Source: an uncultured Xenococcaceae cyanobacterium (lineage in GTDB: Bacteria > Cyanobacteriota > Cyanobacteriia > Cyanobacteriales > Xenococcaceae). Taken from it: a DNA stretch of 64,000 nt. The notes below the pieces were generated by a model. It was given only the letters and a program-made list of their open reading frames with translations, did no database searches and had not been told where the DNA came from. Both the position numbers and the translations under genes were made by a program. Location: positions 1 to 64,000 of the forward strand of contig CALKUU010000034.1 in assembly GCA_937996665.1 (NCBI GenBank), in the 5' to 3' direction. Below, one piece after another: positions 1 through 64,000 of this stretch (positions within the stretch are counted from its first letter, which is position 1; the number at the start of each line of letters is the position of its first letter).

Positions 1-402
<402 letters not shown>

Positions 403-404
403 GA

Positions 405-2072
405 ATGGAATTAATAGTTTATTGCTTACTGGCTTTAACACCTATTGCCACAGTATTTTTATTATTGGTCATTGCTAGACGGCCTGCTAAGCAAGCAATG
501 CCGATCGCTTATTTAGTAACCTCGGCGATCGCTATCCTTATTTGGCAAGTTCCTGGGCAAGTATTTGCTGCCTCCACTATTCAAGGGTTAGTGATGGCAG
601 CCGAAATTCTCTACATTATCTTTGGTGCGATTTTACTGTTAAATATTTTGAGAGAGTCAGGAGCGATCGCTACTATTCGTCAAGGATTGTTAGCTATTTC
701 TCCTGATAGACGCATTCAAGCAATTATCATCGTGTGGCTATTTGGCAGCTTTTTAGAAGGTGCTTCTGGTTTTGGCACACCTGCTGCTGTTTGTAGTCCC
801 TTGCTTGTTGCCTTGGGTTTCCCCGCCCTAGCAGCAGTAACGATCTCTCTGATTGCCAACAGTACTGCGGTGGTATTTGGAGCAGTGGGTATTCCTGTTT
901 CTTTAGGGATAAATACTGGTCTGGAGGGGACGCCGATTGTAACTGATTATCTTGCTAAACAACCTTACAACTACTCAGAATATTTCAGATTGATCGTGAT
1001 CAGGATTGGTGTACTTAATGGCATTATTGGTACTCTGATTCCCTTGTTAATGGTCTGTGTTTTAACTCGCTATTTTGGAGAACGTAAATCTTGGAGAGAA
1101 GGCTTTGAAGTCTTCTGGTTTGCTTTATTGGCGGGGTTAGCTTTTACTATTCCTTCTGCTCTGACTGCAATTTTTCTGGGCGCAGAATTTCCCTCTCTGA
1201 TTGGCGGTTTAGTGGGACTAGCGATCATTATTCCTCTAGCCCAGAAAAGGTTTTTGACACCCAAACAAGTCTGGGATTTTCCTCCTACCGAGGCTTGGGC
1301 AGATGAATGGTCTGGTAGCTTACAAGCATTAATTAGTAATAAAGGAAGAAACTTGACCCTAACATTAGCTTGGATACCATATGTTTTAGTCGGTTTGCTG
1401 TTAATGCTATCGAGATTATCTTGGCTACCCTTGCAAAAGCTGCTTAAAGAACCCAGTTTTAGCCTTGCTAACCTTTGGGGAACGGAAATTAGTACTAGTT
1501 CTCAACCTTTCTATTTACCAGGAACAATTTTTATTTTGGTGGCATTCCTCACGTATTTTTTACACCGCATGAATTGGAATTCGACCTTAAAAGCAACGAG
1601 AGAGGCTGCTTCAACTTTGTTGGGAACGGCTTTAGTTTTAGGAGCTGCGGTGCCGATGGCGAGAGTATTTATTAACTCTGGCTTTAATCAATCTGGACTT
1701 ACTAGTATGCCCGTAACTCTAGCTGATGGGATGTCAAGTTTAACTGGTAGTAGCTATCCTTTATTCTCACCTATTGTTGGTGCGATCGGCTCCTTTATTG
1801 CTGGTAGCGCTACGGTTAGTAACATGATGTTTTCTTTGTTTCAGTTTGGTGTCGCTGCTAAAATCGGTGTTTCTGGGGCAATTATTACTGCTTTGCAAGG
1901 AATTGGCGCGGCTGCGGGCAACATGATTTGTGTATCTAATATTGTTGCTGCTTTAGCGACAGTGGGTTTGGTCGGTTGTGAAGGGCTATTAATTCGTAGG
2001 GTTTTGTTACCTTTAGTCTATTATTTATTGGGCGCTGGAATTTTAGGAGCGATCGCAATTTACATCCTTTAA
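405..2072 (+). CDS. L-lactate permease (LctP family)
   Basis: 555 aa multi-TM protein; [29 protein letters not shown] motif typical of LctP. Confidence 0.9.
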
Positions 2073-2164
2073 ATAAAGCCGACAGCAACCTTATATCTAG
2101 TGAGATAATTGCCAATTTTGATCAGTCTATTTTTAGGGTCTATTTTTTTAGAAAAATTTAGTAT

Positions 2165-3682
2165 ATGAAATCCTCTCAGCAACCAACTCTTCTTAATAAA
2201 GCCTTGGGATGGGTGGAAAAAATCGGTAACAAATTGCCAGACCCGATTACGCTTTTTTTTCTGCTGGCAGTTATTACGATTGTTCTTAGCGCGATCGCTA
2301 ATGGTCTTAATCTCTCAGTAACTCATCCAGGCACAAAGGAAATAATTAGCGTAGTTTCGCTAATTACTCCTGCTAGTCTTCGCCAGATAGTTACCGAAGC
2401 AGTAGCCAATTTTGTTAACTATCCCCCCTTGGGAACAGTACTAGTGGCAATGTTGGGGGTAGGTGTTGCTGAGTCTTCAGGGTTGTTGTCGGCTCTGTTG
2501 CGCAGAAGTGTTTTATCTGCCCCTGCTGGGATTATTACCCCAGTAATTGTCTTTGCTGGGATTATGTCCAACTTAGCTAGTGATGCTGGTTATGTCGTAC
2601 TGACTCCTTTAGGGGCGTTGGTGTTTCTGGCTTTTGGTCGTCATCCTTTGGTGGGTTTGGCAGCAGCATTTGCAGGAGTATCTGGTGGTTTTAGTGCCAA
2701 CTTGATTGTTAGTTCTCTAGAACCTCTTTTGGCAGGAATTACCGAGGGTTCGGCACAATTAATCGATCCGAGTGTGACGGTTAATCCTCTTGCAAACTAT
2801 TACTTTATGGCAGCTTCAACAGTACTAATTACTCTAATTGGCTGGTACATCACAGATCGCATTGTTGAACCTCGTCTGGGTAGATATGAAGGTGAGCAAA
2901 ATTTAGCTATGGATAGTCTTAGCTCAGCCGAAAGAAAGGGTTTAAAGTGGGCAGGTTTAGCTTTGCTAGTCGGTGTGGCTTTTTTCCTGGTTCTGGTTTT
3001 GCCTGCTCAAGGAATTCTGCGCGACCCTGAGAATTTTACGATTGTGCCTTCACCTTTTTTCCAAGGGATTGTGCCAATTACGATGGTTCTGTTTTTGGTT
3101 CCCAGTATTGTTTATGGCAAAGTGACAGGCTCGATTCGCAACGATAAAGAGCTGGCTACTGCTTTGGCGGAGTCGATGAGCAGCATGGGTTACTATATTG
3201 CTCTTGCTTTTATGACGGCTCAGTTTCTCGCTTATTTTAAGTGGAGTAATCTGGGGATAATTTTAGCTATCCAAGGCGCGAATTTTCTGCAAGCGACTGG
3301 CTTTACTGGGTTGCCTTTGCTAGTTACTTTTATTTTGGTTAGTGCTTTTATCAACCTCTTTATTGGTTCGGCTTCAGCAAAGTGGAATCTGATTGCACCT
3401 GTGTTTGTGCCGATGTTGATGTTGGTGGGCTATTCTCCTGAGTTTACCCAGCTTGCCTATCGAATTGGTGATTCGACAACGAATATTATTACCCCCTTGA
3501 TGCCCTATTTCCCGGTGGTGGTAGCGATGGGTTGCAAGTATGACAAGGATCTAGGGATTGGTACTTTTGTCGCGATGATGTTGCCCTATTCAATCGCTTT
3601 TTTAGTTGGTTGGACAATCTTTTTTATGATTTGGTTTAGCTTGGGAATTCCCTTGGGGCCAGGGGCAAGTGTTTATCTTTGA
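2165..3682 (+). CDS. AbgT family transporter
   Basis: 505 aa, ...GNKLPDPITLFFLLAV... and SAKWNLIAPVFVPMLMLVGYSPEFTQLAYRIGDSTTNIITPLMPYFP motif. Confidence 0.9.
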   Translation: MKSSQQPTLLNKALGWVEKIGNKLPDPITLFFLLAVITIVLSAIANGLNLSVTHPGTKEIISVVSLITPASLRQIVTEAVANFVNYPPLGTVLVAMLGVGVAESSGLLSALLRRSVLSAPAGIITPVIVFAGIMSNLASDAGYVVLTPLGALVFLAFGRHPLVGLAAAFAGVSGGFSANLIVSSLEPLLAGITEGSAQLIDPSVTVNPLANYYFMAASTVLITLIGWYITDRIVEPRLGRYEGEQNLAMDSLSSAERKGLKWAGLALLVGVAFFLVLVLPAQGILRDPENFTIVPSPFFQGIVPITMVLFLVPSIVYGKVTGSIRNDKELATALAESMSSMGYYIALAFMTAQFLAYFKWSNLGIILAIQGANFLQATGFTGLPLLVTFILVSAFINLFIGSASAKWNLIAPVFVPMLMLVGYSPEFTQLAYRIGDSTTNIITPLMPYFPVVVAMGCKYDKDLGIGTFVAMMLPYSIAFLVGWTIFFMIWFSLGIPLGPGASVYL

Positions 3683-3939
3683 TTGGGGGCGTTGTTGATT
3701 TGAGGAGTGACGCATTAAATAAAATTGTTTGTTGTTAATTGTGCATTGTTAATTGTGAATGGTATTTGGAAAAATCTTACTTACTACCTCATAACCACTT
3801 AAATTTACTAGAATTTTTGAGTTTTAGTTCTTTTATGTAGTCGTGAAATCCAACTTTGATATCACTAGATTTATTTTTGAAGCGAATTCTTACTTATAGA
3901 AGCTGGCAACTTTTTTCTAAGCCTACCAATCGATACGGC

Positions 3940-4070
3940 AGGGGTTTCCCAAGGGATACCGCTTCGCATATGGGGAGGTCGTAATCCTCCCCAATATCTG
4001 GGAGCGACCCTGCGTCGTTTTACGGCGCAAAGGAATGCGCGAGAAGGGGTGCGGGGGAATAATCCCCCGA
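3940..4070. repeat. GC-rich intergenic hairpin cluster (putative dispersed cyanobacterial repeat)
   Basis: ggggagg-tcgtaat-cctcccc (3972-3992) and cggggg-aataat-cccccg (4052-4069) within about 100 bp, in otherwise AT-rich intergenic DNA. Confidence 0.5.
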
Positions 4071-4092
4071 TTGATTCGGGATTTAATCAAGA

Positions 4093-5664
4093 TTAATTAT
4101 TCAACTCGTAAAAATAGGCTTCAGCTCCAGCTTGGGAAAACAAGTCTTTTCTATTTCCAACTTGATCAAGATAATCCCTAATTTCCTGGCGTTCTTTGGA
4201 GTCAGCACGAACGATAAACCAAACTGGATAACCTTGCAGTGGTTGCAGATCGATCGCTAATCTACGCTGTTTGTCAGCTAGGGTTGTTTTCTTGTCATCA
4301 AAATCAACTGTTCCCTTGGTGTAGTCAAGGTTTTGATAACCATTCAACTCCAGATAATAATCAAAAGCCCGATTACCCTGCTCATAAACATAGATCTTTC
4401 CTCCTAGTTGCACCTGCTCTGCTACATAAGCAATGACTGGTCTGATTTCGTGTTTTTGCTCAGGCTGAAAAATAAAGTTACTAGCTCGATAGAGGTTGGT
4501 AAACACCAAACTGTAAAGACAGACAATTCCGAGTAGTCCAGATAAAGCTATTAACCAAGGGCGTTTTCGAGAACTAATTTGCTTGAGGTTAGAGATCTTT
4601 TCTAATAAGAAAGCAATTCCCTCGGCGATAATCATGATTGCTAAGGGGGCAAGAAAGAGAACTAGGCGATCGCGGAAAGGATATTTATGAAGATAGGCAG
4701 CAATAATCGTGGCAACAAAAGGAGAAATTAGCGCCAGCCAGATAGTGCGCCGAGTCTGGTAGCAAACTACACAACCCACAACAAAAGCAAAGATCCCAAT
4801 GCCATCAGTGATGCCCCGAAAGCCGAGGGGATGATAGAAAAACTTACCCAAAGCATCGAGTAACCAGACAATATCCACCCAAGAACTAGGATATCTGGGC
4901 GCCCAAGAAGCACTAAGATCTTGATTGCTAAGGGTATTAACAATCGTCAACCAGTAAAACAAACCAAAACTAACAAGCCAGCTTAAATAAATTGGTAAGC
5001 GATTAACCAAAGTTTGACGCAGATATCTTTTCTTGATGGTTAATAAGTTCCAGCCTTCCAAGCCTGCAAGCATAAAAATTGAAGGGTAAGAAAACCAGAT
5101 TGCCAAGCTGCCTAAACAGGCAAGTCCTAGGATTTGTTTGCTGGATAAAATCTGTCGGTGAGCTTTAACTAGTACCCAAAAGATAAGCAGGGATATGGCA
5201 ACATCGCTAGAGTAGGGTTTTAATTCAGTAGAAAAATAAAGCAAGTAGCGACCACAGGCAAAAAGAGCGATCGCGATGGGGGCAGCAAGAGCAGAACTAT
5301 ATTTACGGACTAGGCGATAGAACAAAACCAAGGATGCAATGCTGGCAAGAAAGGGAACTAACCGCAGTGCATATTCCCCATCATTCCAAAGCTGAGTTAT
5401 TAGTTTTTCTAGCCAAAGAAATCCGAGGGGAGCAGCCTGATTATTATCGAGGGTTTGGGTTAATTCTGAATAAGAGCGGTTAATGATGTTGAGCGCAAGA
5501 TCTACTTCATCACCCCAGAGCGATCGGTTACTAAGGTATTGGATTGTGCGAACTACAAGACCAAGGAAAACTAGGCAAAGGCTGAGATAATTGCCAATCT
5601 TGAACCATCTTGTTCTGGGTTGCTTATTCTTGTTGTCTAACGAAGAATTTTCTTCTAGTTTCAC
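4093..5664 (-). CDS. glycosyltransferase family 39-type membrane protein
   Basis: 523 aa multi-TM; N-terminal SLWGDEVDLALNIINRSYSELTQTLDNNQAAPLGFLWLEKL typical of PMT/ArnT-like GT39. Confidence 0.75.
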   Translation of the reverse strand: MKLEENSSLDNKNKQPRTRWFKIGNYLSLCLVFLGLVVRTIQYLSNRSLWGDEVDLALNIINRSYSELTQTLDNNQAAPLGFLWLEKLITQLWNDGEYALRLVPFLASIASLVLFYRLVRKYSSALAAPIAIALFACGRYLLYFSTELKPYSSDVAISLLIFWVLVKAHRQILSSKQILGLACLGSLAIWFSYPSIFMLAGLEGWNLLTIKKRYLRQTLVNRLPIYLSWLVSFGLFYWLTIVNTLSNQDLSASWAPRYPSSWVDIVWLLDALGKFFYHPLGFRGITDGIGIFAFVVGCVVCYQTRRTIWLALISPFVATIIAAYLHKYPFRDRLVLFLAPLAIMIIAEGIAFLLEKISNLKQISSRKRPWLIALSGLLGIVCLYSLVFTNLYRASNFIFQPEQKHEIRPVIAYVAEQVQLGGKIYVYEQGNRAFDYYLELNGYQNLDYTKGTVDFDDKKTTLADKQRRLAIDLQPLQGYPVWFIVRADSKERQEIRDYLDQVGNRKDLFSQAGAEAYFYELNN

Positions 5665-5852
5665 TTGCTTATCTGCTCAATATTTCCGCTAATATTCGAG
5701 GTTTATGATATTTCATTCTTGAATTTAAGGGAATAAATTAGCAAGTTTTGGAAAAGTAAAAGGTGATCGCTCTAACTAAAACAAAACAACTCTGAGAATC
5801 TTCGATTGATAATTGATGTACCATATAAGATACAGTTAGGAGAGGAAAGATA

Positions 5853-6203
5853 TTGAAAAGACTACCAGCTAGGTTTTTTCGCTCCTTGGGAGGTGTAGAG
5901 CCGGTTAAAGATTGGCTGAAAACCCTGAATCGCGAAGATTGTCGCTTGATTGGTAGTGATATCAAAGATGTAGAGTTTAGTTTTCCCATTGGATTGCCCT
6001 TGTGTCGATCTCTTTCGGGTTACAAGGATCTTTGGGAGATCAGGAGCAAGATAACTGGGGGCAAAATTGCGCGGGTTATTTTCTACATTAGTGGTGGCGA
6101 GATGATTTTGTTGCATGGTTTTATCAAAAAGTCCCAAAAAACACCAAAAAAAGAAATAGATTTAGCTATCAAACGTCAAAAGGAATACCAAAGATATGAG
6201 TAA
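5853..6203 (+). CDS. RelE/HigB-like toxin (phage-derived Gp49-like family)
   Basis: KRLPARFFRSLGGVEPVKDWLKTLNREDCRLIGSDIKDVEF...PLCRSLSGYKDLWEIRSK...ARVIFYISGGEMILLHGFIKKSQKTPKKEIDLA; overlaps the next XRE-type gene. Confidence 0.88.
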   Translation: MKRLPARFFRSLGGVEPVKDWLKTLNREDCRLIGSDIKDVEFSFPIGLPLCRSLSGYKDLWEIRSKITGGKIARVIFYISGGEMILLHGFIKKSQKTPKKEIDLAIKRQKEYQRYE

Positions 6204-6480
6204 TAATCCTTGCATTGGATCTAGTTTCGATGATTTTTTAAAAGAAGAGAGTCTGTACGAAGAATGCAGCGCCATAGCGCTTAAGCGAGTCCTAGCCCGT
6301 CAGCTAACCGAAGAAATGCAACGGCAAAACTTAACTAAAACTGAGATGGCGAAGCAGATGCAGACATCGCGGGCGCAGTTAGATAGATTGCTTGACCCAG
6401 AAAAGACGGGGGTAAGTCTGGAAACTATTACTAGAGCCGCGACGGTTGTAGGTCGCCAAGTAAGGATCGAGTTGGTTTAA
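6196..6480 (+). CDS. HigA-like XRE antitoxin
   Basis: HTH RQNLTKTEMAKQMQTSRAQLDRLLDPEKTGVSLETITRAATVVG; start overlaps toxin stop. Confidence 0.88.
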   Translation: MSNNPCIGSSFDDFLKEESLYEECSAIALKRVLARQLTEEMQRQNLTKTEMAKQMQTSRAQLDRLLDPEKTGVSLETITRAATVVGRQVRIELV

Positions 6481-6771
6481 TCCTACACATTGTTATTTTT
6501 GTGACAACCAATCTTCTAACTTTGCTAATTAGATCCATTTTCTTGCCATGACTAAAATATCCAATCCCAAACGGGATTATCAAATTTAGATTTACTTGAG
6601 TTTTCAACAACCACTAACAAAACAATCTAATTTAGAGATATTCAATTGCTTCAGTGAAATTGAACTTATTAAATTACTGCTAATTCGCCTTCTTCAAGAA
6701 CAATTTTCCTAAGAACGATCGCCGTAAGTTCCGTAAATCATATTTTCTAAGATGCTATTTAAGTTAGGAAG

Positions 6772-7113
6772 TTAGCCTAACTCTGCCAAAATTTGTTCAA
6801 TGTCTTGGCGCAGACTGCCAAGTTTATTTTGCACAATATCCCAAACAATTTGGTCATCAATCGTAAAGTAAGCATGGGCGATGATATCTCTAAGTCCAGC
6901 TATCTTTCGCCATTCTACTTGAGGATAGCGATCGCGGATTTCTAGAGGGATATTTTTCACTGCTTCGCCAATGATCTGAAGATTATGTACCACCGCATCA
7001 AAAGTTAGCTCGTCATTAACCAACTGCTCGTAACTCATTGACGTTGTGTAGCGTTCGATTTTACGGATGCTTTGGAGAATGTCAGTCAAGTAAAGCTTTA
7101 GGCTACGTGACAT
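6772..7113 (-). CDS. HepT-like (DUF86) RNase toxin
   Basis: 113 aa, contains RX4HXY motif (RDIIAHAY); overlaps upstream nucleotidyltransferase. Confidence 0.9.
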   Translation of the reverse strand: MSRSLKLYLTDILQSIRKIERYTTSMSYEQLVNDELTFDAVVHNLQIIGEAVKNIPLEIRDRYPQVEWRKIAGLRDIIAHAYFTIDDQIVWDIVQNKLGSLRQDIEQILAELG

Positions 7114-7408
7114 AGATTGCTTCTTGTAGGACTTTTTGACTAATTTCTGGTTTTAAAGATCGTTTTGTAACCAAATCTACAGGAACTTGAAACAAGTCTT
7201 CTAAAAAAAATTTCAACTCCATGTAACTATCAAAAGTAGATGCACCTTCAAACTCCACTAAAAAATCAAGGTCACTTTCAGGCGTAGCGCGATCGCTAGC
7301 AACAGAACCGAATAAGGCTAGAGAATGAACGCCAAAGCTCTTAATTTTCTGATGTTGTTGAGTCAGGGTTTTGACAATATCATCGGATTTGAGTTTCTGG
7401 GAAGTCAT
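7103..7408 (-). CDS. MntA-like minimal nucleotidyltransferase antitoxin
   Basis: GSX10DXD motif (GSVASDRATPESDLD). Confidence 0.9.
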   Translation of the reverse strand: MTSQKLKSDDIVKTLTQQHQKIKSFGVHSLALFGSVASDRATPESDLDFLVEFEGASTFDSYMELKFFLEDLFQVPVDLVTKRSLKPEISQKVLQEAIYVT

Positions 7409-7499
7409 TTATAAAGTAGTCTCGAAAGTAGTCTCGGATTTTATCAATATTGTAGTTTAGGCTGGATAGAGTATGTAAGGCGATCGCTCTACTCAACCT

Positions 7500-8069
7500 C
7501 TAACTAATATTTAAAAGTCGCTCAACATTTACATTAATCTCAGGAAAAGCAATTGGCTTAATAACCCCAGTAGTTAACTCTTGCTGAACTTGATAGGAAT
7601 TATTTTCTAAGTCTCTAAATAGCCACAGCTTATTATTCACCAAATCAATTACCCAATATTCCCCAATGCCATTGCGACCATAAGTGACAGATTTATCGTT
7701 GACAGATTTATCGTTTAAATCTTTAGCTAAAGTCTTATTCGCGATTTCTACCAACCAATAAACATCCTGCGAATAGGGATGACGTGAAATGTATTGAGTA
7801 TAAGGAGCAGAAACAACTGCAATATCAGGCTCTGGTTCGGAATTATCGAGGGTAATAGGATGCGCTTCCCTTACTATTGCCAAGTTACCTAATAAATTTC
7901 TTAGATAGTCAGCCACCGAGTAATTAACACTTGAATGCAAGGGACTCTCTGGACTCATACTTACAATTTCTCCCTCTAATAGCTCCACAGATTTATCCGC
8001 AAAAACTCCCGATTCAACTATTTGATGATAATCTGCGACAGACCACTTGTATAAGGTTTTCATCCCCAA
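7500..8069 (-). CDS. Uma2 family (DUF820) putative restriction endonuclease-like protein
   Basis: KWSVADYHQIVESGVFADKSVELLEGEIVSMSPESPLH...PEPDIAVV...EYWVIDLVNNKLWLFR. Confidence 0.9.
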   Translation of the reverse strand: MGMKTLYKWSVADYHQIVESGVFADKSVELLEGEIVSMSPESPLHSSVNYSVADYLRNLLGNLAIVREAHPITLDNSEPEPDIAVVSAPYTQYISRHPYSQDVYWLVEIANKTLAKDLNDKSVNDKSVTYGRNGIGEYWVIDLVNNKLWLFRDLENNSYQVQQELTTGVIKPIAFPEINVNVERLLNIS

Positions 8070-8173
8070 GCCCTCGACCTAATTAATTACATATATCAAT
8101 TATCACTCAATGTTAGCAGTGGCATCAAAAAAGGTGGGATAGACCCACCCATTAGTTAGAATTACAGCACTTA

Positions 8174-10330
8174 CTATGCAGTTGCTAAGCCACTATGTTT
8201 TAACAAAGGCTCAGTCTGAGGCTCGCGTCCACGGAACTGTTTAAACACCTCCATCGGGTGCAAACTACCGCCCAAAGACAAAACCGTATCGCGGTATTTC
8301 TTGCCAACCTCTGCTACAGCTTCCTCATTATCTAAGCCCACTTCCTCAAAAGCAGCAAAAGCATCTGCACTAAGAACTTCAGCCCACTTGTAGCTGTAAT
8401 AACCAGCCGCATAACCACCTGCAAAGATATGCCCAAATGCACATAAGAAATTATCTTCGGATAGGGGTTTTAAGACCGTGCTAGTTTCAGCGATTTTGTT
8501 GCGGATATCGCGAGGGGTTAGCTCGCCACCTGGTTGATAGTTGTGGTGCAAGGCAATATCTACCATACCAAAATGCAACTGGCGCAGCATTCCTGAGCCA
8601 CTCATATAGTTTTTGGAGTCGAGCAGTTTTTGATAATATTCTTCGGGTAGAGTTTCCCCTGTTTGATAGTGTTTTGCCATTCCAAATAGAGTCGGACGGT
8701 CATAACACCAATTTTCCATAAACTGGCTGGGTAGCTCGACTGCATCCCATTCCACATTATTAATTCCCGATGCCCCGACATAGTCAATGGTGGTCAGCAT
8801 ATGCTGTAAGCCATGCCCAAACTCATGGAAAAGAGTTGTTACCTCACCAAAAGTCATTAAGCTGGGTTTGTCATCTACTGGAGGAGTTTGATTACAGATG
8901 AGGTAGGCAACGGGCAGACGAGTAGAGGTTTTGCCCTCAACAGTCATGGTTGCCCGACCGACGCAATCATTCATCCAAGCACCACCTCGTTTTTCGGCAG
9001 GACGAGAGTAGGGATCTAAATAGAAATTAGCGATCGCTTCACCCTGCTCATTATCAACACGGAAAAAGCGCACATCTTCTTGCCAGACAGGAGCTTCCCC
9101 ATCGGCTGCAACAATAGTTACCCCAAAGATGCGTTTAACTAGACCAAATAAACCTTCCAATACTCTTGGTAGTGGGAAGTAAGGACGAAGTTCTTCGGCG
9201 TTGAATTTAAACTTGGCTTCTTTTTGCTTCTCTGCCCAATAGGATGTATCCCAATGTTTGAGGTCTGCATATTTAGGATCTGACTTAGCAGCAAAAGCTT
9301 TTAGTTCTTCAAACTCTTTAACCGCAGCATCATAAGAAGCTACTCGCAATTCTTCAGAAAGTTGATCTACCGCAGCTACACTAGGAGCCATTTTGCGAGC
9401 TAGGCTAAGCTCAGCAAAAGTATTGAAACCAAGGATGTTGGCTTTTTCTTTTTTAAGTTCTAGAATGCGATCTATGTTGGGGTTATTATCTAATTTCCCT
9501 TCAGATGCACGAGAAAGAAAGGCTTTATAGAGTTTTTCTCGTAGTTCGCTATTGGTTGCATGCTGCATGAAAGGAATGTAGCTTGGATAGTCGAGAGTAA
9601 CTACCCAAGGTCCTGATTCGGGAGTTGCTTTACCCCCCTCAGTCCCCCCTGCAAGGGTGGAAGAATCGTTATTCCCTTCTTCTGTAGGAGAGGGGCTAGG
9701 GGAGAGGTTAGCAGTCTGTGCCATTAAGCCCAAAGCACTTGCTGGCAAACCTTCAACGTCTTTTTTATCGGTCAACTTCAGCTTAAATGCTTTAGTTGCA
9801 TCCAAAACGTTATTAGAAAACTTGGTGGATAACTCGGCAAGCTCTAACTGAATTTGGTTAAATCGCTCTTTGGTTTCACCTTCTAAACCAACTCCCGAGA
9901 GTTCAAAGTCTTGGAGAGAAGATTCAACGATTCGTTTTTGGGCAGGCTCGAATTTGTCCCAATCTGCGCTGTGGCGTAAACCTTTGAATGCTTCGTAAAG
10001 GGGTTTACTTTGAGATAATTTACTATAAAATTTGACGATCTCAGGTTGCATTTTTTCATAAGCTTCTCTGAGTTCGGGACTGTTTTTAACTCCCATCAAA
10101 TGACCCACGATTCCCCAACTCCAGCCCAGCTTTTCTTCCATGACTGTCAGGGGTTCAACCAAACCTTCCCAGGTTGGGGTTACTGATTTTTCGATGTTGA
10201 CTAAATCTGTTTCTAGTTGCTTGAGTATTGCGGTGATGGCAGGAACTATATGGCTGGCTTCAATTTTGTCGAAGGGGGGTAAGCCTTTGCCGATTAATAA
10301 GGGATTTTCTGTAATGGTTGCGTTAGTCAT
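8174..10330 (-). CDS. M3 family oligopeptidase (oligopeptidase A-like)
   Basis: 718 aa; zinc motif TTLFHEFGHGLQHML; PrlC-like overall organisation. Confidence 0.95.
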   Translation of the reverse strand: MTNATITENPLLIGKGLPPFDKIEASHIVPAITAILKQLETDLVNIEKSVTPTWEGLVEPLTVMEEKLGWSWGIVGHLMGVKNSPELREAYEKMQPEIVKFYSKLSQSKPLYEAFKGLRHSADWDKFEPAQKRIVESSLQDFELSGVGLEGETKERFNQIQLELAELSTKFSNNVLDATKAFKLKLTDKKDVEGLPASALGLMAQTANLSPSPSPTEEGNNDSSTLAGGTEGGKATPESGPWVVTLDYPSYIPFMQHATNSELREKLYKAFLSRASEGKLDNNPNIDRILELKKEKANILGFNTFAELSLARKMAPSVAAVDQLSEELRVASYDAAVKEFEELKAFAAKSDPKYADLKHWDTSYWAEKQKEAKFKFNAEELRPYFPLPRVLEGLFGLVKRIFGVTIVAADGEAPVWQEDVRFFRVDNEQGEAIANFYLDPYSRPAEKRGGAWMNDCVGRATMTVEGKTSTRLPVAYLICNQTPPVDDKPSLMTFGEVTTLFHEFGHGLQHMLTTIDYVGASGINNVEWDAVELPSQFMENWCYDRPTLFGMAKHYQTGETLPEEYYQKLLDSKNYMSGSGMLRQLHFGMVDIALHHNYQPGGELTPRDIRNKIAETSTVLKPLSEDNFLCAFGHIFAGGYAAGYYSYKWAEVLSADAFAAFEEVGLDNEEAVAEVGKKYRDTVLSLGGSLHPMEVFKQFRGREPQTEPLLKHSGLATA
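9630..9710. repeat. repeat-like GC-rich insertion within the M3 peptidase CDS
   Basis: DNA tacccccctcagtcccccctgcaagggtgg...tctgtaggagaggggctaggggagaggtt encodes low-complexity NLSPSPSPTEEGNNDSSTLAGGTEGG on minus strand. Confidence 0.6.
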
Positions 10331-10467
10331 ATATGCAAGATATTTGAGATAAATCGTATATCTTTATACGGTAACGCGATCGGTCAGGATAATGGGGAGT
10401 TTGGAGAGTTGGGATAACCGAAATGACTGTTTTATTGGGTAAAGTAGAGGCATAAAAAGAAGTAAGC

Positions 10468-11100
10468 TTATTTCCCAATAGCTATCCAAATTGCATCAAT
10501 GTTATGTATTTTTGAGCCTTCCCAAGTCTTTGTAACTAAAGTAAATCCTTCTTTAGTAATTGATTCTGCATACACATGAACTCTAACAGTGTAAGAGCGG
10601 GAATTTATATCACATTCCCCATCAACCATTGAAAGGGCAACGAATACATCATCAGGGCGTTCGCTAAAGTTAACGTCAAATTTTACGTCTATTGGCTCGT
10701 ATCTATTTCCACTAGCCTTTTGAAGCCTTTCTGTTTGGATAAATCCTTGATCATCTTTAATTCCGATTCTCCCAAATTTTATTATTGGTTGAGATTTTTG
10801 CTTTTCCTCAATTTTATTAAGATTAGTAAGAATTTTATTCGCCTGTTTATTATCTTTATCAGCTAATAGATTAAGGAGCAAATTTGCATTTTTAATTTGT
10901 TCGTCACTTTCTTTAACTTTTCCTAGAAATTCTCTTAGGTTAGTGTACTTTGTTTCAAGTTGTTTGAAGTCTGTCACTTCAAGTTTTCCTTCAAGTTTTC
11001 CTACCCTGCCAGTGAGATGATTTATATAGGAAAAAATTCCCAAAGATATCAATATAAGCAAACTAAAGAACCCGACAATTATCTGCACAGGGATAATCAT
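10468..11100 (-). CDS. membrane-anchored coiled-coil protein with C-terminal H-type lectin-like domain
   Basis: N-terminal TM IIVGFFSLLILISLGIFSYI, helical linker, C-terminal VKFDVNFSERPDDVFVALSMVD...YTVRVHVYAESITKEGFTLVTKTWEGSKIHNIDAIWIAIGK. Confidence 0.7.
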   Translation of the reverse strand: MIIPVQIIVGFFSLLILISLGIFSYINHLTGRVGKLEGKLEVTDFKQLETKYTNLREFLGKVKESDEQIKNANLLLNLLADKDNKQANKILTNLNKIEEKQKSQPIIKFGRIGIKDDQGFIQTERLQKASGNRYEPIDVKFDVNFSERPDDVFVALSMVDGECDINSRSYTVRVHVYAESITKEGFTLVTKTWEGSKIHNIDAIWIAIGK

Positions 11101-11201
11101 AGTAAAAGTTTTTGATAGCCTAAAAACTACTATCCCAATATATTCTGTTCGAAAACTTGATGTCGAGGCGGAATAAATACTTATCGTAAAGATATTGCAG
11201 T

Positions 11202-11415
11202 TTATGAAAACTTAATTCCAGCTTGTTTTTCTATTGCTTTGAGAGTTCCGAGAGGAATTATCTTGCTACTATGAATCGGCACGATCGCAGAACGCCTAGT
11301 TTGTTTATTGAATAATTTTAAATGCGAACCTGTTTGATTAATTTCAACAAATCCCGCATTTTTGAGTTGTTTGATAACTTGTTTGGCAGTTAATCTTTGG
11401 AGTACGTGGCGACAT
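11202..11415 (-). pseudogene. HicA-like toxin with a +1 frameshift near the start codon
   Basis: ATG TCG CCA CGT then an extra base, then RLTAKQVIKQLKNAGFVEINQTGSHLKLFNKQTRRSAIVPIHSSKIIPLGTLKAIEKQAGIKFS*; 214 nt = 71x3+1; lies 11 nt downstream of hicB. Confidence 0.75.
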
Positions 11416-11426
11416 TAACGACTATC

Positions 11427-11639
11427 TCACAAAACTAATTCAATCTGTTCTGATGATGCGGAATCCTTTGCAAACATATCATCAGGAATCGGTTCGAGCA
11501 TTAACTTTATAGCATCTTGCAAATTGGCGATCGCCTCTGTTTTAGTATCCCCAAAAGAAGAAACAAAGTTTAACTCTGGACAAGTAGCTGAAAAAGCCTG
11601 TGCTTCCTCGTCCCATTCTAAAATCGCTCTAATATTCAT
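11427..11639 (-). CDS. HicB family antitoxin
   Basis: MNIRAILEWDEEAQAFSATCPELNFVSSFGDTKTEAIANLQDAIKLML. Confidence 0.85.
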   Translation of the reverse strand: MNIRAILEWDEEAQAFSATCPELNFVSSFGDTKTEAIANLQDAIKLMLEPIPDDMFAKDSASSEQIELVL

Positions 11640-11700
11640 GGATTAATCTCTCAAAGACACTTTCTATTTTAATTGCAATCACAAGTTTGAAGTTTGAAAA

Positions 11701-11740
11701 TGCGATCGCCCTGACTAAACATCTTCAACAAAAGCGATTG
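11701..11740. repeat. HIP1-bounded about 40-bp repeat, copy A
   Basis: tgcgatcgccctgactaaacatcttcaacaaaagcgattg. Confidence 0.7.
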
Positions 11741-11820
11741 TTTTTTAATTTAGAAATCTACTAGATTCGAATATTTAGTACCATATATAATATCAATATG
11801 CTATCTGATATGGTTCATAA

Positions 11821-12240
11821 ATGAATCCTAGAATTGTAATTGACACTAATGTTCTGATTGGCGCACTAATTGGCAAAAAATATAGTGCTAATCGCAAATT
11901 TATAAAATTATGCTTAACGCAAGAATTCACTCCCCTAATAAATAAAACTCTCTTTACCGAATACGAGGATGTTATTAGCCGCAAAGAAATTGTGGACAAG
12001 TCAATATATACAGAATCAGAAATTAATGAATTCTTGGATGCTTTGTTAAGTGTTTGTCACTGGATTAAGATCTACTATCTCTGGCGACCAAATTTGCGAG
12101 ATGAAAAAGATAATTATTTAGTAGAATTAGCCGTTGCCGGTAACGCTCAATTTATCGTCACTCATAATGTTAAGGACTTTCAGCAAAGTCAATTAAAATT
12201 TCCCCAAATTCAAATTAAAAGACCGCAGGAGATTATGTAA
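11821..12240 (+). CDS. PIN-domain toxin (COG1569-like)
   Basis: NPRIVIDTNVLIGALIG...LRDEKDNYLVELAVAGNAQFIVTHNVKDF. Confidence 0.88.
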   Translation: MNPRIVIDTNVLIGALIGKKYSANRKFIKLCLTQEFTPLINKTLFTEYEDVISRKEIVDKSIYTESEINEFLDALLSVCHWIKIYYLWRPNLRDEKDNYLVELAVAGNAQFIVTHNVKDFQQSQLKFPQIQIKRPQEIM

Positions 12241-12242
12241 GT

Positions 12243-12470
12243 ATGGCTGCCATTAACGTTAGATTACCTGACGAAAAACATGAACGCTTAAAAGAACTAG
12301 CTAAGTCAAAAAATATTAGTGTCAATAAATTAATGGAAGAACTAGCTACGATTGCTTTGACAGAATATGATGCAGAAACTAGGTTTAAACTAAGAGCAAG
12401 TAGGGGTTCTGTAGACCGTGGTTTGGAGCTGATTAATAAATTACAAGAACATTTTGGAGATGAGAGCTAA
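12243..12470 (+). CDS. ribbon-helix-helix antitoxin
   Basis: AAINVRLPDEKHERLKELAKSKNISVNKLMEELATIAL; 2 nt after the PIN toxin stop. Confidence 0.82.
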   Translation: MAAINVRLPDEKHERLKELAKSKNISVNKLMEELATIALTEYDAETRFKLRASRGSVDRGLELINKLQEHFGDES

Positions 12471-12492
12471 TTTAAGTATCATTCTTAAAAAT

Positions 12493-12532
12493 GCGATCGC
12501 CCTAACTAAACATCTTCAACAAAAGCGATCGC
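12493..12532. repeat. HIP1-bounded about 40-bp repeat, copy B
   Basis: gcgatcgccctaactaaacatcttcaacaaaagcgatcgc, near identical to copy A. Confidence 0.75.
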
Positions 12533-12572
12533 TCTAACCCAAAATTAAAATACTTTCTATCAGGCAACAGTT

Positions 12573-12797
12573 TCACAAGGTTGCAATAAATAATTTTTTC
12601 TCTCTATCTGCGGCAAAAGCAAGACAAGCTCTAATATCTTCTGAAGTTAATTCCGAAAAATCTTCCAAAATTTCTGTTTTAGTCATCCCCCCTGCTAAAT
12701 ATTCCAAAACATCAGAAACAGTAATCCTCATTCCTCTAATGCAAGGTTTTCCGCTCCTTTTTCCTGACTCTATAGTGATTATGTTGTTGTAGTTCAT
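12573..12797 (-). CDS. DUF433 domain protein (VapB-like antitoxin family)
   Basis: ITIESGKRSGKPCIRGMRITVSDVLEYLAGGMTKTEILEDFSELTSEDIRACLAFAADRE. Confidence 0.9.
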   Translation of the reverse strand: MNYNNIITIESGKRSGKPCIRGMRITVSDVLEYLAGGMTKTEILEDFSELTSEDIRACLAFAADREKKLFIATL

Positions 12798-12860
12798 AGG
12801 ATTATTCTGGGTATCTAGGTGAATTTTAAAACAGATTTTTATTTTTAAGAATGAAGTGTT

Positions 12861-12900
12861 GCGATCGCTCTAATCCACTACCTTCAACAAAAGCGATCGC
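12861..12900. repeat. HIP1-bounded about 40-bp repeat, copy C
   Basis: gcgatcgctctaatccactaccttcaacaaaagcgatcgc. Confidence 0.7.
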
Positions 12901-12908
12901 TTCAAAGA

Positions 12909-13136
12909 TTACAAACTATCAATAAAATCTTCTGGTGCAACCCTAGCTTGTCTCAAAATGCTAGCCAAAGTTCCTACTTTTAATTCTTTGTGGCTAGGAA
13001 CAACACAACCTATCTCCCCATTCGAGGTTATTTTTTTCATAACAACATGGCTTCCTGTCTGTCTAGCTTTCTGAAATCCCAGCTTCTCTAGTGCTTTAAT
13101 TGCCTTTTTACTGGAGATTCTAGGCAACTTAGGCAT
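12909..13136 (-). CDS. HicA family toxin
   Basis: LPRISSKKAIKALEKLGFQKARQTGSHVVMKK...CVVPSHKELKVGTLASILRQARV. Confidence 0.92.
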   Translation of the reverse strand: MPKLPRISSKKAIKALEKLGFQKARQTGSHVVMKKITSNGEIGCVVPSHKELKVGTLASILRQARVAPEDFIDSL

Positions 13137-13338
13137 AACTAATATCCATAGTCGTAACGTATCTGGGCGAACTTTCAGTTAAAGGAAATTCTTCTAAATA
13201 TAGTTTGGTTGCTTCTTTCAACCCTGCGATCGCTTCTTCAATAGTTGTACCTTGATCAACTGTCCCGACCTCAGGACATTCCGCAATGTACATATCCTCT
13301 TCTTTATGGATGACAATAGTAAAACTACGATTTTTCAT
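13129..13338 (-). CDS. HicB family antitoxin (start likely 13338, not the longer ORF start 13419)
   Basis: MKNRSFTIVIHKEEDMYIAECPEVGTVDQGTTIEEAIAGLKEATKLYLEEFP; overlaps hicA by 8 nt. Confidence 0.88.
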   Translation of the reverse strand: MKNRSFTIVIHKEEDMYIAECPEVGTVDQGTTIEEAIAGLKEATKLYLEEFPLTESSPRYVTTMDISYA

Positions 13339-13443
13339 TATCTTTCCCCGGCTGATTACAGAAAGATTATAGACACTAGGAGACTTAAAAAAGTGACAAC
13401 TAGACTCAATAACCTTCACAAAAAGCGATCGCCCTAAAATCGA

Positions 13444-13647
13444 CTAATTCTTATTCTGTAACTTGCTCAAAATTGCAGCTTGAATTTTCTCATCAAAATT
13501 GGGATCGTCAGGATTAACAATTACTTGTTTGGGATTTTGATTGATGCGATCTAGATAAGCTTGGAGCGCTGCTTTATTATTGCGATGCTTGAGAAAATAG
13601 TCTTTTAGCTCTTCGTCAGTCATGGTTGCATAATTTATTTGGTTCAT
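13444..13647 (-). CDS. DUF6887-like small protein
   Basis: MNQINYATMTDEELKDYFLKHRNNKAALQAYLDRINQNPKQ; translationally coupled to the gene ending at 13647. Confidence 0.65.
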   Translation of the reverse strand: MNQINYATMTDEELKDYFLKHRNNKAALQAYLDRINQNPKQVIVNPDDPNFDEKIQAAILSKLQNKN

Positions 13648-13823
13648 TAAATTACTTCTCCATTAGGCTTAATTTGAAACTCTAATTCTTCTTCATATCC
13701 TGCGAGGATATATAAGTTTTTAGTTCTGTCGTCTATGCAAATCAAATGAATTGGCTGCAACATCGTATAAGTTAACTGATAACTAACACGGTATAAACTC
13801 TGTAATTGTTTAGCCGTAGGCAT
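13647..13823 (-). CDS. DUF6888-like small protein, 58 aa (absent from the ORF track)
   Basis: MPTAKQLQSLYRVSYQLTYTMLQPIHLICIDDRTKNLYILAGYEEELEFQIKPNGEVI*; TAATG overlap with next gene. Confidence 0.7.
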   Translation of the reverse strand: MPTAKQLQSLYRVSYQLTYTMLQPIHLICIDDRTKNLYILAGYEEELEFQIKPNGEVI

Positions 13824-14003
13824 CTCTTTTTGATTTTAGCTACTTTTTCGCGAGTTCAGTGTAAATGATTTTTTGCGCTTACTTTGGCATCTTGTAAGTT
13901 TTTTACGAAAATTTCAATAACAAGAATTCGTCAAAAGCTGGCATTACAAGGTCGCCTTAATCCTCATGATAAAATCTAAGTGATCACATTGTAATTACCT
14001 ACT

Positions 14004-14252
14004 GTGGAAACCAAAATTATTGCGATCGGCAACTCTCAGGGGATCAGAATACCTAAAGCGATCGTCGAGCAGTGCGGATTTAAAAATTCTGTAGAGATGA
14101 AAGTAGTTGAAGGGAGCTTAGTTTTAACTCCTATTAAGAAGATTAGGGAAGGTTGGGCAGAGTCATTTCAGACGATGGCTGCTAATGGTGACGATGAATT
14201 ATTAATCGATGATGCTCTTCCCACAGTAGAAGATGAGGATTGGGAATGGTAG
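14004..14252 (+). CDS. MazE/AbrB-type antitoxin
   Basis: METKIIAIGNSQGIRIPKAIVEQCGFKNSVEMKVVEGSLVLTP. Confidence 0.9.
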   Translation: METKIIAIGNSQGIRIPKAIVEQCGFKNSVEMKVVEGSLVLTPIKKIREGWAESFQTMAANGDDELLIDDALPTVEDEDWEW

Positions 14253-14563
14253 CCAGAGGAGAAGTCTACTTGGTGAATTTAGACCCGACAATTGGCTCAG
14301 AAGTCCAAAAAAATCGACCCTGCCTAATCGTTTCTCCTGATGAAATGAATCAGTATATTCGGACAGTAATTATTGCTTCGATCACTACCAAATTACGAAG
14401 TTACAAAAGCAGAGTTGAGATCGAGTTTAAAGGCAAACAGGGACAAGTCATGTTAGACCAGTTGCGAACAGTTGATAAACAACGTTTAGTCAAAAAACAA
14501 GGACAGCTAGCTTTAAAAGATGTTCAGAAAGTTTTGACTATATTGCAGGAAATGTTTGCCTAA
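14240..14563 (+). CDS. MazF/PemK-type endoribonuclease toxin
   Basis: RGEVYLVNLDPTIGSEVQKNRPCLIVSPDEMNQYIRTVIIASITT...VMLDQLRTVDKQRL. Confidence 0.93.
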   Translation: MGMVARGEVYLVNLDPTIGSEVQKNRPCLIVSPDEMNQYIRTVIIASITTKLRSYKSRVEIEFKGKQGQVMLDQLRTVDKQRLVKKQGQLALKDVQKVLTILQEMFA

Positions 14564-14589
14564 TAGTGGGAATTTACAAAGACCAAGTT

Positions 14590-15648
14590 TTAATCTTTAA
14601 AAGGCTCAATAATTCCTCCACCCAATAAAACATCCTGATCATAAAAAACCGCTGCCTGTCCAGGAGTTACCCCAAACTGAGGTTCATCAAATACCAAACG
14701 CACCCTTCCATCTTCAAGGGGAATCACGCTGGCAGTAACTCCACGAGAGCGATAACGAATTTGTATCTCAACCTTAATTGGTGTTGCTGGTTTAGCAATA
14801 GATACCCAATTAACTCGATTAACCATACATTCAGCACGACTACCAGAGTTGCGATCGCCGACAACAACCCGATTCATCACCGCATCTAAGCGCACCACAT
14901 ACAAAGGTTCTGGCGCAGCGATTCCTAAACCCTTGCGTTGACCAATAGTGTAGTGATGGATGCCTTGGTGTTTGCCCAAGACTTTGCCCGACATATCGAC
15001 AATCTCTCCCTCATGACGATTAATATACTTGTCTAAAAAGTCCTTCATCGAGCCGTGAGATTCGACTAGACATAGATCCTGACTTTCGGGCTTATCTGCT
15101 GTGGCTAGATTAAATTCGGTGGCAATTTTTCTAGTTTCTTCTTTAGTGACATCTCCCAACGGAAAAATAGTTCCTGCCAACAGTTCTTGGGTTAAATCAT
15201 AGAGAAAATAAGACTGATCTTTGTTGCGGTCTTTTGCTCTTAGTAGTTGATAACGATTTTCTTGATCACTAAAAACGATTCGCGCATAATGTCCTGTCGC
15301 AATCTTATCGATATTTAAATTATTTTGGGCATAATGGATCATAGGTGCAAACTTAACGGCTCGATTGCACTGAGAACAGGGCAACGGTGTGATTCCCTGC
15401 TCATATCCAGATACTAAATAATCGACAATTTGTTCTTGGAAAATCTCGCGACTATCTACTATCTCATGAGGGACACCCAGTTGTTCACAGATTTTGGCTG
15501 CATCAACCATTCCTTCAGAGCAACACTGACCCTTCCCTTTCATTAGCCAAAGAGTTAGCCCATGAACGTCATAGCCCTGATTATGTAAAACGGCAGCAGC
15601 AACAGAACTGTCTACCCCACCCGATAAGCCAACAACGACCTGTTTCAT
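14590..15648 (-). CDS. mnmA: tRNA-specific 2-thiouridylase MnmA
   Basis: [39 protein letters not shown]...[21 protein letters not shown]. Confidence 0.97.
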
Positions 15649-15729
15649 GAAATAATAAATAAATTATTAACTTCTAAATTACAAAATATATTTCGTCCCA
15701 CCTCTTATAGTAAATTCGTGTAGCCAGTT

Positions 15730-16215
15730 ATGACAATTCGTTTTTTAATTTCTCCGGTTTTCTACGTTGCCACAGCTATGCTGGGCATTTTTATGGGATT
15801 TCCTGGAAACAAGGCGGTTGCTTATAATAGCCAATTTTCTGACGATTTGACCATTAAAGTTGATTCGAGCAATCAGCCTCCTCAAGTAGCGATCTCTTTA
15901 GGACTTGCTAAGCAGGACGAAGCGAAGTCTATCAATAGCGAAAAGCCTAAAAAACAAAATATTCAGCAGAAAAAAGAATATATCTTTCGTGCGCCTCCAC
16001 AGGAAACTTCGCAAATTAATAAAACTACTTACCAAGTTCAAGTTTATGGTGGTAGCCAAAGTATGTTAGCTAAAGTACGGGAGATCGAACCTAAAGCCTT
16101 TTTAAAAGGAAATTTGATTCAAGTGGGCAATTTTAGTACCCAAGAAAATGCTGAACATTTATTGAAAAAATTGGCAATCAAAGGACTTTGGGCAAGGATA
16201 GTAATTCTCTCTTAG
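15730..16215 (+). CDS. hypothetical exported protein with SPOR-like C-terminus
   Basis: N-terminal signal-like segment; C-terminal YQVQVYGGSQSMLAKVREIEPKAFLKGNLIQVGNFSTQENAEHLLKKLAIKGLWARIV. Confidence 0.65.
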   Translation: MTIRFLISPVFYVATAMLGIFMGFPGNKAVAYNSQFSDDLTIKVDSSNQPPQVAISLGLAKQDEAKSINSEKPKKQNIQQKKEYIFRAPPQETSQINKTTYQVQVYGGSQSMLAKVREIEPKAFLKGNLIQVGNFSTQENAEHLLKKLAIKGLWARIVILS

Positions 16216-16302
16216 TCATAACCTAAGCTATTATTTTCCAGTAGGATCTTGACTCTTAAGAGCCTTATTTAAAAATATGTAATCGTCAGTAAATTTTTAA
16301 GA

Positions 16303-17055
16303 ATGCTGCGTTTATCTCAGAGACATCTAAATCTACTTGAAACCTGTCCCCCTAAGTTTAAGCAGTTATATATTTCCCAAGATAATTTAGTTCCCAATCC
16401 TGAAAATGAGGAACGGCAAGTTTGGGGAAGTCAATTCCATCTGTTAATGCAGCAAAGGGAGTTGGGCTTACCTCTCGATTCAATTCTGACCACCGAAAAG
16501 GAATTGGCTGCCTCCTTAGAAGCTCTGATTAAAGAAGTTCCTGAATTATCCATAAGTCCAGCACAAGCAAATCGAGCTGCCGAGCATTATCGAACCTTGG
16601 GGGTAAACGATTATTTACTGAGTGTTATTTATGATCTTGTGATTACCCAAGAAGATCGCGCTCAAATTCTTGACTGGAAAACCTATTTAAAGCCCAGAGA
16701 ACAAGAACGTCTGGCTCGTGATTGGCAAACTCGTTTGTACTTGTATGTTCTCGCTGAAACATCTGACTATGCTCCTGAGCAGATCTCGATGACTTATTGG
16801 TTTGTCAAATTGCCTAAAAAACCTCAGAGTTATACTTTTACTTATAGTTCTCAGCAACATCAACAAACTAAAGTAGATTTGCAAGAGCTTTTAAATAACC
16901 TAGATAATTGGTTACATAATTACAATGAGTTTCCTTGTCTAGTTACTTGCAAGGCAAAATGTGATTATGCTCAGGAATTATCACAGCTTAATTCAGAATC
17001 TAATGGCGATCGCTTAGAAGAGAAAATTCAAGCTATTCCAGAGGTAGTCATTTAA
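16303..17055 (+). CDS. PD-(D/E)XK nuclease family protein (Cas4/RecB-nuclease-like)
   Basis: MLRLSQRHLNLLETCPPKFKQLYI; AQILDWKTY catalytic motif; later Cys residues (CLVTCKAKCDY). Confidence 0.8.
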   Translation: MLRLSQRHLNLLETCPPKFKQLYISQDNLVPNPENEERQVWGSQFHLLMQQRELGLPLDSILTTEKELAASLEALIKEVPELSISPAQANRAAEHYRTLGVNDYLLSVIYDLVITQEDRAQILDWKTYLKPREQERLARDWQTRLYLYVLAETSDYAPEQISMTYWFVKLPKKPQSYTFTYSSQQHQQTKVDLQELLNNLDNWLHNYNEFPCLVTCKAKCDYAQELSQLNSESNGDRLEEKIQAIPEVVI

Positions 17056-17076
17056 TTTAAGCTATTTGTGCAAGGG

Positions 17077-17616
17077 TTAAAACTTAAATAAGTCATTAAG
17101 CGATTGACCAATATTTTTAAAGTCTTCCTCTAGCTTGTCGATGCTAATTTTATTTTGGCTTACAACCTGCTTCTGATCTTTTTCAGCGTGAGAATGTTTA
17201 TCTTGTTTATTCTGATTTGGTTTACCACCCTCATTTTGATTATCAACTTTTCTCTTTACCTGTTTAGTAGGGTTGTCAGTTCTTTTATTTTTTGGGGCAG
17301 AATCGCAATTGGTATTGCTAGGCTTTTTCCTGTCGTAGGCAGAGTTAATTTGTTGCGGGCTGGTTTTTGTTCTTAAGGGAAAACGATAGATGATATCCCC
17401 CTCTTCGGTAACCTCAAAAGTTGCATCAAACTCAACTGCATACTGCTCTAGTGCTTTTTTTGCTTCCGTTCCAGAGCAATTAGTAGCCATCGCGAAATCC
17501 ATAACAGTAATAGAGCCTCTATGTCTTCGCAGAAGATCAAAAAATATTTTTCTTTTTTGCGACTCTTCTGTCTTTTCGCCAAGTAAGATTTTGATTAATT
17601 TACGCAAGAAATTCAT
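17077..17616 (-). CDS. conserved hypothetical protein
   Basis: 179 aa; structured N-terminal half (FFDLLRRHRGSITVMDFAMATNCSGTEAKKALEQYAVEFDATFEV), then Lys/Asn/Gln-rich linker. Confidence 0.5.
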   Translation of the reverse strand: MNFLRKLIKILLGEKTEESQKRKIFFDLLRRHRGSITVMDFAMATNCSGTEAKKALEQYAVEFDATFEVTEEGDIIYRFPLRTKTSPQQINSAYDRKKPSNTNCDSAPKNKRTDNPTKQVKRKVDNQNEGGKPNQNKQDKHSHAEKDQKQVVSQNKISIDKLEEDFKNIGQSLNDLFKF

Positions 17617-17905
17617 AATCTAATGGTATGGGGTTACCTTGGTTTTAGAATACCCAACGCTCTCTAGAAATTGAGCGACATCGTCATTTTTGTCTTGCTT
17701 GCGGACAAAATTTCTAATCGAAGCAAAAATATCTCTGTTTTGCGATCGCAGAACCATCTTTAACTGCAATCTTTCCTTACTAAACCCTGTAAAATTGACA
17801 TTTCCATAGGCATCAATAAAGTGATAATCTAAAAGGTGGCAAATTTTAGACTAAATTAAGATTTACTCTGCCTTATTAATATTTAATTCTAATCACCAAA
17901 AATAG

Positions 17906-19369
<1,464 letters not shown>

Positions 19370-19396
19370 GTAACTTAGCTGCATCGCTTAAGTTAA

Positions 19397-19423
19397 GAAA
19401 AGGGCAACATGATTGCCCTTTTC
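19397..19423 (+). terminator. terminator-like hairpin between atpD and atpC
   Basis: gaaaagggcaa-catga-ttgcccttttc, perfect 11-bp stem. Confidence 0.6.
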
Positions 19424-19464
19424 CTTAATTGTCTATTAATAATTTTTTACTAATAACTGAACCA

Positions 19465-19878
19465 ATGGCATTGAACTTAAAAGTAATTACTCCCGACAGC
19501 ACTGTTTGGGAAGATCAGGTAGAAGAGATTGTTTTGCCCAGCACAACTGGACAGTTAGGGATTCTTGGTGGACATGCTCCACTTTTAACTGCTTTAGAAA
19601 TTGGCGTAATGAGAGTTCGTCCTGGCAAAGAATGGAAAGCGATCGCTTTGTCTGGTGGCTTTGCTGAAGTTGATAAAAACGAAGTTAAAGTCCTAGTCAA
19701 TGGTGCGGAACTAGGAGAAAGTATTGATCTTGAGACTGCTCGCTCTGAATATCAATCTGCTCAAGGTGATTTTGATAAAGTCGAAAAAGGCGATGATAAA
19801 CTAGCAAAAACCAGAGCTACTAAAGCTTTGAAAAAAGCTAGAGCTCGCTTCCAAGCTGCTGGCGGTATGTCCTCATAA
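19465..19878 (+). CDS. atpC: F0F1 ATP synthase subunit epsilon (start likely 19465, not 19429)
   Basis: [47 protein letters not shown]. Confidence 0.97.
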
Positions 19879-19948
19879 TTATTATCTAGTGTTGGTTAGA
19901 TTTTAATTAGGGATAAATCAAATTCTCTTGAATTGCAAAAAAAATTGA

Positions 19949-19977
19949 GGCAGAGATAATAGATTATCTTCTCTGCC
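19949..19977 (-). terminator. hairpin with T-rich tail on minus strand, downstream of the PSRP-3 gene
   Basis: ggcagaga...tctctgcc inverted repeat; minus-strand continuation ctcaattttttttgc. Confidence 0.6.
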
Positions 19978-20061
19978 CCATTAATCGTCTGGAAGTACAA
20001 ATTGTAAGTTGTTATCAAGCTAAAAATTAATATAGTTTGAATTTTTTTTGTCTATAATTTG

Positions 20062-20382
20062 TTAGTTAGTTCCAGTGAAAACGACTTCCGGAAACTTAGT
20101 TTGAGCTTGCAACATGCTAGTTCTTTTGCCATGTTCCTGCCAAAAGTTGATAACTTCAGTTGCTTTGTTAAGAACGTCAATTCGTTCGGCTTCTTCAATC
20201 CAGTGCTTCGCTTCCAATTCATCTTTGAGTTGTTGCCAAGCATCGTTACGAGGCCAAAAGAAGTAAGCAGTTAAAGGACTAGTACCTTTTCCTACTACTT
20301 GGTCAACTGCGATCGCAACGTTTTTGTCTAACCAAAGAACTTTCAGGGTAAATCTAGACTCCAATTGCGCCTCCAATTTCAT
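20062..20382 (-). CDS. PSRP-3 / Ycf65 family ribosomal protein
   Basis: [73 protein letters not shown]. Confidence 0.93.
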
Positions 20383-20437
20383 CTATTAATTATTATTAAC
20401 ATTTTTTGTCCGTCTGACATTATACCAAACTGCCGTT

Positions 20438-21259
20438 ATGAAAATAAATCAATTACAAGCGATTTTGGTATTTGATATTGATGGGGTGGTCAGAGATGTT
20501 GGCGGATCATACCGTCGAGCTTTAGCTGACACCGTCGAAAAATTTACCGACTCCGCTTTTCGTCCAACTATGTCAGCGATTGATGAGCTTAAGTCTGAAG
20601 GAATTTGGAATAACGATTGGGAAGCTTCTCAAGAATTAGTCTATCGCTATCGCGAATCCCAAGGACAGACCAGAGCGGATAATGTTCTGGATTACCAAGC
20701 AATAGTTGATTTTTTTCAGAGTCGTTATCGAGGAGCTGACCCCAATCATTTTGATGGCTACATTCGCAATGAGCCGTTATTGATTTCTGCTAATTATCTC
20801 CATCAACTTCACGAGCATAATATTGGCTGGGGTTTTTTTAGCGGTGCAACCAGAGGTTCTGCTGAATATGTTTTAACTCATCGTCTTGGTCTTTCTGAAC
20901 CTGTTTTAGTGGCTATGGAAGATGCACCTAGTAAACCTAACCCAGAGGGTCTATTTAATGCGGTTGATCAGATTCTTGATGCCGTGAGTGAAACCTCATC
21001 AACCCAAATATCACAACCACCTGTTATTTATGTTGGGGATACTGTTGCTGATATCCAAACAGCGATCGCTGCCAGCGTAGAAAGACCAAATCATAAGTGG
21101 TTAGGAGTTGGAGTTCTGCCACCTCATGCGCAAACAGATCCCGTTACTCAAGCTAACTATCAAGCTAAGCTCGAAAAGACTGGGGCAATATCAGTTTGTG
21201 GCAATGTCGAGGAACTTAGTCCAGAGAAAATTTTGAACTTAATTGCTGCCAGTACTTAA
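20438..21259 (+). CDS. HAD-type hydrolase (TIGR01548-like)
   Basis: AILVFDIDGVVRDVGGSYRRALADTVEKF; C-terminal VIYVGDTVADIQTAIAA. Confidence 0.88.
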   Translation: MKINQLQAILVFDIDGVVRDVGGSYRRALADTVEKFTDSAFRPTMSAIDELKSEGIWNNDWEASQELVYRYRESQGQTRADNVLDYQAIVDFFQSRYRGADPNHFDGYIRNEPLLISANYLHQLHEHNIGWGFFSGATRGSAEYVLTHRLGLSEPVLVAMEDAPSKPNPEGLFNAVDQILDAVSETSSTQISQPPVIYVGDTVADIQTAIAASVERPNHKWLGVGVLPPHAQTDPVTQANYQAKLEKTGAISVCGNVEELSPEKILNLIAAST

Positions 21260-21364
21260 AGTTATCAATTACAACTCATCATTAAGTAATTGTTTCTAAC
21301 CCAATTGAGTAATGAGATAATCCGAAAAATTTAACTTTGCTAATCTCAAAAATTACCTGATTCA

Positions 21365-22291
21365 ATGACGCTTACTAAAACTCAACCAGACTTGAACCGC
21401 TTGGATCTTGCATCCCGTTTCGTTAACTTCTTATTATCGATTAAGCCTCTGGCTGACTTTGCCAAAAGCCGAGCCAGAAAAATGATGATTGATCGCGCCG
21501 AAGAGTTAGGCGTACCTTGGCGAGATAATGTTAAGGGCTTTGAGCAACTGAATTGGGATGAGCAGTTTAAGGCGATCGCTAAGCAAGATCTAGAGTATCC
21601 AGAATACTACCTCAATTCATTTCATGCCTATGAATCAGGAAACTTAAGTTGGTTAGCAGCCTGGGAAGTCGAGTCCGCAGCTTATGCTGTCCATGCCAAA
21701 ATTTGGTCAGAGGCGGGGATTGAGGGTGATACTCAGCTCAGAGACAGCTATCACCAAGTCTTAAAAAAATTCATTGCTAAAAGTCCTCAAGATATCGTCG
21801 ATGTTGGCTGCGGTGTGGGGATGAGTACTTTCACTCTGCAAGAAAGCTATCCTGATGCAAATTTAACAGGATTAGACCTATCTCCTTATTTCTTGAGCGT
21901 AGCTCAGCATCGTGCCCAGCAACAAAATCGCCAAGTTAATTGGCTTCACAATGCTGGAGAAAAAACAGAATTACCTGATAATTGCTGCGATTTAGTATCG
22001 GCTTGCCTTGTATTTCATGAGTTACCACAAGATGCAGCTCAAGGAATTATTCAAGAAGCCCGACGCATCTTACGTCCTGGAGGCTATCTAGCAATTATGG
22101 ATATGAATCCTCAATCTGCAACTTTTCAAAAAATGCCTCCCTATATTCTGACTTTACTTAAAAGTACAGAACCCTTTTTAGATCAATATTTTGATTTGGA
22201 TTTCGAAAAAGCATTAACTAATGCAGGATTTAGCAAGATTGAATCAGTTATTAATAGCCCTAGGCATCGAACTATTTTGGCTAAGGTCTAG
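21365..22291 (+). CDS. class I SAM-dependent methyltransferase
   Basis: DIVDVGCGVGMSTFTLQESYPDANLTGLDLSPYFLSVA; EARRILRPGGYLAIMD. Confidence 0.92.
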   Translation: MTLTKTQPDLNRLDLASRFVNFLLSIKPLADFAKSRARKMMIDRAEELGVPWRDNVKGFEQLNWDEQFKAIAKQDLEYPEYYLNSFHAYESGNLSWLAAWEVESAAYAVHAKIWSEAGIEGDTQLRDSYHQVLKKFIAKSPQDIVDVGCGVGMSTFTLQESYPDANLTGLDLSPYFLSVAQHRAQQQNRQVNWLHNAGEKTELPDNCCDLVSACLVFHELPQDAAQGIIQEARRILRPGGYLAIMDMNPQSATFQKMPPYILTLLKSTEPFLDQYFDLDFEKALTNAGFSKIESVINSPRHRTILAKV

Positions 22292-22562
22292 CTCATTCTT
22301 ATTTTGAATTTCTACTGATTTTTAGAATCTAACCTAAAAAAATACGTAAAAATACCTTTGTTTAATAATGTTTATAGGGAACAAGCTGTCCATAAAAAAC
22401 TTATTGACTAAGCAGCTTAAGGCGGATATTTTTGACGATAAACACATAGAATACCCAAAAAATAGTTTTTAATTTCATTTTCAATCAATATTTAATAAAG
22501 CTTGTTGTTTTGTATTTTTTGTAGTTACTATTGGAAACAACTGTCAAAAATATTATTGGATT

Positions 22563-23030
22563 ATGATTAATAAATTCTTATTTAGATTAACTATTACAAC
22601 GATTGCTTTATTTAGTATTGTTGGTTTAACAGCTTGTGGCGGAGGTAATAAAGGTGCTAGCAATTCTGGTTCAAACTCCAACTCAACCCAATTGACCAAA
22701 AATACAACTATAGACCGCAACTCAGGCGAATCGACTGAGGTTAGTACCAATTCTCGAACTTCAATTCCTTCCTTTAAATTAGGGGCAAACGGAGAATATG
22801 ATGAGAGTGCATTAGCTAAAAAGGTTTTGGCTGCTATTAAGGGAAATCCCGAATTTGGTAGTACCCCAGGTCTCTATGTTGCCCAACTACAAGACAATAT
22901 TGTGCTTAAAAGCTGTACCTCAAATAAACCTATGATCAAAAAAGTAGTTGCTTTAGGGGAGAGTATTCCTAATGTTGCTTCTGTAGATTTAAGATATGAC
23001 AGAGATTTATATTGCAACTGGTCTTCTTAA
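22563..23030 (+). CDS. hypothetical lipoprotein
   Basis: signal peptide plus lipobox ...IVGLTACGGG. Confidence 0.65.
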   Translation: MINKFLFRLTITTIALFSIVGLTACGGGNKGASNSGSNSNSTQLTKNTTIDRNSGESTEVSTNSRTSIPSFKLGANGEYDESALAKKVLAAIKGNPEFGSTPGLYVAQLQDNIVLKSCTSNKPMIKKVVALGESIPNVASVDLRYDRDLYCNWSS

Positions 23031-23061
23031 AAACTTTGTCTCTTCGAACTAACTGAAAACA

Positions 23062-23093
23062 AAAAAGCCAGTGACTCAGTCGCTGGCTTTTCA
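23062..23093 (+). terminator. intrinsic terminator after the lipoprotein gene
   Basis: aaaaaagccagtgactcagtcgctggctttt hairpin. Confidence 0.75.
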
Positions 23094-23372
23094 AATATTG
23101 TTGTTGTTGTTTTATCTGGAGGAATCTTAGTCTTGCATTCCCTTAAAATAGCAATTTTAGATTACCTTACTAAGAATTGTAACAGGTTATACGGCATTAG
23201 TGTAAAAAAAGAATAAAAATATGAACCATTTTGACAGTTTTATCCTATGTAATGTGTATATTGCTCAGAACTAAGTAATAAATTTTGCCTCTATCTCACT
23301 TCAAATAGAGTTTGCAATGTTGAAAAAGTACAATGTACGTTACAATCTTCACCAAAATATAACTATAAAATT

Positions 23373-24158
23373 ATGGCGACTGCTTTAGTCACAGGAGCAT
23401 CTTCTGGAATTGGGGCAGAGTTTGCCCATCAACTAGCTGCAAAAAAAACAGACTTGGTTTTAGTTGCTAGGTCGCAGGAAAAATTAGAAACTCTCGCAGC
23501 GAAGTTAGAGCAGCAGTATGGGATTGCAACTGAAGTTTTAGTTCAGGATTTGAGTGAAGTTTCAGCAGGACAAAAGATTTTTGATGCGGTTCAGCAAAAG
23601 GGTCTAACCGTAGACTTATTAATTAATAATGCTGGGTTTGGTGATTATGGGGCTTTTAGCGATCGCGATTTAAGCAAACAGCTAAACATGATTCAGTTAA
23701 ACATTTTGGTCTTAACTGAGTTAACAGGATTATTCTTACCCGGTATGCAAGCTAGAAACCAAGGGGGAATTATCAATATCTCCTCAATTGCTGGTTTTCA
23801 ACCTCTGCCTTATATGTCTGTCTACGCAGCAACCAAGGCTTTTGTTTTGAATTTTACCGAAGCCTTGTGGGCAGAAAACAAAGATCGTGGTGTCAAAATC
23901 TTGGCAGTTTGTCCTGGCCCTACAGAATCAGAATTTTTTAAAGTTGCTGATTTCCCTGATGCTTTTGCAAGCAAACAAAGCAAAACAATGACGATGACGC
24001 CAACGCCAGAGGTGGTTAAAGAATCGCTAATTGCTCTAGAAAAAGGACAATCAACACTTGTAACTGGTGGTTTTGCTAATCAACTGATTGTTAATATTCC
24101 TCGGTTTGTGCCTAGAGATTTTTTAGCGAGTGCGGTTGAGAAGCAATTTAAATCATAG
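23373..24158 (+). CDS. SDR family oxidoreductase
   Basis: TALVTGASSGIGAEFA; YAATKAFV motif. Confidence 0.95.
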   Translation: MATALVTGASSGIGAEFAHQLAAKKTDLVLVARSQEKLETLAAKLEQQYGIATEVLVQDLSEVSAGQKIFDAVQQKGLTVDLLINNAGFGDYGAFSDRDLSKQLNMIQLNILVLTELTGLFLPGMQARNQGGIINISSIAGFQPLPYMSVYAATKAFVLNFTEALWAENKDRGVKILAVCPGPTESEFFKVADFPDAFASKQSKTMTMTPTPEVVKESLIALEKGQSTLVTGGFANQLIVNIPRFVPRDFLASAVEKQFKS

Positions 24159-24185
24159 AAGTTTACCAAAGAGAATACTTCTGAC

Positions 24186-26321
24186 TTAGCGATCCACGCC
24201 TTGAATGACTGGTTTAATATCATTGTCGGTAAAAGGACTAGGATTCCCTCGCCAGACAAAATCGTTAACATTAAAACTAAATGAGCCTAGTTCAAGAACA
24301 GGATTGTAGCGGAGGGTGATTCCATGAGTTCGCCGACTATATTCCAAAATATAATCTGTACTAATTTCTTCTCCATTGTCCAAATTCCAAGAGGTCTGAA
24401 AGCCGAAGCGAATTGGGCCATAAAGTTGTTGATTTATTCCTAATGCCAAGGTCTGTTGGTCTACATCGCGATCAAATAGAAAAGGCGATTCTCCATCGGT
24501 TAGACCAAATCCATAAGTTAAATTAAAACCCGTGTAATCAAACCAATTTCGGGAAAAATGTCCTAGTTGTCCCTGAATACCAATATTTCCGCGCAAGGAA
24601 TTTTGAGTATCGTTACTGCTATAAAAACTGCTAACTCCACTAGCTCCCGTATTAAGTTGTAGAAAAGGAACAACGGGGGAAGGAGAATAGCGTAACCCTA
24701 GTTCTCTCGTAGCGGGTAAAGGCTTTCCTTGCCAAAGACCAAAACTTTTTCCTAAAAACACAGCTCCTTGAAATCGAGTTAAATTAGTTCGATCATCATT
24801 CACTCCAATACCAATTAAATCCTGATCATCACTATCTGAAGTGATGTTTTGAATAGAAGCTTGGTATTGTAAACCGATTCCTGTTTTTCCTAAAGGAATA
24901 TTAGGTGAGGTTAAAATACCGCCAAAGCTACTTTGAACAGTTTGAAAGCCCAATGAACCATTAAACAGACGTTCTCTAAAGTTGGCTTCTAGGCTAAAGG
25001 AATGAGGGTTGTTTAGATTGCCTAGTAGTCTGTTGGCAGAAATTGTTGCTCGCAGATTATCTTCAAACTGATCCGCGTCAAAGCTAGTAACTGAGCCACT
25101 AGCTCGCAAACTATTACGAGGAGAGAAAACTGTGTTGAAGCGAGTTTTAACCCCAAAAGTAGCAGGATCTAAAAAGCCGCCATCCCCCTCATCACTAAAG
25201 CCAAATAAATCAGGAGCGATCGCTCTTTGTAAAAAATATTGAGGAGTTATCGACCAAGTTGTTTGCTCGCGATCAATAATCTTGAAACTTCGTTCGATAA
25301 ATAAACCGCCTCGCTCGTCACCGTCAAAACCAAAATTAAACAGTTCTGGACTTCGAGGACGGCTATCAAAGACAAATTTGTTTTTTAGGAGGGGAATTCT
25401 CACCGCATCGTCGATCACTAATCTAGATTTAGTTGTGGTGAGCTTATTCACTAAAGGTGATGTTTGCTCAAAAGTGGCAGTTGCTGCTCTTACTTCTAGC
25501 TCTGGTGGAGAAAAAGGATCGTTAGTAAGGCTGAGATTGATTGCCTGCCAGTTACTGCCTTCAAATTCAATCTCATCAGCTCGAAAACGAATTCGATTAA
25601 TCGACCCTTGTTGCGGATTTTGATTATTTTGGAGGATGCCCAGATCACGATTACTACCGAGATTGACTTGAACTCGCTCGTTTTCTTCTACATTGCTTAG
25701 GGGCTGATTGAGACGAAGACGATCACTCAAAATATCCTGACTAATTATTTGATCTTGGGGTAGGCGATTAGTGAGATCTCGATCAAGAGTGTTGCTGTCT
25801 ATTTGTCCTTGAGCATTTTTAATTACACCTCGATCTTGTACCAGAAAATATTCAAAGCGATCGCCATTTAAGATTTGTTCCCCTCTGGTTAAGGTTACAT
25901 TGCCTTCAGCAACAACCACTCGATCTGCCAAATTGATTTGAATGCGATCGCTGACTAAAATAGCTTCGGCAAATCGCATCAAGACATTGCCTTCTGCGGT
26001 AATAACTTGCGACTCATTATTATATTCTTGGCGATCGGCAATTACTTCTACCGTATCAACCGAATCTATCAACGCTGGAGTTTCCTCTGTTTGAGAATCC
26101 TCATTTACTGGTATTTCAAATATCTGTCTTTCCCCTCCTCTCTCCTGCGTAATTAGCTGAGCTTCCGATTGAGATTTCCATTGCTTTTTCGCAGAGTCTT
26201 TTGTCGAAGATGTTGTGTTTTGGGCAATCAAAGTCTTTTGATCTACAACTTCTTGTGAAACAACCCCTGGAAGAGAGACTTTCTGCGTGGAAAGAAGCGA
26301 AATAGTCAATAAGGTCAGCAT
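24186..26321 (-). CDS. DUF3769-type outer-membrane / LptD-OstA-like protein
   Basis: N-terminal OstA-like repeats (VITAEGNVLMRFAEAILVSDRIQINLADRVVVAEGNVTLTRGEQILNGDRFEY), C-terminal beta-barrel-like sequence. Confidence 0.8.
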   Translation of the reverse strand: MLTLLTISLLSTQKVSLPGVVSQEVVDQKTLIAQNTTSSTKDSAKKQWKSQSEAQLITQERGGERQIFEIPVNEDSQTEETPALIDSVDTVEVIADRQEYNNESQVITAEGNVLMRFAEAILVSDRIQINLADRVVVAEGNVTLTRGEQILNGDRFEYFLVQDRGVIKNAQGQIDSNTLDRDLTNRLPQDQIISQDILSDRLRLNQPLSNVEENERVQVNLGSNRDLGILQNNQNPQQGSINRIRFRADEIEFEGSNWQAINLSLTNDPFSPPELEVRAATATFEQTSPLVNKLTTTKSRLVIDDAVRIPLLKNKFVFDSRPRSPELFNFGFDGDERGGLFIERSFKIIDREQTTWSITPQYFLQRAIAPDLFGFSDEGDGGFLDPATFGVKTRFNTVFSPRNSLRASGSVTSFDADQFEDNLRATISANRLLGNLNNPHSFSLEANFRERLFNGSLGFQTVQSSFGGILTSPNIPLGKTGIGLQYQASIQNITSDSDDQDLIGIGVNDDRTNLTRFQGAVFLGKSFGLWQGKPLPATRELGLRYSPSPVVPFLQLNTGASGVSSFYSSNDTQNSLRGNIGIQGQLGHFSRNWFDYTGFNLTYGFGLTDGESPFLFDRDVDQQTLALGINQQLYGPIRFGFQTSWNLDNGEEISTDYILEYSRRTHGITLRYNPVLELGSFSFNVNDFVWRGNPSPFTDNDIKPVIQGVDR

Positions 26322-26480
26322 TTATTTTTAAGAAGGACTTACTATCGGCTGATTTTATCCCTTTTTTCCTCTTCTTGAAAAAGGAATATCTCTTTTTGAG
26401 TTTTTGCGCGAACCTTATTTTTAATGAAGATTATTTATAAAGCTCTAGTTTGAATTGATTTTTCCTTTCAATCTGGCTAT

Positions 26481-26522
26481 TTAGATCAAATGAATAGCTT
26501 ATTAGATCAAATGAATAGCTTA
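26481..26522. repeat. exact 21-bp tandem duplication upstream of ndhD
   Basis: ttagatcaaatgaatagctta x2. Confidence 0.95.
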
Positions 26523-26651
26523 CTTTCCTTGCCTAACAGCTTTTTTCTCTTCTTTATCTAAACTTCATAATTAAATCATGGCGGTTCTTAATAAAACTTC
26601 ATAGAATAGGGGCAAGAAAGAAATGAGTACAAGTGCTTAAGAATTGATTTT

Positions 26652-28268
26652 ATGGAAAGCTTTCAAATTCCCTGGTTATCCGTTATAACCTTACTGCCCT
26701 TAGTCGCAGCATTTATTATTCCCCTTATCCCCGATAAAGATGGCAAAACAGTAAGACTATATGCTCTGTCTGTTGGACTAATAGATTTGGGCTTAATGGT
26801 TTACGCTTTTTGGTCAAACTATAAACTACACACCACTAAATTTCAGCTTCTAGAAACCTACGCTTGGATGCCCCAACTTGGTCTTAACTGGTCTCTAGCT
26901 GTTGATGGCTTATCGATGCCTCTAATCTTCTTATCTGGGTTAGTAACGACTCTAGCGATTCTTGCTTCCTGGAAAGTAAATCACAAACCACGTTTATATT
27001 ATTTTTTAATTCTAGTTTTATTTAGCGCTCAAATTGGCGTTTTTGCAGCCCAAGACATCTTACTATTTTTCCTGATGTGGGAAATTGAACTAGTTCCTGT
27101 CTATCTTCTGATCTCGATTTGGGGAGGAGAAAAGCGACAGTATGCGGCAACTAAGTTCATTCTCTATACAGCCTTAGCCTCAATATTTATCTTAGTATCT
27201 GGTTTAGCTTTAGCTTTTTACGGAGATCAGTTTACGCTGAATATTACCGAGTTGGGAATGAAGGATTATCCTTTAGCTCTCGAATTATTTGCCTATGCCG
27301 GATTTTTAATTGCTTTTGGGGTCAAACTACCGATTTTCCCTTTACACACCTGGCTTCCAGATGCTCATAGTCAGGCATCTGCACCTATTTCAATGATTTT
27401 GGCAGGTGTTTTGTTAAAGATGGGTGGCTATGCTCTTATTCGCTTTAATATCGAGACCTTACCCCATGCACATATCAAATTTGCTCCTCTACTGGTTATT
27501 TTGGGAGTAATTAACATTGTTTACGGGGCGTTGACTGCCTTTGCTCAAACTAACCTCAAACGTAGACTTGCTTCTTCTTCCATCTCTCACATGGGCTTTA
27601 TCTTAATCGGAATTGCTTCCTTTACCGATTTGGGACTAAATGGAGCAATTTTACAAATGATTTCTCATGGTCTAATTGCCGCAGCCTTATTCTTCTTGTC
27701 AGGTACTACTTATGAGCGTACTCACACCCTCATGATGGATGAGATGGGTGGTATGGCTAAATTAATGCCTAAAACTTTTGCTTTATTCACTGCTGGTTCG
27801 CTGGCTTCTCTTGCCTTGCCTGGAATGAGTGGTTTTGTCGGCGAGTTGACTATCTTTTTAGGAGTCGCAACTAGTGATGCTTATAGTCAGACTTTCAAAA
27901 TTGGCGTTATCTTTTTAACTGCGGTTGGTTTAATTCTTACTCCTATCTATCTGTTATCGATGTTGCGTCAAGTGTTTTATGGAGAAAATAATTCCAAACT
28001 AAAATTTGAGGGATTTGGTCTTGATGCGCAGCCAAGAGAGATTTTTATCACTGCTTGTCTCCTAATTCCGATTGTTGGTATCGGTTTATATCCAAAGTTG
28101 ATAACCAACACTTACGATTCTAAAACTATTCAGGTAGCTGATAAGATGCGCTCTGCTCTTCCTATAATCGTTCAAGCTACAAATACGAATAAAGAAACAA
28201 TGATTAGTAGTAACTCATTATCCTTTTGGCAATCACCTGGTTTCATAGCACCTCGTATTTCCAAATAA
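26652..28268 (+). CDS. ndhD: NAD(P)H-quinone oxidoreductase subunit 4
   Basis: 538 aa; [80 protein letters not shown]. Confidence 0.96.
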
Positions 28269-28362
28269 CCCTACTCTGAAGAAGTCAGCTTGGATGAAGA
28301 GTGTATAAGTTTCTGTAACTGATTCCTGCTGATTTTTTCTTGGGTAAAGCTTTCCATATTTA

Positions 28363-28396
28363 GCCCTTTCCTTAAAATTTTAAGGGGAGGGTTTTT
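28363..28396 (+). terminator. intrinsic terminator after ndhD
   Basis: ccctttccttaaaattttaaggggagggtttttctttt. Confidence 0.75.
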
Positions 28397-28495
28397 CTTT
28401 TTCCATTAAACTGGGTCGGTAATACTTGTAATGTTTATATCTGATCTATTGGAGAATTAACTGCCATAATTAAGTTGATTTGTAATACTGCTTTA

Positions 28496-28523
28496 GCCAA
28501 AGGTTAATTGCCAAAGGTTAATT
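28496..28523. repeat. 14-bp tandem duplication upstream of recN
   Basis: gccaaaggttaatt x2. Confidence 0.9.
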
Positions 28524-28599
28524 CCTAGTGTCCCAAGATCGATTGTCTTAAGGTTATTTGTCTTAGACATGAACTTGTTTATTTAATTGTTTTATCTCA

Positions 28600-30366
28600 A
28601 TGCTTCTTTGTTTAACCATTGATAACTTTGCTTTAGTAGATCATTTGAGACTAGATTTTGATCAAGGCTTGAATGTCTTAACTGGTGAAACTGGGGCAGG
28701 TAAGTCAATTATTTTAGATGCTATTGAAATTGCTTTAGGGGGCAAGGGGAATGCTCGTTTCATCCGCGCTGGAGGCGATCGCGCCCAAGTAGAAGCAACT
28801 TTTGAGATCAGCAGCGAATTCCAAGAATGGCTGCAAATTCAAGAGATACCTCTTCAAAATAATCAGTTGGTTTGTACCCGAGAGTTATCTTTGGGTAAAC
28901 AGAATCGGATTAAGTCGCGCTGTAGTTTAAATGGAGTTGTAGTTAAGCTCCAGCTTATGGAAGAATTTAGGGCTCGGTTAATTGAAATTACAGCCCAAGG
29001 TCAAACAAGCGATCTGCTTGTTGCTGATAAACAAAGAGAGTTAATCGATATTTTTGGCGGACAAAAGATCATTCAGCAAAAAACAGTCGTCGCCAAAGCT
29101 TATAGCAATTTTCAAAAAGCAAAATCTAAGCTTGCACAAAAGCGAAAATCCCAGCAAGAACAACTCCAAAAACAGAGTCTTCTTGAATTTCAACTTAAAG
29201 AGTTTACCGAAGCGGAGTTAACAACCCCAGAAGAACTAGAAAATTTAGAACAAGAACGAGATCGCCTCTCTCATGTTGTCGAATTACAACAATTAAGTTA
29301 TCAAACTTACCAACTCCTCTATCAAAACGATGTCGATGCTTCTACTGCTACCGATCTCTTGGCTAACGCAGAAAAAAATCTTGAGGAAATGAGCGCCTAT
29401 GATAGCAACTTGCAACCCCTTTTAGAAATAATACAGTCAGCGATCGCTCAGGTGATTGAAGCGGGACAGCAACTAAATGGTTATGGTGATTCTTTAGAAG
29501 CTGATCCTGAGCGACTAGAGGAAGTAGAAGTAAGAATTCGCACCCTCAAAAATCTTTGTCGTAAGTATAGCGGTGATTTAGGCGCTGTAATTGCCATCTA
29601 TCATCAGGTGCAGCAAGAGTTAGCAGAACTTACAGACAGTGAGCAGTCATTGGCAAATCTAGAAACTGTTTATCAACAAACAAGTGAAGAACTAGACCTT
29701 GTTTGTGAGAAATTATCTAAACTTCGATATAAGGCGATCGCGAAGTTAGAAGCGCAATTAATTAAGGAGCTTAAGCCATTGGCAATGGAAAAGGTTCTGT
29801 TTGAGTGCAGACTTAAAAGTTGCCAACCTAGTATTCATGGAGCTGACGAGGTGAATTTTTATTTTAGTCCTAACCCAGGTGAAGAACTTCAACCTCTAGC
29901 GAAAACAGCTTCTGGAGGAGAAATGAGCCGTTTTTTGTTGGCGTTAAAAGCCTGCTTTTCTGCTGCCGCAGCTAGCTCGCAATCGTTAGTCTTCGATGAA
30001 ATAGATGCGGGGGTCTCTGGTAAAGTAGCTCAGGCGATCGCTGAAAAGCTCTATCAACTCAGTCAAGGTAATCAAATCTTGTGTGTCACCCACCAACCAC
30101 TTATTGCCGCAATGGCTGATGCTCACTATAAAGTAGCCAAAATAATTATCGATCCTAACAAAAAGAACACTAATCGAAGTCAATCAGAAGGCAAGCAAGT
30201 AAACTCCGATGTTCGTACTGTAGTTAGAGTTCAAAATATTAGTGATCGCAACTTACGTGTTCAAGAGCTAGCCCAAATTACTGGCGGACATTCTGCGGAA
30301 CAGGCGATCGAGTTTGCTCAGTCTTTACTAGACAAAGCCGAGACTTATCGCCAACAACACAAATAA
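28600..30366 (+). CDS. recN: DNA repair protein RecN
   Basis: DQGLNVLTGETGAGKSIILDAIEIALGGKG; TASGGEMSRFLLALK; VFDEIDAGVSGKVAQAIAEKL. Confidence 0.97.
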   Translation: MLLCLTIDNFALVDHLRLDFDQGLNVLTGETGAGKSIILDAIEIALGGKGNARFIRAGGDRAQVEATFEISSEFQEWLQIQEIPLQNNQLVCTRELSLGKQNRIKSRCSLNGVVVKLQLMEEFRARLIEITAQGQTSDLLVADKQRELIDIFGGQKIIQQKTVVAKAYSNFQKAKSKLAQKRKSQQEQLQKQSLLEFQLKEFTEAELTTPEELENLEQERDRLSHVVELQQLSYQTYQLLYQNDVDASTATDLLANAEKNLEEMSAYDSNLQPLLEIIQSAIAQVIEAGQQLNGYGDSLEADPERLEEVEVRIRTLKNLCRKYSGDLGAVIAIYHQVQQELAELTDSEQSLANLETVYQQTSEELDLVCEKLSKLRYKAIAKLEAQLIKELKPLAMEKVLFECRLKSCQPSIHGADEVNFYFSPNPGEELQPLAKTASGGEMSRFLLALKACFSAAAASSQSLVFDEIDAGVSGKVAQAIAEKLYQLSQGNQILCVTHQPLIAAMADAHYKVAKIIIDPNKKNTNRSQSEGKQVNSDVRTVVRVQNISDRNLRVQELAQITGGHSAEQAIEFAQSLLDKAETYRQQHK

Positions 30367-30402
30367 AAAGCAGCTTAGAAAAATTTCCTAAGCTGCTTTT
30401 CT
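30367..30402 (+). terminator. intrinsic terminator after recN
   Basis: aaaagcagcttagaaaaatttcctaagctgctttt. Confidence 0.8.
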
Positions 30403-30455
30403 AAAACTTTAGTTGCTCAAATCAGGAGTATTTTGGACAACTTTAATTCGTCTGT

Positions 30456-32132
30456 TTAGTCAGGCAAATAACCATTCAAACTAACTTTTACAGTTGCTGT
30501 TCCTACTTCACCACTTTCAGCAATAGCGGTGTAAGTGAAGGTATCTGAGGCTTCGGTAGGCGCATCCTCATTAGGTGTGTAGATAATGTTGCCATCACTA
30601 TTGACCGTAACAGTACCGTAAGTTCCTTGTGTATAACTTTGAATACTCAACTCGCCACCTTCTGGATCAGAGTCATTATCTAAAACTGGGATATTGACTC
30701 CATTGTCCCCAAAAGTCGAAGCTTCATCATCAACTACATTCGGGGGATTGATTGCTCTTACAACACTAATACTGTTGCTGGCTACAGCTCCATCTACTCC
30801 AGTTACAACAGTATTGAAACTATAATTTCCTGCCGTATTTCCAGTAACTTCCATTTCAAAAGTTCTAGATTCACCATCTTTGACTTCATCGCAGCCAAGA
30901 GAGTCAGTACAGTTATAGATAATATCTAATCCATTAGTATCGCCTTGGCTTTCAAAATTTAAGTCAATCGAATTAGCTGTGGTTGTGGTTACTTCGGTAG
31001 CGACTTCATCAATTAAAGTCCCAATTGTCTCAGCTAGAGAAGAAGTCGAGCTTCCTGAAAATAGACCGCCAGTAGCATCAGCGATGGAAGAAGCCTGAGA
31101 TTCGTAGTCGATTCCATAGGCGATACTGCTTGAATTTGTATAAGCATTAACCGCAATTACCGAAATATCATTATCTTTAAGCGCATTGATAGCCTCGGTC
31201 TGGCTAACAACACTAGTATGCGCTCTTGCATCGCCAAACCAAACAATTAATCTTTTAGCATCAGGACGCCACTTCGTTTGATAGTCAGTGTCAAATCCTC
31301 CAATCGAATCGCCTGAAGTAGCAGCTTGATGTAATGCGAAGAAATTTCCTTCTGGATGATCTCCTCCTCCACTAGCAAACCAATTATCTATCGCTTCTAG
31401 TGCATCAGAGCGAGATCCTCCATTTACTTTCTCTTGGAGCTCATAAGCAAGTTCGCCTCGGCCAGATACGGTTACACTCTTATAGTCTTTTGCTGTCCAT
31501 GAATAACTGTAACCACTTGAACGATATCTGTCATGAAAAGAAGATGACTGCCAACGGTGATATGTAGAGCTTACTTCGCCATTTTTTTTAAGTTCATAGT
31601 TGTATAAATAGTAAGTTCTAGGACCATAGCGTGTGCCAAACACTGTAGTAGAGTTTCCATATTTAGCAGTTCTTTCATAGGTAGAAGTTGTCCCGGAAGG
31701 AATATACCTATGTGTTTGGCTAGTACTATACTCATCCGGATTACCAAAATATCTAGCAACACCTATTTCCACGTCGCCGTAAGTGTTATCTAAGTTATTT
31801 AATAATGCGCTAGCCTGTTCCTGGACGTTGTCAATTGCTGAGCCCATACTACCTGTATTATCAGCTATGAACAAGACATCGAGTTTTCCAGGCTTAGTGA
31901 TTATTTCAGTTTCAACTGTATCATCAACATTCACTTGGATAGTACGTTCCAAAGTAACTGTTTCTTCTTCATTGATGGTCGCGGAATAACTATCTGGACT
32001 AATTGTGCCTGAAACACCTGAATCACCTTCGCTTCCTTGTGCAATTCCAGGAAAAATACTACTAGTTCCTGCCATCAAAGCTGCCATGGCACTTACCATG
32101 GTAACTTTTTTTATTTTTTTGAAATTAACCAT
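30456..32132 (-). CDS. secreted VWA-domain protein with C-terminal cadherin/Ig-like domain
   Basis: signal peptide; MIDAS-like DVLFIADNTGSMGSAIDNV; C-terminal NVVDDEASTFGDNGVNIPVLDNDSDPEGGELSIQSYTQGTYGTVTVNSDGNIIYTPNED...DTFTYTA. Confidence 0.85.
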   Translation of the reverse strand: MVNFKKIKKVTMVSAMAALMAGTSSIFPGIAQGSEGDSGVSGTISPDSYSATINEEETVTLERTIQVNVDDTVETEIITKPGKLDVLFIADNTGSMGSAIDNVQEQASALLNNLDNTYGDVEIGVARYFGNPDEYSTSQTHRYIPSGTTSTYERTAKYGNSTTVFGTRYGPRTYYLYNYELKKNGEVSSTYHRWQSSSFHDRYRSSGYSYSWTAKDYKSVTVSGRGELAYELQEKVNGGSRSDALEAIDNWFASGGGDHPEGNFFALHQAATSGDSIGGFDTDYQTKWRPDAKRLIVWFGDARAHTSVVSQTEAINALKDNDISVIAVNAYTNSSSIAYGIDYESQASSIADATGGLFSGSSTSSLAETIGTLIDEVATEVTTTTANSIDLNFESQGDTNGLDIIYNCTDSLGCDEVKDGESRTFEMEVTGNTAGNYSFNTVVTGVDGAVASNSISVVRAINPPNVVDDEASTFGDNGVNIPVLDNDSDPEGGELSIQSYTQGTYGTVTVNSDGNIIYTPNEDAPTEASDTFTYTAIAESGEVGTATVKVSLNGYLPD

Positions 32133-32348
32133 TATCTCTGCAATTCTAAATATGTGTTTTGAAGTGTGTGTTTTGTGAAAATTCTTGATTTTTCTGCAAG
32201 AATGAACCTTTTTTAAATTTTGATTGATTGCGGTTTAAGGAATATTGAAAATTGTTAGTAGAAATAGCTCAATCAAAAAGTTATTTTTGGCATTGATTTA
32301 TTTCAATACTTCAATCAACTTAACTATCACTATCTCAAGTTTCTTTAA

Positions 32349-32630
32349 TTAGTCGCAGAGTATTGATCTTTCTTCACTTGATAAGCCAATAAATCCTTCT
32401 GCCATATCCTTGAGACCTTTTTCTTCTCTCTTAGATAGGGAAAGTTCATCAGCCTTATTTTCAATTTCTTCAAGTACTTCGGTATGACTTAAATCTAGAT
32501 TACAAATAGCGTTAAAAACAATTTGAACTTCTTTTGACTGAAGAGGTACTCCTTGACCAGCAAATGCTACTCCTGGAGCGGCTAAAGTTAAAATAATTGC
32601 AGAAAGATTAATTAATTTTTTCATGATCAA
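32349..32630 (-). CDS. small secreted hypothetical protein
   Basis: MKKLINLSAIILTLAAPGVAFAGQ signal peptide, two Cys in mature part. Confidence 0.6.
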   Translation of the reverse strand: MIMKKLINLSAIILTLAAPGVAFAGQGVPLQSKEVQIVFNAICNLDLSHTEVLEEIENKADELSLSKREEKGLKDMAEGFIGLSSEERSILCD

Positions 32631-33070
32631 TAATAAATAAAAAAGTATGTGTTTGTAATGGGCAACTAATCTAAAACCGAATTAAAACCGTGCTTGTTTT
32701 ATAACTATTTAGCTTGTAAATCGGCTCTTTGTTTGTTCTTCTATTTAATAGTAGCGACTGAAAAATAGATAGTAAATCCAAGAAAGTACTATTTAAAATA
32801 TATTGATATGACTAAGTATTGCTTTGTTTTTTTGTTGAATGTATTTTTAATGTCAAGAAAGAAGATTTTTAAAAATACTTAAGTTTATCTAAAGCTTATC
32901 TGTTTATGATTTTGACGCTGTATTTGTTTGGTGATAATTATATTTTTTTTATTGCCAATTTAATATTATGTAAAAATATTTCCTAGTGAAATTACTTAAT
33001 GATGTCTTTTTTTAAGGATAAAATTATTGAGAATATGTATAACTTAAATGCTTTTTGTTTGGATTATTTG

Positions 33071-33109
33071 ATTTTAATCAGAAAATGTCAGCTATTTTCT
33101 GATTAAAAT
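33071..33109 (+). terminator. perfect 16-bp inverted repeat followed by T-rich tract
   Basis: attttaatcagaaaat-gtcagct-attttctgattaaaat then attatttttt. Confidence 0.6.
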
Positions 33110-33304
33110 ATTATTTTTTCTTAGTGAAAAAGATCATTTTAGATTGATGTAATGATTTTTGTTCGCTCTAAAAAAATATCGTTTTCCAATTATTAATCAA
33201 ATAATTGATGGAAAGATGATGAAAAAATAACAAGATATAATTTTATTGTTTTGGTAACTATTTTGTTGATTTATATTAGTTTTGTACTCCGAAGTTGACA
33301 AATG

Positions 33305-33332
33305 AAAACCCAATTGATTTTAATTGGGTTTT
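33305..33332. terminator. orphan terminator-like hairpin
   Basis: aaaacccaatt-gatttt-aattgggtttt, perfect 11-bp stem. Confidence 0.65.
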
Positions 33333-33514
33333 GTTGTTGCAAAAGTAAGTAACCTGACGAAGCTTAAGTCTCATGTAAATACTTTGGCTATATGAGAAAA
33401 TTTCTTTACTTATTACCTTGCTTAGCTCTACAATAAACTTTCTCTAATAGGCGACGTAAGAACAAGAACTTAAACATCGCGAATTATTCGTTGTAATCAA
33501 ATTTAGAGTTAACT

Positions 33515-34438
33515 ATGGAACAGCTACAAGGAAGGGATCTTTTAAGCATTGCCGATCTTAATGCTCAGGAGTTGGGTATGCTTTTGAAGGTGTCCCAGCA
33601 GCTTAAAAGCGGTGAACTTAAGCCTAGATGTGATAAGACTTTAGGTTTACTTTTTACTAAGGCATCTACTCGAACTAGGGTTTCTTTTACTGTAGCGATG
33701 TATCAATTAGGCGGTAATGTAATTGATCTTAATCCTAATGTAACTCAGGTGGGAAGAGGGGAGCCATTAGAAGATACAGCAAGAGTTTTGTCTCGTTATC
33801 TTGATGCTCTGGCAATTCGTACTTTTGCCCAAAAAGATATAGAAACTTTTGCTGAGTTTGCCGAAATTCCAGTAATTAATGCTTTAACTGATTTAGAACA
33901 TCCTTGCCAAATCTTAGCTGATTTGATGACCATCCAAGAATGTTTTGGCTCTTTGGGTGGTCTTACCATTACATATTTAGGAGATGGTAATAATGTGGCT
34001 CATTCGCTCTTATTGGGAGGTGCCTTAGCTGGTGTTAATGTCCATGTAGCGACGCCTCCTAACTATCAGCCAGATCCACAGATAGTCGATCAGGCTAAGT
34101 CTTTAGCCCAGAACAAATCTCAAATTTTAATTACTAATGATGCGATCGCTGCTGTGGAAGGAGCGCAGGTAATTTATACCGATGTTTGGGCAAGTATGGG
34201 TCAGGAGGATTTGGCAGATAGCCGAGTTCCTATTTTTCAGCCATATCAAGTGAATGATAGCTTGATAGAACATGCGGACAAGGAAGCAATTGTTTTGCAC
34301 TGCTTACCTGCCCACAGAGGAGAAGAAATTACTAATGAGGTAATTGAAGGACAGCGATCGCGAGTATGGCAACAAGCAGAAAATAGAATGCATGCCCAGA
34401 AAGCACTTCTTGTCAGCTTATTTGCAGAAAATAGCTAG
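33515..34438 (+). CDS. argF: ornithine carbamoyltransferase
   Basis: FTKASTRTRVSFTVAMYQLGG; HPCQILADLMTI; HCLPAHRGEE. Confidence 0.97.
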   Translation: MEQLQGRDLLSIADLNAQELGMLLKVSQQLKSGELKPRCDKTLGLLFTKASTRTRVSFTVAMYQLGGNVIDLNPNVTQVGRGEPLEDTARVLSRYLDALAIRTFAQKDIETFAEFAEIPVINALTDLEHPCQILADLMTIQECFGSLGGLTITYLGDGNNVAHSLLLGGALAGVNVHVATPPNYQPDPQIVDQAKSLAQNKSQILITNDAIAAVEGAQVIYTDVWASMGQEDLADSRVPIFQPYQVNDSLIEHADKEAIVLHCLPAHRGEEITNEVIEGQRSRVWQQAENRMHAQKALLVSLFAENS

Positions 34439-34594
34439 CAAGAGTAAAGCCCAAACCATAATTACTCCTGATAACTAACTAATTGTTTTTGAGTTTTGAC
34501 TCTAATTTCGGTATACTACGCCTTTTCTCAGCTAACAGTTATGAAAATTAATTGTTAGGAGCTGAAAACAGTTGCACTTGCAACAGAAACTAAA

Positions 34595-35713
34595 CTATTC
34601 AAACCCCATTACCTTGGCAACTTCAGTTAAATTTGCCTCTATCCCTTGATGCGTTTTATTAATGCTGTACTCAATTGCACTATCGGGATCTTTGAGTCCA
34701 TTTCCAGTTAAAACGCAGACTATAGAGGAATTCTCGGGTACTTGGTCTTTTACCTTGAGTAAACCTGCAACTGAAGCAGCAGAAGCCGGCTCACAAAAAA
34801 TTCCTTCTTCCGAAGCCAGGATTCGGTAAGCGTCTAAAATTTCTTCGTCCGTGACCGCATTAAATTCTCCGCTGCTACTTTGTTGGGCATGTAGTGCTTT
34901 GTCCCAGTTAGCTGGATTACCAATTCTGATTGCGGTGGCAATGGTTTCTGGGTGCGAAATTGGTGCTCCGGCAATAAAGGGAGCTGCCCCTGAAGCTTGA
35001 AATCCCATCATCTTAGGAAGTTTATTACATTTGCCAACCTGATAATATTCATTGAATCCCATCCAGTAGGCAGAAATATTACCTGCATTCCCAACTGGGA
35101 TACACAACCAGTCTGGTGCATTACCTAAAACATCGACTACTTCAAAAGCAGCAGTTTTTTGTCCTTGTAGACGAAAGGGATTAACTGAATTAACGAGGGT
35201 TACAGGGTAGCTTTCTGCTGCTTGTCTGACGACTTTAAGCGCATCATCGAAATTTCCTTTGACAGCAATAACTTCAGCACCATAAAGCAGTGCTTGTGCT
35301 AATTTACCTAACGCAACATATCCATCCGGAATAATTACAAAAGCTCGCATTCCTGCTCTTCTTGCATAGGCGGCAGCCGCGGCTGATGTATTTCCGGTGC
35401 TGGCACAAATGACTGCGGTAGCTCCTGCTTCTTTGGCTTTAGAAATAGCCATCGTCATTCCTCTATCCTTGAAGCTACCAGTCGGATTGAGTCCATCGTA
35501 CTTGACATATACTTTAACTTTTTTCCCGATCCTATCAGCGATCGCTGGTGCGGGAATTAAAGGGGTATTTCCCTCTAAAAGAGTTATGACAGGAGTATCA
35601 TCACTAACGGGTAGATAAGAACGATAAGTCTCAATTAATCCTTGCCAATTATTAGCAGCAGTAGCTTTAGTGGGTGTTTGAGGAATATTTTCAGCAGGCA
35701 CAGTCGAAGTCAC
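34595..35713 (-). CDS. thrC: threonine synthase
   Basis: [45 protein letters not shown]. Confidence 0.95.
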
Positions 35714-35818
35714 AATAATTTAGTTATTAACGAATAAATAATCAGAGTGTGTTATCTAAACTCTCACCATATATACGACTTAAGCTCTAAGCTTCAAGTT
35801 AAAATAACTCAAAACTTA

Positions 35819-35848
35819 AAACTTTAGATCGTTAAACTTTAGATCGTT
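35819..35848. repeat. 15-bp tandem duplication
   Basis: aaactttagatcgtt x2. Confidence 0.9.
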
Positions 35849-35859
35849 CCTATCAGCAA

Positions 35860-37344
35860 TTACTTATCGCTAATCACAACTCCAGACTTTATTTTACCTT
35901 GATATCTACCCCGATTTGAAGGTCTGCCACCATTTGAAGATCTGCCACCGTATCCATCTTTGCGGTATCCACCACCACCGCGACCGGATCTTTTTCTGAT
36001 GACTGGCTTACTAAAGCTTTCTTCCGGAATTTCCCAATCTCCTTTCATCCACTGAGGACAGTTTTGGTCGTAGACCATTTGCAAAGCCGCAGCTGCGATC
36101 GCCTGAGGATCATACTCATCACTTAGTTCTTTTACCAAAGGTAAGAATGATGCTACTCTTTCCCCAGCTAGGGTATCTTTGATTCTGGTTTTTAGTTTAG
36201 CAACTCGTTTAGCTTCTACTTGATTGCGATTAGGAATTTTAGAGGACTCTAGTTTCTGACGCAGACGACGCTCGATTTGTTTGAGCATGCGACGATCTCC
36301 AGGTTGAACAAGGGCGATCGCTGTTCCTGTCTTGCCTGCACGACCAGTACGACCAATACGGTGAATATAAGTCTCCGCATTGTCTGGAAGATCGTAATTA
36401 ATTACATGAGTTAGATCATGTACATCTAATCCTCTAGCAGCGATATCAGTGGCAACAATTATTTTAACTTTGCCATCACGGAAACGTTTCACGAGTCGTT
36501 CTCTTTGAACTTGGCTTAAATTACCGTGATACTCATCAACACTGTGTCCAGCCTCTTGCAACTTTCCTGCAAGCTCATTTGCTGTTCTTTTTGTACGGAC
36601 GAAAATAATTGCAGTTTCTGGTTCTTCGATTTCTAAGATCGGCTGTAATGCTTTGTATTTCTGCCAGCCACGGGGAACATTGTAGATATGTTGATCGATT
36701 CTGGTTGGAGCAGCTTGTTGTTGTTGAACCTTAATCATGACAGGAGATCTCAAGAACTGCTTGATCAAGTCCTTAATTTCTCTGGGCATGGTTGCCGAGA
36801 AGCAGACAGTTTGTCTCTCTTCAGGCGCTTGTCGCAAGATGGTTTTAACATCATCAATGAAACCCATGCTTAACATTTCATCGGCTTCGTCAAGAACTGC
36901 AACCTTAAGGTTGCCAAGATTTAACTTTCTTCTTTCCAAAAGATCGATAACCCTTCCAGGTGTTCCGACAACGACGTGAACGCCTCTTTGTAAGCTGCGA
37001 ATCTGTCTGTCAATTGCTTGACCACCATAGACATTAAGAACAAAAATGCGACGGTTGCCAACAAAGTCTTTAATTGCATCGCCAACTTGTTGGGCAAGTT
37101 CGCGAGTTGGAGTCAAAATTAATACCTGAACCGATTTGTCACTGGGATCAACTAACTCTAGTGCTGGCAAAGAAAACGCAGCGGTTTTTCCTGTACCAGT
37201 TTGAGATTGACCAAAAATGTCGCGTCCTTGAAGTAAAGCAGGAATAGCCTCTTGTTGAATTTGAGTAGGTTCAACAAACCCAATACTTTCTAGTTGCTGA
37301 CTACAAGCATCGGATAAGCCTAATTCGCGGAAAGTGATTGTCAT
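35860..37344 (-). CDS. crhR: DEAD-box RNA helicase (CrhR/DeaD-like)
   Basis: GQSQTGTGKTAA, VLDEADEML, SAT, HRIGRTGRAGKTG; directly downstream of rimO as in Synechocystis. Confidence 0.85.
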   Translation of the reverse strand: MTITFRELGLSDACSQQLESIGFVEPTQIQQEAIPALLQGRDIFGQSQTGTGKTAAFSLPALELVDPSDKSVQVLILTPTRELAQQVGDAIKDFVGNRRIFVLNVYGGQAIDRQIRSLQRGVHVVVGTPGRVIDLLERRKLNLGNLKVAVLDEADEMLSMGFIDDVKTILRQAPEERQTVCFSATMPREIKDLIKQFLRSPVMIKVQQQQAAPTRIDQHIYNVPRGWQKYKALQPILEIEEPETAIIFVRTKRTANELAGKLQEAGHSVDEYHGNLSQVQRERLVKRFRDGKVKIIVATDIAARGLDVHDLTHVINYDLPDNAETYIHRIGRTGRAGKTGTAIALVQPGDRRMLKQIERRLRQKLESSKIPNRNQVEAKRVAKLKTRIKDTLAGERVASFLPLVKELSDEYDPQAIAAAALQMVYDQNCPQWMKGDWEIPEESFSKPVIRKRSGRGGGGYRKDGYGGRSSNGGRPSNRGRYQGKIKSGVVISDK

Positions 37345-37478
37345 AATTTACTTTGTTCGTTTTAATTTTTGCTGAGATTTACAAAAAAACTGCAGAGTTT
37401 TTTATATTTTTTCTATGGCGTTCCTCCCTAAAGAAATTAAAGAGGGAAACTGGAAAAAGCCACTTTTTAATTAAAAAT

Positions 37479-38816
37479 TTAGACCGCCGAATAAGTTGCT
37501 ACAGGAACAACTTCGCCATAAAGATCGTACGTATCTGTTGCTGTAATAGATACGGGAACTATCGACCCCAAAGAAGCTTCACCGCGCACATAGACAAGGC
37601 CGTCTACCTCTGGAGCAAATCTATCGCAACGTCCGATTAATTCTCCCGTTTGTGGGTTTTCTTGTTCGATCAAGACATCAACTGTTTTCCCAAAATAAGC
37701 TTGGTTATTTCTAGCGGAAATTGGTTGCTGAATTAACATCAGAGCCTCACGACGAGAATCCATAACCTCTTGCGAGATTTGGTTTTCCATCGAGTAGGAT
37801 GGGGTCTCTTTTTCTGCAGAAAAAGTGAAAACCCCGACATGATCAAACGTATGACGTTGGACAAATTCTATTAGATGCTGGAAGTGAGCATCAGTTTCAC
37901 CTGGGAAGCCAACAATAAATGTAGTGCGGAGGGTGGCTTCTGGCAAAGATTTTTTAATTTTTTCAATTATTTGGTCGTTAACCATTCCTTGCCAAGGACG
38001 ATTCATGGCACGGAGGATTTCAGGATGGGAATGCTGCAAAGGTAAGTCTAGATAGGGTAAGACATTAGGTGTTTCCCTGATTGCGGATATAACCTCAGTA
38101 GTTAGCCCAGTTGGATACGCATAGTGAACTCTGATCCAGTCGATATTGGTTGCACCTAATGCTCTTAGCAATTCTGCTAATTTAGGCTTGCCGTAGATAT
38201 CAACTCCATAGTTGGTGGTTATTTGCGAGATTAAGATTACCTCTTTAACACCCTGAATAGACAACTGCTCAACTTCAGCAACAATTGACTCAATGGTACG
38301 CGATCGCTGCTTACCTCGAAGATGAGGAATTATACAAAAAGCGCATTTATAGTCACAGCCTTCAGCGACCCTCACATAGGCAACTCCCTCTGTTGTAGTT
38401 CGGTAGCGAGGTAAAGTTTCATCCGCAATATAGGTAGGTTCGGGAGAAACCTCAACTACTCTTTCTCCCTGTTCGGCTCTAGCAATCACATCAACTATTT
38501 TGTGATAATCGCCACTACCGACTACCGCTACTGCTTCGGGTATCTCTTCTAAAAGTTCTTGCTGAAAATGTTGTGCCATACAACCTGTGATGACAACCTT
38601 TTTCTTTGCTTCAGCTAATTCGACCAAAGTCCGCACTGACTCTTCTCTCGCAGACTGAATAAAACTGCAAGTATTAACCACTACGTAATCAGCTAATTCT
38701 TCGTTGGAATCGACTTGGTGTCCTGCGTTTGCAAGCAAACCAATCATATGCTCAGAATCTATACGGTTTTTCTCACACCCCAGATGGGATATGGCTACAC
38801 TTGGCTTTTCCGCCAT
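37479..38816 (-). CDS. rimO: ribosomal protein S12 methylthiotransferase RimO
   Basis: radical-SAM CxxxCxxC ([20 protein letters not shown]), UPF0004 N-terminus, TRAM C-terminus. Confidence 0.95.
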
Positions 38817-39326
38817 ACGTTATCCTAATTTATAAAATGACCAATAATAAATTTCAGTTAGACAAGGAGTTATGTTGCGCCAGACTCAATATCTCTCGTT
38901 TGGTCAAGTTAATAGTGTATATAACTTCCCCTTTAATAACTCAACAAATTGAAAAATTTACTTTGTGAGTAAGGCTAGATATCGCCTCTGACTTCTAGTC
39001 TTTTCAGTTAATCTTAAAACTAAGTAGTGTTAATCAACCGAAAATATCAGATTATTTAGTTCTTAAAGTATTGTAACAGAAACTTGCACGATTGAAAATA
39101 ACTCTTTTATCCGGAATTGATTCTCGATTGGGTTAGTAATTCTAGCCCAGCATAACACCCCTTAATTTTTACTTAGAATTGATCATAGCAAATCTTTTTT
39201 TTGTTGATCAACATAAAAAAATATAGGCATTTTTTCTTGTATCTGCTAATTTTGTTTTTCTCGAAGCAGTTAGTGTATATATGGAAAGGATTTGATAAAA
39301 TTTGCAAACCAGAAAAAGGATTATCT

Positions 39327-39968
39327 ATGACCCCTGTAACCGTTTTAGAAAAGCTTCAATGGCGCTATGCTGTCAAGAAATTTGATTCCTCCAAGAAAAT
39401 TCCAGACGATGTTTGGAAGGCATTGGAACAAAGCTTGGTTTTATCTCCTTCTTCTTTTGGCTTACAGCCATGGAAATTTTTTGTTGTCCAAAACCCGGAT
39501 ACTCGGCAGGAGTTGTTAGCACATTCATGGGGACAAAAACAGGTTGTTGATGCTTCGCATCTGATTGTATTAGCAATTAAGGATGGCGTAAACGATCAAG
39601 ATGTTGATCTTTATTTACAGCGAATGGCAGAGGTACAAAAAGTCCCTGTCGCTAATCTGGAAAAGTTTGGTGGAATGGTCAAAGGCTTTTTAAAAAATCC
39701 TCCATTTCCTTTTGAGGCTAATGAGTGGTCAGCTAGACAAGTTTATATTGCTTTGGGCTTTTTGATGACCTGTGCTGCCGTCTTAGATATTGATACCTGT
39801 CCGATGGAAGGATTTATGCCTCATGAATATGATCGAGTTTTGAATTTGCCTGAAAAAGGATATAAGTCTGTTTTGGTTTGTCCTGTTGGTTATAGATCCG
39901 GAGATGATCAATCGGCAGATCGACCTAAGGTTCGTTTCCCCACAGAGCAGGTCGTAGAATATTTATAA
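39327..39968 (+). CDS. nitroreductase-family NAD(P)H-dependent oxidoreductase (start likely 39327)
   Basis: MTPVTVLEKLQWRYAVKKFDSSKKIPDDVWKALEQSLVLSPSSFGLQPWKFFVV. Confidence 0.9.
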   Translation: MTPVTVLEKLQWRYAVKKFDSSKKIPDDVWKALEQSLVLSPSSFGLQPWKFFVVQNPDTRQELLAHSWGQKQVVDASHLIVLAIKDGVNDQDVDLYLQRMAEVQKVPVANLEKFGGMVKGFLKNPPFPFEANEWSARQVYIALGFLMTCAAVLDIDTCPMEGFMPHEYDRVLNLPEKGYKSVLVCPVGYRSGDDQSADRPKVRFPTEQVVEYL

Positions 39969-40131
39969 CGATTTAGTCTCTTGCCCTGATTTAGTATTGT
40001 CAACAGGTAAAAACTGATAGTCTTGGCAATATTCCCTTGAAAAATATTCGAAGAACTCAACTATTCAAATCAAAAACCTAATCTCTAAATAATTTAAGGT
40101 ATTTGGGGCTTGGGTTATTTTTTTCTTGCAC

Positions 40132-40566
40132 TCAAAATAATTCACTACATCTAACTTGCTGAATAGTTTGAGGTAACACCCCTACGAGCATTGCAAAGGC
40201 CTCGTCTGGAAGTTTTCTGACAGTTTCTCCATCAAACCAATGCTCAAACTGATTTAGAATAACTCTGGCTCTTTCTGTTGCGATCTGATTATCAGTGATT
40301 TGCTTGGTCAATTTAACCCATTGTCGCCGCATTTTATATGCTTGTCTTCTGTCTTCGGAAGTTTTGGGAATTATTAGGGAAGGAATGCCAACTTCAATGA
40401 CTTTGGTTACATTCTGGTCAAACTGACCACCGACAATAGCTCCTGGCCCAACAAACTCGGCATGATATTGCTTGTAAACAATTAACCCATTTTTGCGGCG
40501 AGGATTTACGATGAAGAGCTTTTGCGACGTTATTTTTTCCAAAATGTCAATAAACGATGAGTTCAT
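40132..40566 (-). CDS. conserved hypothetical protein
   Basis: 144 aa uninterrupted ORF, no family recognised. Confidence 0.45.
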   Translation of the reverse strand: MNSSFIDILEKITSQKLFIVNPRRKNGLIVYKQYHAEFVGPGAIVGGQFDQNVTKVIEVGIPSLIIPKTSEDRRQAYKMRRQWVKLTKQITDNQIATERARVILNQFEHWFDGETVRKLPDEAFAMLVGVLPQTIQQVRCSELF

Positions 40567-40662
40567 GACTTCAAGTAAATTTTCACGATAAACATTTGGA
40601 TAAAAGCCAATCTTAGGATGACCTCAGAAAACTTTAAAGTTCATATGCATCATCCTATAATG

Positions 40663-41247
40663 CTAGCTACTATTCACCTTAGATAGCTTTTTTCTTAACA
40701 GAATCCTGGTTGAGCCAGGATAGAAAAGACTTGACCATTGACGTTCCCTTTTGATTATTTGGTATCCGCTGTCAAGATAAAGTTTTAGAGCTAATCTATT
40801 TTCTTCAAGTACATGCAGCTGAACTCGATCATAACCCCAACTACAAGCAATTTGATCGCATTTTTGTAACAGTTTGCTAGCCAGTCCTTGGCGGCGATAA
40901 TTTTCTCTAACTGCTAGGTTAGAGACATAGGGATATTGTGCTGCGGGAGCCCAAAAAGAAGTTCGTAGGGAAATTTCTACAGTACCTATAATTAATGAGT
41001 TATTATCTTCTTCCGTTGTTGCAACTAAGCATTTGTGGAGCGGTGGTTTGTTATTTAGTCGATAACGAAGATCTTCACTAATTGTGAATCTAAGTAGAAG
41101 TTGTAATCCTGCCAAGATTCCTGAATAACTATAAAAACTAGAAACTATCGTATCGGCAATTTGGTCGATATCTTTATCGTTTGCGGAACGAATGCTGTTT
41201 TTTGGCTTAAGAATATCCAAGTTATTAGTCTTTATAGAAAAGCTCAT
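40663..41247 (-). CDS. GNAT family N-acetyltransferase
   Basis: YPYVSNLAVRENYRRQGLASKLLQKCDQIACSWGYDRVQLHVLEENRLALKLYLDSGYQ. Confidence 0.92.
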   Translation of the reverse strand: MSFSIKTNNLDILKPKNSIRSANDKDIDQIADTIVSSFYSYSGILAGLQLLLRFTISEDLRYRLNNKPPLHKCLVATTEEDNNSLIIGTVEISLRTSFWAPAAQYPYVSNLAVRENYRRQGLASKLLQKCDQIACSWGYDRVQLHVLEENRLALKLYLDSGYQIIKRERQWSSLFYPGSTRILLRKKLSKVNSS

Positions 41248-41366
41248 TAAGCAAAATTTTAGCTAAAATTGCTCCGACTATTGTAGTTGCTTATTTGGAG
41301 AAAAGTGTAATTTTTTTTTGAGCTGGGGAACAATATAAGTATTGATTTGGTTCTGCATATAATCTT

Positions 41367-43163
41367 GTGATGCAAAAGTTTCCCTGGCAACAGTCTCATA
41401 ATTTATCGCAAAAAGCAGTTTGCCAAAATATTGTCGAAACTATTGGCAAAGTATTTAGCGTCGATCTAACCATTTTATTGGTTGTTGATCCTTTAACTAA
41501 TCAAAAGCAGTATTTTAAAGCTTCTAAATCTCTTGGCCCTTTTAAGGGGGAAGAGTATGCATTTTTTCAGGAAATTGCTTTAATTGCCGATAATGTGATT
41601 GTTGTTGATGATTTTGTAAATGATTTTGATTCTCCAGATAATTTTTCTTTGTCTGGTTTAGCTCCTTATAAGAATCGGATTAAATCTATTCTTGCCATTC
41701 CTTTAACTTGTCAATATGGCTTAAAAGCTTATTTGAATTTATTTACTTTTCAGGAATTAAGAGTTTGGCAGAATGAGGATGTTGGTTTGGCAATGATGAT
41801 GGCTACGCAGGGTGGGTTAGCTATCTCGCAAACTTATGCATATGAAGAAATTAAAGTTTGGGCTCAAAATGAAATTACAATTAGTCGAATTACAGCCGTA
41901 ATTCGCTCTAGCTTAGAACCACAAGCTATTTATAATGCAATTGTGACTGAGTTAGGAACGACTTTAAAAGTAGAGGGATGTGCATTGTCTTTGTGGACAA
42001 AGAATGATCGCTATATGCGTTGCGTTGCTCTCTACAACCCTCATAAGAATAAAACTGTTCCTAAAGAAACAAAAGATTGGCAACGGTCTACTATCTCTCT
42101 GGTGCCGATCGCTGAAAATCCTTTGCTTCAGAAATTATTGAAAAATCCTATTCCAGTATGTCTGTGCGATCTCAAGAAAGATCCCGATTCAGCTAGATTT
42201 GATTTGCCCTGGCGCTCTCAGTCGAGATCCCTATTGATTGTTCCTTTGATTTTTGATGGGGAAATTATGGGAAGTATTACTTTACGAGAAGGTGATAAAT
42301 CTCGTTATTGGCGTGACTCTGAAATTGAATTGGCAAAAGCCGTTGCCTCTCATGCAGCGATCGCCGTTACTCAAGCCAGACTCTATGAAACTACAAGAAG
42401 ACAAGCTACTCAGCTCAAGGCTAGTGAGGATCGAGTTAAGGATCTTAATAACTATTTGACTGAGTCAATTTTAAAAAGATTTTTGCCTGAAGCGATCGCG
42501 AATAAGGCAGCGACGGGCAGCTTGGCTTTGGATCTAAGCCCTGAACCTCACTTGATCACAGTGTTATTTTGTGATTTGGTCGGATTTACTCGTCTTTCTA
42601 GTAAGCTTGAAGTTAAAGTCCTTTCTGAACTTCTAAATGATTATCTAGAAGCGATGACCCAGGCAGTTTTTGAAAATTCTGGCACAATTGATAAGTTTGT
42701 TGGGGATGGGGTAATGGCACTTTTTGGTGCTCCCGAAGAATTATCCCCCCACAAGCAGGCTCAAAAGGCGATCGCTACAGCTAGAGACATGTATCGTTAT
42801 CTAATTCCTCTAAATCAAAAATGGCGTTCCAAGTCAGCTTGGAAATCAAGAGGGATTCCCGATTTACAATTACGTTGTGGCATTCACCAAGGCAGAGCTG
42901 TTGTTGGTATGTTTGGGGGTAAACATCGCAAAGACTATACGGCGATCGGAAATGTTGTCAATATTGCCGCTAGGCTGCAACAAAATGCTCAGCCCGATTG
43001 TATTTTGATGTCAGAAACGATTTATAGCAATTTATCCCGTGAGGAAGCACTTGGAATCGAGCCTAAGTGCATTAAGCTCAAAGGTATTGAAGCTAGTTTT
43101 TGTAGCTATGCCTTATGTATTAAAAAGCTGACTTCACGAAGAGTACATCATGAGTCTTTTTGA
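41367..43163 (+). CDS. GAF-domain class III adenylate/guanylate cyclase
   Basis: two GAF-like regions, then VLFCDLVGFTRLSSKLE...GTIDKFVGDGVMALFGAP...RCGIHQGRAVVGMFG...KDYTAIGNVVNIAARLQ. Confidence 0.92.
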   Translation: MMQKFPWQQSHNLSQKAVCQNIVETIGKVFSVDLTILLVVDPLTNQKQYFKASKSLGPFKGEEYAFFQEIALIADNVIVVDDFVNDFDSPDNFSLSGLAPYKNRIKSILAIPLTCQYGLKAYLNLFTFQELRVWQNEDVGLAMMMATQGGLAISQTYAYEEIKVWAQNEITISRITAVIRSSLEPQAIYNAIVTELGTTLKVEGCALSLWTKNDRYMRCVALYNPHKNKTVPKETKDWQRSTISLVPIAENPLLQKLLKNPIPVCLCDLKKDPDSARFDLPWRSQSRSLLIVPLIFDGEIMGSITLREGDKSRYWRDSEIELAKAVASHAAIAVTQARLYETTRRQATQLKASEDRVKDLNNYLTESILKRFLPEAIANKAATGSLALDLSPEPHLITVLFCDLVGFTRLSSKLEVKVLSELLNDYLEAMTQAVFENSGTIDKFVGDGVMALFGAPEELSPHKQAQKAIATARDMYRYLIPLNQKWRSKSAWKSRGIPDLQLRCGIHQGRAVVGMFGGKHRKDYTAIGNVVNIAARLQQNAQPDCILMSETIYSNLSREEALGIEPKCIKLKGIEASFCSYALCIKKLTSRRVHHESF

Positions 43164-43245
43164 GCTATTTCCAGAATCTATTTGTTTTTTCTCGATTCAG
43201 AAGTTGTCCAACTAATTTTCAATGTTCGGTGAGAACAAAAACTTT

Positions 43246-44352
43246 TTAGGAAATTTTATGCTCTTGATTTTTATCAAATAGATGGAAGCGATTTAGATCT
43301 AAAACCAAGTTAACTGTATCTCCTGCCATTAAATTGGATTGGGGATCTATTCTGGCTACTAGTTCATCTCCATGATTGAGTTTGGCATAGATGATTAGTT
43401 CATGACCCATCATTTCTACTAAGTTGACTGTAACTTTGATCTGGAAAGGATTAATTTTGGGGGTTAGGAACTCTTGGCTGTAAATATTTTCTGGTCTAAT
43501 GCCAAAAATAACCTCTTTTCCTAAATATTGTTGATAGCTATTTTGCCGATCTTGGGGCAGGGGGATTTGACAAGATTGGGTCTTGAAAAACAATTGTTGA
43601 TTTTCTTGTTGTAGGATTCCAGACATGAAATTCATGCTAGGGCTACCCATGAAGCCCGCTACAAAAAGATTACTGGGATTTTCGTAAAGTTCTTGCGGAG
43701 TATCTATTTGTTGTAATATGCCTTGATTCATGACTGCAATTCTCGTACCCATTGTCATCGCTTCTACCTGATCGTGGGTCACGTAGATGAATGTTGTCGC
43801 CAGATCTTGGTGAAGTTTGCTTAGTTCTACCCTTGCTTTAGTCCGAAGTTTGGCATCGAGATTTGAGAGTGGTTCATCCATTAAGAAAACATTTGGTTGT
43901 CTGACGATCGCTCTGCCAACTGCAACTCTTTGTCTTTGTCCACCAGAGAGCTGTTTTGGTTTTCTCTGTAAAAGATTTTCAATTCCCAATTGTTGGGCTG
44001 CTGCGGTCACTCGCTGTTTAATTTCTGGTTTTTTATGTCCTTGTAACTCTAAGCTAAATGCCATATTCCCAAAAACTGACATGTGCGGATACAGCGCATA
44101 GGACTGAAAGACCATGGCAATATTGCGATCTTTGGAGGGTATTTCATTTACGCGGCGATCGCCGATATAAATATTGCCGCTAGTAATAGATTCTAAACCT
44201 GCCAACATTCTTAGCGAAGTAGTTTTTCCACAGCCAGAAGGCCCAACGAAAACTAGAAACTCTCCTGTCTCAACTGTAAAATTTAAATCTTTAACAGCGA
44301 CAAATCCATTGTCGTAACGCTTCGTAACTTGCTCAAAACAAACTTTAGCCAC
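43246..44352 (-). CDS. ABC transporter ATP-binding protein (UgpC/MsmK-like sugar importer ATPase)
   Basis: GPSGCGKTTSLRMLAGLE, LSGGQRQRVAVGRAIVRQPNVFLMDEPLSNLDAKLR, C-terminal MOI/TOBE-like region. Confidence 0.93.
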   Translation of the reverse strand: MAKVCFEQVTKRYDNGFVAVKDLNFTVETGEFLVFVGPSGCGKTTSLRMLAGLESITSGNIYIGDRRVNEIPSKDRNIAMVFQSYALYPHMSVFGNMAFSLELQGHKKPEIKQRVTAAAQQLGIENLLQRKPKQLSGGQRQRVAVGRAIVRQPNVFLMDEPLSNLDAKLRTKARVELSKLHQDLATTFIYVTHDQVEAMTMGTRIAVMNQGILQQIDTPQELYENPSNLFVAGFMGSPSMNFMSGILQQENQQLFFKTQSCQIPLPQDRQNSYQQYLGKEVIFGIRPENIYSQEFLTPKINPFQIKVTVNLVEMMGHELIIYAKLNHGDELVARIDPQSNLMAGDTVNLVLDLNRFHLFDKNQEHKIS

Positions 44353-44544
44353 AAACTTTGATACCTAAAAAATAATTTATCTAATCTTTTGACAATATCA
44401 AAAAGAAGAAAAAAATCAATGAAAGGCTATTTGTGTTGTCAGCCAAAATCGTCAAATATTTCTATCCCAGTATCACTACTTTTTTTGAATAGAGAGTAGC
44501 TCCAAGATATAGAATGGTTTCTTGTCCTTTCTCTGCATTAATCT

Positions 44545-44925
44545 ATGTCTCAGCTTGACCAATCTGCCCTGAAAGCTCGAAGTAATTTGTTAATTATGTT
44601 TGTGGTGCATATTGTCTTAGATGTCATTCTCGTGGCTATGGCTAAAGATCTATGGGCTATTAGTCGTATTGTGGTTGCTATTGCTGTGATGTACTTTGTT
44701 TTACAAGGGCGTAAATGGGCAAAGTGGTTTTTGGTGGCTCTTTTTAGTTGTCTGATTGTTGCTTTACTAGCATTGATTGTTGCTCTATCGGCAAAGCTTT
44801 CTCCCATCCTAATTTTTGGTAGCTTAGTGCTGATAGTTCTTAGTGTGATTATTGAAATTTATCTAGTTCTTAATCAGGATTTGAATCGTTATTTTTCTCT
44901 CAAGAGACAAGCTTATAGCTCATAA
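44545..44925 (+). CDS. hypothetical membrane protein
   Basis: 126 aa, about four predicted TM segments. Confidence 0.55.
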   Translation: MSQLDQSALKARSNLLIMFVVHIVLDVILVAMAKDLWAISRIVVAIAVMYFVLQGRKWAKWFLVALFSCLIVALLALIVALSAKLSPILIFGSLVLIVLSVIIEIYLVLNQDLNRYFSLKRQAYSS

Positions 44926-45003
44926 CCAAAATTTCTAGGGACTTATTCTCCTTTTCAGAGTTTAGTTAATATACTTTTGACAGTATTTAGTCGATAACTT
45001 GAT

Positions 45004-45429
45004 TTGGAATTCGACCTCATGATGAACAATGACAAAATTAATCAATACTTAACTAACCACTCGTTAATTTCTAGTCTAGTTGAGCAACGTCGAGGGGTTT
45101 GGACTTTTGAGTTTGAGCATATTTCGGCTTATATTATGACCGATGATCGTCAAGGTATAGACCGAATGAGGATTATGTCTCTTGTCTGTCAAAATCCTCA
45201 ATCTTTTCCGAAGATCTCAGCGACAAGACTATTGCAGGCTAATTGTCACGAAGCTCTTGATGCGAGGTTTTGTTGCGAACACGATGGCTCGTTATGGTCT
45301 GCTTTCATCCATCGCTTATCGACTTTAGCTGAGGAAGATCTTGACTCTGGTCTTCAGCAGGTGATTACTTTGGTGAAAAGCTTCCCTTTAAAGCTATCTA
45401 GCCTAGATTTTTACTTTAGAGGTCAGTAA
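45004..45429 (+). CDS. YbjN / type III secretion chaperone-like protein
   Basis: 141 aa; WTFEFEHISAYIMTDDRQGIDRMRIMSLV pattern. Confidence 0.45.
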   Translation: MEFDLMMNNDKINQYLTNHSLISSLVEQRRGVWTFEFEHISAYIMTDDRQGIDRMRIMSLVCQNPQSFPKISATRLLQANCHEALDARFCCEHDGSLWSAFIHRLSTLAEEDLDSGLQQVITLVKSFPLKLSSLDFYFRGQ

Positions 45430-45477
45430 CCTGAAGATTGAAAATTTGGATCAAAAGCTAAATTTGGTCTGACTATA

Positions 45478-45513
45478 TTATTTACTGAGACTGAATTATT
45501 TACTGAGACTGAA
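45478..45513. repeat. exact 18-bp tandem duplication
   Basis: ttatttactgagactgaa x2. Confidence 0.95.
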
Positions 45514-45613
45514 TGATGCGGATGCAACTCCAGAGACAGGAATTAGTAATTTATTGGATTATTTTAAAGGTTTGATTGATGGCACTGAAACAGCCAATCT
45601 TAATTATCTGTAT

Positions 45614-45819
45614 TTAGTTAGTTGGTTGTTCTAACTGTTTAATTCGTTGTCGATATTCTCGATAGCTTTGTTCGAAATCAGCGATCGCATTTTCAGGAAT
45701 AGCTTTGTTTGCTAATTCTGGATTGGCTTTGAGAAAATCAAATACTTCTTTGATATCTTTTACAAATTTCTTAGTAAAAAAGCGAGTGAAACTGTTTTAG
45801 CAATCTTTTTTACTTTCAT
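45614..45819 (-). pseudogene. small frameshifted ORF
   Basis: MKVKKIAKTVSLAF... then, after a frame change at a T run, FTKKFVKDIKEVFDFLKANPELANKAIPENAIADFEQSYREYRQRIKQLEQPTN*; 206 nt = 68x3+2. Confidence 0.45.
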
Positions 45820-45886
45820 GAAAGTTATCCTGAATTTTTAACTAACTAGAAATATTTTATCGAGATCGCATTATTTTCTAACCAAC

Positions 45887-46513
45887 ATGAATACTTATTC
45901 CAAGTTTGCCGAACTGTCTCCAACCTTCTATGCCGATGCAGGCTTGAAGCGAGAACAATTTATGGATATGGGGATTAAGCAGATGTGGCAGGGTATGTCT
46001 CGAATTGCGGGATCGGTTTGTACCGTGAGTTGCCCTCCAGGAGATAACCTGATGCTCCATGCTGCTATTTATCGTGCCGAACCAGGTTCAATTATTGTGG
46101 TGCAAGCAGGAGACATAAAATATGCTCTCTCTGGAGGAAATGTTTGTGCCACAGCCCAAGAAAGGGGCATCGCTGGTTTTATTATTGATGGAGTTATCCG
46201 CGATATTGCAGAAGTCCGAGAAGCGAAATTTCCTGTCTTTGCGCGGGGTATCTCACCAATACCTGGCAAGAAAAAAGCCCTAGGAACTCTCAACAAACCC
46301 ATAATCTGTGGCGGAGTTGGGGTAAATCCAGGGGACATTGCGATCGCAGATGAAGAAGGTATTGCCATTTTACCCGCAAAGCAAAGCGAAGAACTTTGGC
46401 TAAATGCCAAACAAAAAGCCGAGCAGGATGAAGCCCTTACCCTCAAAGATTGGCAAACCAACCACCGCAATAAGATTGAGAAAATTCTTCATGATCTTAA
46501 TTTTGAAGGTTAG
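45887..46513 (+). CDS. RraA-like / 4-hydroxy-4-methyl-2-oxoglutarate aldolase family protein
   Basis: PGDNLMLHAAIYRAEPGSIIVVQAGD...AQERGIAGFIIDGVIRDIAEVREAKFPVFARGISP. Confidence 0.88.
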   Translation: MNTYSKFAELSPTFYADAGLKREQFMDMGIKQMWQGMSRIAGSVCTVSCPPGDNLMLHAAIYRAEPGSIIVVQAGDIKYALSGGNVCATAQERGIAGFIIDGVIRDIAEVREAKFPVFARGISPIPGKKKALGTLNKPIICGGVGVNPGDIAIADEEGIAILPAKQSEELWLNAKQKAEQDEALTLKDWQTNHRNKIEKILHDLNFEG

Positions 46514-46674
46514 AGGCGCAAAATGGAGATATTCTACTTAACGAAGGGCAAAGTAAATAAATGTTTAATTGCTTTGCTATCTATAGTGATGAGATTGATG
46601 GTTGTGGCTTGCAAAACACTCTTATTAATAATGAATCTGTAGTAAAAACAAATTAGATCCGAGCATCCAAATAA

Positions 46675-48081
46675 ATGAATACCTGGTATAAGGCGATCGC
46701 CCAACCCGCAACAGAATTTGAGCAGACAACTCTAAGATTACTTGAAGGGGAAATTCCTGCTCAGCTTCAGGGAACTCTCTATCGTAATGGCCCTGCTAGA
46801 TTAGCGATCGGTAAGCAAAAAGTGGGGCATTGGTTTGACGGGGATGGAGCGATTTTAGGGGTTAACTTTGCTGGACAGATGGCAACGGCTACCTACAAAT
46901 ATGTGCAAACTCAAGGTTATCTTGCTGAGCTACAGGCGCAAAAGTATTTATTTGCCAACTATGGAATGACTGCGGCTGGAGCTTTTTGGAATAACATTTT
47001 CAAACCAGTCAAAAATAGTGCTAACACTTCTGTCTTGGCTCTTGAAGATCGCTTACTTGCCTTATGGGAAGGCGGTTCTCCCCATGGCTTAGATTTAGAA
47101 ACACTCGCTACTAAGGGCGCTGATAATTTGGCTGATACCTTAGATAAGTTGCCTTTTTCTGCCCATCCCAAAATAGATCCAGTAACAGGGGAAATTTTTA
47201 ATTTTGGGGTTAATCCAGGTAGTAAGAATACTTTGTACTTGTATCGGTGTGATGCGTCGGGAAAAATTATTCGCCAAGGTAGTTTCAATTTGTCCGGGTT
47301 ACCGATTATTCATGATTTTGTTTTGGCAGGAGACTATCTCGTGTTTTTCATCTCTCCGATCAGGACGAACACACTCTCTCTTTTGCTGGGCAGAAAATCT
47401 TATAGCGATGCCATGAAATGGCAACCTAAGTTGGGTACGCAAATTTTAATTTTTGATCGTGATGATTTATCTTTGGTTAGCCAAAATCGAACTGATCCCT
47501 GGTATCAATGGCACTACAGTAACGGGTATTTAAATCGCGATCGCCAGATTGTGATTGAATTTATTCGTTATCCCAATTTTCAAACCAATGAATTTCTTCG
47601 CGAAGTCGCTACAGGCGAAATTAAAACCAAAGCAAAAGGAACATTGTGGCAAGTGATTGTTAATCCTAAAACGGCGAAAGTGATGGAGAATAAGCAGTTA
47701 CTAGATCGCCAATGCGAATTTCCCACTGTCGCTCCAGCTAAGGTTGGACAATCTTGGCGCTATACCTATCTAAATACTCATCTGGATAATCAAGATCGTG
47801 GTCAAGAACTATTCACTGCGATCGCTAGATTTGATCGTCAGACAGGTGATTTGGCTGTTTCCCAAATGGGAGAAAACTTTTACCCTGCCGAACCGCTCTT
47901 CGTGCCCAGGACAAACGAAAATGATTCTGGCTGGATAATTACAGTTGTTTTTAACGGCAATTTGGATCGTAGTGAGGTTTGGATTTACCAGAGCGATCGC
48001 TTAGCCGAAAAGCCGGTTTGTCGCCTAGTATTGCCCAGCGTCATTCCCCATAGTTTTCACGGTACTTGGAAAGCAGCTTGA
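46675..48081 (+). CDS. carotenoid oxygenase (apocarotenoid cleavage family)
   Basis: LYRNGPARLAIGKQKVGHWFDGDGAILGVNF...IIHDFVLAGDYLVFFISP...HSFHGTW. Confidence 0.92.
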   Translation: MNTWYKAIAQPATEFEQTTLRLLEGEIPAQLQGTLYRNGPARLAIGKQKVGHWFDGDGAILGVNFAGQMATATYKYVQTQGYLAELQAQKYLFANYGMTAAGAFWNNIFKPVKNSANTSVLALEDRLLALWEGGSPHGLDLETLATKGADNLADTLDKLPFSAHPKIDPVTGEIFNFGVNPGSKNTLYLYRCDASGKIIRQGSFNLSGLPIIHDFVLAGDYLVFFISPIRTNTLSLLLGRKSYSDAMKWQPKLGTQILIFDRDDLSLVSQNRTDPWYQWHYSNGYLNRDRQIVIEFIRYPNFQTNEFLREVATGEIKTKAKGTLWQVIVNPKTAKVMENKQLLDRQCEFPTVAPAKVGQSWRYTYLNTHLDNQDRGQELFTAIARFDRQTGDLAVSQMGENFYPAEPLFVPRTNENDSGWIITVVFNGNLDRSEVWIYQSDRLAEKPVCRLVLPSVIPHSFHGTWKAA

Positions 48082-48171
48082 TGATCTGTCAATTTTGTTT
48101 CGAGCGAGATAGAGGGATTAGGAGTTCGGAGTTCGGAGTTTTAATACAGTCAAATGTCGTTGTTACGAAGA

Positions 48172-50286
48172 CTAGTCAATTTGCCTGGATGCTTGTACAA
48201 GAGGGAACAAGGCTCCTATTTGCTCGGCTCCATTGACTCCTAAATCACTGTGGCAAAGAATCACTTTTTCGGAAACTCGACCGAATAAATCCTGGATAAT
48301 TCTGGCTAGTCTTTGTTGATCCATTAGGTATTGATCCTCCGGAAACCAACTTTGTCCAGACCATTCTTGTAAAAACAATTGGGCACCGAATAAAATCGCC
48401 GAGCCGCCTTGTTCCCATAGAGAGGAACCAGCATCGAGCCAATAGTGAAAACGATGAGCAGTCCGTAAGGAGCGATATTGGAAGATTGTCGCTAAAGAAA
48501 CAGCATTCTTAACCGTGGTAAATTGATTATTCTTTTGATGGTTAGCAGCGATCGTTCCTCGACGAAGTAGGGAAATAAATTGAGCCACTGTCACTGCCTG
48601 GGTTTGCAAGGTAGGCTGAGTTTGTCTTAATCTACGGTCGACTTCCCAATAATGCTGAGCCGATTCCATTAATTTGCGTAATGAGGACAGGGTGTTGTTG
48701 TTCTTGATCTCGCTACTTTTGCCCAAAAAGTAATTGATTGCCCTGCTTAAAAAAATTGCTGGAGTCACATAGCATTGTTTTTGCTGTTCTACCTTGTTGG
48801 ATTCAACCCAATTACAAATTTTGTGATAGGCACTTGCTGCTTGATTTCCCAACCTGTCCCAGCGTGAAAAAGATTCGATCGCCAATAAATCGGGCAACTC
48901 GGAATCTACTTGATAACAATGATCTGCAATTAAGCCTGCTCGAACTGGATCGATTTGGGGAACTAATCCGGTTTGCGTAGAAACCTGAGACAAAATAGTT
49001 AACATTTCGGCAATTGAATCTCGATCAACTAATCTTCCTATGCCGGGATAAACCAAGGCCATTAAAGTCAAAAGAGATCTGACTGTGGGATCACTAATTA
49101 ACGGGCGTTGTTCATTTACTGGAGTTACCGCGATGCCTTGAGCTGATAACATTTCGATTAGAGTATAGCGACCAATTTCATCTAGCCCAGGGGCAATAAT
49201 CGCAATCTCTTGAAGGGGGATACCTTGCTCTTTAACTGTTCGCACAAGATGTTGACTGGTGGCGCGCAATAGCTCTGCACGAGAAATAACCTGAATTGAC
49301 TGCACAAAATCAGGAAAATCGCTGCCATAAACGTTTTCAAAAATTATCTGTTGTGCCAAGTTAGAACATTGATGAGCTATTGGTGGTTGAGCTATTGCTG
49401 ATTCTGTTGGCTTCAGTTCAATTTTTTGACAACGCTGGGCAAGTTTGTGTAAATAGTTGGGGTCAGCATTTAATCCCAAGCGAATTTGACCATGAGGATT
49501 GTAAGTGAATATTCCCTTAACTCCCTGATCCAATAACAACTCAAATAGATCTGCGGCGATCGCTGGATAATCATCTGTATCATCAGCCAAGATAATTTGA
49601 TGTCTTTGCCTTAAATGTTGTTGATATTGAGGATTAAGTAGTAAATATCGCCAATAAAGCTCATAAATAAGTCCATAAGTTAAAATTCCTCTTTGTAAAC
49701 ACCATTCCCTCCATTGCAGAAGTAATTCCCCTATCCGATTATAAAGATTAAGATCAGTTGTCCTTTCTGGAAAACCTTGTTCTAAAATCGTGGGAATTTC
49801 GTCAGGTGTAATCCCGCTAGAGCCTGCTAGTTGTAGTAAGTCTAAAGTCTGCCTGACAAAGCGATATTCTCCATTTTCTTTGGTCAGTATTTCCCAATCA
49901 GGTTCCTCTCGCCATAATTTGGTAGCTAGTTCTTGTTCTGTTTCTGGGCGTAATCTGAGGGGAAATTGCGCTTTGATTTCTAGTTGCTTGAAAATTAATG
50001 GCCAGAATAAAACTACTTCGTCAACAATAAAACCTACGGGTGTCTTACAAATTATGGGGTAAGTGCCTTCTACTGATTCGGCAAGGCGATCGCTCAACTC
50101 CAAACGATTCTGATTATTGGCAGCAAAGACCAAAATAGCATCCGTTAGACCCTCTTTCGCCAATCGTTCTGGCTGACGATTAACTCTTAGAGCTACCCAT
50201 TGACGAAATTCTTTAACTAAATATTCAGTCTTGCCAACTCTAGTTGTACCTTCAATCCATAAAGAATTTGATTGTCTACGATGCAT
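48172..50286 (-). CDS. UvrD/AddB-like helicase-related protein (recombination/repair)
   Basis: P-loop-like WIEGTTRVGKTEYLV; IILADDTDDYPAIAADLFELLLDQG Walker B-like; UvrD C-terminal-like IAIIAPGLDEIGRYTLIEMLSAQGIAV...LISDPTVRSLLTLMALVYPG. Confidence 0.6.
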   Translation of the reverse strand: MHRRQSNSLWIEGTTRVGKTEYLVKEFRQWVALRVNRQPERLAKEGLTDAILVFAANNQNRLELSDRLAESVEGTYPIICKTPVGFIVDEVVLFWPLIFKQLEIKAQFPLRLRPETEQELATKLWREEPDWEILTKENGEYRFVRQTLDLLQLAGSSGITPDEIPTILEQGFPERTTDLNLYNRIGELLLQWREWCLQRGILTYGLIYELYWRYLLLNPQYQQHLRQRHQIILADDTDDYPAIAADLFELLLDQGVKGIFTYNPHGQIRLGLNADPNYLHKLAQRCQKIELKPTESAIAQPPIAHQCSNLAQQIIFENVYGSDFPDFVQSIQVISRAELLRATSQHLVRTVKEQGIPLQEIAIIAPGLDEIGRYTLIEMLSAQGIAVTPVNEQRPLISDPTVRSLLTLMALVYPGIGRLVDRDSIAEMLTILSQVSTQTGLVPQIDPVRAGLIADHCYQVDSELPDLLAIESFSRWDRLGNQAASAYHKICNWVESNKVEQQKQCYVTPAIFLSRAINYFLGKSSEIKNNNTLSSLRKLMESAQHYWEVDRRLRQTQPTLQTQAVTVAQFISLLRRGTIAANHQKNNQFTTVKNAVSLATIFQYRSLRTAHRFHYWLDAGSSLWEQGGSAILFGAQLFLQEWSGQSWFPEDQYLMDQQRLARIIQDLFGRVSEKVILCHSDLGVNGAEQIGALFPLVQASRQID

Positions 50287-50476
50287 AAAGCACTATCTGA
50301 AATTACAGTAATCTCTAAGCAAATCCTGAATCTCTAAGCAAATTCTGGTGAACTTAGCAAAAATAATTATAAAGTGTTTTTTTAGCTGATCACTTGATCT
50401 AGCTAACAATATCATTAATTAATTGATCTCTTTAACCTTCACTAAAGACAGACTAGCGGAAGGAATAAATCAATTG

Positions 50477-51331
50477 TTAATTGACCGTATACGTGACCTC
50501 TTGGACTTGTCCCGGTTTACCTAAGATTTTCTCCTTTCCTTGATTATAGGTAACTACTACCCCACCTGCATTTCCTGCAATTATATTGATCTGTTCTTTT
50601 CCTTGCCAACTTCGTTTAGATCCCTTGGCTAAAGTTCCCTCAAATTTAACTTTTCCATCCACTACTACTTTTAACCAACAACGCTCCTTAAGATCAATAT
50701 CGACAACTACAGACTCAGAATTATTGCTGCTAGATTGCGAAACAAACTGAGACGGGGATGCGGAAGAAATCGTAGTAGGAACATTCCCGTTTAATGGGGT
50801 TTCCTGATTACTTAGCGATATATTTTGTTCTGGAACAGCTTGATTATTAACAACAACTGGTTCTTCAACCAGAGATGCAATAGATCTAATTGCGACTACT
50901 ACTAAAGTTAGGTAAAGCAGATAGAGATGGGCAGGTTTTAATTGAAATCCCTTTGATTCTCTAGGCTGATTATGCTTGGTTTTGGCATCCAAACTAATAT
51001 GTGAACTTCTTCTAGATCTACTAGATTTACCTTGTTGAGAATGAACTTTAACCTTGGGTGATTTTTGGCTAGCAATACTGGTTTCTTCGTGAGCTAATTT
51101 TTCATAATCCCAGTTCGCAACTGTGCCGATTGCCTTAGCGTATTTAGCTATTAACGCTTTAATATAAAAAGGTTCTGGTAAATCTTGTAAATTACCTTTT
51201 TCGATAGCGACAATCACACGCTTAGATATCATCGTGTGTTTCGCTATTTGATCCACTGTCAAATTTTTTTCAAGACGAATCCGAGAAAATCTTGCGCCAA
51301 TTTCTTTTAACTTTTTCTCTAAAGGAGACAT
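50477..51331 (-). CDS. RodZ-like HTH protein with C-terminal DUF4115-type domain
   Basis: IGARFSRIRLEKNLTVDQIAKHTMISKRVIVAIEKGNLQDLPEPFYIKALIAKYAKAIG; TM; DLKERCWLKVVVDGKVKFEGTLAKGSKRSWQGKEQINIIAGNAGGVVVTYN. Confidence 0.88.
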   Translation of the reverse strand: MSPLEKKLKEIGARFSRIRLEKNLTVDQIAKHTMISKRVIVAIEKGNLQDLPEPFYIKALIAKYAKAIGTVANWDYEKLAHEETSIASQKSPKVKVHSQQGKSSRSRRSSHISLDAKTKHNQPRESKGFQLKPAHLYLLYLTLVVVAIRSIASLVEEPVVVNNQAVPEQNISLSNQETPLNGNVPTTISSASPSQFVSQSSSNNSESVVVDIDLKERCWLKVVVDGKVKFEGTLAKGSKRSWQGKEQINIIAGNAGGVVVTYNQGKEKILGKPGQVQEVTYTVN

Positions 51332-51405
51332 AGAATAAAACTGGGAATTTAGTAAGGTGATAAATTGTCCACAATCAACAGGGAAAAGATGCTTCTTTCT
51401 CTTTG

Positions 51406-52215
51406 CTAGTTTTGTATTTGATCTCTCTTTGTAATTGATTTTCGCTCAATAGGCTTACAATTAGAAGGCTTTTTTAATGTAGTTTGCAAAAACTTAACCT
51501 CTGTCAAGGTCAAATGACGATACTCTCCTAAAAAAAGACTTTTACCTGTAGCATTTTGTAATGTAATTGAGGCAATAGCAATTCTATGTAAACTAATGAC
51601 TTTGTACCCGAAATATTCGGCAACACGTCTTATCTGTCTATTTCTGCCTTCGGTTAAAACTATTTCAATTAATGTTTGAGTCGCTTTAATTTCTAACACC
51701 TTAACCGTTGCAGGTAAAGTTTTTCGTTCCGATAAAATAATGCCTTTTCGCCAAAGCTCAAGTTGATTATGGGTTGGGCAACCATTCAGAACAACGCGGT
51801 AAGTCTTGGGCAAATGATAGCGGGGGTGAGTTAGATTTAAAGTCAGTGCACCATCGTTTGTCAACAATAAAGCGCCAGTAGAATTTATATCCAGTCTGCC
51901 AACAGGGTGAATTCCTTGTCCGGATTGTAACTTGGTTGGTAATAAGTCAAGGATGGTTTTTCGATCTTGAGGATCATCACAGGTAGAAACTACTCCAAGA
52001 GGCTTGTTAATTAATAAATAAACTGGTGAAGGGCGAAGATGTTTTTGAATAATTTGATCATCAACCTCTAATTGATCTACTGAAATATCTACTTTATCTC
52101 CTAGTTTGGCAATCCGCCTGTTAAGCTTAACTCGTCCAGATAAAATCATTTTTTCTGCTTGTCTACGAGAGGCAATTCCCCACTGAGACAAGATTTTTTG
52201 TATCCGTTCTGCCAT
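51406..52215 (-). CDS. pseudouridine synthase (RsuA/RluB family)
   Basis: S4 domain ERIQKILSQWGIASRRQAEKMILSGRV; HPVGRLDINSTGALLLTNDG; LTEGRNRQIRRV. Confidence 0.95.
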   Translation of the reverse strand: MAERIQKILSQWGIASRRQAEKMILSGRVKLNRRIAKLGDKVDISVDQLEVDDQIIQKHLRPSPVYLLINKPLGVVSTCDDPQDRKTILDLLPTKLQSGQGIHPVGRLDINSTGALLLTNDGALTLNLTHPRYHLPKTYRVVLNGCPTHNQLELWRKGIILSERKTLPATVKVLEIKATQTLIEIVLTEGRNRQIRRVAEYFGYKVISLHRIAIASITLQNATGKSLFLGEYRHLTLTEVKFLQTTLKKPSNCKPIERKSITKRDQIQN

Positions 52216-52407
52216 AGTTTAATCTGTATTAGTAGTCTCAATATATTACATAACAAAAAATTAAATTAAAGATGTTCGTTTCTAAATTTAGATAATGTTG
52301 TTTTTGTAAGAATTAGAAATCATCGAAGTATCTTAACTTAAGGTAAACCGTTCTACTTTATGTGGTCATTTAAAAAGTAGTCCTTTCGGACGAATAATAA
52401 TATCTTT

Positions 52408-53091
52408 ATGATAGTTAGTAAGTTACTCGCGAAAGCGATAAAATTATGGCTTAAATCGCAAGTATCAGCAATTCAAGATTTAGAAATAGCCATTTTAAGC
52501 GAGAATAAACAGATTTTACAGGGCAATATTTCTCAAGTTTTAATTAAGGCTACCCATGCCGTTTATCAGGATTTACATTTATCAAGGCTGGAGATAGATG
52601 GTACTAATATTAGGTTTGATTTATCGAAAGTTATTAAACAAAAGAGTTTTCGTTTACAGGAATTAATTAAGGTCGAGCTAGAAATTTATTTGTCTGCTAG
52701 TGATTTACAGCATTCTTGTAATTCAAAAATTTTATCTTCTGCTTTAACTGAAATTTGGTGCCATTTCCTAAAGCAATCACGGAGCCAAAATTTTTGTCTG
52801 AATGAGAATTATCAGTGGAAAAACCTATCAATTTTGGAATCTGGAATAGTTATTCAAGGCTACTTTAAAAGGCAAGATCATCTTGATTGTTTAAAGCTAA
52901 AAACTCAGGTCGAATTAGGAGATCCTCATACTCTCTTGTTGACGCCAAAAGAAATCATTACTTCTGAAGATTTACCGATTATCACTAATGAAACTTTGAC
53001 TTTTGACTTGGGAGAAGACGTTAAAATAAATTTTCTAGAAATAACTGAAGAACAGATATCTCTTCAGGGTGAAATTACTATTTATCCTTAA
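52408..53091 (+). CDS. DUF2993 domain protein
   Basis: 227 aa; repeated L-x-G-x-I-x-x-V-x-I-x-A-T-x-A-V-Y-x-x-L-x-x pattern. Confidence 0.75.
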   Translation: MIVSKLLAKAIKLWLKSQVSAIQDLEIAILSENKQILQGNISQVLIKATHAVYQDLHLSRLEIDGTNIRFDLSKVIKQKSFRLQELIKVELEIYLSASDLQHSCNSKILSSALTEIWCHFLKQSRSQNFCLNENYQWKNLSILESGIVIQGYFKRQDHLDCLKLKTQVELGDPHTLLLTPKEIITSEDLPIITNETLTFDLGEDVKINFLEITEEQISLQGEITIYP

Positions 53092-53094
53092 GTC

Positions 53095-54198
53095 TCAACT
53101 TAAATCTTCATCTATGTCGTCTGTTGAATAATTCCAGTTGAGATCCTGTAAATTTTGGTTCTTAGATTTTCTAGAGACTTGGCGGTATTTTTTCGTTGCC
53201 AAAATCGGTTCATATTTGGCTTTACTAGATTTTTTTACTTTTAATTTTTTACTAAAATTTTCATCAGCCGTGGATTGAAGATTTTTTTTGTAAGCGATCG
53301 CATTTTCTAAAAAATTTCGATAATATTCATATCGCTCCCAATTCCCCTTGACGACACAATTTGGCTCATCTCGATGAGAGCAGTTATTAAATTGACAACT
53401 CTGTTGTTGTAATCTTTTTCTTGCTTCGGGAAAATACCAGGCTAATTGTAGAGGATCACAAGTTAAATCAGGTTGATTAAAGCCGGGGCTATCAGCGAGT
53501 AATCCACCTCCAGGCAGATCAAATAGCTCTACATGACGAGTCGTATGACGACCTTTTTGTAGCTTGCCAGAAACTTCGCCAATTTTTAGATCAACTTGAG
53601 GAATTACATTATTAATTAAACTAGATTTTCCTACTCCACTTGGCCCTGCCACAATTGTGATCGAACCTTGGAATATTTTTAATAACTCGCTAAAACCCTG
53701 TTGTTGTAAAACACTAATGAAATTTACCTGATAACCCCAATCAGCTAATCTTTGACGCCATTTCTCTTGATTTACGTTTGAGACTAAATCACATTTATTT
53801 AAACACAAATGAGTCTTTAAATCAGTGGATTCGGCTTTAACCAGGAAACGACTTAGCTGCCAAGGATCGAGAGTTGGTTCTGCTAAAGAAAATACCAACA
53901 AAATCTGATCAGCATTGGCTACCGGCGGTCGATGTAATTCAGTTTGGCGCTCTAGGACTTTGGATATTACCCCTCTATCTTCTTGCCAATCAGGTTCTTC
54001 AACTACAACGCGATCGCCGACCATCACCTTTTGCCCAATTTTTTTTAATAAGGCACGGCGGGTACAAAGCAGAGAATAATTACTTCCTTTTGTCGAATCT
54101 GAAGTAGTTATTCTTACTTGGTAGAAATTAGCTTGAACCGCTGTTACAGTTCCCCATAATGGCTGATCATCCAAACCTACACTGTTTTGAAAATTCAC
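53095..54198 (-). CDS. rsgA: ribosome small subunit-dependent GTPase RsgA
   Basis: GPSGVGKSSLINNVIP circularly permuted GTPase; zinc-binding CQFNNCSHRDEPNCVV. Confidence 0.95.
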   Translation of the reverse strand: MNFQNSVGLDDQPLWGTVTAVQANFYQVRITTSDSTKGSNYSLLCTRRALLKKIGQKVMVGDRVVVEEPDWQEDRGVISKVLERQTELHRPPVANADQILLVFSLAEPTLDPWQLSRFLVKAESTDLKTHLCLNKCDLVSNVNQEKWRQRLADWGYQVNFISVLQQQGFSELLKIFQGSITIVAGPSGVGKSSLINNVIPQVDLKIGEVSGKLQKGRHTTRHVELFDLPGGGLLADSPGFNQPDLTCDPLQLAWYFPEARKRLQQQSCQFNNCSHRDEPNCVVKGNWERYEYYRNFLENAIAYKKNLQSTADENFSKKLKVKKSSKAKYEPILATKKYRQVSRKSKNQNLQDLNWNYSTDDIDEDLS

Positions 54199-54455
54199 GA
54201 CACTAGAGGTCTGCTTACGCGGATCGAAAAATATCCATCACAATCTTGAATTGATTGTAAATTGTAGCCCTCGATTTTTAAGCTATTGGGAACCTGCTCG
54301 ATTGGTTCACCTCCATCAAGCCAAACTTCCAAAACAGTATCGACTGGAAGTTGTTCTAAACGGAGCTTAGTTCGCACGAAATTAATCGGACAAGGAGTGC
54401 CCCTTAAATCGAGAATTTGAGCTTCTGTTTGAGAAGGGAGAGAAGAATTATTCAT
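54195..54455 (-). CDS. TusA-like sulfurtransferase family protein
   Basis: [50 protein letters not shown]. Confidence 0.9.
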
Positions 54456-55585
54456 TTATGGAATAATCCCCCTAAAAATCCTTCTAGACCTCCTTTCCCC
54501 GTACTTTCACCTTTGATTTCTGCTAATTGTGCCAATAAACCTTTTTCTTCAGAACTAATTTTTGTCGGAATATTAATTTTGATAGTAATTAAGTGATCTC
54601 CTCTACTAACCGCATTGCCAAGCTTAGGAACACCTTTATTCTCTAGTTTAATTACCTGATTTGGTTGTGTTCCAGCAGGAATAATTAATTCCTCGTCTTC
54701 ATCTACTGTTTTAACCTGAATGCGACAACCTAAAATTGCTTGTAGATAACTGACTGTAATTTCAGATTTGATATTGATACCATCTCGAACAAACTCCTGA
54801 TCTGTTTCTACATATAGGTAGACATACAAATCACCAGGTGGTCCATTTTTAGATCCTGCATCTCCTTCGCCAGAAACTCTTAGTCTAGTTCCATTGTCTA
54901 CACCAGGTGGAATAGTAATTTTTAGTTTTTTTGTTTCTTTTTTACGACCAGATCCTTTACATGAATCACATTTGGCTTCAACTATTTCCCCACTTCCATT
55001 ACAGGTTGGACAAGCAGAAACCTGAGCAAAACTACCGAAGGGTGTCCTTGTTGCTCGCTTGACTTGACCAATTCCATTACAGGTTGAACAAGTTTTAGCA
55101 CTTGTTCCAGGCTTGGCTCCATTACCCTGACAAACTTTACAAGATTCTAGATGAGGAATCCTAATTTGTTTTTCACCACCAAAAACTGCTTCACGAAAGT
55201 CTAACTTTAAATCTAGTCGTAAATCATCCCCTCGAATCGGGCCATTACGTCTACCAGAAGAGCTAGGTCCTCCCGTACCACCAAAGCCGCTAAATATCGA
55301 CTCGAAAATGTCGGCAAAGCCGCCCATGTCACCATACTCAAAACCAGAAGCCCCTCCAGCCCCTGAAGAAACTCCCTGCTCGCCAAAACGATCATATCGA
55401 CTTCGAACTTCCGGCTCTGATAAAACCTCGTAAGCGCGACTAATCTCCTTGAACTTTTCTTCAGCGCCCTGGTCTTTATTTACATCCGGATGATATTTAC
55501 GCGCAAGGCGACGATAGGCTCGTTTAATTTCATCTTTGTCCGCATCACGCGATACGCCCAGGATTTGATAATAGTCCCCTGCCAT
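54452..55585 (-). CDS. dnaJ: molecular chaperone DnaJ
   Basis: J domain with HPD, G/F region, four CxxCxGxG zinc motifs. Confidence 0.98.
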
Positions 55586-55675
55586 AAATTCTGATATGAG
55601 TTGTGTGGTGTATTAATTGATCGTAGCTCAACAAAGATAGTATATAAAAATTTCGCTCCAAATAACATGTTTGCC

Positions 55676-57718
55676 TTAGTCGACAACTTCATAGTCTTCA
55701 AATACAGACTCATCGAAAGCTGTTTGATCACTAAAAGAATTTTCGTTTTCTACCGACTTAAGATTAGATTTTTGTTTGACTTCAACTACCGCTTTACTGG
55801 AGGAAGGTAGATTTGCGGAAGAGTTATTTTGTTTAGAAAAGTCCCCTGCAATAGTTGCATCCATATCCAGCTCTAGATCTTCAAGACTTAAATTCGGTTT
55901 ATCATTGGCAGCTTGCTGATATACATTAGTTCCTACCTGAAGCAACTTCTGTTGAAATTCTTCAACAAAAGCTCTAACTGAATCAGGACTAGTGTTCTTA
56001 TCTGCAAAAGACTCTTCAATCTTCCCTTTAAGGTTTTCGATTTCCGATCTCAATTCATCACGAACCAGATGTTCCTTATTTTTAATGGTAGTTTCATAAT
56101 TGTAGAACAGGTTCTCGGCTTGATTTTTTAGCTCAACTAACTGAACTCGATTGAGATCTCGCTCTGCATAAGCTTCTGCCTCTAATCTCATTCTTTCAAC
56201 CTCGGAACTGCTCAGACCTCCAGTATTAGAAATGGTTATATTTTGGTTTTTACCTGTGCCCTTATCTTCCGCTGATACTTGCAAAATACCATTAACATCG
56301 ATTTCAAAGCTAACTTCTATTTGCGGCACGCCTCTTGGTGCAACAGGAATACCAGCCAATAAAAATTTACCCAAACTTTTATTATCTTTTGCCATAGCTC
56401 TTTCACCCTGTAAGGCGTGAATTTCAACTGAGGTTTGGGCATCAGCCGCTGTGGAAAAAATCTGAGATTTACTCGTAGGGACGGTTGTATTTCGTTCGAT
56501 AATTTTAGTGAATACTTCCCCGAGGGTTTCAATTCCCAAAGATAAAGGAGTAACATCCAGTAATAGAAGATCTTCTACTTCTCCCCCTAGCACTCCGCCT
56601 TGAATTGCTGCCCCTAAAGCAACTGCCTCATCTGGGTTTACAGATCTATCGAGCTTGACGCTGCTAAATAAGTCTTTAATTGCTTTATTGATAGCGGGAA
56701 TACGTGTAGAGCCACCCACCAAAATAAATCTATCTATCTCCTCAGGACTTAGGTCTGCATCCTTGAGTGCTTGTCTAACAGGATCTAAGGTGTCTTGGAT
56801 GAGTTGGTGAGATAATTCTTCAAATTTGGCACGACTTAATTCCAACTCTAAGTGTTTTGGTCCTGTTTCATCAGCAGTAATAAAAGGTAAATTAATTGAG
56901 GTGGATGGAGCTGAAGATAGCTCTATTTTGGCTTTTTCCGCTGCCTCCCTCAATCGCTGCAAAGCCATTTTATCGTTTTTAAGATCAACTTTTTCTTGTT
57001 CTAGAAAAATTTTCATCATCCAGCGAACAATTACATTATCGAAGTCGTCTCCGCCTAGACGATTATTTCCTGATGTTGCTCTGACTTCGAAAACACCGCC
57101 ACCTAGCTGGAGAATAGAAACGTCAAAAGTACCTCCCCCTAAATCGAATACGAGAATATGCTGTTCTGTCTCCATTTTGTCAAGCCCATATGCCAAAGCA
57201 GCAGCAGTAGGCTCATTGATAATCCGTAATACTTCCAGCCCAGCGATAGTCCCAGCATCTTTAGTTGCTTGTCTTTGAGAGTCGGTAAAATAGGCAGGGA
57301 CAGTTATGACGGCTTGAGTTACTGATTCTCCTAAGAAGTTTTCGGCATCGACTTTCAACTTTTGTAAAATCATTGCGGAAATTTCTTGAGGGGTATAGGT
57401 ATTGCCTTGGAGTTGAACATCTATGGTACTATCCCTACCAATGACACATTCATAGGCTATTCTAGAGCGTTCTTCTTCTGTTTCTTCCCAACGACGACCA
57501 ATAAATCGCTTGATGCTATGAATGGTATTAAATGCATTAGTAACAGACTGCCTTTTTGCTAGCTGACCAACTAAGCGGGAGTTTCCTTTGGCAAAAGCAA
57601 CCATACTAGGAGTTGTCCTTCCACCTTCCGAATTAGTAATAACAATCGGCTTACCCCCCTCTAATACTGAAACACAACTATTAGTGGTTCCTAAGTCAAT
57701 ACCAATAACTTTTGCCAT
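55676..57718 (-). CDS. dnaK: molecular chaperone DnaK
   Basis: [48 protein letters not shown]; full length. Confidence 0.98.
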
Positions 57719-57880
57719 GATGTTGGGACTTTATACGTAAATACAAAAACTTATCAAAAAAATCAAGCAATGAAACCAAAATTACTCTTACATTGTTTTT
57801 TAAACAATGCCTGAGAAAGATTCTTGTTAATCTCTTAAACGTTTCTAGATTTAGGTTTATTGCTTAAATACAATCCAAAT

Positions 57881-58666
57881 TTAATTTTCAGAGTCCGAAC
57901 TCTCTGACGGATTATTCTCTTCAATTACCTGTTCTTCCTCCGAGGTTATCACGGGTTCTTGAGGAACAGCAACTTTAACCATTGCATGACGTAGTACTTC
58001 TTCTCCTAAAGTATAACCTCTCATTAATTGTTCGATGACTGTGCCTTCAGGATGTTGATCCGTAGCTTCTCTCATCATCGCCTCGTGAAAATTAGGGTCA
58101 AATTCTTGACCTTCAGGTCTCATCGCTGCAACTCCCATTTTCTTTAAAGAATCGACGAGAGTCTTATAAACACCTTGATAGCTATTGTGAATTGTTTTTT
58201 CCCCGTCGGTTTCGGGCTTAATTTGCAATCTGGCTCGTTCAAAATTGTCGACAACGGATAATAATCCGACGATCACATTTTTTTTAGCCTGCTGTTCTAA
58301 ATTCTCTTTTTCTTTGGCATTTCTTTTACGGAAATTATCAAAATCAGCAGCAAGTCTTGCATATTGACCTTTAATTCCGTTGCTTTGATTTATCCTTTCA
58401 TCTAAAAGATTTTTAAGATTGGCGTTTTCCTGTTGCAAAGAGGTAATGATTTCTAAGTTTTCCTGATTCTCGTCTAAGGAAGCTACTTCTTCTTCCTGAG
58501 AAGAATTCGGGTTGAATGGCGACTCGCTTTCAGTTGGAGCTGATGGAGTGTCTTCTGGATTAGGTGTACTGACACTACTGTTTTCAGATGCTTCTGGTGC
58601 GTCTTTGTAGAATCCTTCTTGATTTTCCTCTGGATTAGTTGCTGAAGTTGTTTGCTCTTCGTTCAT
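57881..58666 (-). CDS. grpE: nucleotide exchange factor GrpE
   Basis: [39 protein letters not shown]...[28 protein letters not shown]. Confidence 0.96.
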
Positions 58667-58880
58667 AAGAAATTTAATGCCAAGTGTATGTTTAAAAATT
58701 GTACTTCTAGAAGAGGGATTGTCTCTACATAGAGTTTAGTTTTGTGGGATAAATTTCCGCTAGTCCAATCTAGCATTTCGAGAATTTATATTGCTCAAGT
58801 AACATTTTTATCATTTGGCTTGAGAGTTTAGCAATATTTTGGGGAACACTGGTTAATACCAGGAGATATTTTATGATTTT

Positions 58881-60896
58881 ATGACTTATTCTTCATCTTC
58901 TAAATCGAAAAGAACTAGAGCGATCGCATTACGTAATTACTTTTCTCCTTTTGGCAACAAACTAATTGAAACTGGTTTTGTCAACGGGGAACAGATGCAA
59001 AAGGCTTTGCAAGATAGTCGTAAATCGGGTCGTTCTCTAGTCGATATTTTAGAGTCTGTAACGGGAAAAGCACTTCCTCCAGATCTAATCCGACAGTATA
59101 AGAAACATCATTTGTTCGAGCTGAAAATTCTTTATGGGATTGAATACATAGATCCTGAAATTGAGGAAGTTCAGAGTAGTCAAACAGCAGAACTAATTGA
59201 ATCTTTGATTCCTTTAGATTTATGTCGTCGCTATCGTTTAATTCCGATTGAAAAAAAGGATACTGAACCCGCTTCTTTGGTTGTGGCCATGGTAGAGCCA
59301 GAAAACCTAGAAGCACAAGATGATCTGAATCGAATTCTTCGACCAAAAGGAATTGAGCTTCAAAGAATTGTTATTACCAAGTCAGATTATCAAAAATTAA
59401 TTGATAAATATCTGGACGAACAAGTTAAGAAAGAGAAGGCTCCTGATAAGTCTACAAACGTAAATGTTGACGTCTCTCTTGATTTAGATAACTTAGATTT
59501 TAATCTCGAAGAAGCCGAAGCAGAGGTTGCTGATGATTTAGGAGCTGTTAATGAGGCGCAAGGTGCGCCAATTATTAGCCTAGTCAATAAAATTTTGGCA
59601 AAAGCACTTCAAGATGGAGTCTCCGATATCCATGTTGAACCTCAAGAAGAGGGTCTTAGAGTCCGCTATCGTAAAGATGGGGTTTTGCAGCAAGCCTTTG
59701 ACATGATGCCCAAGAAAATTATCCCTGCTGTGGTTGCTCGCTTCAAAATCATGGCCGATTTGGACATTGCAGAGAAAAGGCTACCCCAAGATGGCAAAAT
59801 TAGGCGGATGTTTCAAGGTCGAAAAGTCGATTTTCGGGTTAATAGTCTTCCCAGTCGTTTTGGTGAAAAAATCTGTTTACGGATTTTAGATAACTCAGCT
59901 ACACAACTAGGACTTGATAAGTTAATTACTCATCAGCCAACTCTAGAAGTAGTTAGAGATATGGCGCAAAAACCCTTTGGGCTGTTACTTGTAACTGGAC
60001 CAACAGGATCAGGTAAATCAACGACTCTTTATTCTGTACTCGCAGAACGTAATCATCCTGGGGTGAATATTAGTACAGCAGAAGATCCGATTGAATATTC
60101 TTTGGATGGAATCACTCAAGTTCAGGTAATTCGTGAAAAAGGAATGGATTTTGCCTCAATCTTGAGAGCTTTCTTAAGACAGGATCCTGATGTAATTCTC
60201 GTCGGAGAAACAAGAGACCCAGAAACTGCCAAAACAGCAATTGAAGCGGCAATGACTGGTCACTTAGTCCTGACTACCTTGCATACAAATGATGCTGCTG
60301 GGGCAATCTCTCGCCTTGATGAGATGGGAGTAGAGCCCTTTATGATTTCTGGTTCTCTAGTGGGCGTTCTTGCACAACGATTAATGCGTCGTGTTTGTGG
60401 CAAGTGTAAAATTCCTTACACTCCCACTACCGAAGAATTGGCTCGTTTTGGCTTAAGTGCATCTAATGGCGAGGAGGTAACTTTCTATAAGGCAAATACT
60501 CTAAGTCAGGAAGAAAGATTGGCTGCTAAGGCTAATGGCGATTTATGTCCTAAGTGTAATGGTGGTGGCTATAAAGGCAGGGTCGGGGTTTATGAGGTTA
60601 TGAAAACCTCAGAAAAAATTCAAGAATTAGTCAACCAAGGTGCAACTACAGATCGAATCAAAGAAGTTGCTGTTGAAGAAGGCATGATTACGATTTTGGC
60701 CTACAGTCTCGATTTAGTCAGAGAAGGGCATACTACTCTCGAAGAGGTAGAAAGGGTAACCTTTACCGATTCTGGGTTAGAAGCGGAATTGAAGGCTAAA
60801 CGGAAGAGTGGTCTAACTTGTCGTACTTGTGAGGCTCAACTACAACCGGAATGGTTGGATTGTCCATACTGTATGACATCTCGTTTTAGCGATTAA
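58881..60896 (+). CDS. pilB: type IV pilus assembly ATPase PilB (GspE family)
   Basis: GPTGSGKSTTLYSVLAERNHPGVNISTAEDPIEYSLDGITQVQV; CxxC zinc motifs. Confidence 0.95.
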   Translation: MTYSSSSKSKRTRAIALRNYFSPFGNKLIETGFVNGEQMQKALQDSRKSGRSLVDILESVTGKALPPDLIRQYKKHHLFELKILYGIEYIDPEIEEVQSSQTAELIESLIPLDLCRRYRLIPIEKKDTEPASLVVAMVEPENLEAQDDLNRILRPKGIELQRIVITKSDYQKLIDKYLDEQVKKEKAPDKSTNVNVDVSLDLDNLDFNLEEAEAEVADDLGAVNEAQGAPIISLVNKILAKALQDGVSDIHVEPQEEGLRVRYRKDGVLQQAFDMMPKKIIPAVVARFKIMADLDIAEKRLPQDGKIRRMFQGRKVDFRVNSLPSRFGEKICLRILDNSATQLGLDKLITHQPTLEVVRDMAQKPFGLLLVTGPTGSGKSTTLYSVLAERNHPGVNISTAEDPIEYSLDGITQVQVIREKGMDFASILRAFLRQDPDVILVGETRDPETAKTAIEAAMTGHLVLTTLHTNDAAGAISRLDEMGVEPFMISGSLVGVLAQRLMRRVCGKCKIPYTPTTEELARFGLSASNGEEVTFYKANTLSQEERLAAKANGDLCPKCNGGGYKGRVGVYEVMKTSEKIQELVNQGATTDRIKEVAVEEGMITILAYSLDLVREGHTTLEEVERVTFTDSGLEAELKAKRKSGLTCRTCEAQLQPEWLDCPYCMTSRFSD

Positions 60897-60947
60897 CTTT
60901 TTAATAACCTGATTTAATACAAGCTTGCTAAGGGCAAGAAACGAACT

Positions 60948-62048
60948 ATGGATTTGATGATCGAAGATTTGATGGAACAGCTTGTTGAAATGGGCGGTTC
61001 TGACATGCATATTCAAGCTAGTGCCCCTGTCTATTTTCGTATTAGCGGCAAACTAACTCCTATTGGCGAAGAGCTTACTGGGCAAGAATGTCAAAGATTA
61101 ATTTTCAGTATGCTCAATAATACCCAAAGAAAAGATTTAGAGCAAACTTGGGAATTAGATTGTTCTTATGGCGTGAAAGGACTAGCCCGTTTCCGAGTCA
61201 ATGTCTATAAGGAAAGAGGTTTTTATGCTGCTTGTTTGAGGGCATTGTCTTCAAAAATTCCTAATTTCGATCAGTTAGGTTTGCCTGATATCGTACGTGA
61301 TATGACCAATCGCCCCAAAGGTTTGATCTTGGTAACTGGTCCGACAGGTTCAGGTAAGACGACAACTTTGGCTGCAATGCTAGATTTGATTAATCGAACT
61401 CGAGCTGAGCATATTCTAACGGTAGAGGATCCGATTGAATATGTTTTTCCCAATATTAAAAGTCTTTTTCATCAACGGCAAAAGGGAGAGGACACTAAAA
61501 GTTTTTCTAATGCTTTGAAGGGTGCTTTGCGGGAAGATCCCGATATTATTTTGGTTGGGGAGATGCGGGATTTAGAAACTATTTCCTTAGCAATTTCTGC
61601 CGCGGAAACTGGGCATTTAGTTTTTGGGACATTGCATACTAGTTCCGCAGCAAGTACTGTCGATCGGATGATTGATGTATTTCCTGCTGCTGAGCAATCT
61701 CAAATTAGAGCGATGCTTTCAAACTCCTTAATGGCTGTGTTTAGTCAGACCTTGGCTAAAAAGAAAAGTCCTAAGCCTGGTGAGTTTGGTCGAGCGATGT
61801 GTCAAGAAATTATGATCGTGACTCCTGCGATCGCCAATTTAATCAGGGAAGGAAAAGCTTCGCAAGTTTATTCGGCGATTCAGACTGGTGCAAAAATGGG
61901 AATGATGACGATGGAGCAATCTTTAGCCGATTTGGTGAAAACTGGTGTGATTAGTATGGAAGAAGCGATCGCTAAAAGTTCCAAGCCCAGCGAATTGCAG
62001 CGCCTAGTTGGTGGGGCGACCGCGACAAGTCCTAAAGCCAGGCGCTAA
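60948..62048 (+). CDS. pilT: type IV pilus retraction ATPase PilT
   Basis: GPTGSGKTTTLAAMLDLINRTRAEHILTVEDPIEYVF; LREDPDIILVGEMRDLETISLAISAAETGHLVFGTLHTSSA. Confidence 0.97.
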   Translation: MDLMIEDLMEQLVEMGGSDMHIQASAPVYFRISGKLTPIGEELTGQECQRLIFSMLNNTQRKDLEQTWELDCSYGVKGLARFRVNVYKERGFYAACLRALSSKIPNFDQLGLPDIVRDMTNRPKGLILVTGPTGSGKTTTLAAMLDLINRTRAEHILTVEDPIEYVFPNIKSLFHQRQKGEDTKSFSNALKGALREDPDIILVGEMRDLETISLAISAAETGHLVFGTLHTSSAASTVDRMIDVFPAAEQSQIRAMLSNSLMAVFSQTLAKKKSPKPGEFGRAMCQEIMIVTPAIANLIREGKASQVYSAIQTGAKMGMMTMEQSLADLVKTGVISMEEAIAKSSKPSELQRLVGGATATSPKARR

Positions 62049-62118
62049 AAGTATTTCTATTGTTAAGCGTTATCTCGAATCGATTTATTTTAAAGACTCT
62101 AAATTAAGTGAATGAGCT

Positions 62119-63333
62119 ATGACCGTATATACAGCTAAAGTTAAAGACCACTCAGGAAATATTTTTAAAGAGAAAGTAGATGCTACTTCTCCTGAGCAGG
62201 CTCGCAGTATCCTCAAAAATAGATATCTTGCGGTTGGCAAAATTAGTAAATCTGCTTTAGATTTCGATATGTCACAACTAGAGCTGGCTCTAAGTAAAGT
62301 GACAGTTAAAGACAAAGCCGTTTTTTCCAGGCAACTATCGGTAATGGTCAATGCGGGGGTGGCAATCGTCAGATGTTTAGGGATTTTGGGCGACCAAGCC
62401 GGCAATCCTAAACTAAAAAAAGCTCTATTGGGTATTAGTGCTGAAGTTCAGCAGGGAATCAGCTTGTCAGAAGCGATGTCAAAGTACCCAGAATGTTTTG
62501 ATGATCTTTATGTCTACATGGTCGAAGCAGGTGAGACTGGTGGTGTTTTAGATGAAGTCTTAGAAAGACTTTCTCGACTTTTAGAAGATATTGCTAAACT
62601 GCAAAATCAAGTTAAGTCGGCATTGACCTATCCGATGACTGTTGGGGCCTTTGCTGTAATTGCCTTTTTGGGGATGACTATTTTTCTAATTCCCGTATTT
62701 TCAGGGATTTTCGATTCTTTGGGTGCTGAGCTGCCTGCTTTGACTAGAGCAATGGTTTGGCTGAGCGATACCTTAAGAAGTTGGAGGGCGATAATTCCCA
62801 TTATTGGAATTATGGTAATGGTGTTTATTTTTAAAACCTATTACAAAACACCTATGGGAAGATTGCAAATTGATGGATTTATGTTGAAGATGCCTTTATT
62901 TGGAGATCTCAATGAAAAATCTGCAGTTGCTCGTTTTTGTCGTGTTTTTGGGGTTCTAACTAGATCTGGGGTTCCTGTTTTAAACTGTTTTGACATTGTT
63001 TGTAACACGATTGGTAACCAAGTAATCGTCAATGCGATTCAGGGGGCAAAGAGAGATATTCAACAAGGTGGCATGATTTCATTAGCCATTCAGAAAGAAA
63101 ATGTTTTTCCTCCTCTAGCGATCCAAATGATTAGTATTGGGGAAGAAACCGGTGAGCTAGATTCAATGATGTCTAAAGTGGCAGATTTCTATGAAGATGA
63201 GGTAGAACAAGCGGTCAAAGGTCTAACTAGTATGATCGAGCCGATTATGATGGTGGGAATTGCTTTAATGGTAGGGACAATTCTGCTTTCGATGTACTTA
63301 CCAATGTTCTCCATTTTCGATCAATTAGCCTAA
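62119..63333 (+). CDS. pilC: type II secretion F / PilC family inner-membrane protein
   Basis: FSRQLSVMVNAGVAIVRCLGIL; MVEAGETGGVLDEVLERLSRLLED. Confidence 0.96.
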   Translation: MTVYTAKVKDHSGNIFKEKVDATSPEQARSILKNRYLAVGKISKSALDFDMSQLELALSKVTVKDKAVFSRQLSVMVNAGVAIVRCLGILGDQAGNPKLKKALLGISAEVQQGISLSEAMSKYPECFDDLYVYMVEAGETGGVLDEVLERLSRLLEDIAKLQNQVKSALTYPMTVGAFAVIAFLGMTIFLIPVFSGIFDSLGAELPALTRAMVWLSDTLRSWRAIIPIIGIMVMVFIFKTYYKTPMGRLQIDGFMLKMPLFGDLNEKSAVARFCRVFGVLTRSGVPVLNCFDIVCNTIGNQVIVNAIQGAKRDIQQGGMISLAIQKENVFPPLAIQMISIGEETGELDSMMSKVADFYEDEVEQAVKGLTSMIEPIMMVGIALMVGTILLSMYLPMFSIFDQLA

Positions 63334-63450
63334 GTTCTAATCGTAAACATTTCGCCAATGAAGGTTTAGTTTTCTAATTAATGAAGACTGATATTTTGAG
63401 CAGCAATTTAACTATCGATACCATAGAAAAATAGCTAGATTTGTGTCTTT

Positions 63451-64000
63451 ATGAGTGTAAAGCAATCTGATTATGAAAAGCTGCTAGCAGAATGTAGTTG
63501 CAACCAGGGAGCGATCGCCTTATTAAAGCAATATCGCCCCTATTTAGAAACTCTTCCCAGTACCAGAAGACCAGAAGAAAGCTTAGTTACCATTCCTCTT
63601 CCAGTGGTTACAATTCGTCAGCAGATAGCGACCACCAAAAGCTCTCCAATTAGAGAATTTTGGGAAAAAGCCTTGCTTCTCCCTTGCGATCTGGGAATTA
63701 TAATGTGTGATCCAGAATGGAAAATAAAAATTGGCACCGAAATCATTGTCTTTATTCACCGACCTCACGAGGACTTCTCTCAACTGTTGACTAGATGGAG
63801 ACAGACTCAGATCTATTTAAAACAGGACTACAAGTGGATGATGCCATTAGGCGCAGAGCACATGTTTAGCGAAGCCGCCGAAAAAATTTACCCTTTATTT
63901 GTAGTGTTTGATTCTACGGACGAAAGAATCAAAAAAGGACTAGGCGGTGCAGGATTACCTTTTATTACTAGAGAATCTAATTCTCCTCTAGACCAAAAGA
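63451..64000 (+). CDS. hypothetical protein, 3' truncated by window edge (not in ORF track)
   Basis: ATG at 63451, open to window end: MSVKQSDYEKLLAECSCNQGAIALLKQYRPYLETLPSTRRPEESLVTIPLPVVTIRQQ... Confidence 0.6.
   Translation, partial: MSVKQSDYEKLLAECSCNQGAIALLKQYRPYLETLPSTRRPEESLVTIPLPVVTIRQQIATTKSSPIREFWEKALLLPCDLGIIMCDPEWKIKIGTEIIVFIHRPHEDFSQLLTRWRQTQIYLKQDYKWMMPLGAEHMFSEAAEKIYPLFVVFDSTDERIKKGLGGAGLPFITRESNSPLDQK

What the first reader, a model, noticed from the sequence alone, without database searches (positions are those of the whole stretch)
13444..13823. Coupled two-gene DUF6888/DUF6887-like module, a candidate uncharacterised TA-like system
A 58-aa ORF (MPTAKQLQSLYRVSYQLTYTMLQPIHLICIDDRTKNLYILAGYEEELEFQIKPNGEVI), missed by the ORF track, ends in a TAATG overlap with the 67-aa ORF MNQINYATMTDEELKDYFLKHRNNKAALQAYLDRINQNPKQ... 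The overlap is seen directly. The two small proteins resemble a pair recurrent in cyanobacteria and lie between HicAB and MazEF. Small size, coupling and TA context make them a plausible new toxin-antitoxin or regulatory pair; the function is inference.
Basis: partly seen in the sequence, partly recalled or inferred. Interest (0 to 1): 0.6.

Follow-up and report, generated by a model that had tools for sequence, protein, structure and literature searches.

The report
Coupled DUF6888–DUF6887 pair, often AUU-started
Two tiny overlapping cyanobacterial genes form a near-inseparable unit that looks like a new kind of toxin–antitoxin pair, and in almost half of the relatives examined the first gene has no normal start codon and instead appears to start at the very weak codon AUU, AUC or AUA, as if its protein must be kept scarce.

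Summary
On the minus strand, a 58-aa DUF6888 gene (13647-13823) and a 67-aa DUF6887 gene (13444-13647) overlap by TAATG, inside a cluster of HicAB, MazEF, PIN/RHH and DUF433 genes. No held paper names either family. In 386 cyanobacterial genomes the pair is patchy and multi-copy. All 71 genomes with DUF6888 also have DUF6887. In 105 of 109 distinct pairs the two genes overlap or directly abut; none is in one frame or fused. First, 64 of 159 intact DUF6888 genes have no ATG/GTG/TTG before the upstream stop. At the position homologous to the start codon they carry ATT/ATC/ATA behind a strong Shine-Dalgarno, with dN/dS 0.065; DUF6887 never lacks a canonical start. Second, decay is lopsided: 34/150 DUF6887 genes have a broken or absent DUF6888, against 6/150 the other way, and orphan DUF6887 stays under purifying selection. 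DUF6888 is predicted as a confident alpha-beta-beta-beta domain with no clear relative of known structure. I favour a TA-like module, DUF6888 toxin and DUF6887 antitoxin, with toxin translation held low (confidence 0.5). A non-toxic two-subunit complex is the main rival. Toxicity and AUU initiation are untested.

The parts
13647..13823 (-). DUF6888 gene, 58 aa, ATG start; predicted alpha-beta-beta-beta domain; proposed toxin
   Evidence: Pfam PF21828 84.5 bits; AlphaFold2 mean pLDDT 97
13444..13647 (-). DUF6887 gene, 67 aa, ATG start; predicted three-helix protein with a loose linker; proposed antitoxin
   Evidence: Pfam PF21826 74.5 bits; AlphaFold2 mean pLDDT 72, helices 11-20, 25-37, 53-64
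13645..13649 (-). TAATG: stop of DUF6888 overlapping start of DUF6887
   Evidence: sequence; overlap or abutment in 105 of 109 distinct pairs from the window and other genomes
13657..13661 (-). GGAGA, Shine-Dalgarno of DUF6887 inside the 3' end of DUF6888 (codons of the conserved N-G-E motif)
   Evidence: sequence; 6887 start sites across the family: median pairing energy -9.3 kcal/mol, 94% at or below -4
13821..13823 (-). ATG start of DUF6888, no usable Shine-Dalgarno in front (+0.9 kcal/mol); homologous codon is ATT/ATC/ATA in many relatives

Best explanation
DUF6888-DUF6887 is a translationally coupled two-gene module whose products act together, most likely a toxin-antitoxin-like system unrelated in sequence to known ones. 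DUF6888 (first gene, small alpha-beta-beta-beta protein) would be the toxin; DUF6887 (second gene, small helical protein with a loose linker) would bind and neutralise it. Toxin synthesis is kept below antitoxin synthesis at the level of initiation. DUF6888 starts either at a near-dead codon (AUU/AUC/AUA, sometimes UUG/GUG) behind a strong Shine-Dalgarno, or, as in the window, at AUG with little or no Shine-Dalgarno. DUF6887 nearly always has AUG plus a strong Shine-Dalgarno placed inside the end of DUF6888. Shown here: pairing, overlap, start-codon pattern, selection, decay asymmetry. Inferred: toxicity, direct binding, and that the weak start is really used.
For: Pairing: 71/71 genomes with DUF6888 also have DUF6887 (8 more have only DUF6887); up to 15 copies per genome, absent from most genomes and from all 14 control genomes; overlap or abutment in 105 of 109 distinct pairs, no fusion. 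Start codons: 64 of 159 intact DUF6888 genes have no ATG/GTG/TTG before the upstream stop, and 62 of these have ATT/ATC/ATA in the last three codons before the conserved Pro-Thr, usually with a 4-7 nt SD match 7-9 nt upstream; DUF6887 154 ATG, 5 GTG/TTG, none lacking. In the named relatives the pattern spans dozens of genera; where an upstream GTG/TTG/ATG exists the codon is free to vary (CTT, GTT, AGT, ACT), p = 2e-6. dN/dS of DUF6888 without a canonical start 0.065, so the protein is made and matters. SD strength: ATG class -2.3, ATH class -7.7, DUF6887 -9.3 kcal/mol. Decay asymmetry 34/150 versus 6/150, Fisher p = 2e-6; orphan DUF6887 dN/dS 0.11, same as paired. Nearby small genes: at least 15 known TA genes in about 254 kb versus 2 in 240 kb of control, p = 0.0025. 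Plasmid copies, one plasmid conjugative.
Against: No growth or binding data exist; no paper in the held library names either family. Neither protein matches a known toxin or antitoxin in Pfam, NCBIfam, PADLOC or PHROGs. DUF6887 shows no known DNA-binding domain, and upstream of the SD nothing is conserved among copies, so there is no sign of a shared operator. Asymmetric decay would also arise if DUF6888 were merely dispensable. The start/SD trade-off rests on few independent changes (4 well-supported pairs, not significant).
Confidence: 0.5

Rival explanations
1. A non-toxic two-subunit complex (adaptor, regulator or chaperone-like) in which DUF6887 is the core protein and DUF6888 an accessory, low-abundance subunit that can be lost.
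For: Overlapping gene pairs are enriched for subunits of heteromeric complexes (PMC10666635). Orphan DUF6887 keeps purifying selection. No known toxin fold or operator found.
Against: Patchy, multi-copy, partly plasmid-borne distribution and enrichment near TA genes are unlike a housekeeping complex. DUF6888 is more conserved than DUF6887 (0.065 versus 0.107), odd for a dispensable accessory.
Confidence: 0.3
2. Same TA logic with the roles reversed: DUF6887 is the toxin and DUF6888 the antitoxin.
For: Which gene is harmful has not been tested; antitoxin-first is the commoner order in type II TA systems (established knowledge).
Against: Intact DUF6887 survives without DUF6888 in 34/150 cases and in 8 genomes without any DUF6888. 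DUF6887 has the stronger initiation signals, wrong for a toxin.
Confidence: 0.07
3. DUF6888 copies without a canonical start are inactivated genes (start-codon loss), not AUU-initiated ones.
For: Some DUF6888 copies are broken by stops or frameshifts, so loss does occur.
Against: dN/dS 0.065 in copies lacking a canonical start; strong, correctly spaced SD; ATH codon kept only where no alternative start exists; well-supported clades that keep ATH.
Confidence: 0.06
4. DUF6888 is mainly a leader ORF whose translation switches on DUF6887 by coupling; the peptide itself has no partner role.
For: Overlap always keeps the DUF6887 ribosome-binding site inside DUF6888, and orphans often keep just that 3' end.
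Against: DUF6888 is conserved over its whole length and predicted as a confident folded domain (pLDDT 97), with dN/dS below that of DUF6887.
Confidence: 0.05

Closest known systems
HicAB toxin-antitoxin family
   Same: Reverse order (small toxin first), overlapping genes, small proteins, common in cyanobacteria, adjacent in this window; HicA's alpha-beta-beta-beta-alpha topology (established knowledge) partly resembles the predicted DUF6888 alpha-beta-beta-beta.
   Different: No Pfam HicA/HicB match; no invariant histidine in DUF6888; DUF6887 is helical, not HicB-like.
PIN-COG2442 (DUF433) TA pairs of cyanobacteria (VapBC10, PMC3834315)
   Same: Uncharacterised-family pair widespread and multi-copy in cyanobacteria, later shown to be TA; DUF433 genes occur in this window and near other copies.
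   Different: No PIN domain or acidic cluster in DUF6888; different families.
Genes with AUU/AUA starts: E. coli infC and pcnB, S. aureus infC, cvfC1, ccpN (PMC13009471 and references therein)
   Same: Non-canonical start behind a strong SD; reported in S. aureus to cut reporter expression to about 10% of AUG in poor medium and to be modulated by IF3.
   Different: Those are single genes; here a whole mobile-looking gene family uses AUU/AUC/AUA recurrently, in a coupled pair.
XisI (fdxN element excision controlling factor) of cyanobacteria
   Same: Top Foldseek PDB hit for DUF6888, also a small cyanobacterial protein.
   Different: E 0.15, TM-score 0.33, rmsd 6.6: not a structural match.

Membership tests
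Pfam DUF6888 (PF21828) and DUF6887 (PF21826) | Profile score above the curated cut-off | tested here: met
   84.5 and 74.5 bits versus cut-offs 27 and 24.2
Type II toxin-antitoxin system | Two small genes in one tightly linked operon | tested here: met
   overlap or abutment in 105 of 109 distinct pairs
Type II toxin-antitoxin system | First or second gene product inhibits growth and the partner neutralises it | not testable with these tools
   needs expression experiments; only indirect asymmetry of decay 34/150 versus 6/150
Type II toxin-antitoxin system | Direct complex of the two proteins | not tested
Type II toxin-antitoxin system | Antitoxin carries a DNA-binding domain and represses its own operon | tested here: inconclusive
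   no DNA-binding family in DUF6887; no conserved upstream element among ATH-start copies; not all TA antitoxins bind DNA
HicAB | HicA profile and conserved catalytic histidine | tested here: not met
   no HicA match; invariant or near-invariant DUF6888 residues are P2, T3, Q6, D31, G42, G55
VapBC / PIN | PIN domain with acidic active site | tested here: not met
   no PIN match; one near-invariant Asp only
MazEF, RelE/ParE, other known toxins | Match to the family profile or fold | tested here: not met
   no Pfam, NCBIfam, PADLOC match; no Foldseek PDB hit below E 0.1
Genes with non-canonical AUU/AUA start | No canonical start in frame; ATH at the homologous start position; strong spaced SD; purifying selection | tested here: met
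   64/159 relatives, 62 with ATH; median SD energy -7.7; dN/dS 0.065. The window copy itself uses ATG.
Genes with non-canonical AUU/AUA start | Initiation observed by footprinting or N-terminal peptide | not testable with these tools
   no translation data available here

The most novel reading that the evidence does not exclude
Probability: 0.35. Interest if true: 0.78.

Novelty: new variant of a known kind. Interest (0 to 1): 0.6.

Why it matters
To my knowledge very few bacterial genes are known to start at AUU. A family in which almost half of the sampled first genes do so, with a built-in control (canonical-start relatives and the always-canonical partner), would be a natural system for studying weak initiation and IF3 control. 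Gene finders that allow only ATG/GTG/TTG will miss or truncate these genes, so the family's spread is likely under-reported. If the pair is a toxin-antitoxin system, it adds an unrelated toxin fold and shows how toxin dosage can be set by the start codon. The claim is directly testable with a plate assay and a reporter.

Tried and rejected
Fold search: DUF6888 gave no PDB hit with E below 0.1 (XisI, glyoxalase-type half-folds, TSEN15, RnlA all weak); the best viral hit is an uncharacterised phage protein at E 0.006, TM 0.66; DUF6887 gave nothing. PDB sequence profiles: DUF6888 nothing; DUF6887 gave helical S100A4 and NUDIX-chain matches over short stretches, taken as coincidental. Phage origin: no match in the phage collection or viral contigs. 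Immediate neighbours (150 genes of all sizes) show no dominant family; TA enrichment appears only among small genes within 2.5 kb. A mixed profile alignment (A1) was too diverse for the genome-contig scan; a subfamily alignment worked. DUF6887 with long C-terminal tails (L116, L156) was not followed up.

Full report
OBSERVATION. The two ORFs are real and lie on the minus strand: DUF6888 at 13647-13823 (58 aa) and DUF6887 at 13444-13647 (67 aa), sharing the A of TAATG. Both pass their Pfam cut-offs by wide margins. The pair sits in a dense run of TA-type genes: a PIN_3 gene with an RHH gene (11821-12470), DUF433 (12573-12797), HicA with a weakly scoring HicB (12909-13419), then MazE and MazF/PemK (14004-14563). 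No paper in the held library mentions either DUF. Neither protein matches NCBIfam, PADLOC or PHROGs above noise.

DISTRIBUTION. In 386 genomes of the phylum, DUF6888 occurs in 71 and DUF6887 in 79; every DUF6888 genome also has DUF6887, and neither family is in the 14 control genomes. Copy number runs to 15 per genome and differs strongly between species of one genus. The genome-contig scan of one subfamily returned only cyanobacterial records. A few copies lie on plasmids, one of them typed conjugative; none was found in phage or viral collections. The window's genome holds a second, divergent pair (contig C38, locus L064).

COUPLING. In 109 distinct pairs (window plus other genomes) DUF6888 is always upstream. 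All but four are overlapped or abutted by DUF6887 (ATGA, TAATG/TGATG, TAAATATG or longer overlaps of 5-23 nt). The exceptions are truncated or frameshifted DUF6888 frames or a more distant ATG. The frames are never the same (73:36:0) and never fused. The DUF6887 Shine-Dalgarno lies inside the 3' end of DUF6888, in the codons of the conserved Asn-Gly-x-Trp end. Short overlaps couple translation and are enriched among subunits of complexes, and the last 15 nt of the upstream gene can suffice (PMC10666635).

START CODONS. The conserved DUF6888 N-terminus is x-Pro-Thr-x-x-Gln. In relatives the residue before Pro-Thr (or one further up) is Met, Val or Leu from ATG, GTG or TTG, so this is the start position. 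In many others it is Ile from ATT, ATC or ATA, with an in-frame stop a few codons upstream and nothing canonical between. Over 159 intact pairs, 64 have no ATG/GTG/TTG at all before the stop and 10 more only beyond eight codons; 72 of these 74 have ATH within the last three codons. The best SD match usually ends 7-9 nt before that codon. DUF6887 has ATG in 154 and GTG/TTG in 5, none lacking. Among 80 named loci (Nostoc, Calothrix, Fischerella, Microcystis, Microcoleus, Crocosphaera, Leptolyngbyaceae and others) there is a natural control. Copies with an upstream canonical start often have CTT, GTT, AGT or ACT at the same place, whereas 40 of 42 copies without one have ATH at -1 or -2 (Fisher p = 2e-6). 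ATH-start DUF6888 genes are under strong purifying selection (median dN/dS 0.065, like canonical copies at 0.072 and below their DUF6887 partners at 0.107), so they are not dead genes. On a tree the ATH label needs about 18 changes (8 on well-supported branches), against 52 in shuffles: clustered, but gained or lost repeatedly. The 159 include a sample deliberately enriched for the ATT-type subfamily; in the phylum-wide sample alone, 34 of 102 had no canonical start before the stop.

INITIATION STRENGTH. Pairing of the region upstream of the start with the 16S tail has a median of -2.3 kcal/mol for ATG-start DUF6888, -6.8 for GTG/TTG, -7.7 for ATH, -9.3 for DUF6887 and -0.6 for random sequence. 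So DUF6888 tends to have either a weak codon or a weak SD, and DUF6887 has both strong. The window copy is of the second sort (ATG, +0.9). The trade-off is plausible rather than proven, because ATG copies form few clades: only four independent well-supported pairs exist and the sign test is not significant. Low SD use is common in cyanobacteria (own knowledge), so weak SD at ATG is not remarkable by itself. In S. aureus conserved AUU/AUA starts with extended SD motifs gave about 10% of AUG reporter expression in poor medium, and such starts are modulated by IF3 (PMC13009471).

DECAY. Of the 150 best DUF6887 genes, 34 have a broken (17) or undetectable (17) DUF6888; of the 150 best DUF6888 genes, 6 have a broken or absent DUF6887 (Fisher p = 2e-6). 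What often remains of DUF6888 is its 3' end, which holds the DUF6887 ribosome-binding site. In the ATT-type sample, chosen through DUF6888, five clear cases still show broken DUF6888 with intact DUF6887, against one the other way. Orphan DUF6887 keeps dN/dS 0.11, like paired genes. This fits loss of a toxin and retention of an antitoxin; it equally fits a dispensable partner.

STRUCTURE. DUF6888 is predicted with very high confidence (pLDDT 97) as one helix and three strands. DUF6887 is three helices with an uncertain linker (pLDDT 72). No PDB or viral match is convincing. The most conserved DUF6888 residues are P2, T3, Q6, D31, G42 and G55, which do not reproduce the HicA or PIN active sites.

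CONTEXT. Small ORFs (55-160 aa) are denser near the pair than in random regions of some of the same genomes (0.57 versus 0.36 per kb). Among 145 of them at least 15 match TA families (DUF433, ParE-like, HicB, PIN, DUF4926, DUF4258) in about 254 kb, against 2 (HepT, nucleotidyltransferase) in 240 kb of control (p = 0.0025). The family tables list only the top 25, and I assigned families to TA from general knowledge, so both counts are approximate.

INTERPRETATION. The evidence best fits a coupled module with a scarce first product and an abundant second one, spread and lost like a toxin-antitoxin system, with DUF6888 as toxin. I put this at 0.5, because no toxicity or binding is shown, no known toxin fold is matched, and no operator is seen upstream. 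The AUU/AUC/AUA start is a sequence-level inference that I hold at about 0.9. It is new to the finding and is what raises its interest.

Noticed in passing
window 11427-14563: Dense TA-type cluster: lone HicB-like gene, PIN_3 + RHH pair, stand-alone DUF433, HicAB, DUF6888/6887, MazEF, all between a metallopeptidase-like gene and a gene that looks like the tRNA 2-thiouridylase mnmA.
   Followed up: partly
L064 (own genome, contig C38, near 193-363): Second, divergent DUF6888/DUF6887-like pair next to an isoleucyl-tRNA synthetase-like gene; the DUF6887 partner was missed by the Pfam profile search.
   Followed up: partly
L116 3989 onward, L156 4177 onward: DUF6887 copies with C-terminal extensions (187 and 203 aa); similar long frames occur in genomes G024, G064 and G191. 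The extra region was not identified.
   Followed up: no
L095 and L099 near 4144-4400: Orphan DUF6887 followed by a conserved small ORF (..IYDPKQGDKVVFSSNSYEVAKLWLLEDEYEPVEGRL..), in one case read through in frame; possibly an alternative partner.
   Followed up: no
L166 3746-4410 (Gloeocapsa PCC 7428 plasmid pGLO7428.04): A helix-turn-helix regulator gene directly precedes the DUF6888/DUF6887 pair in an apparent three-gene operon.
   Followed up: no
window 12573-12797: DUF433 gene with no obvious PIN partner beside it, like the stand-alone DUF433 antitoxins listed for Synechocystis 6803 (PMC4963859).
   Followed up: no
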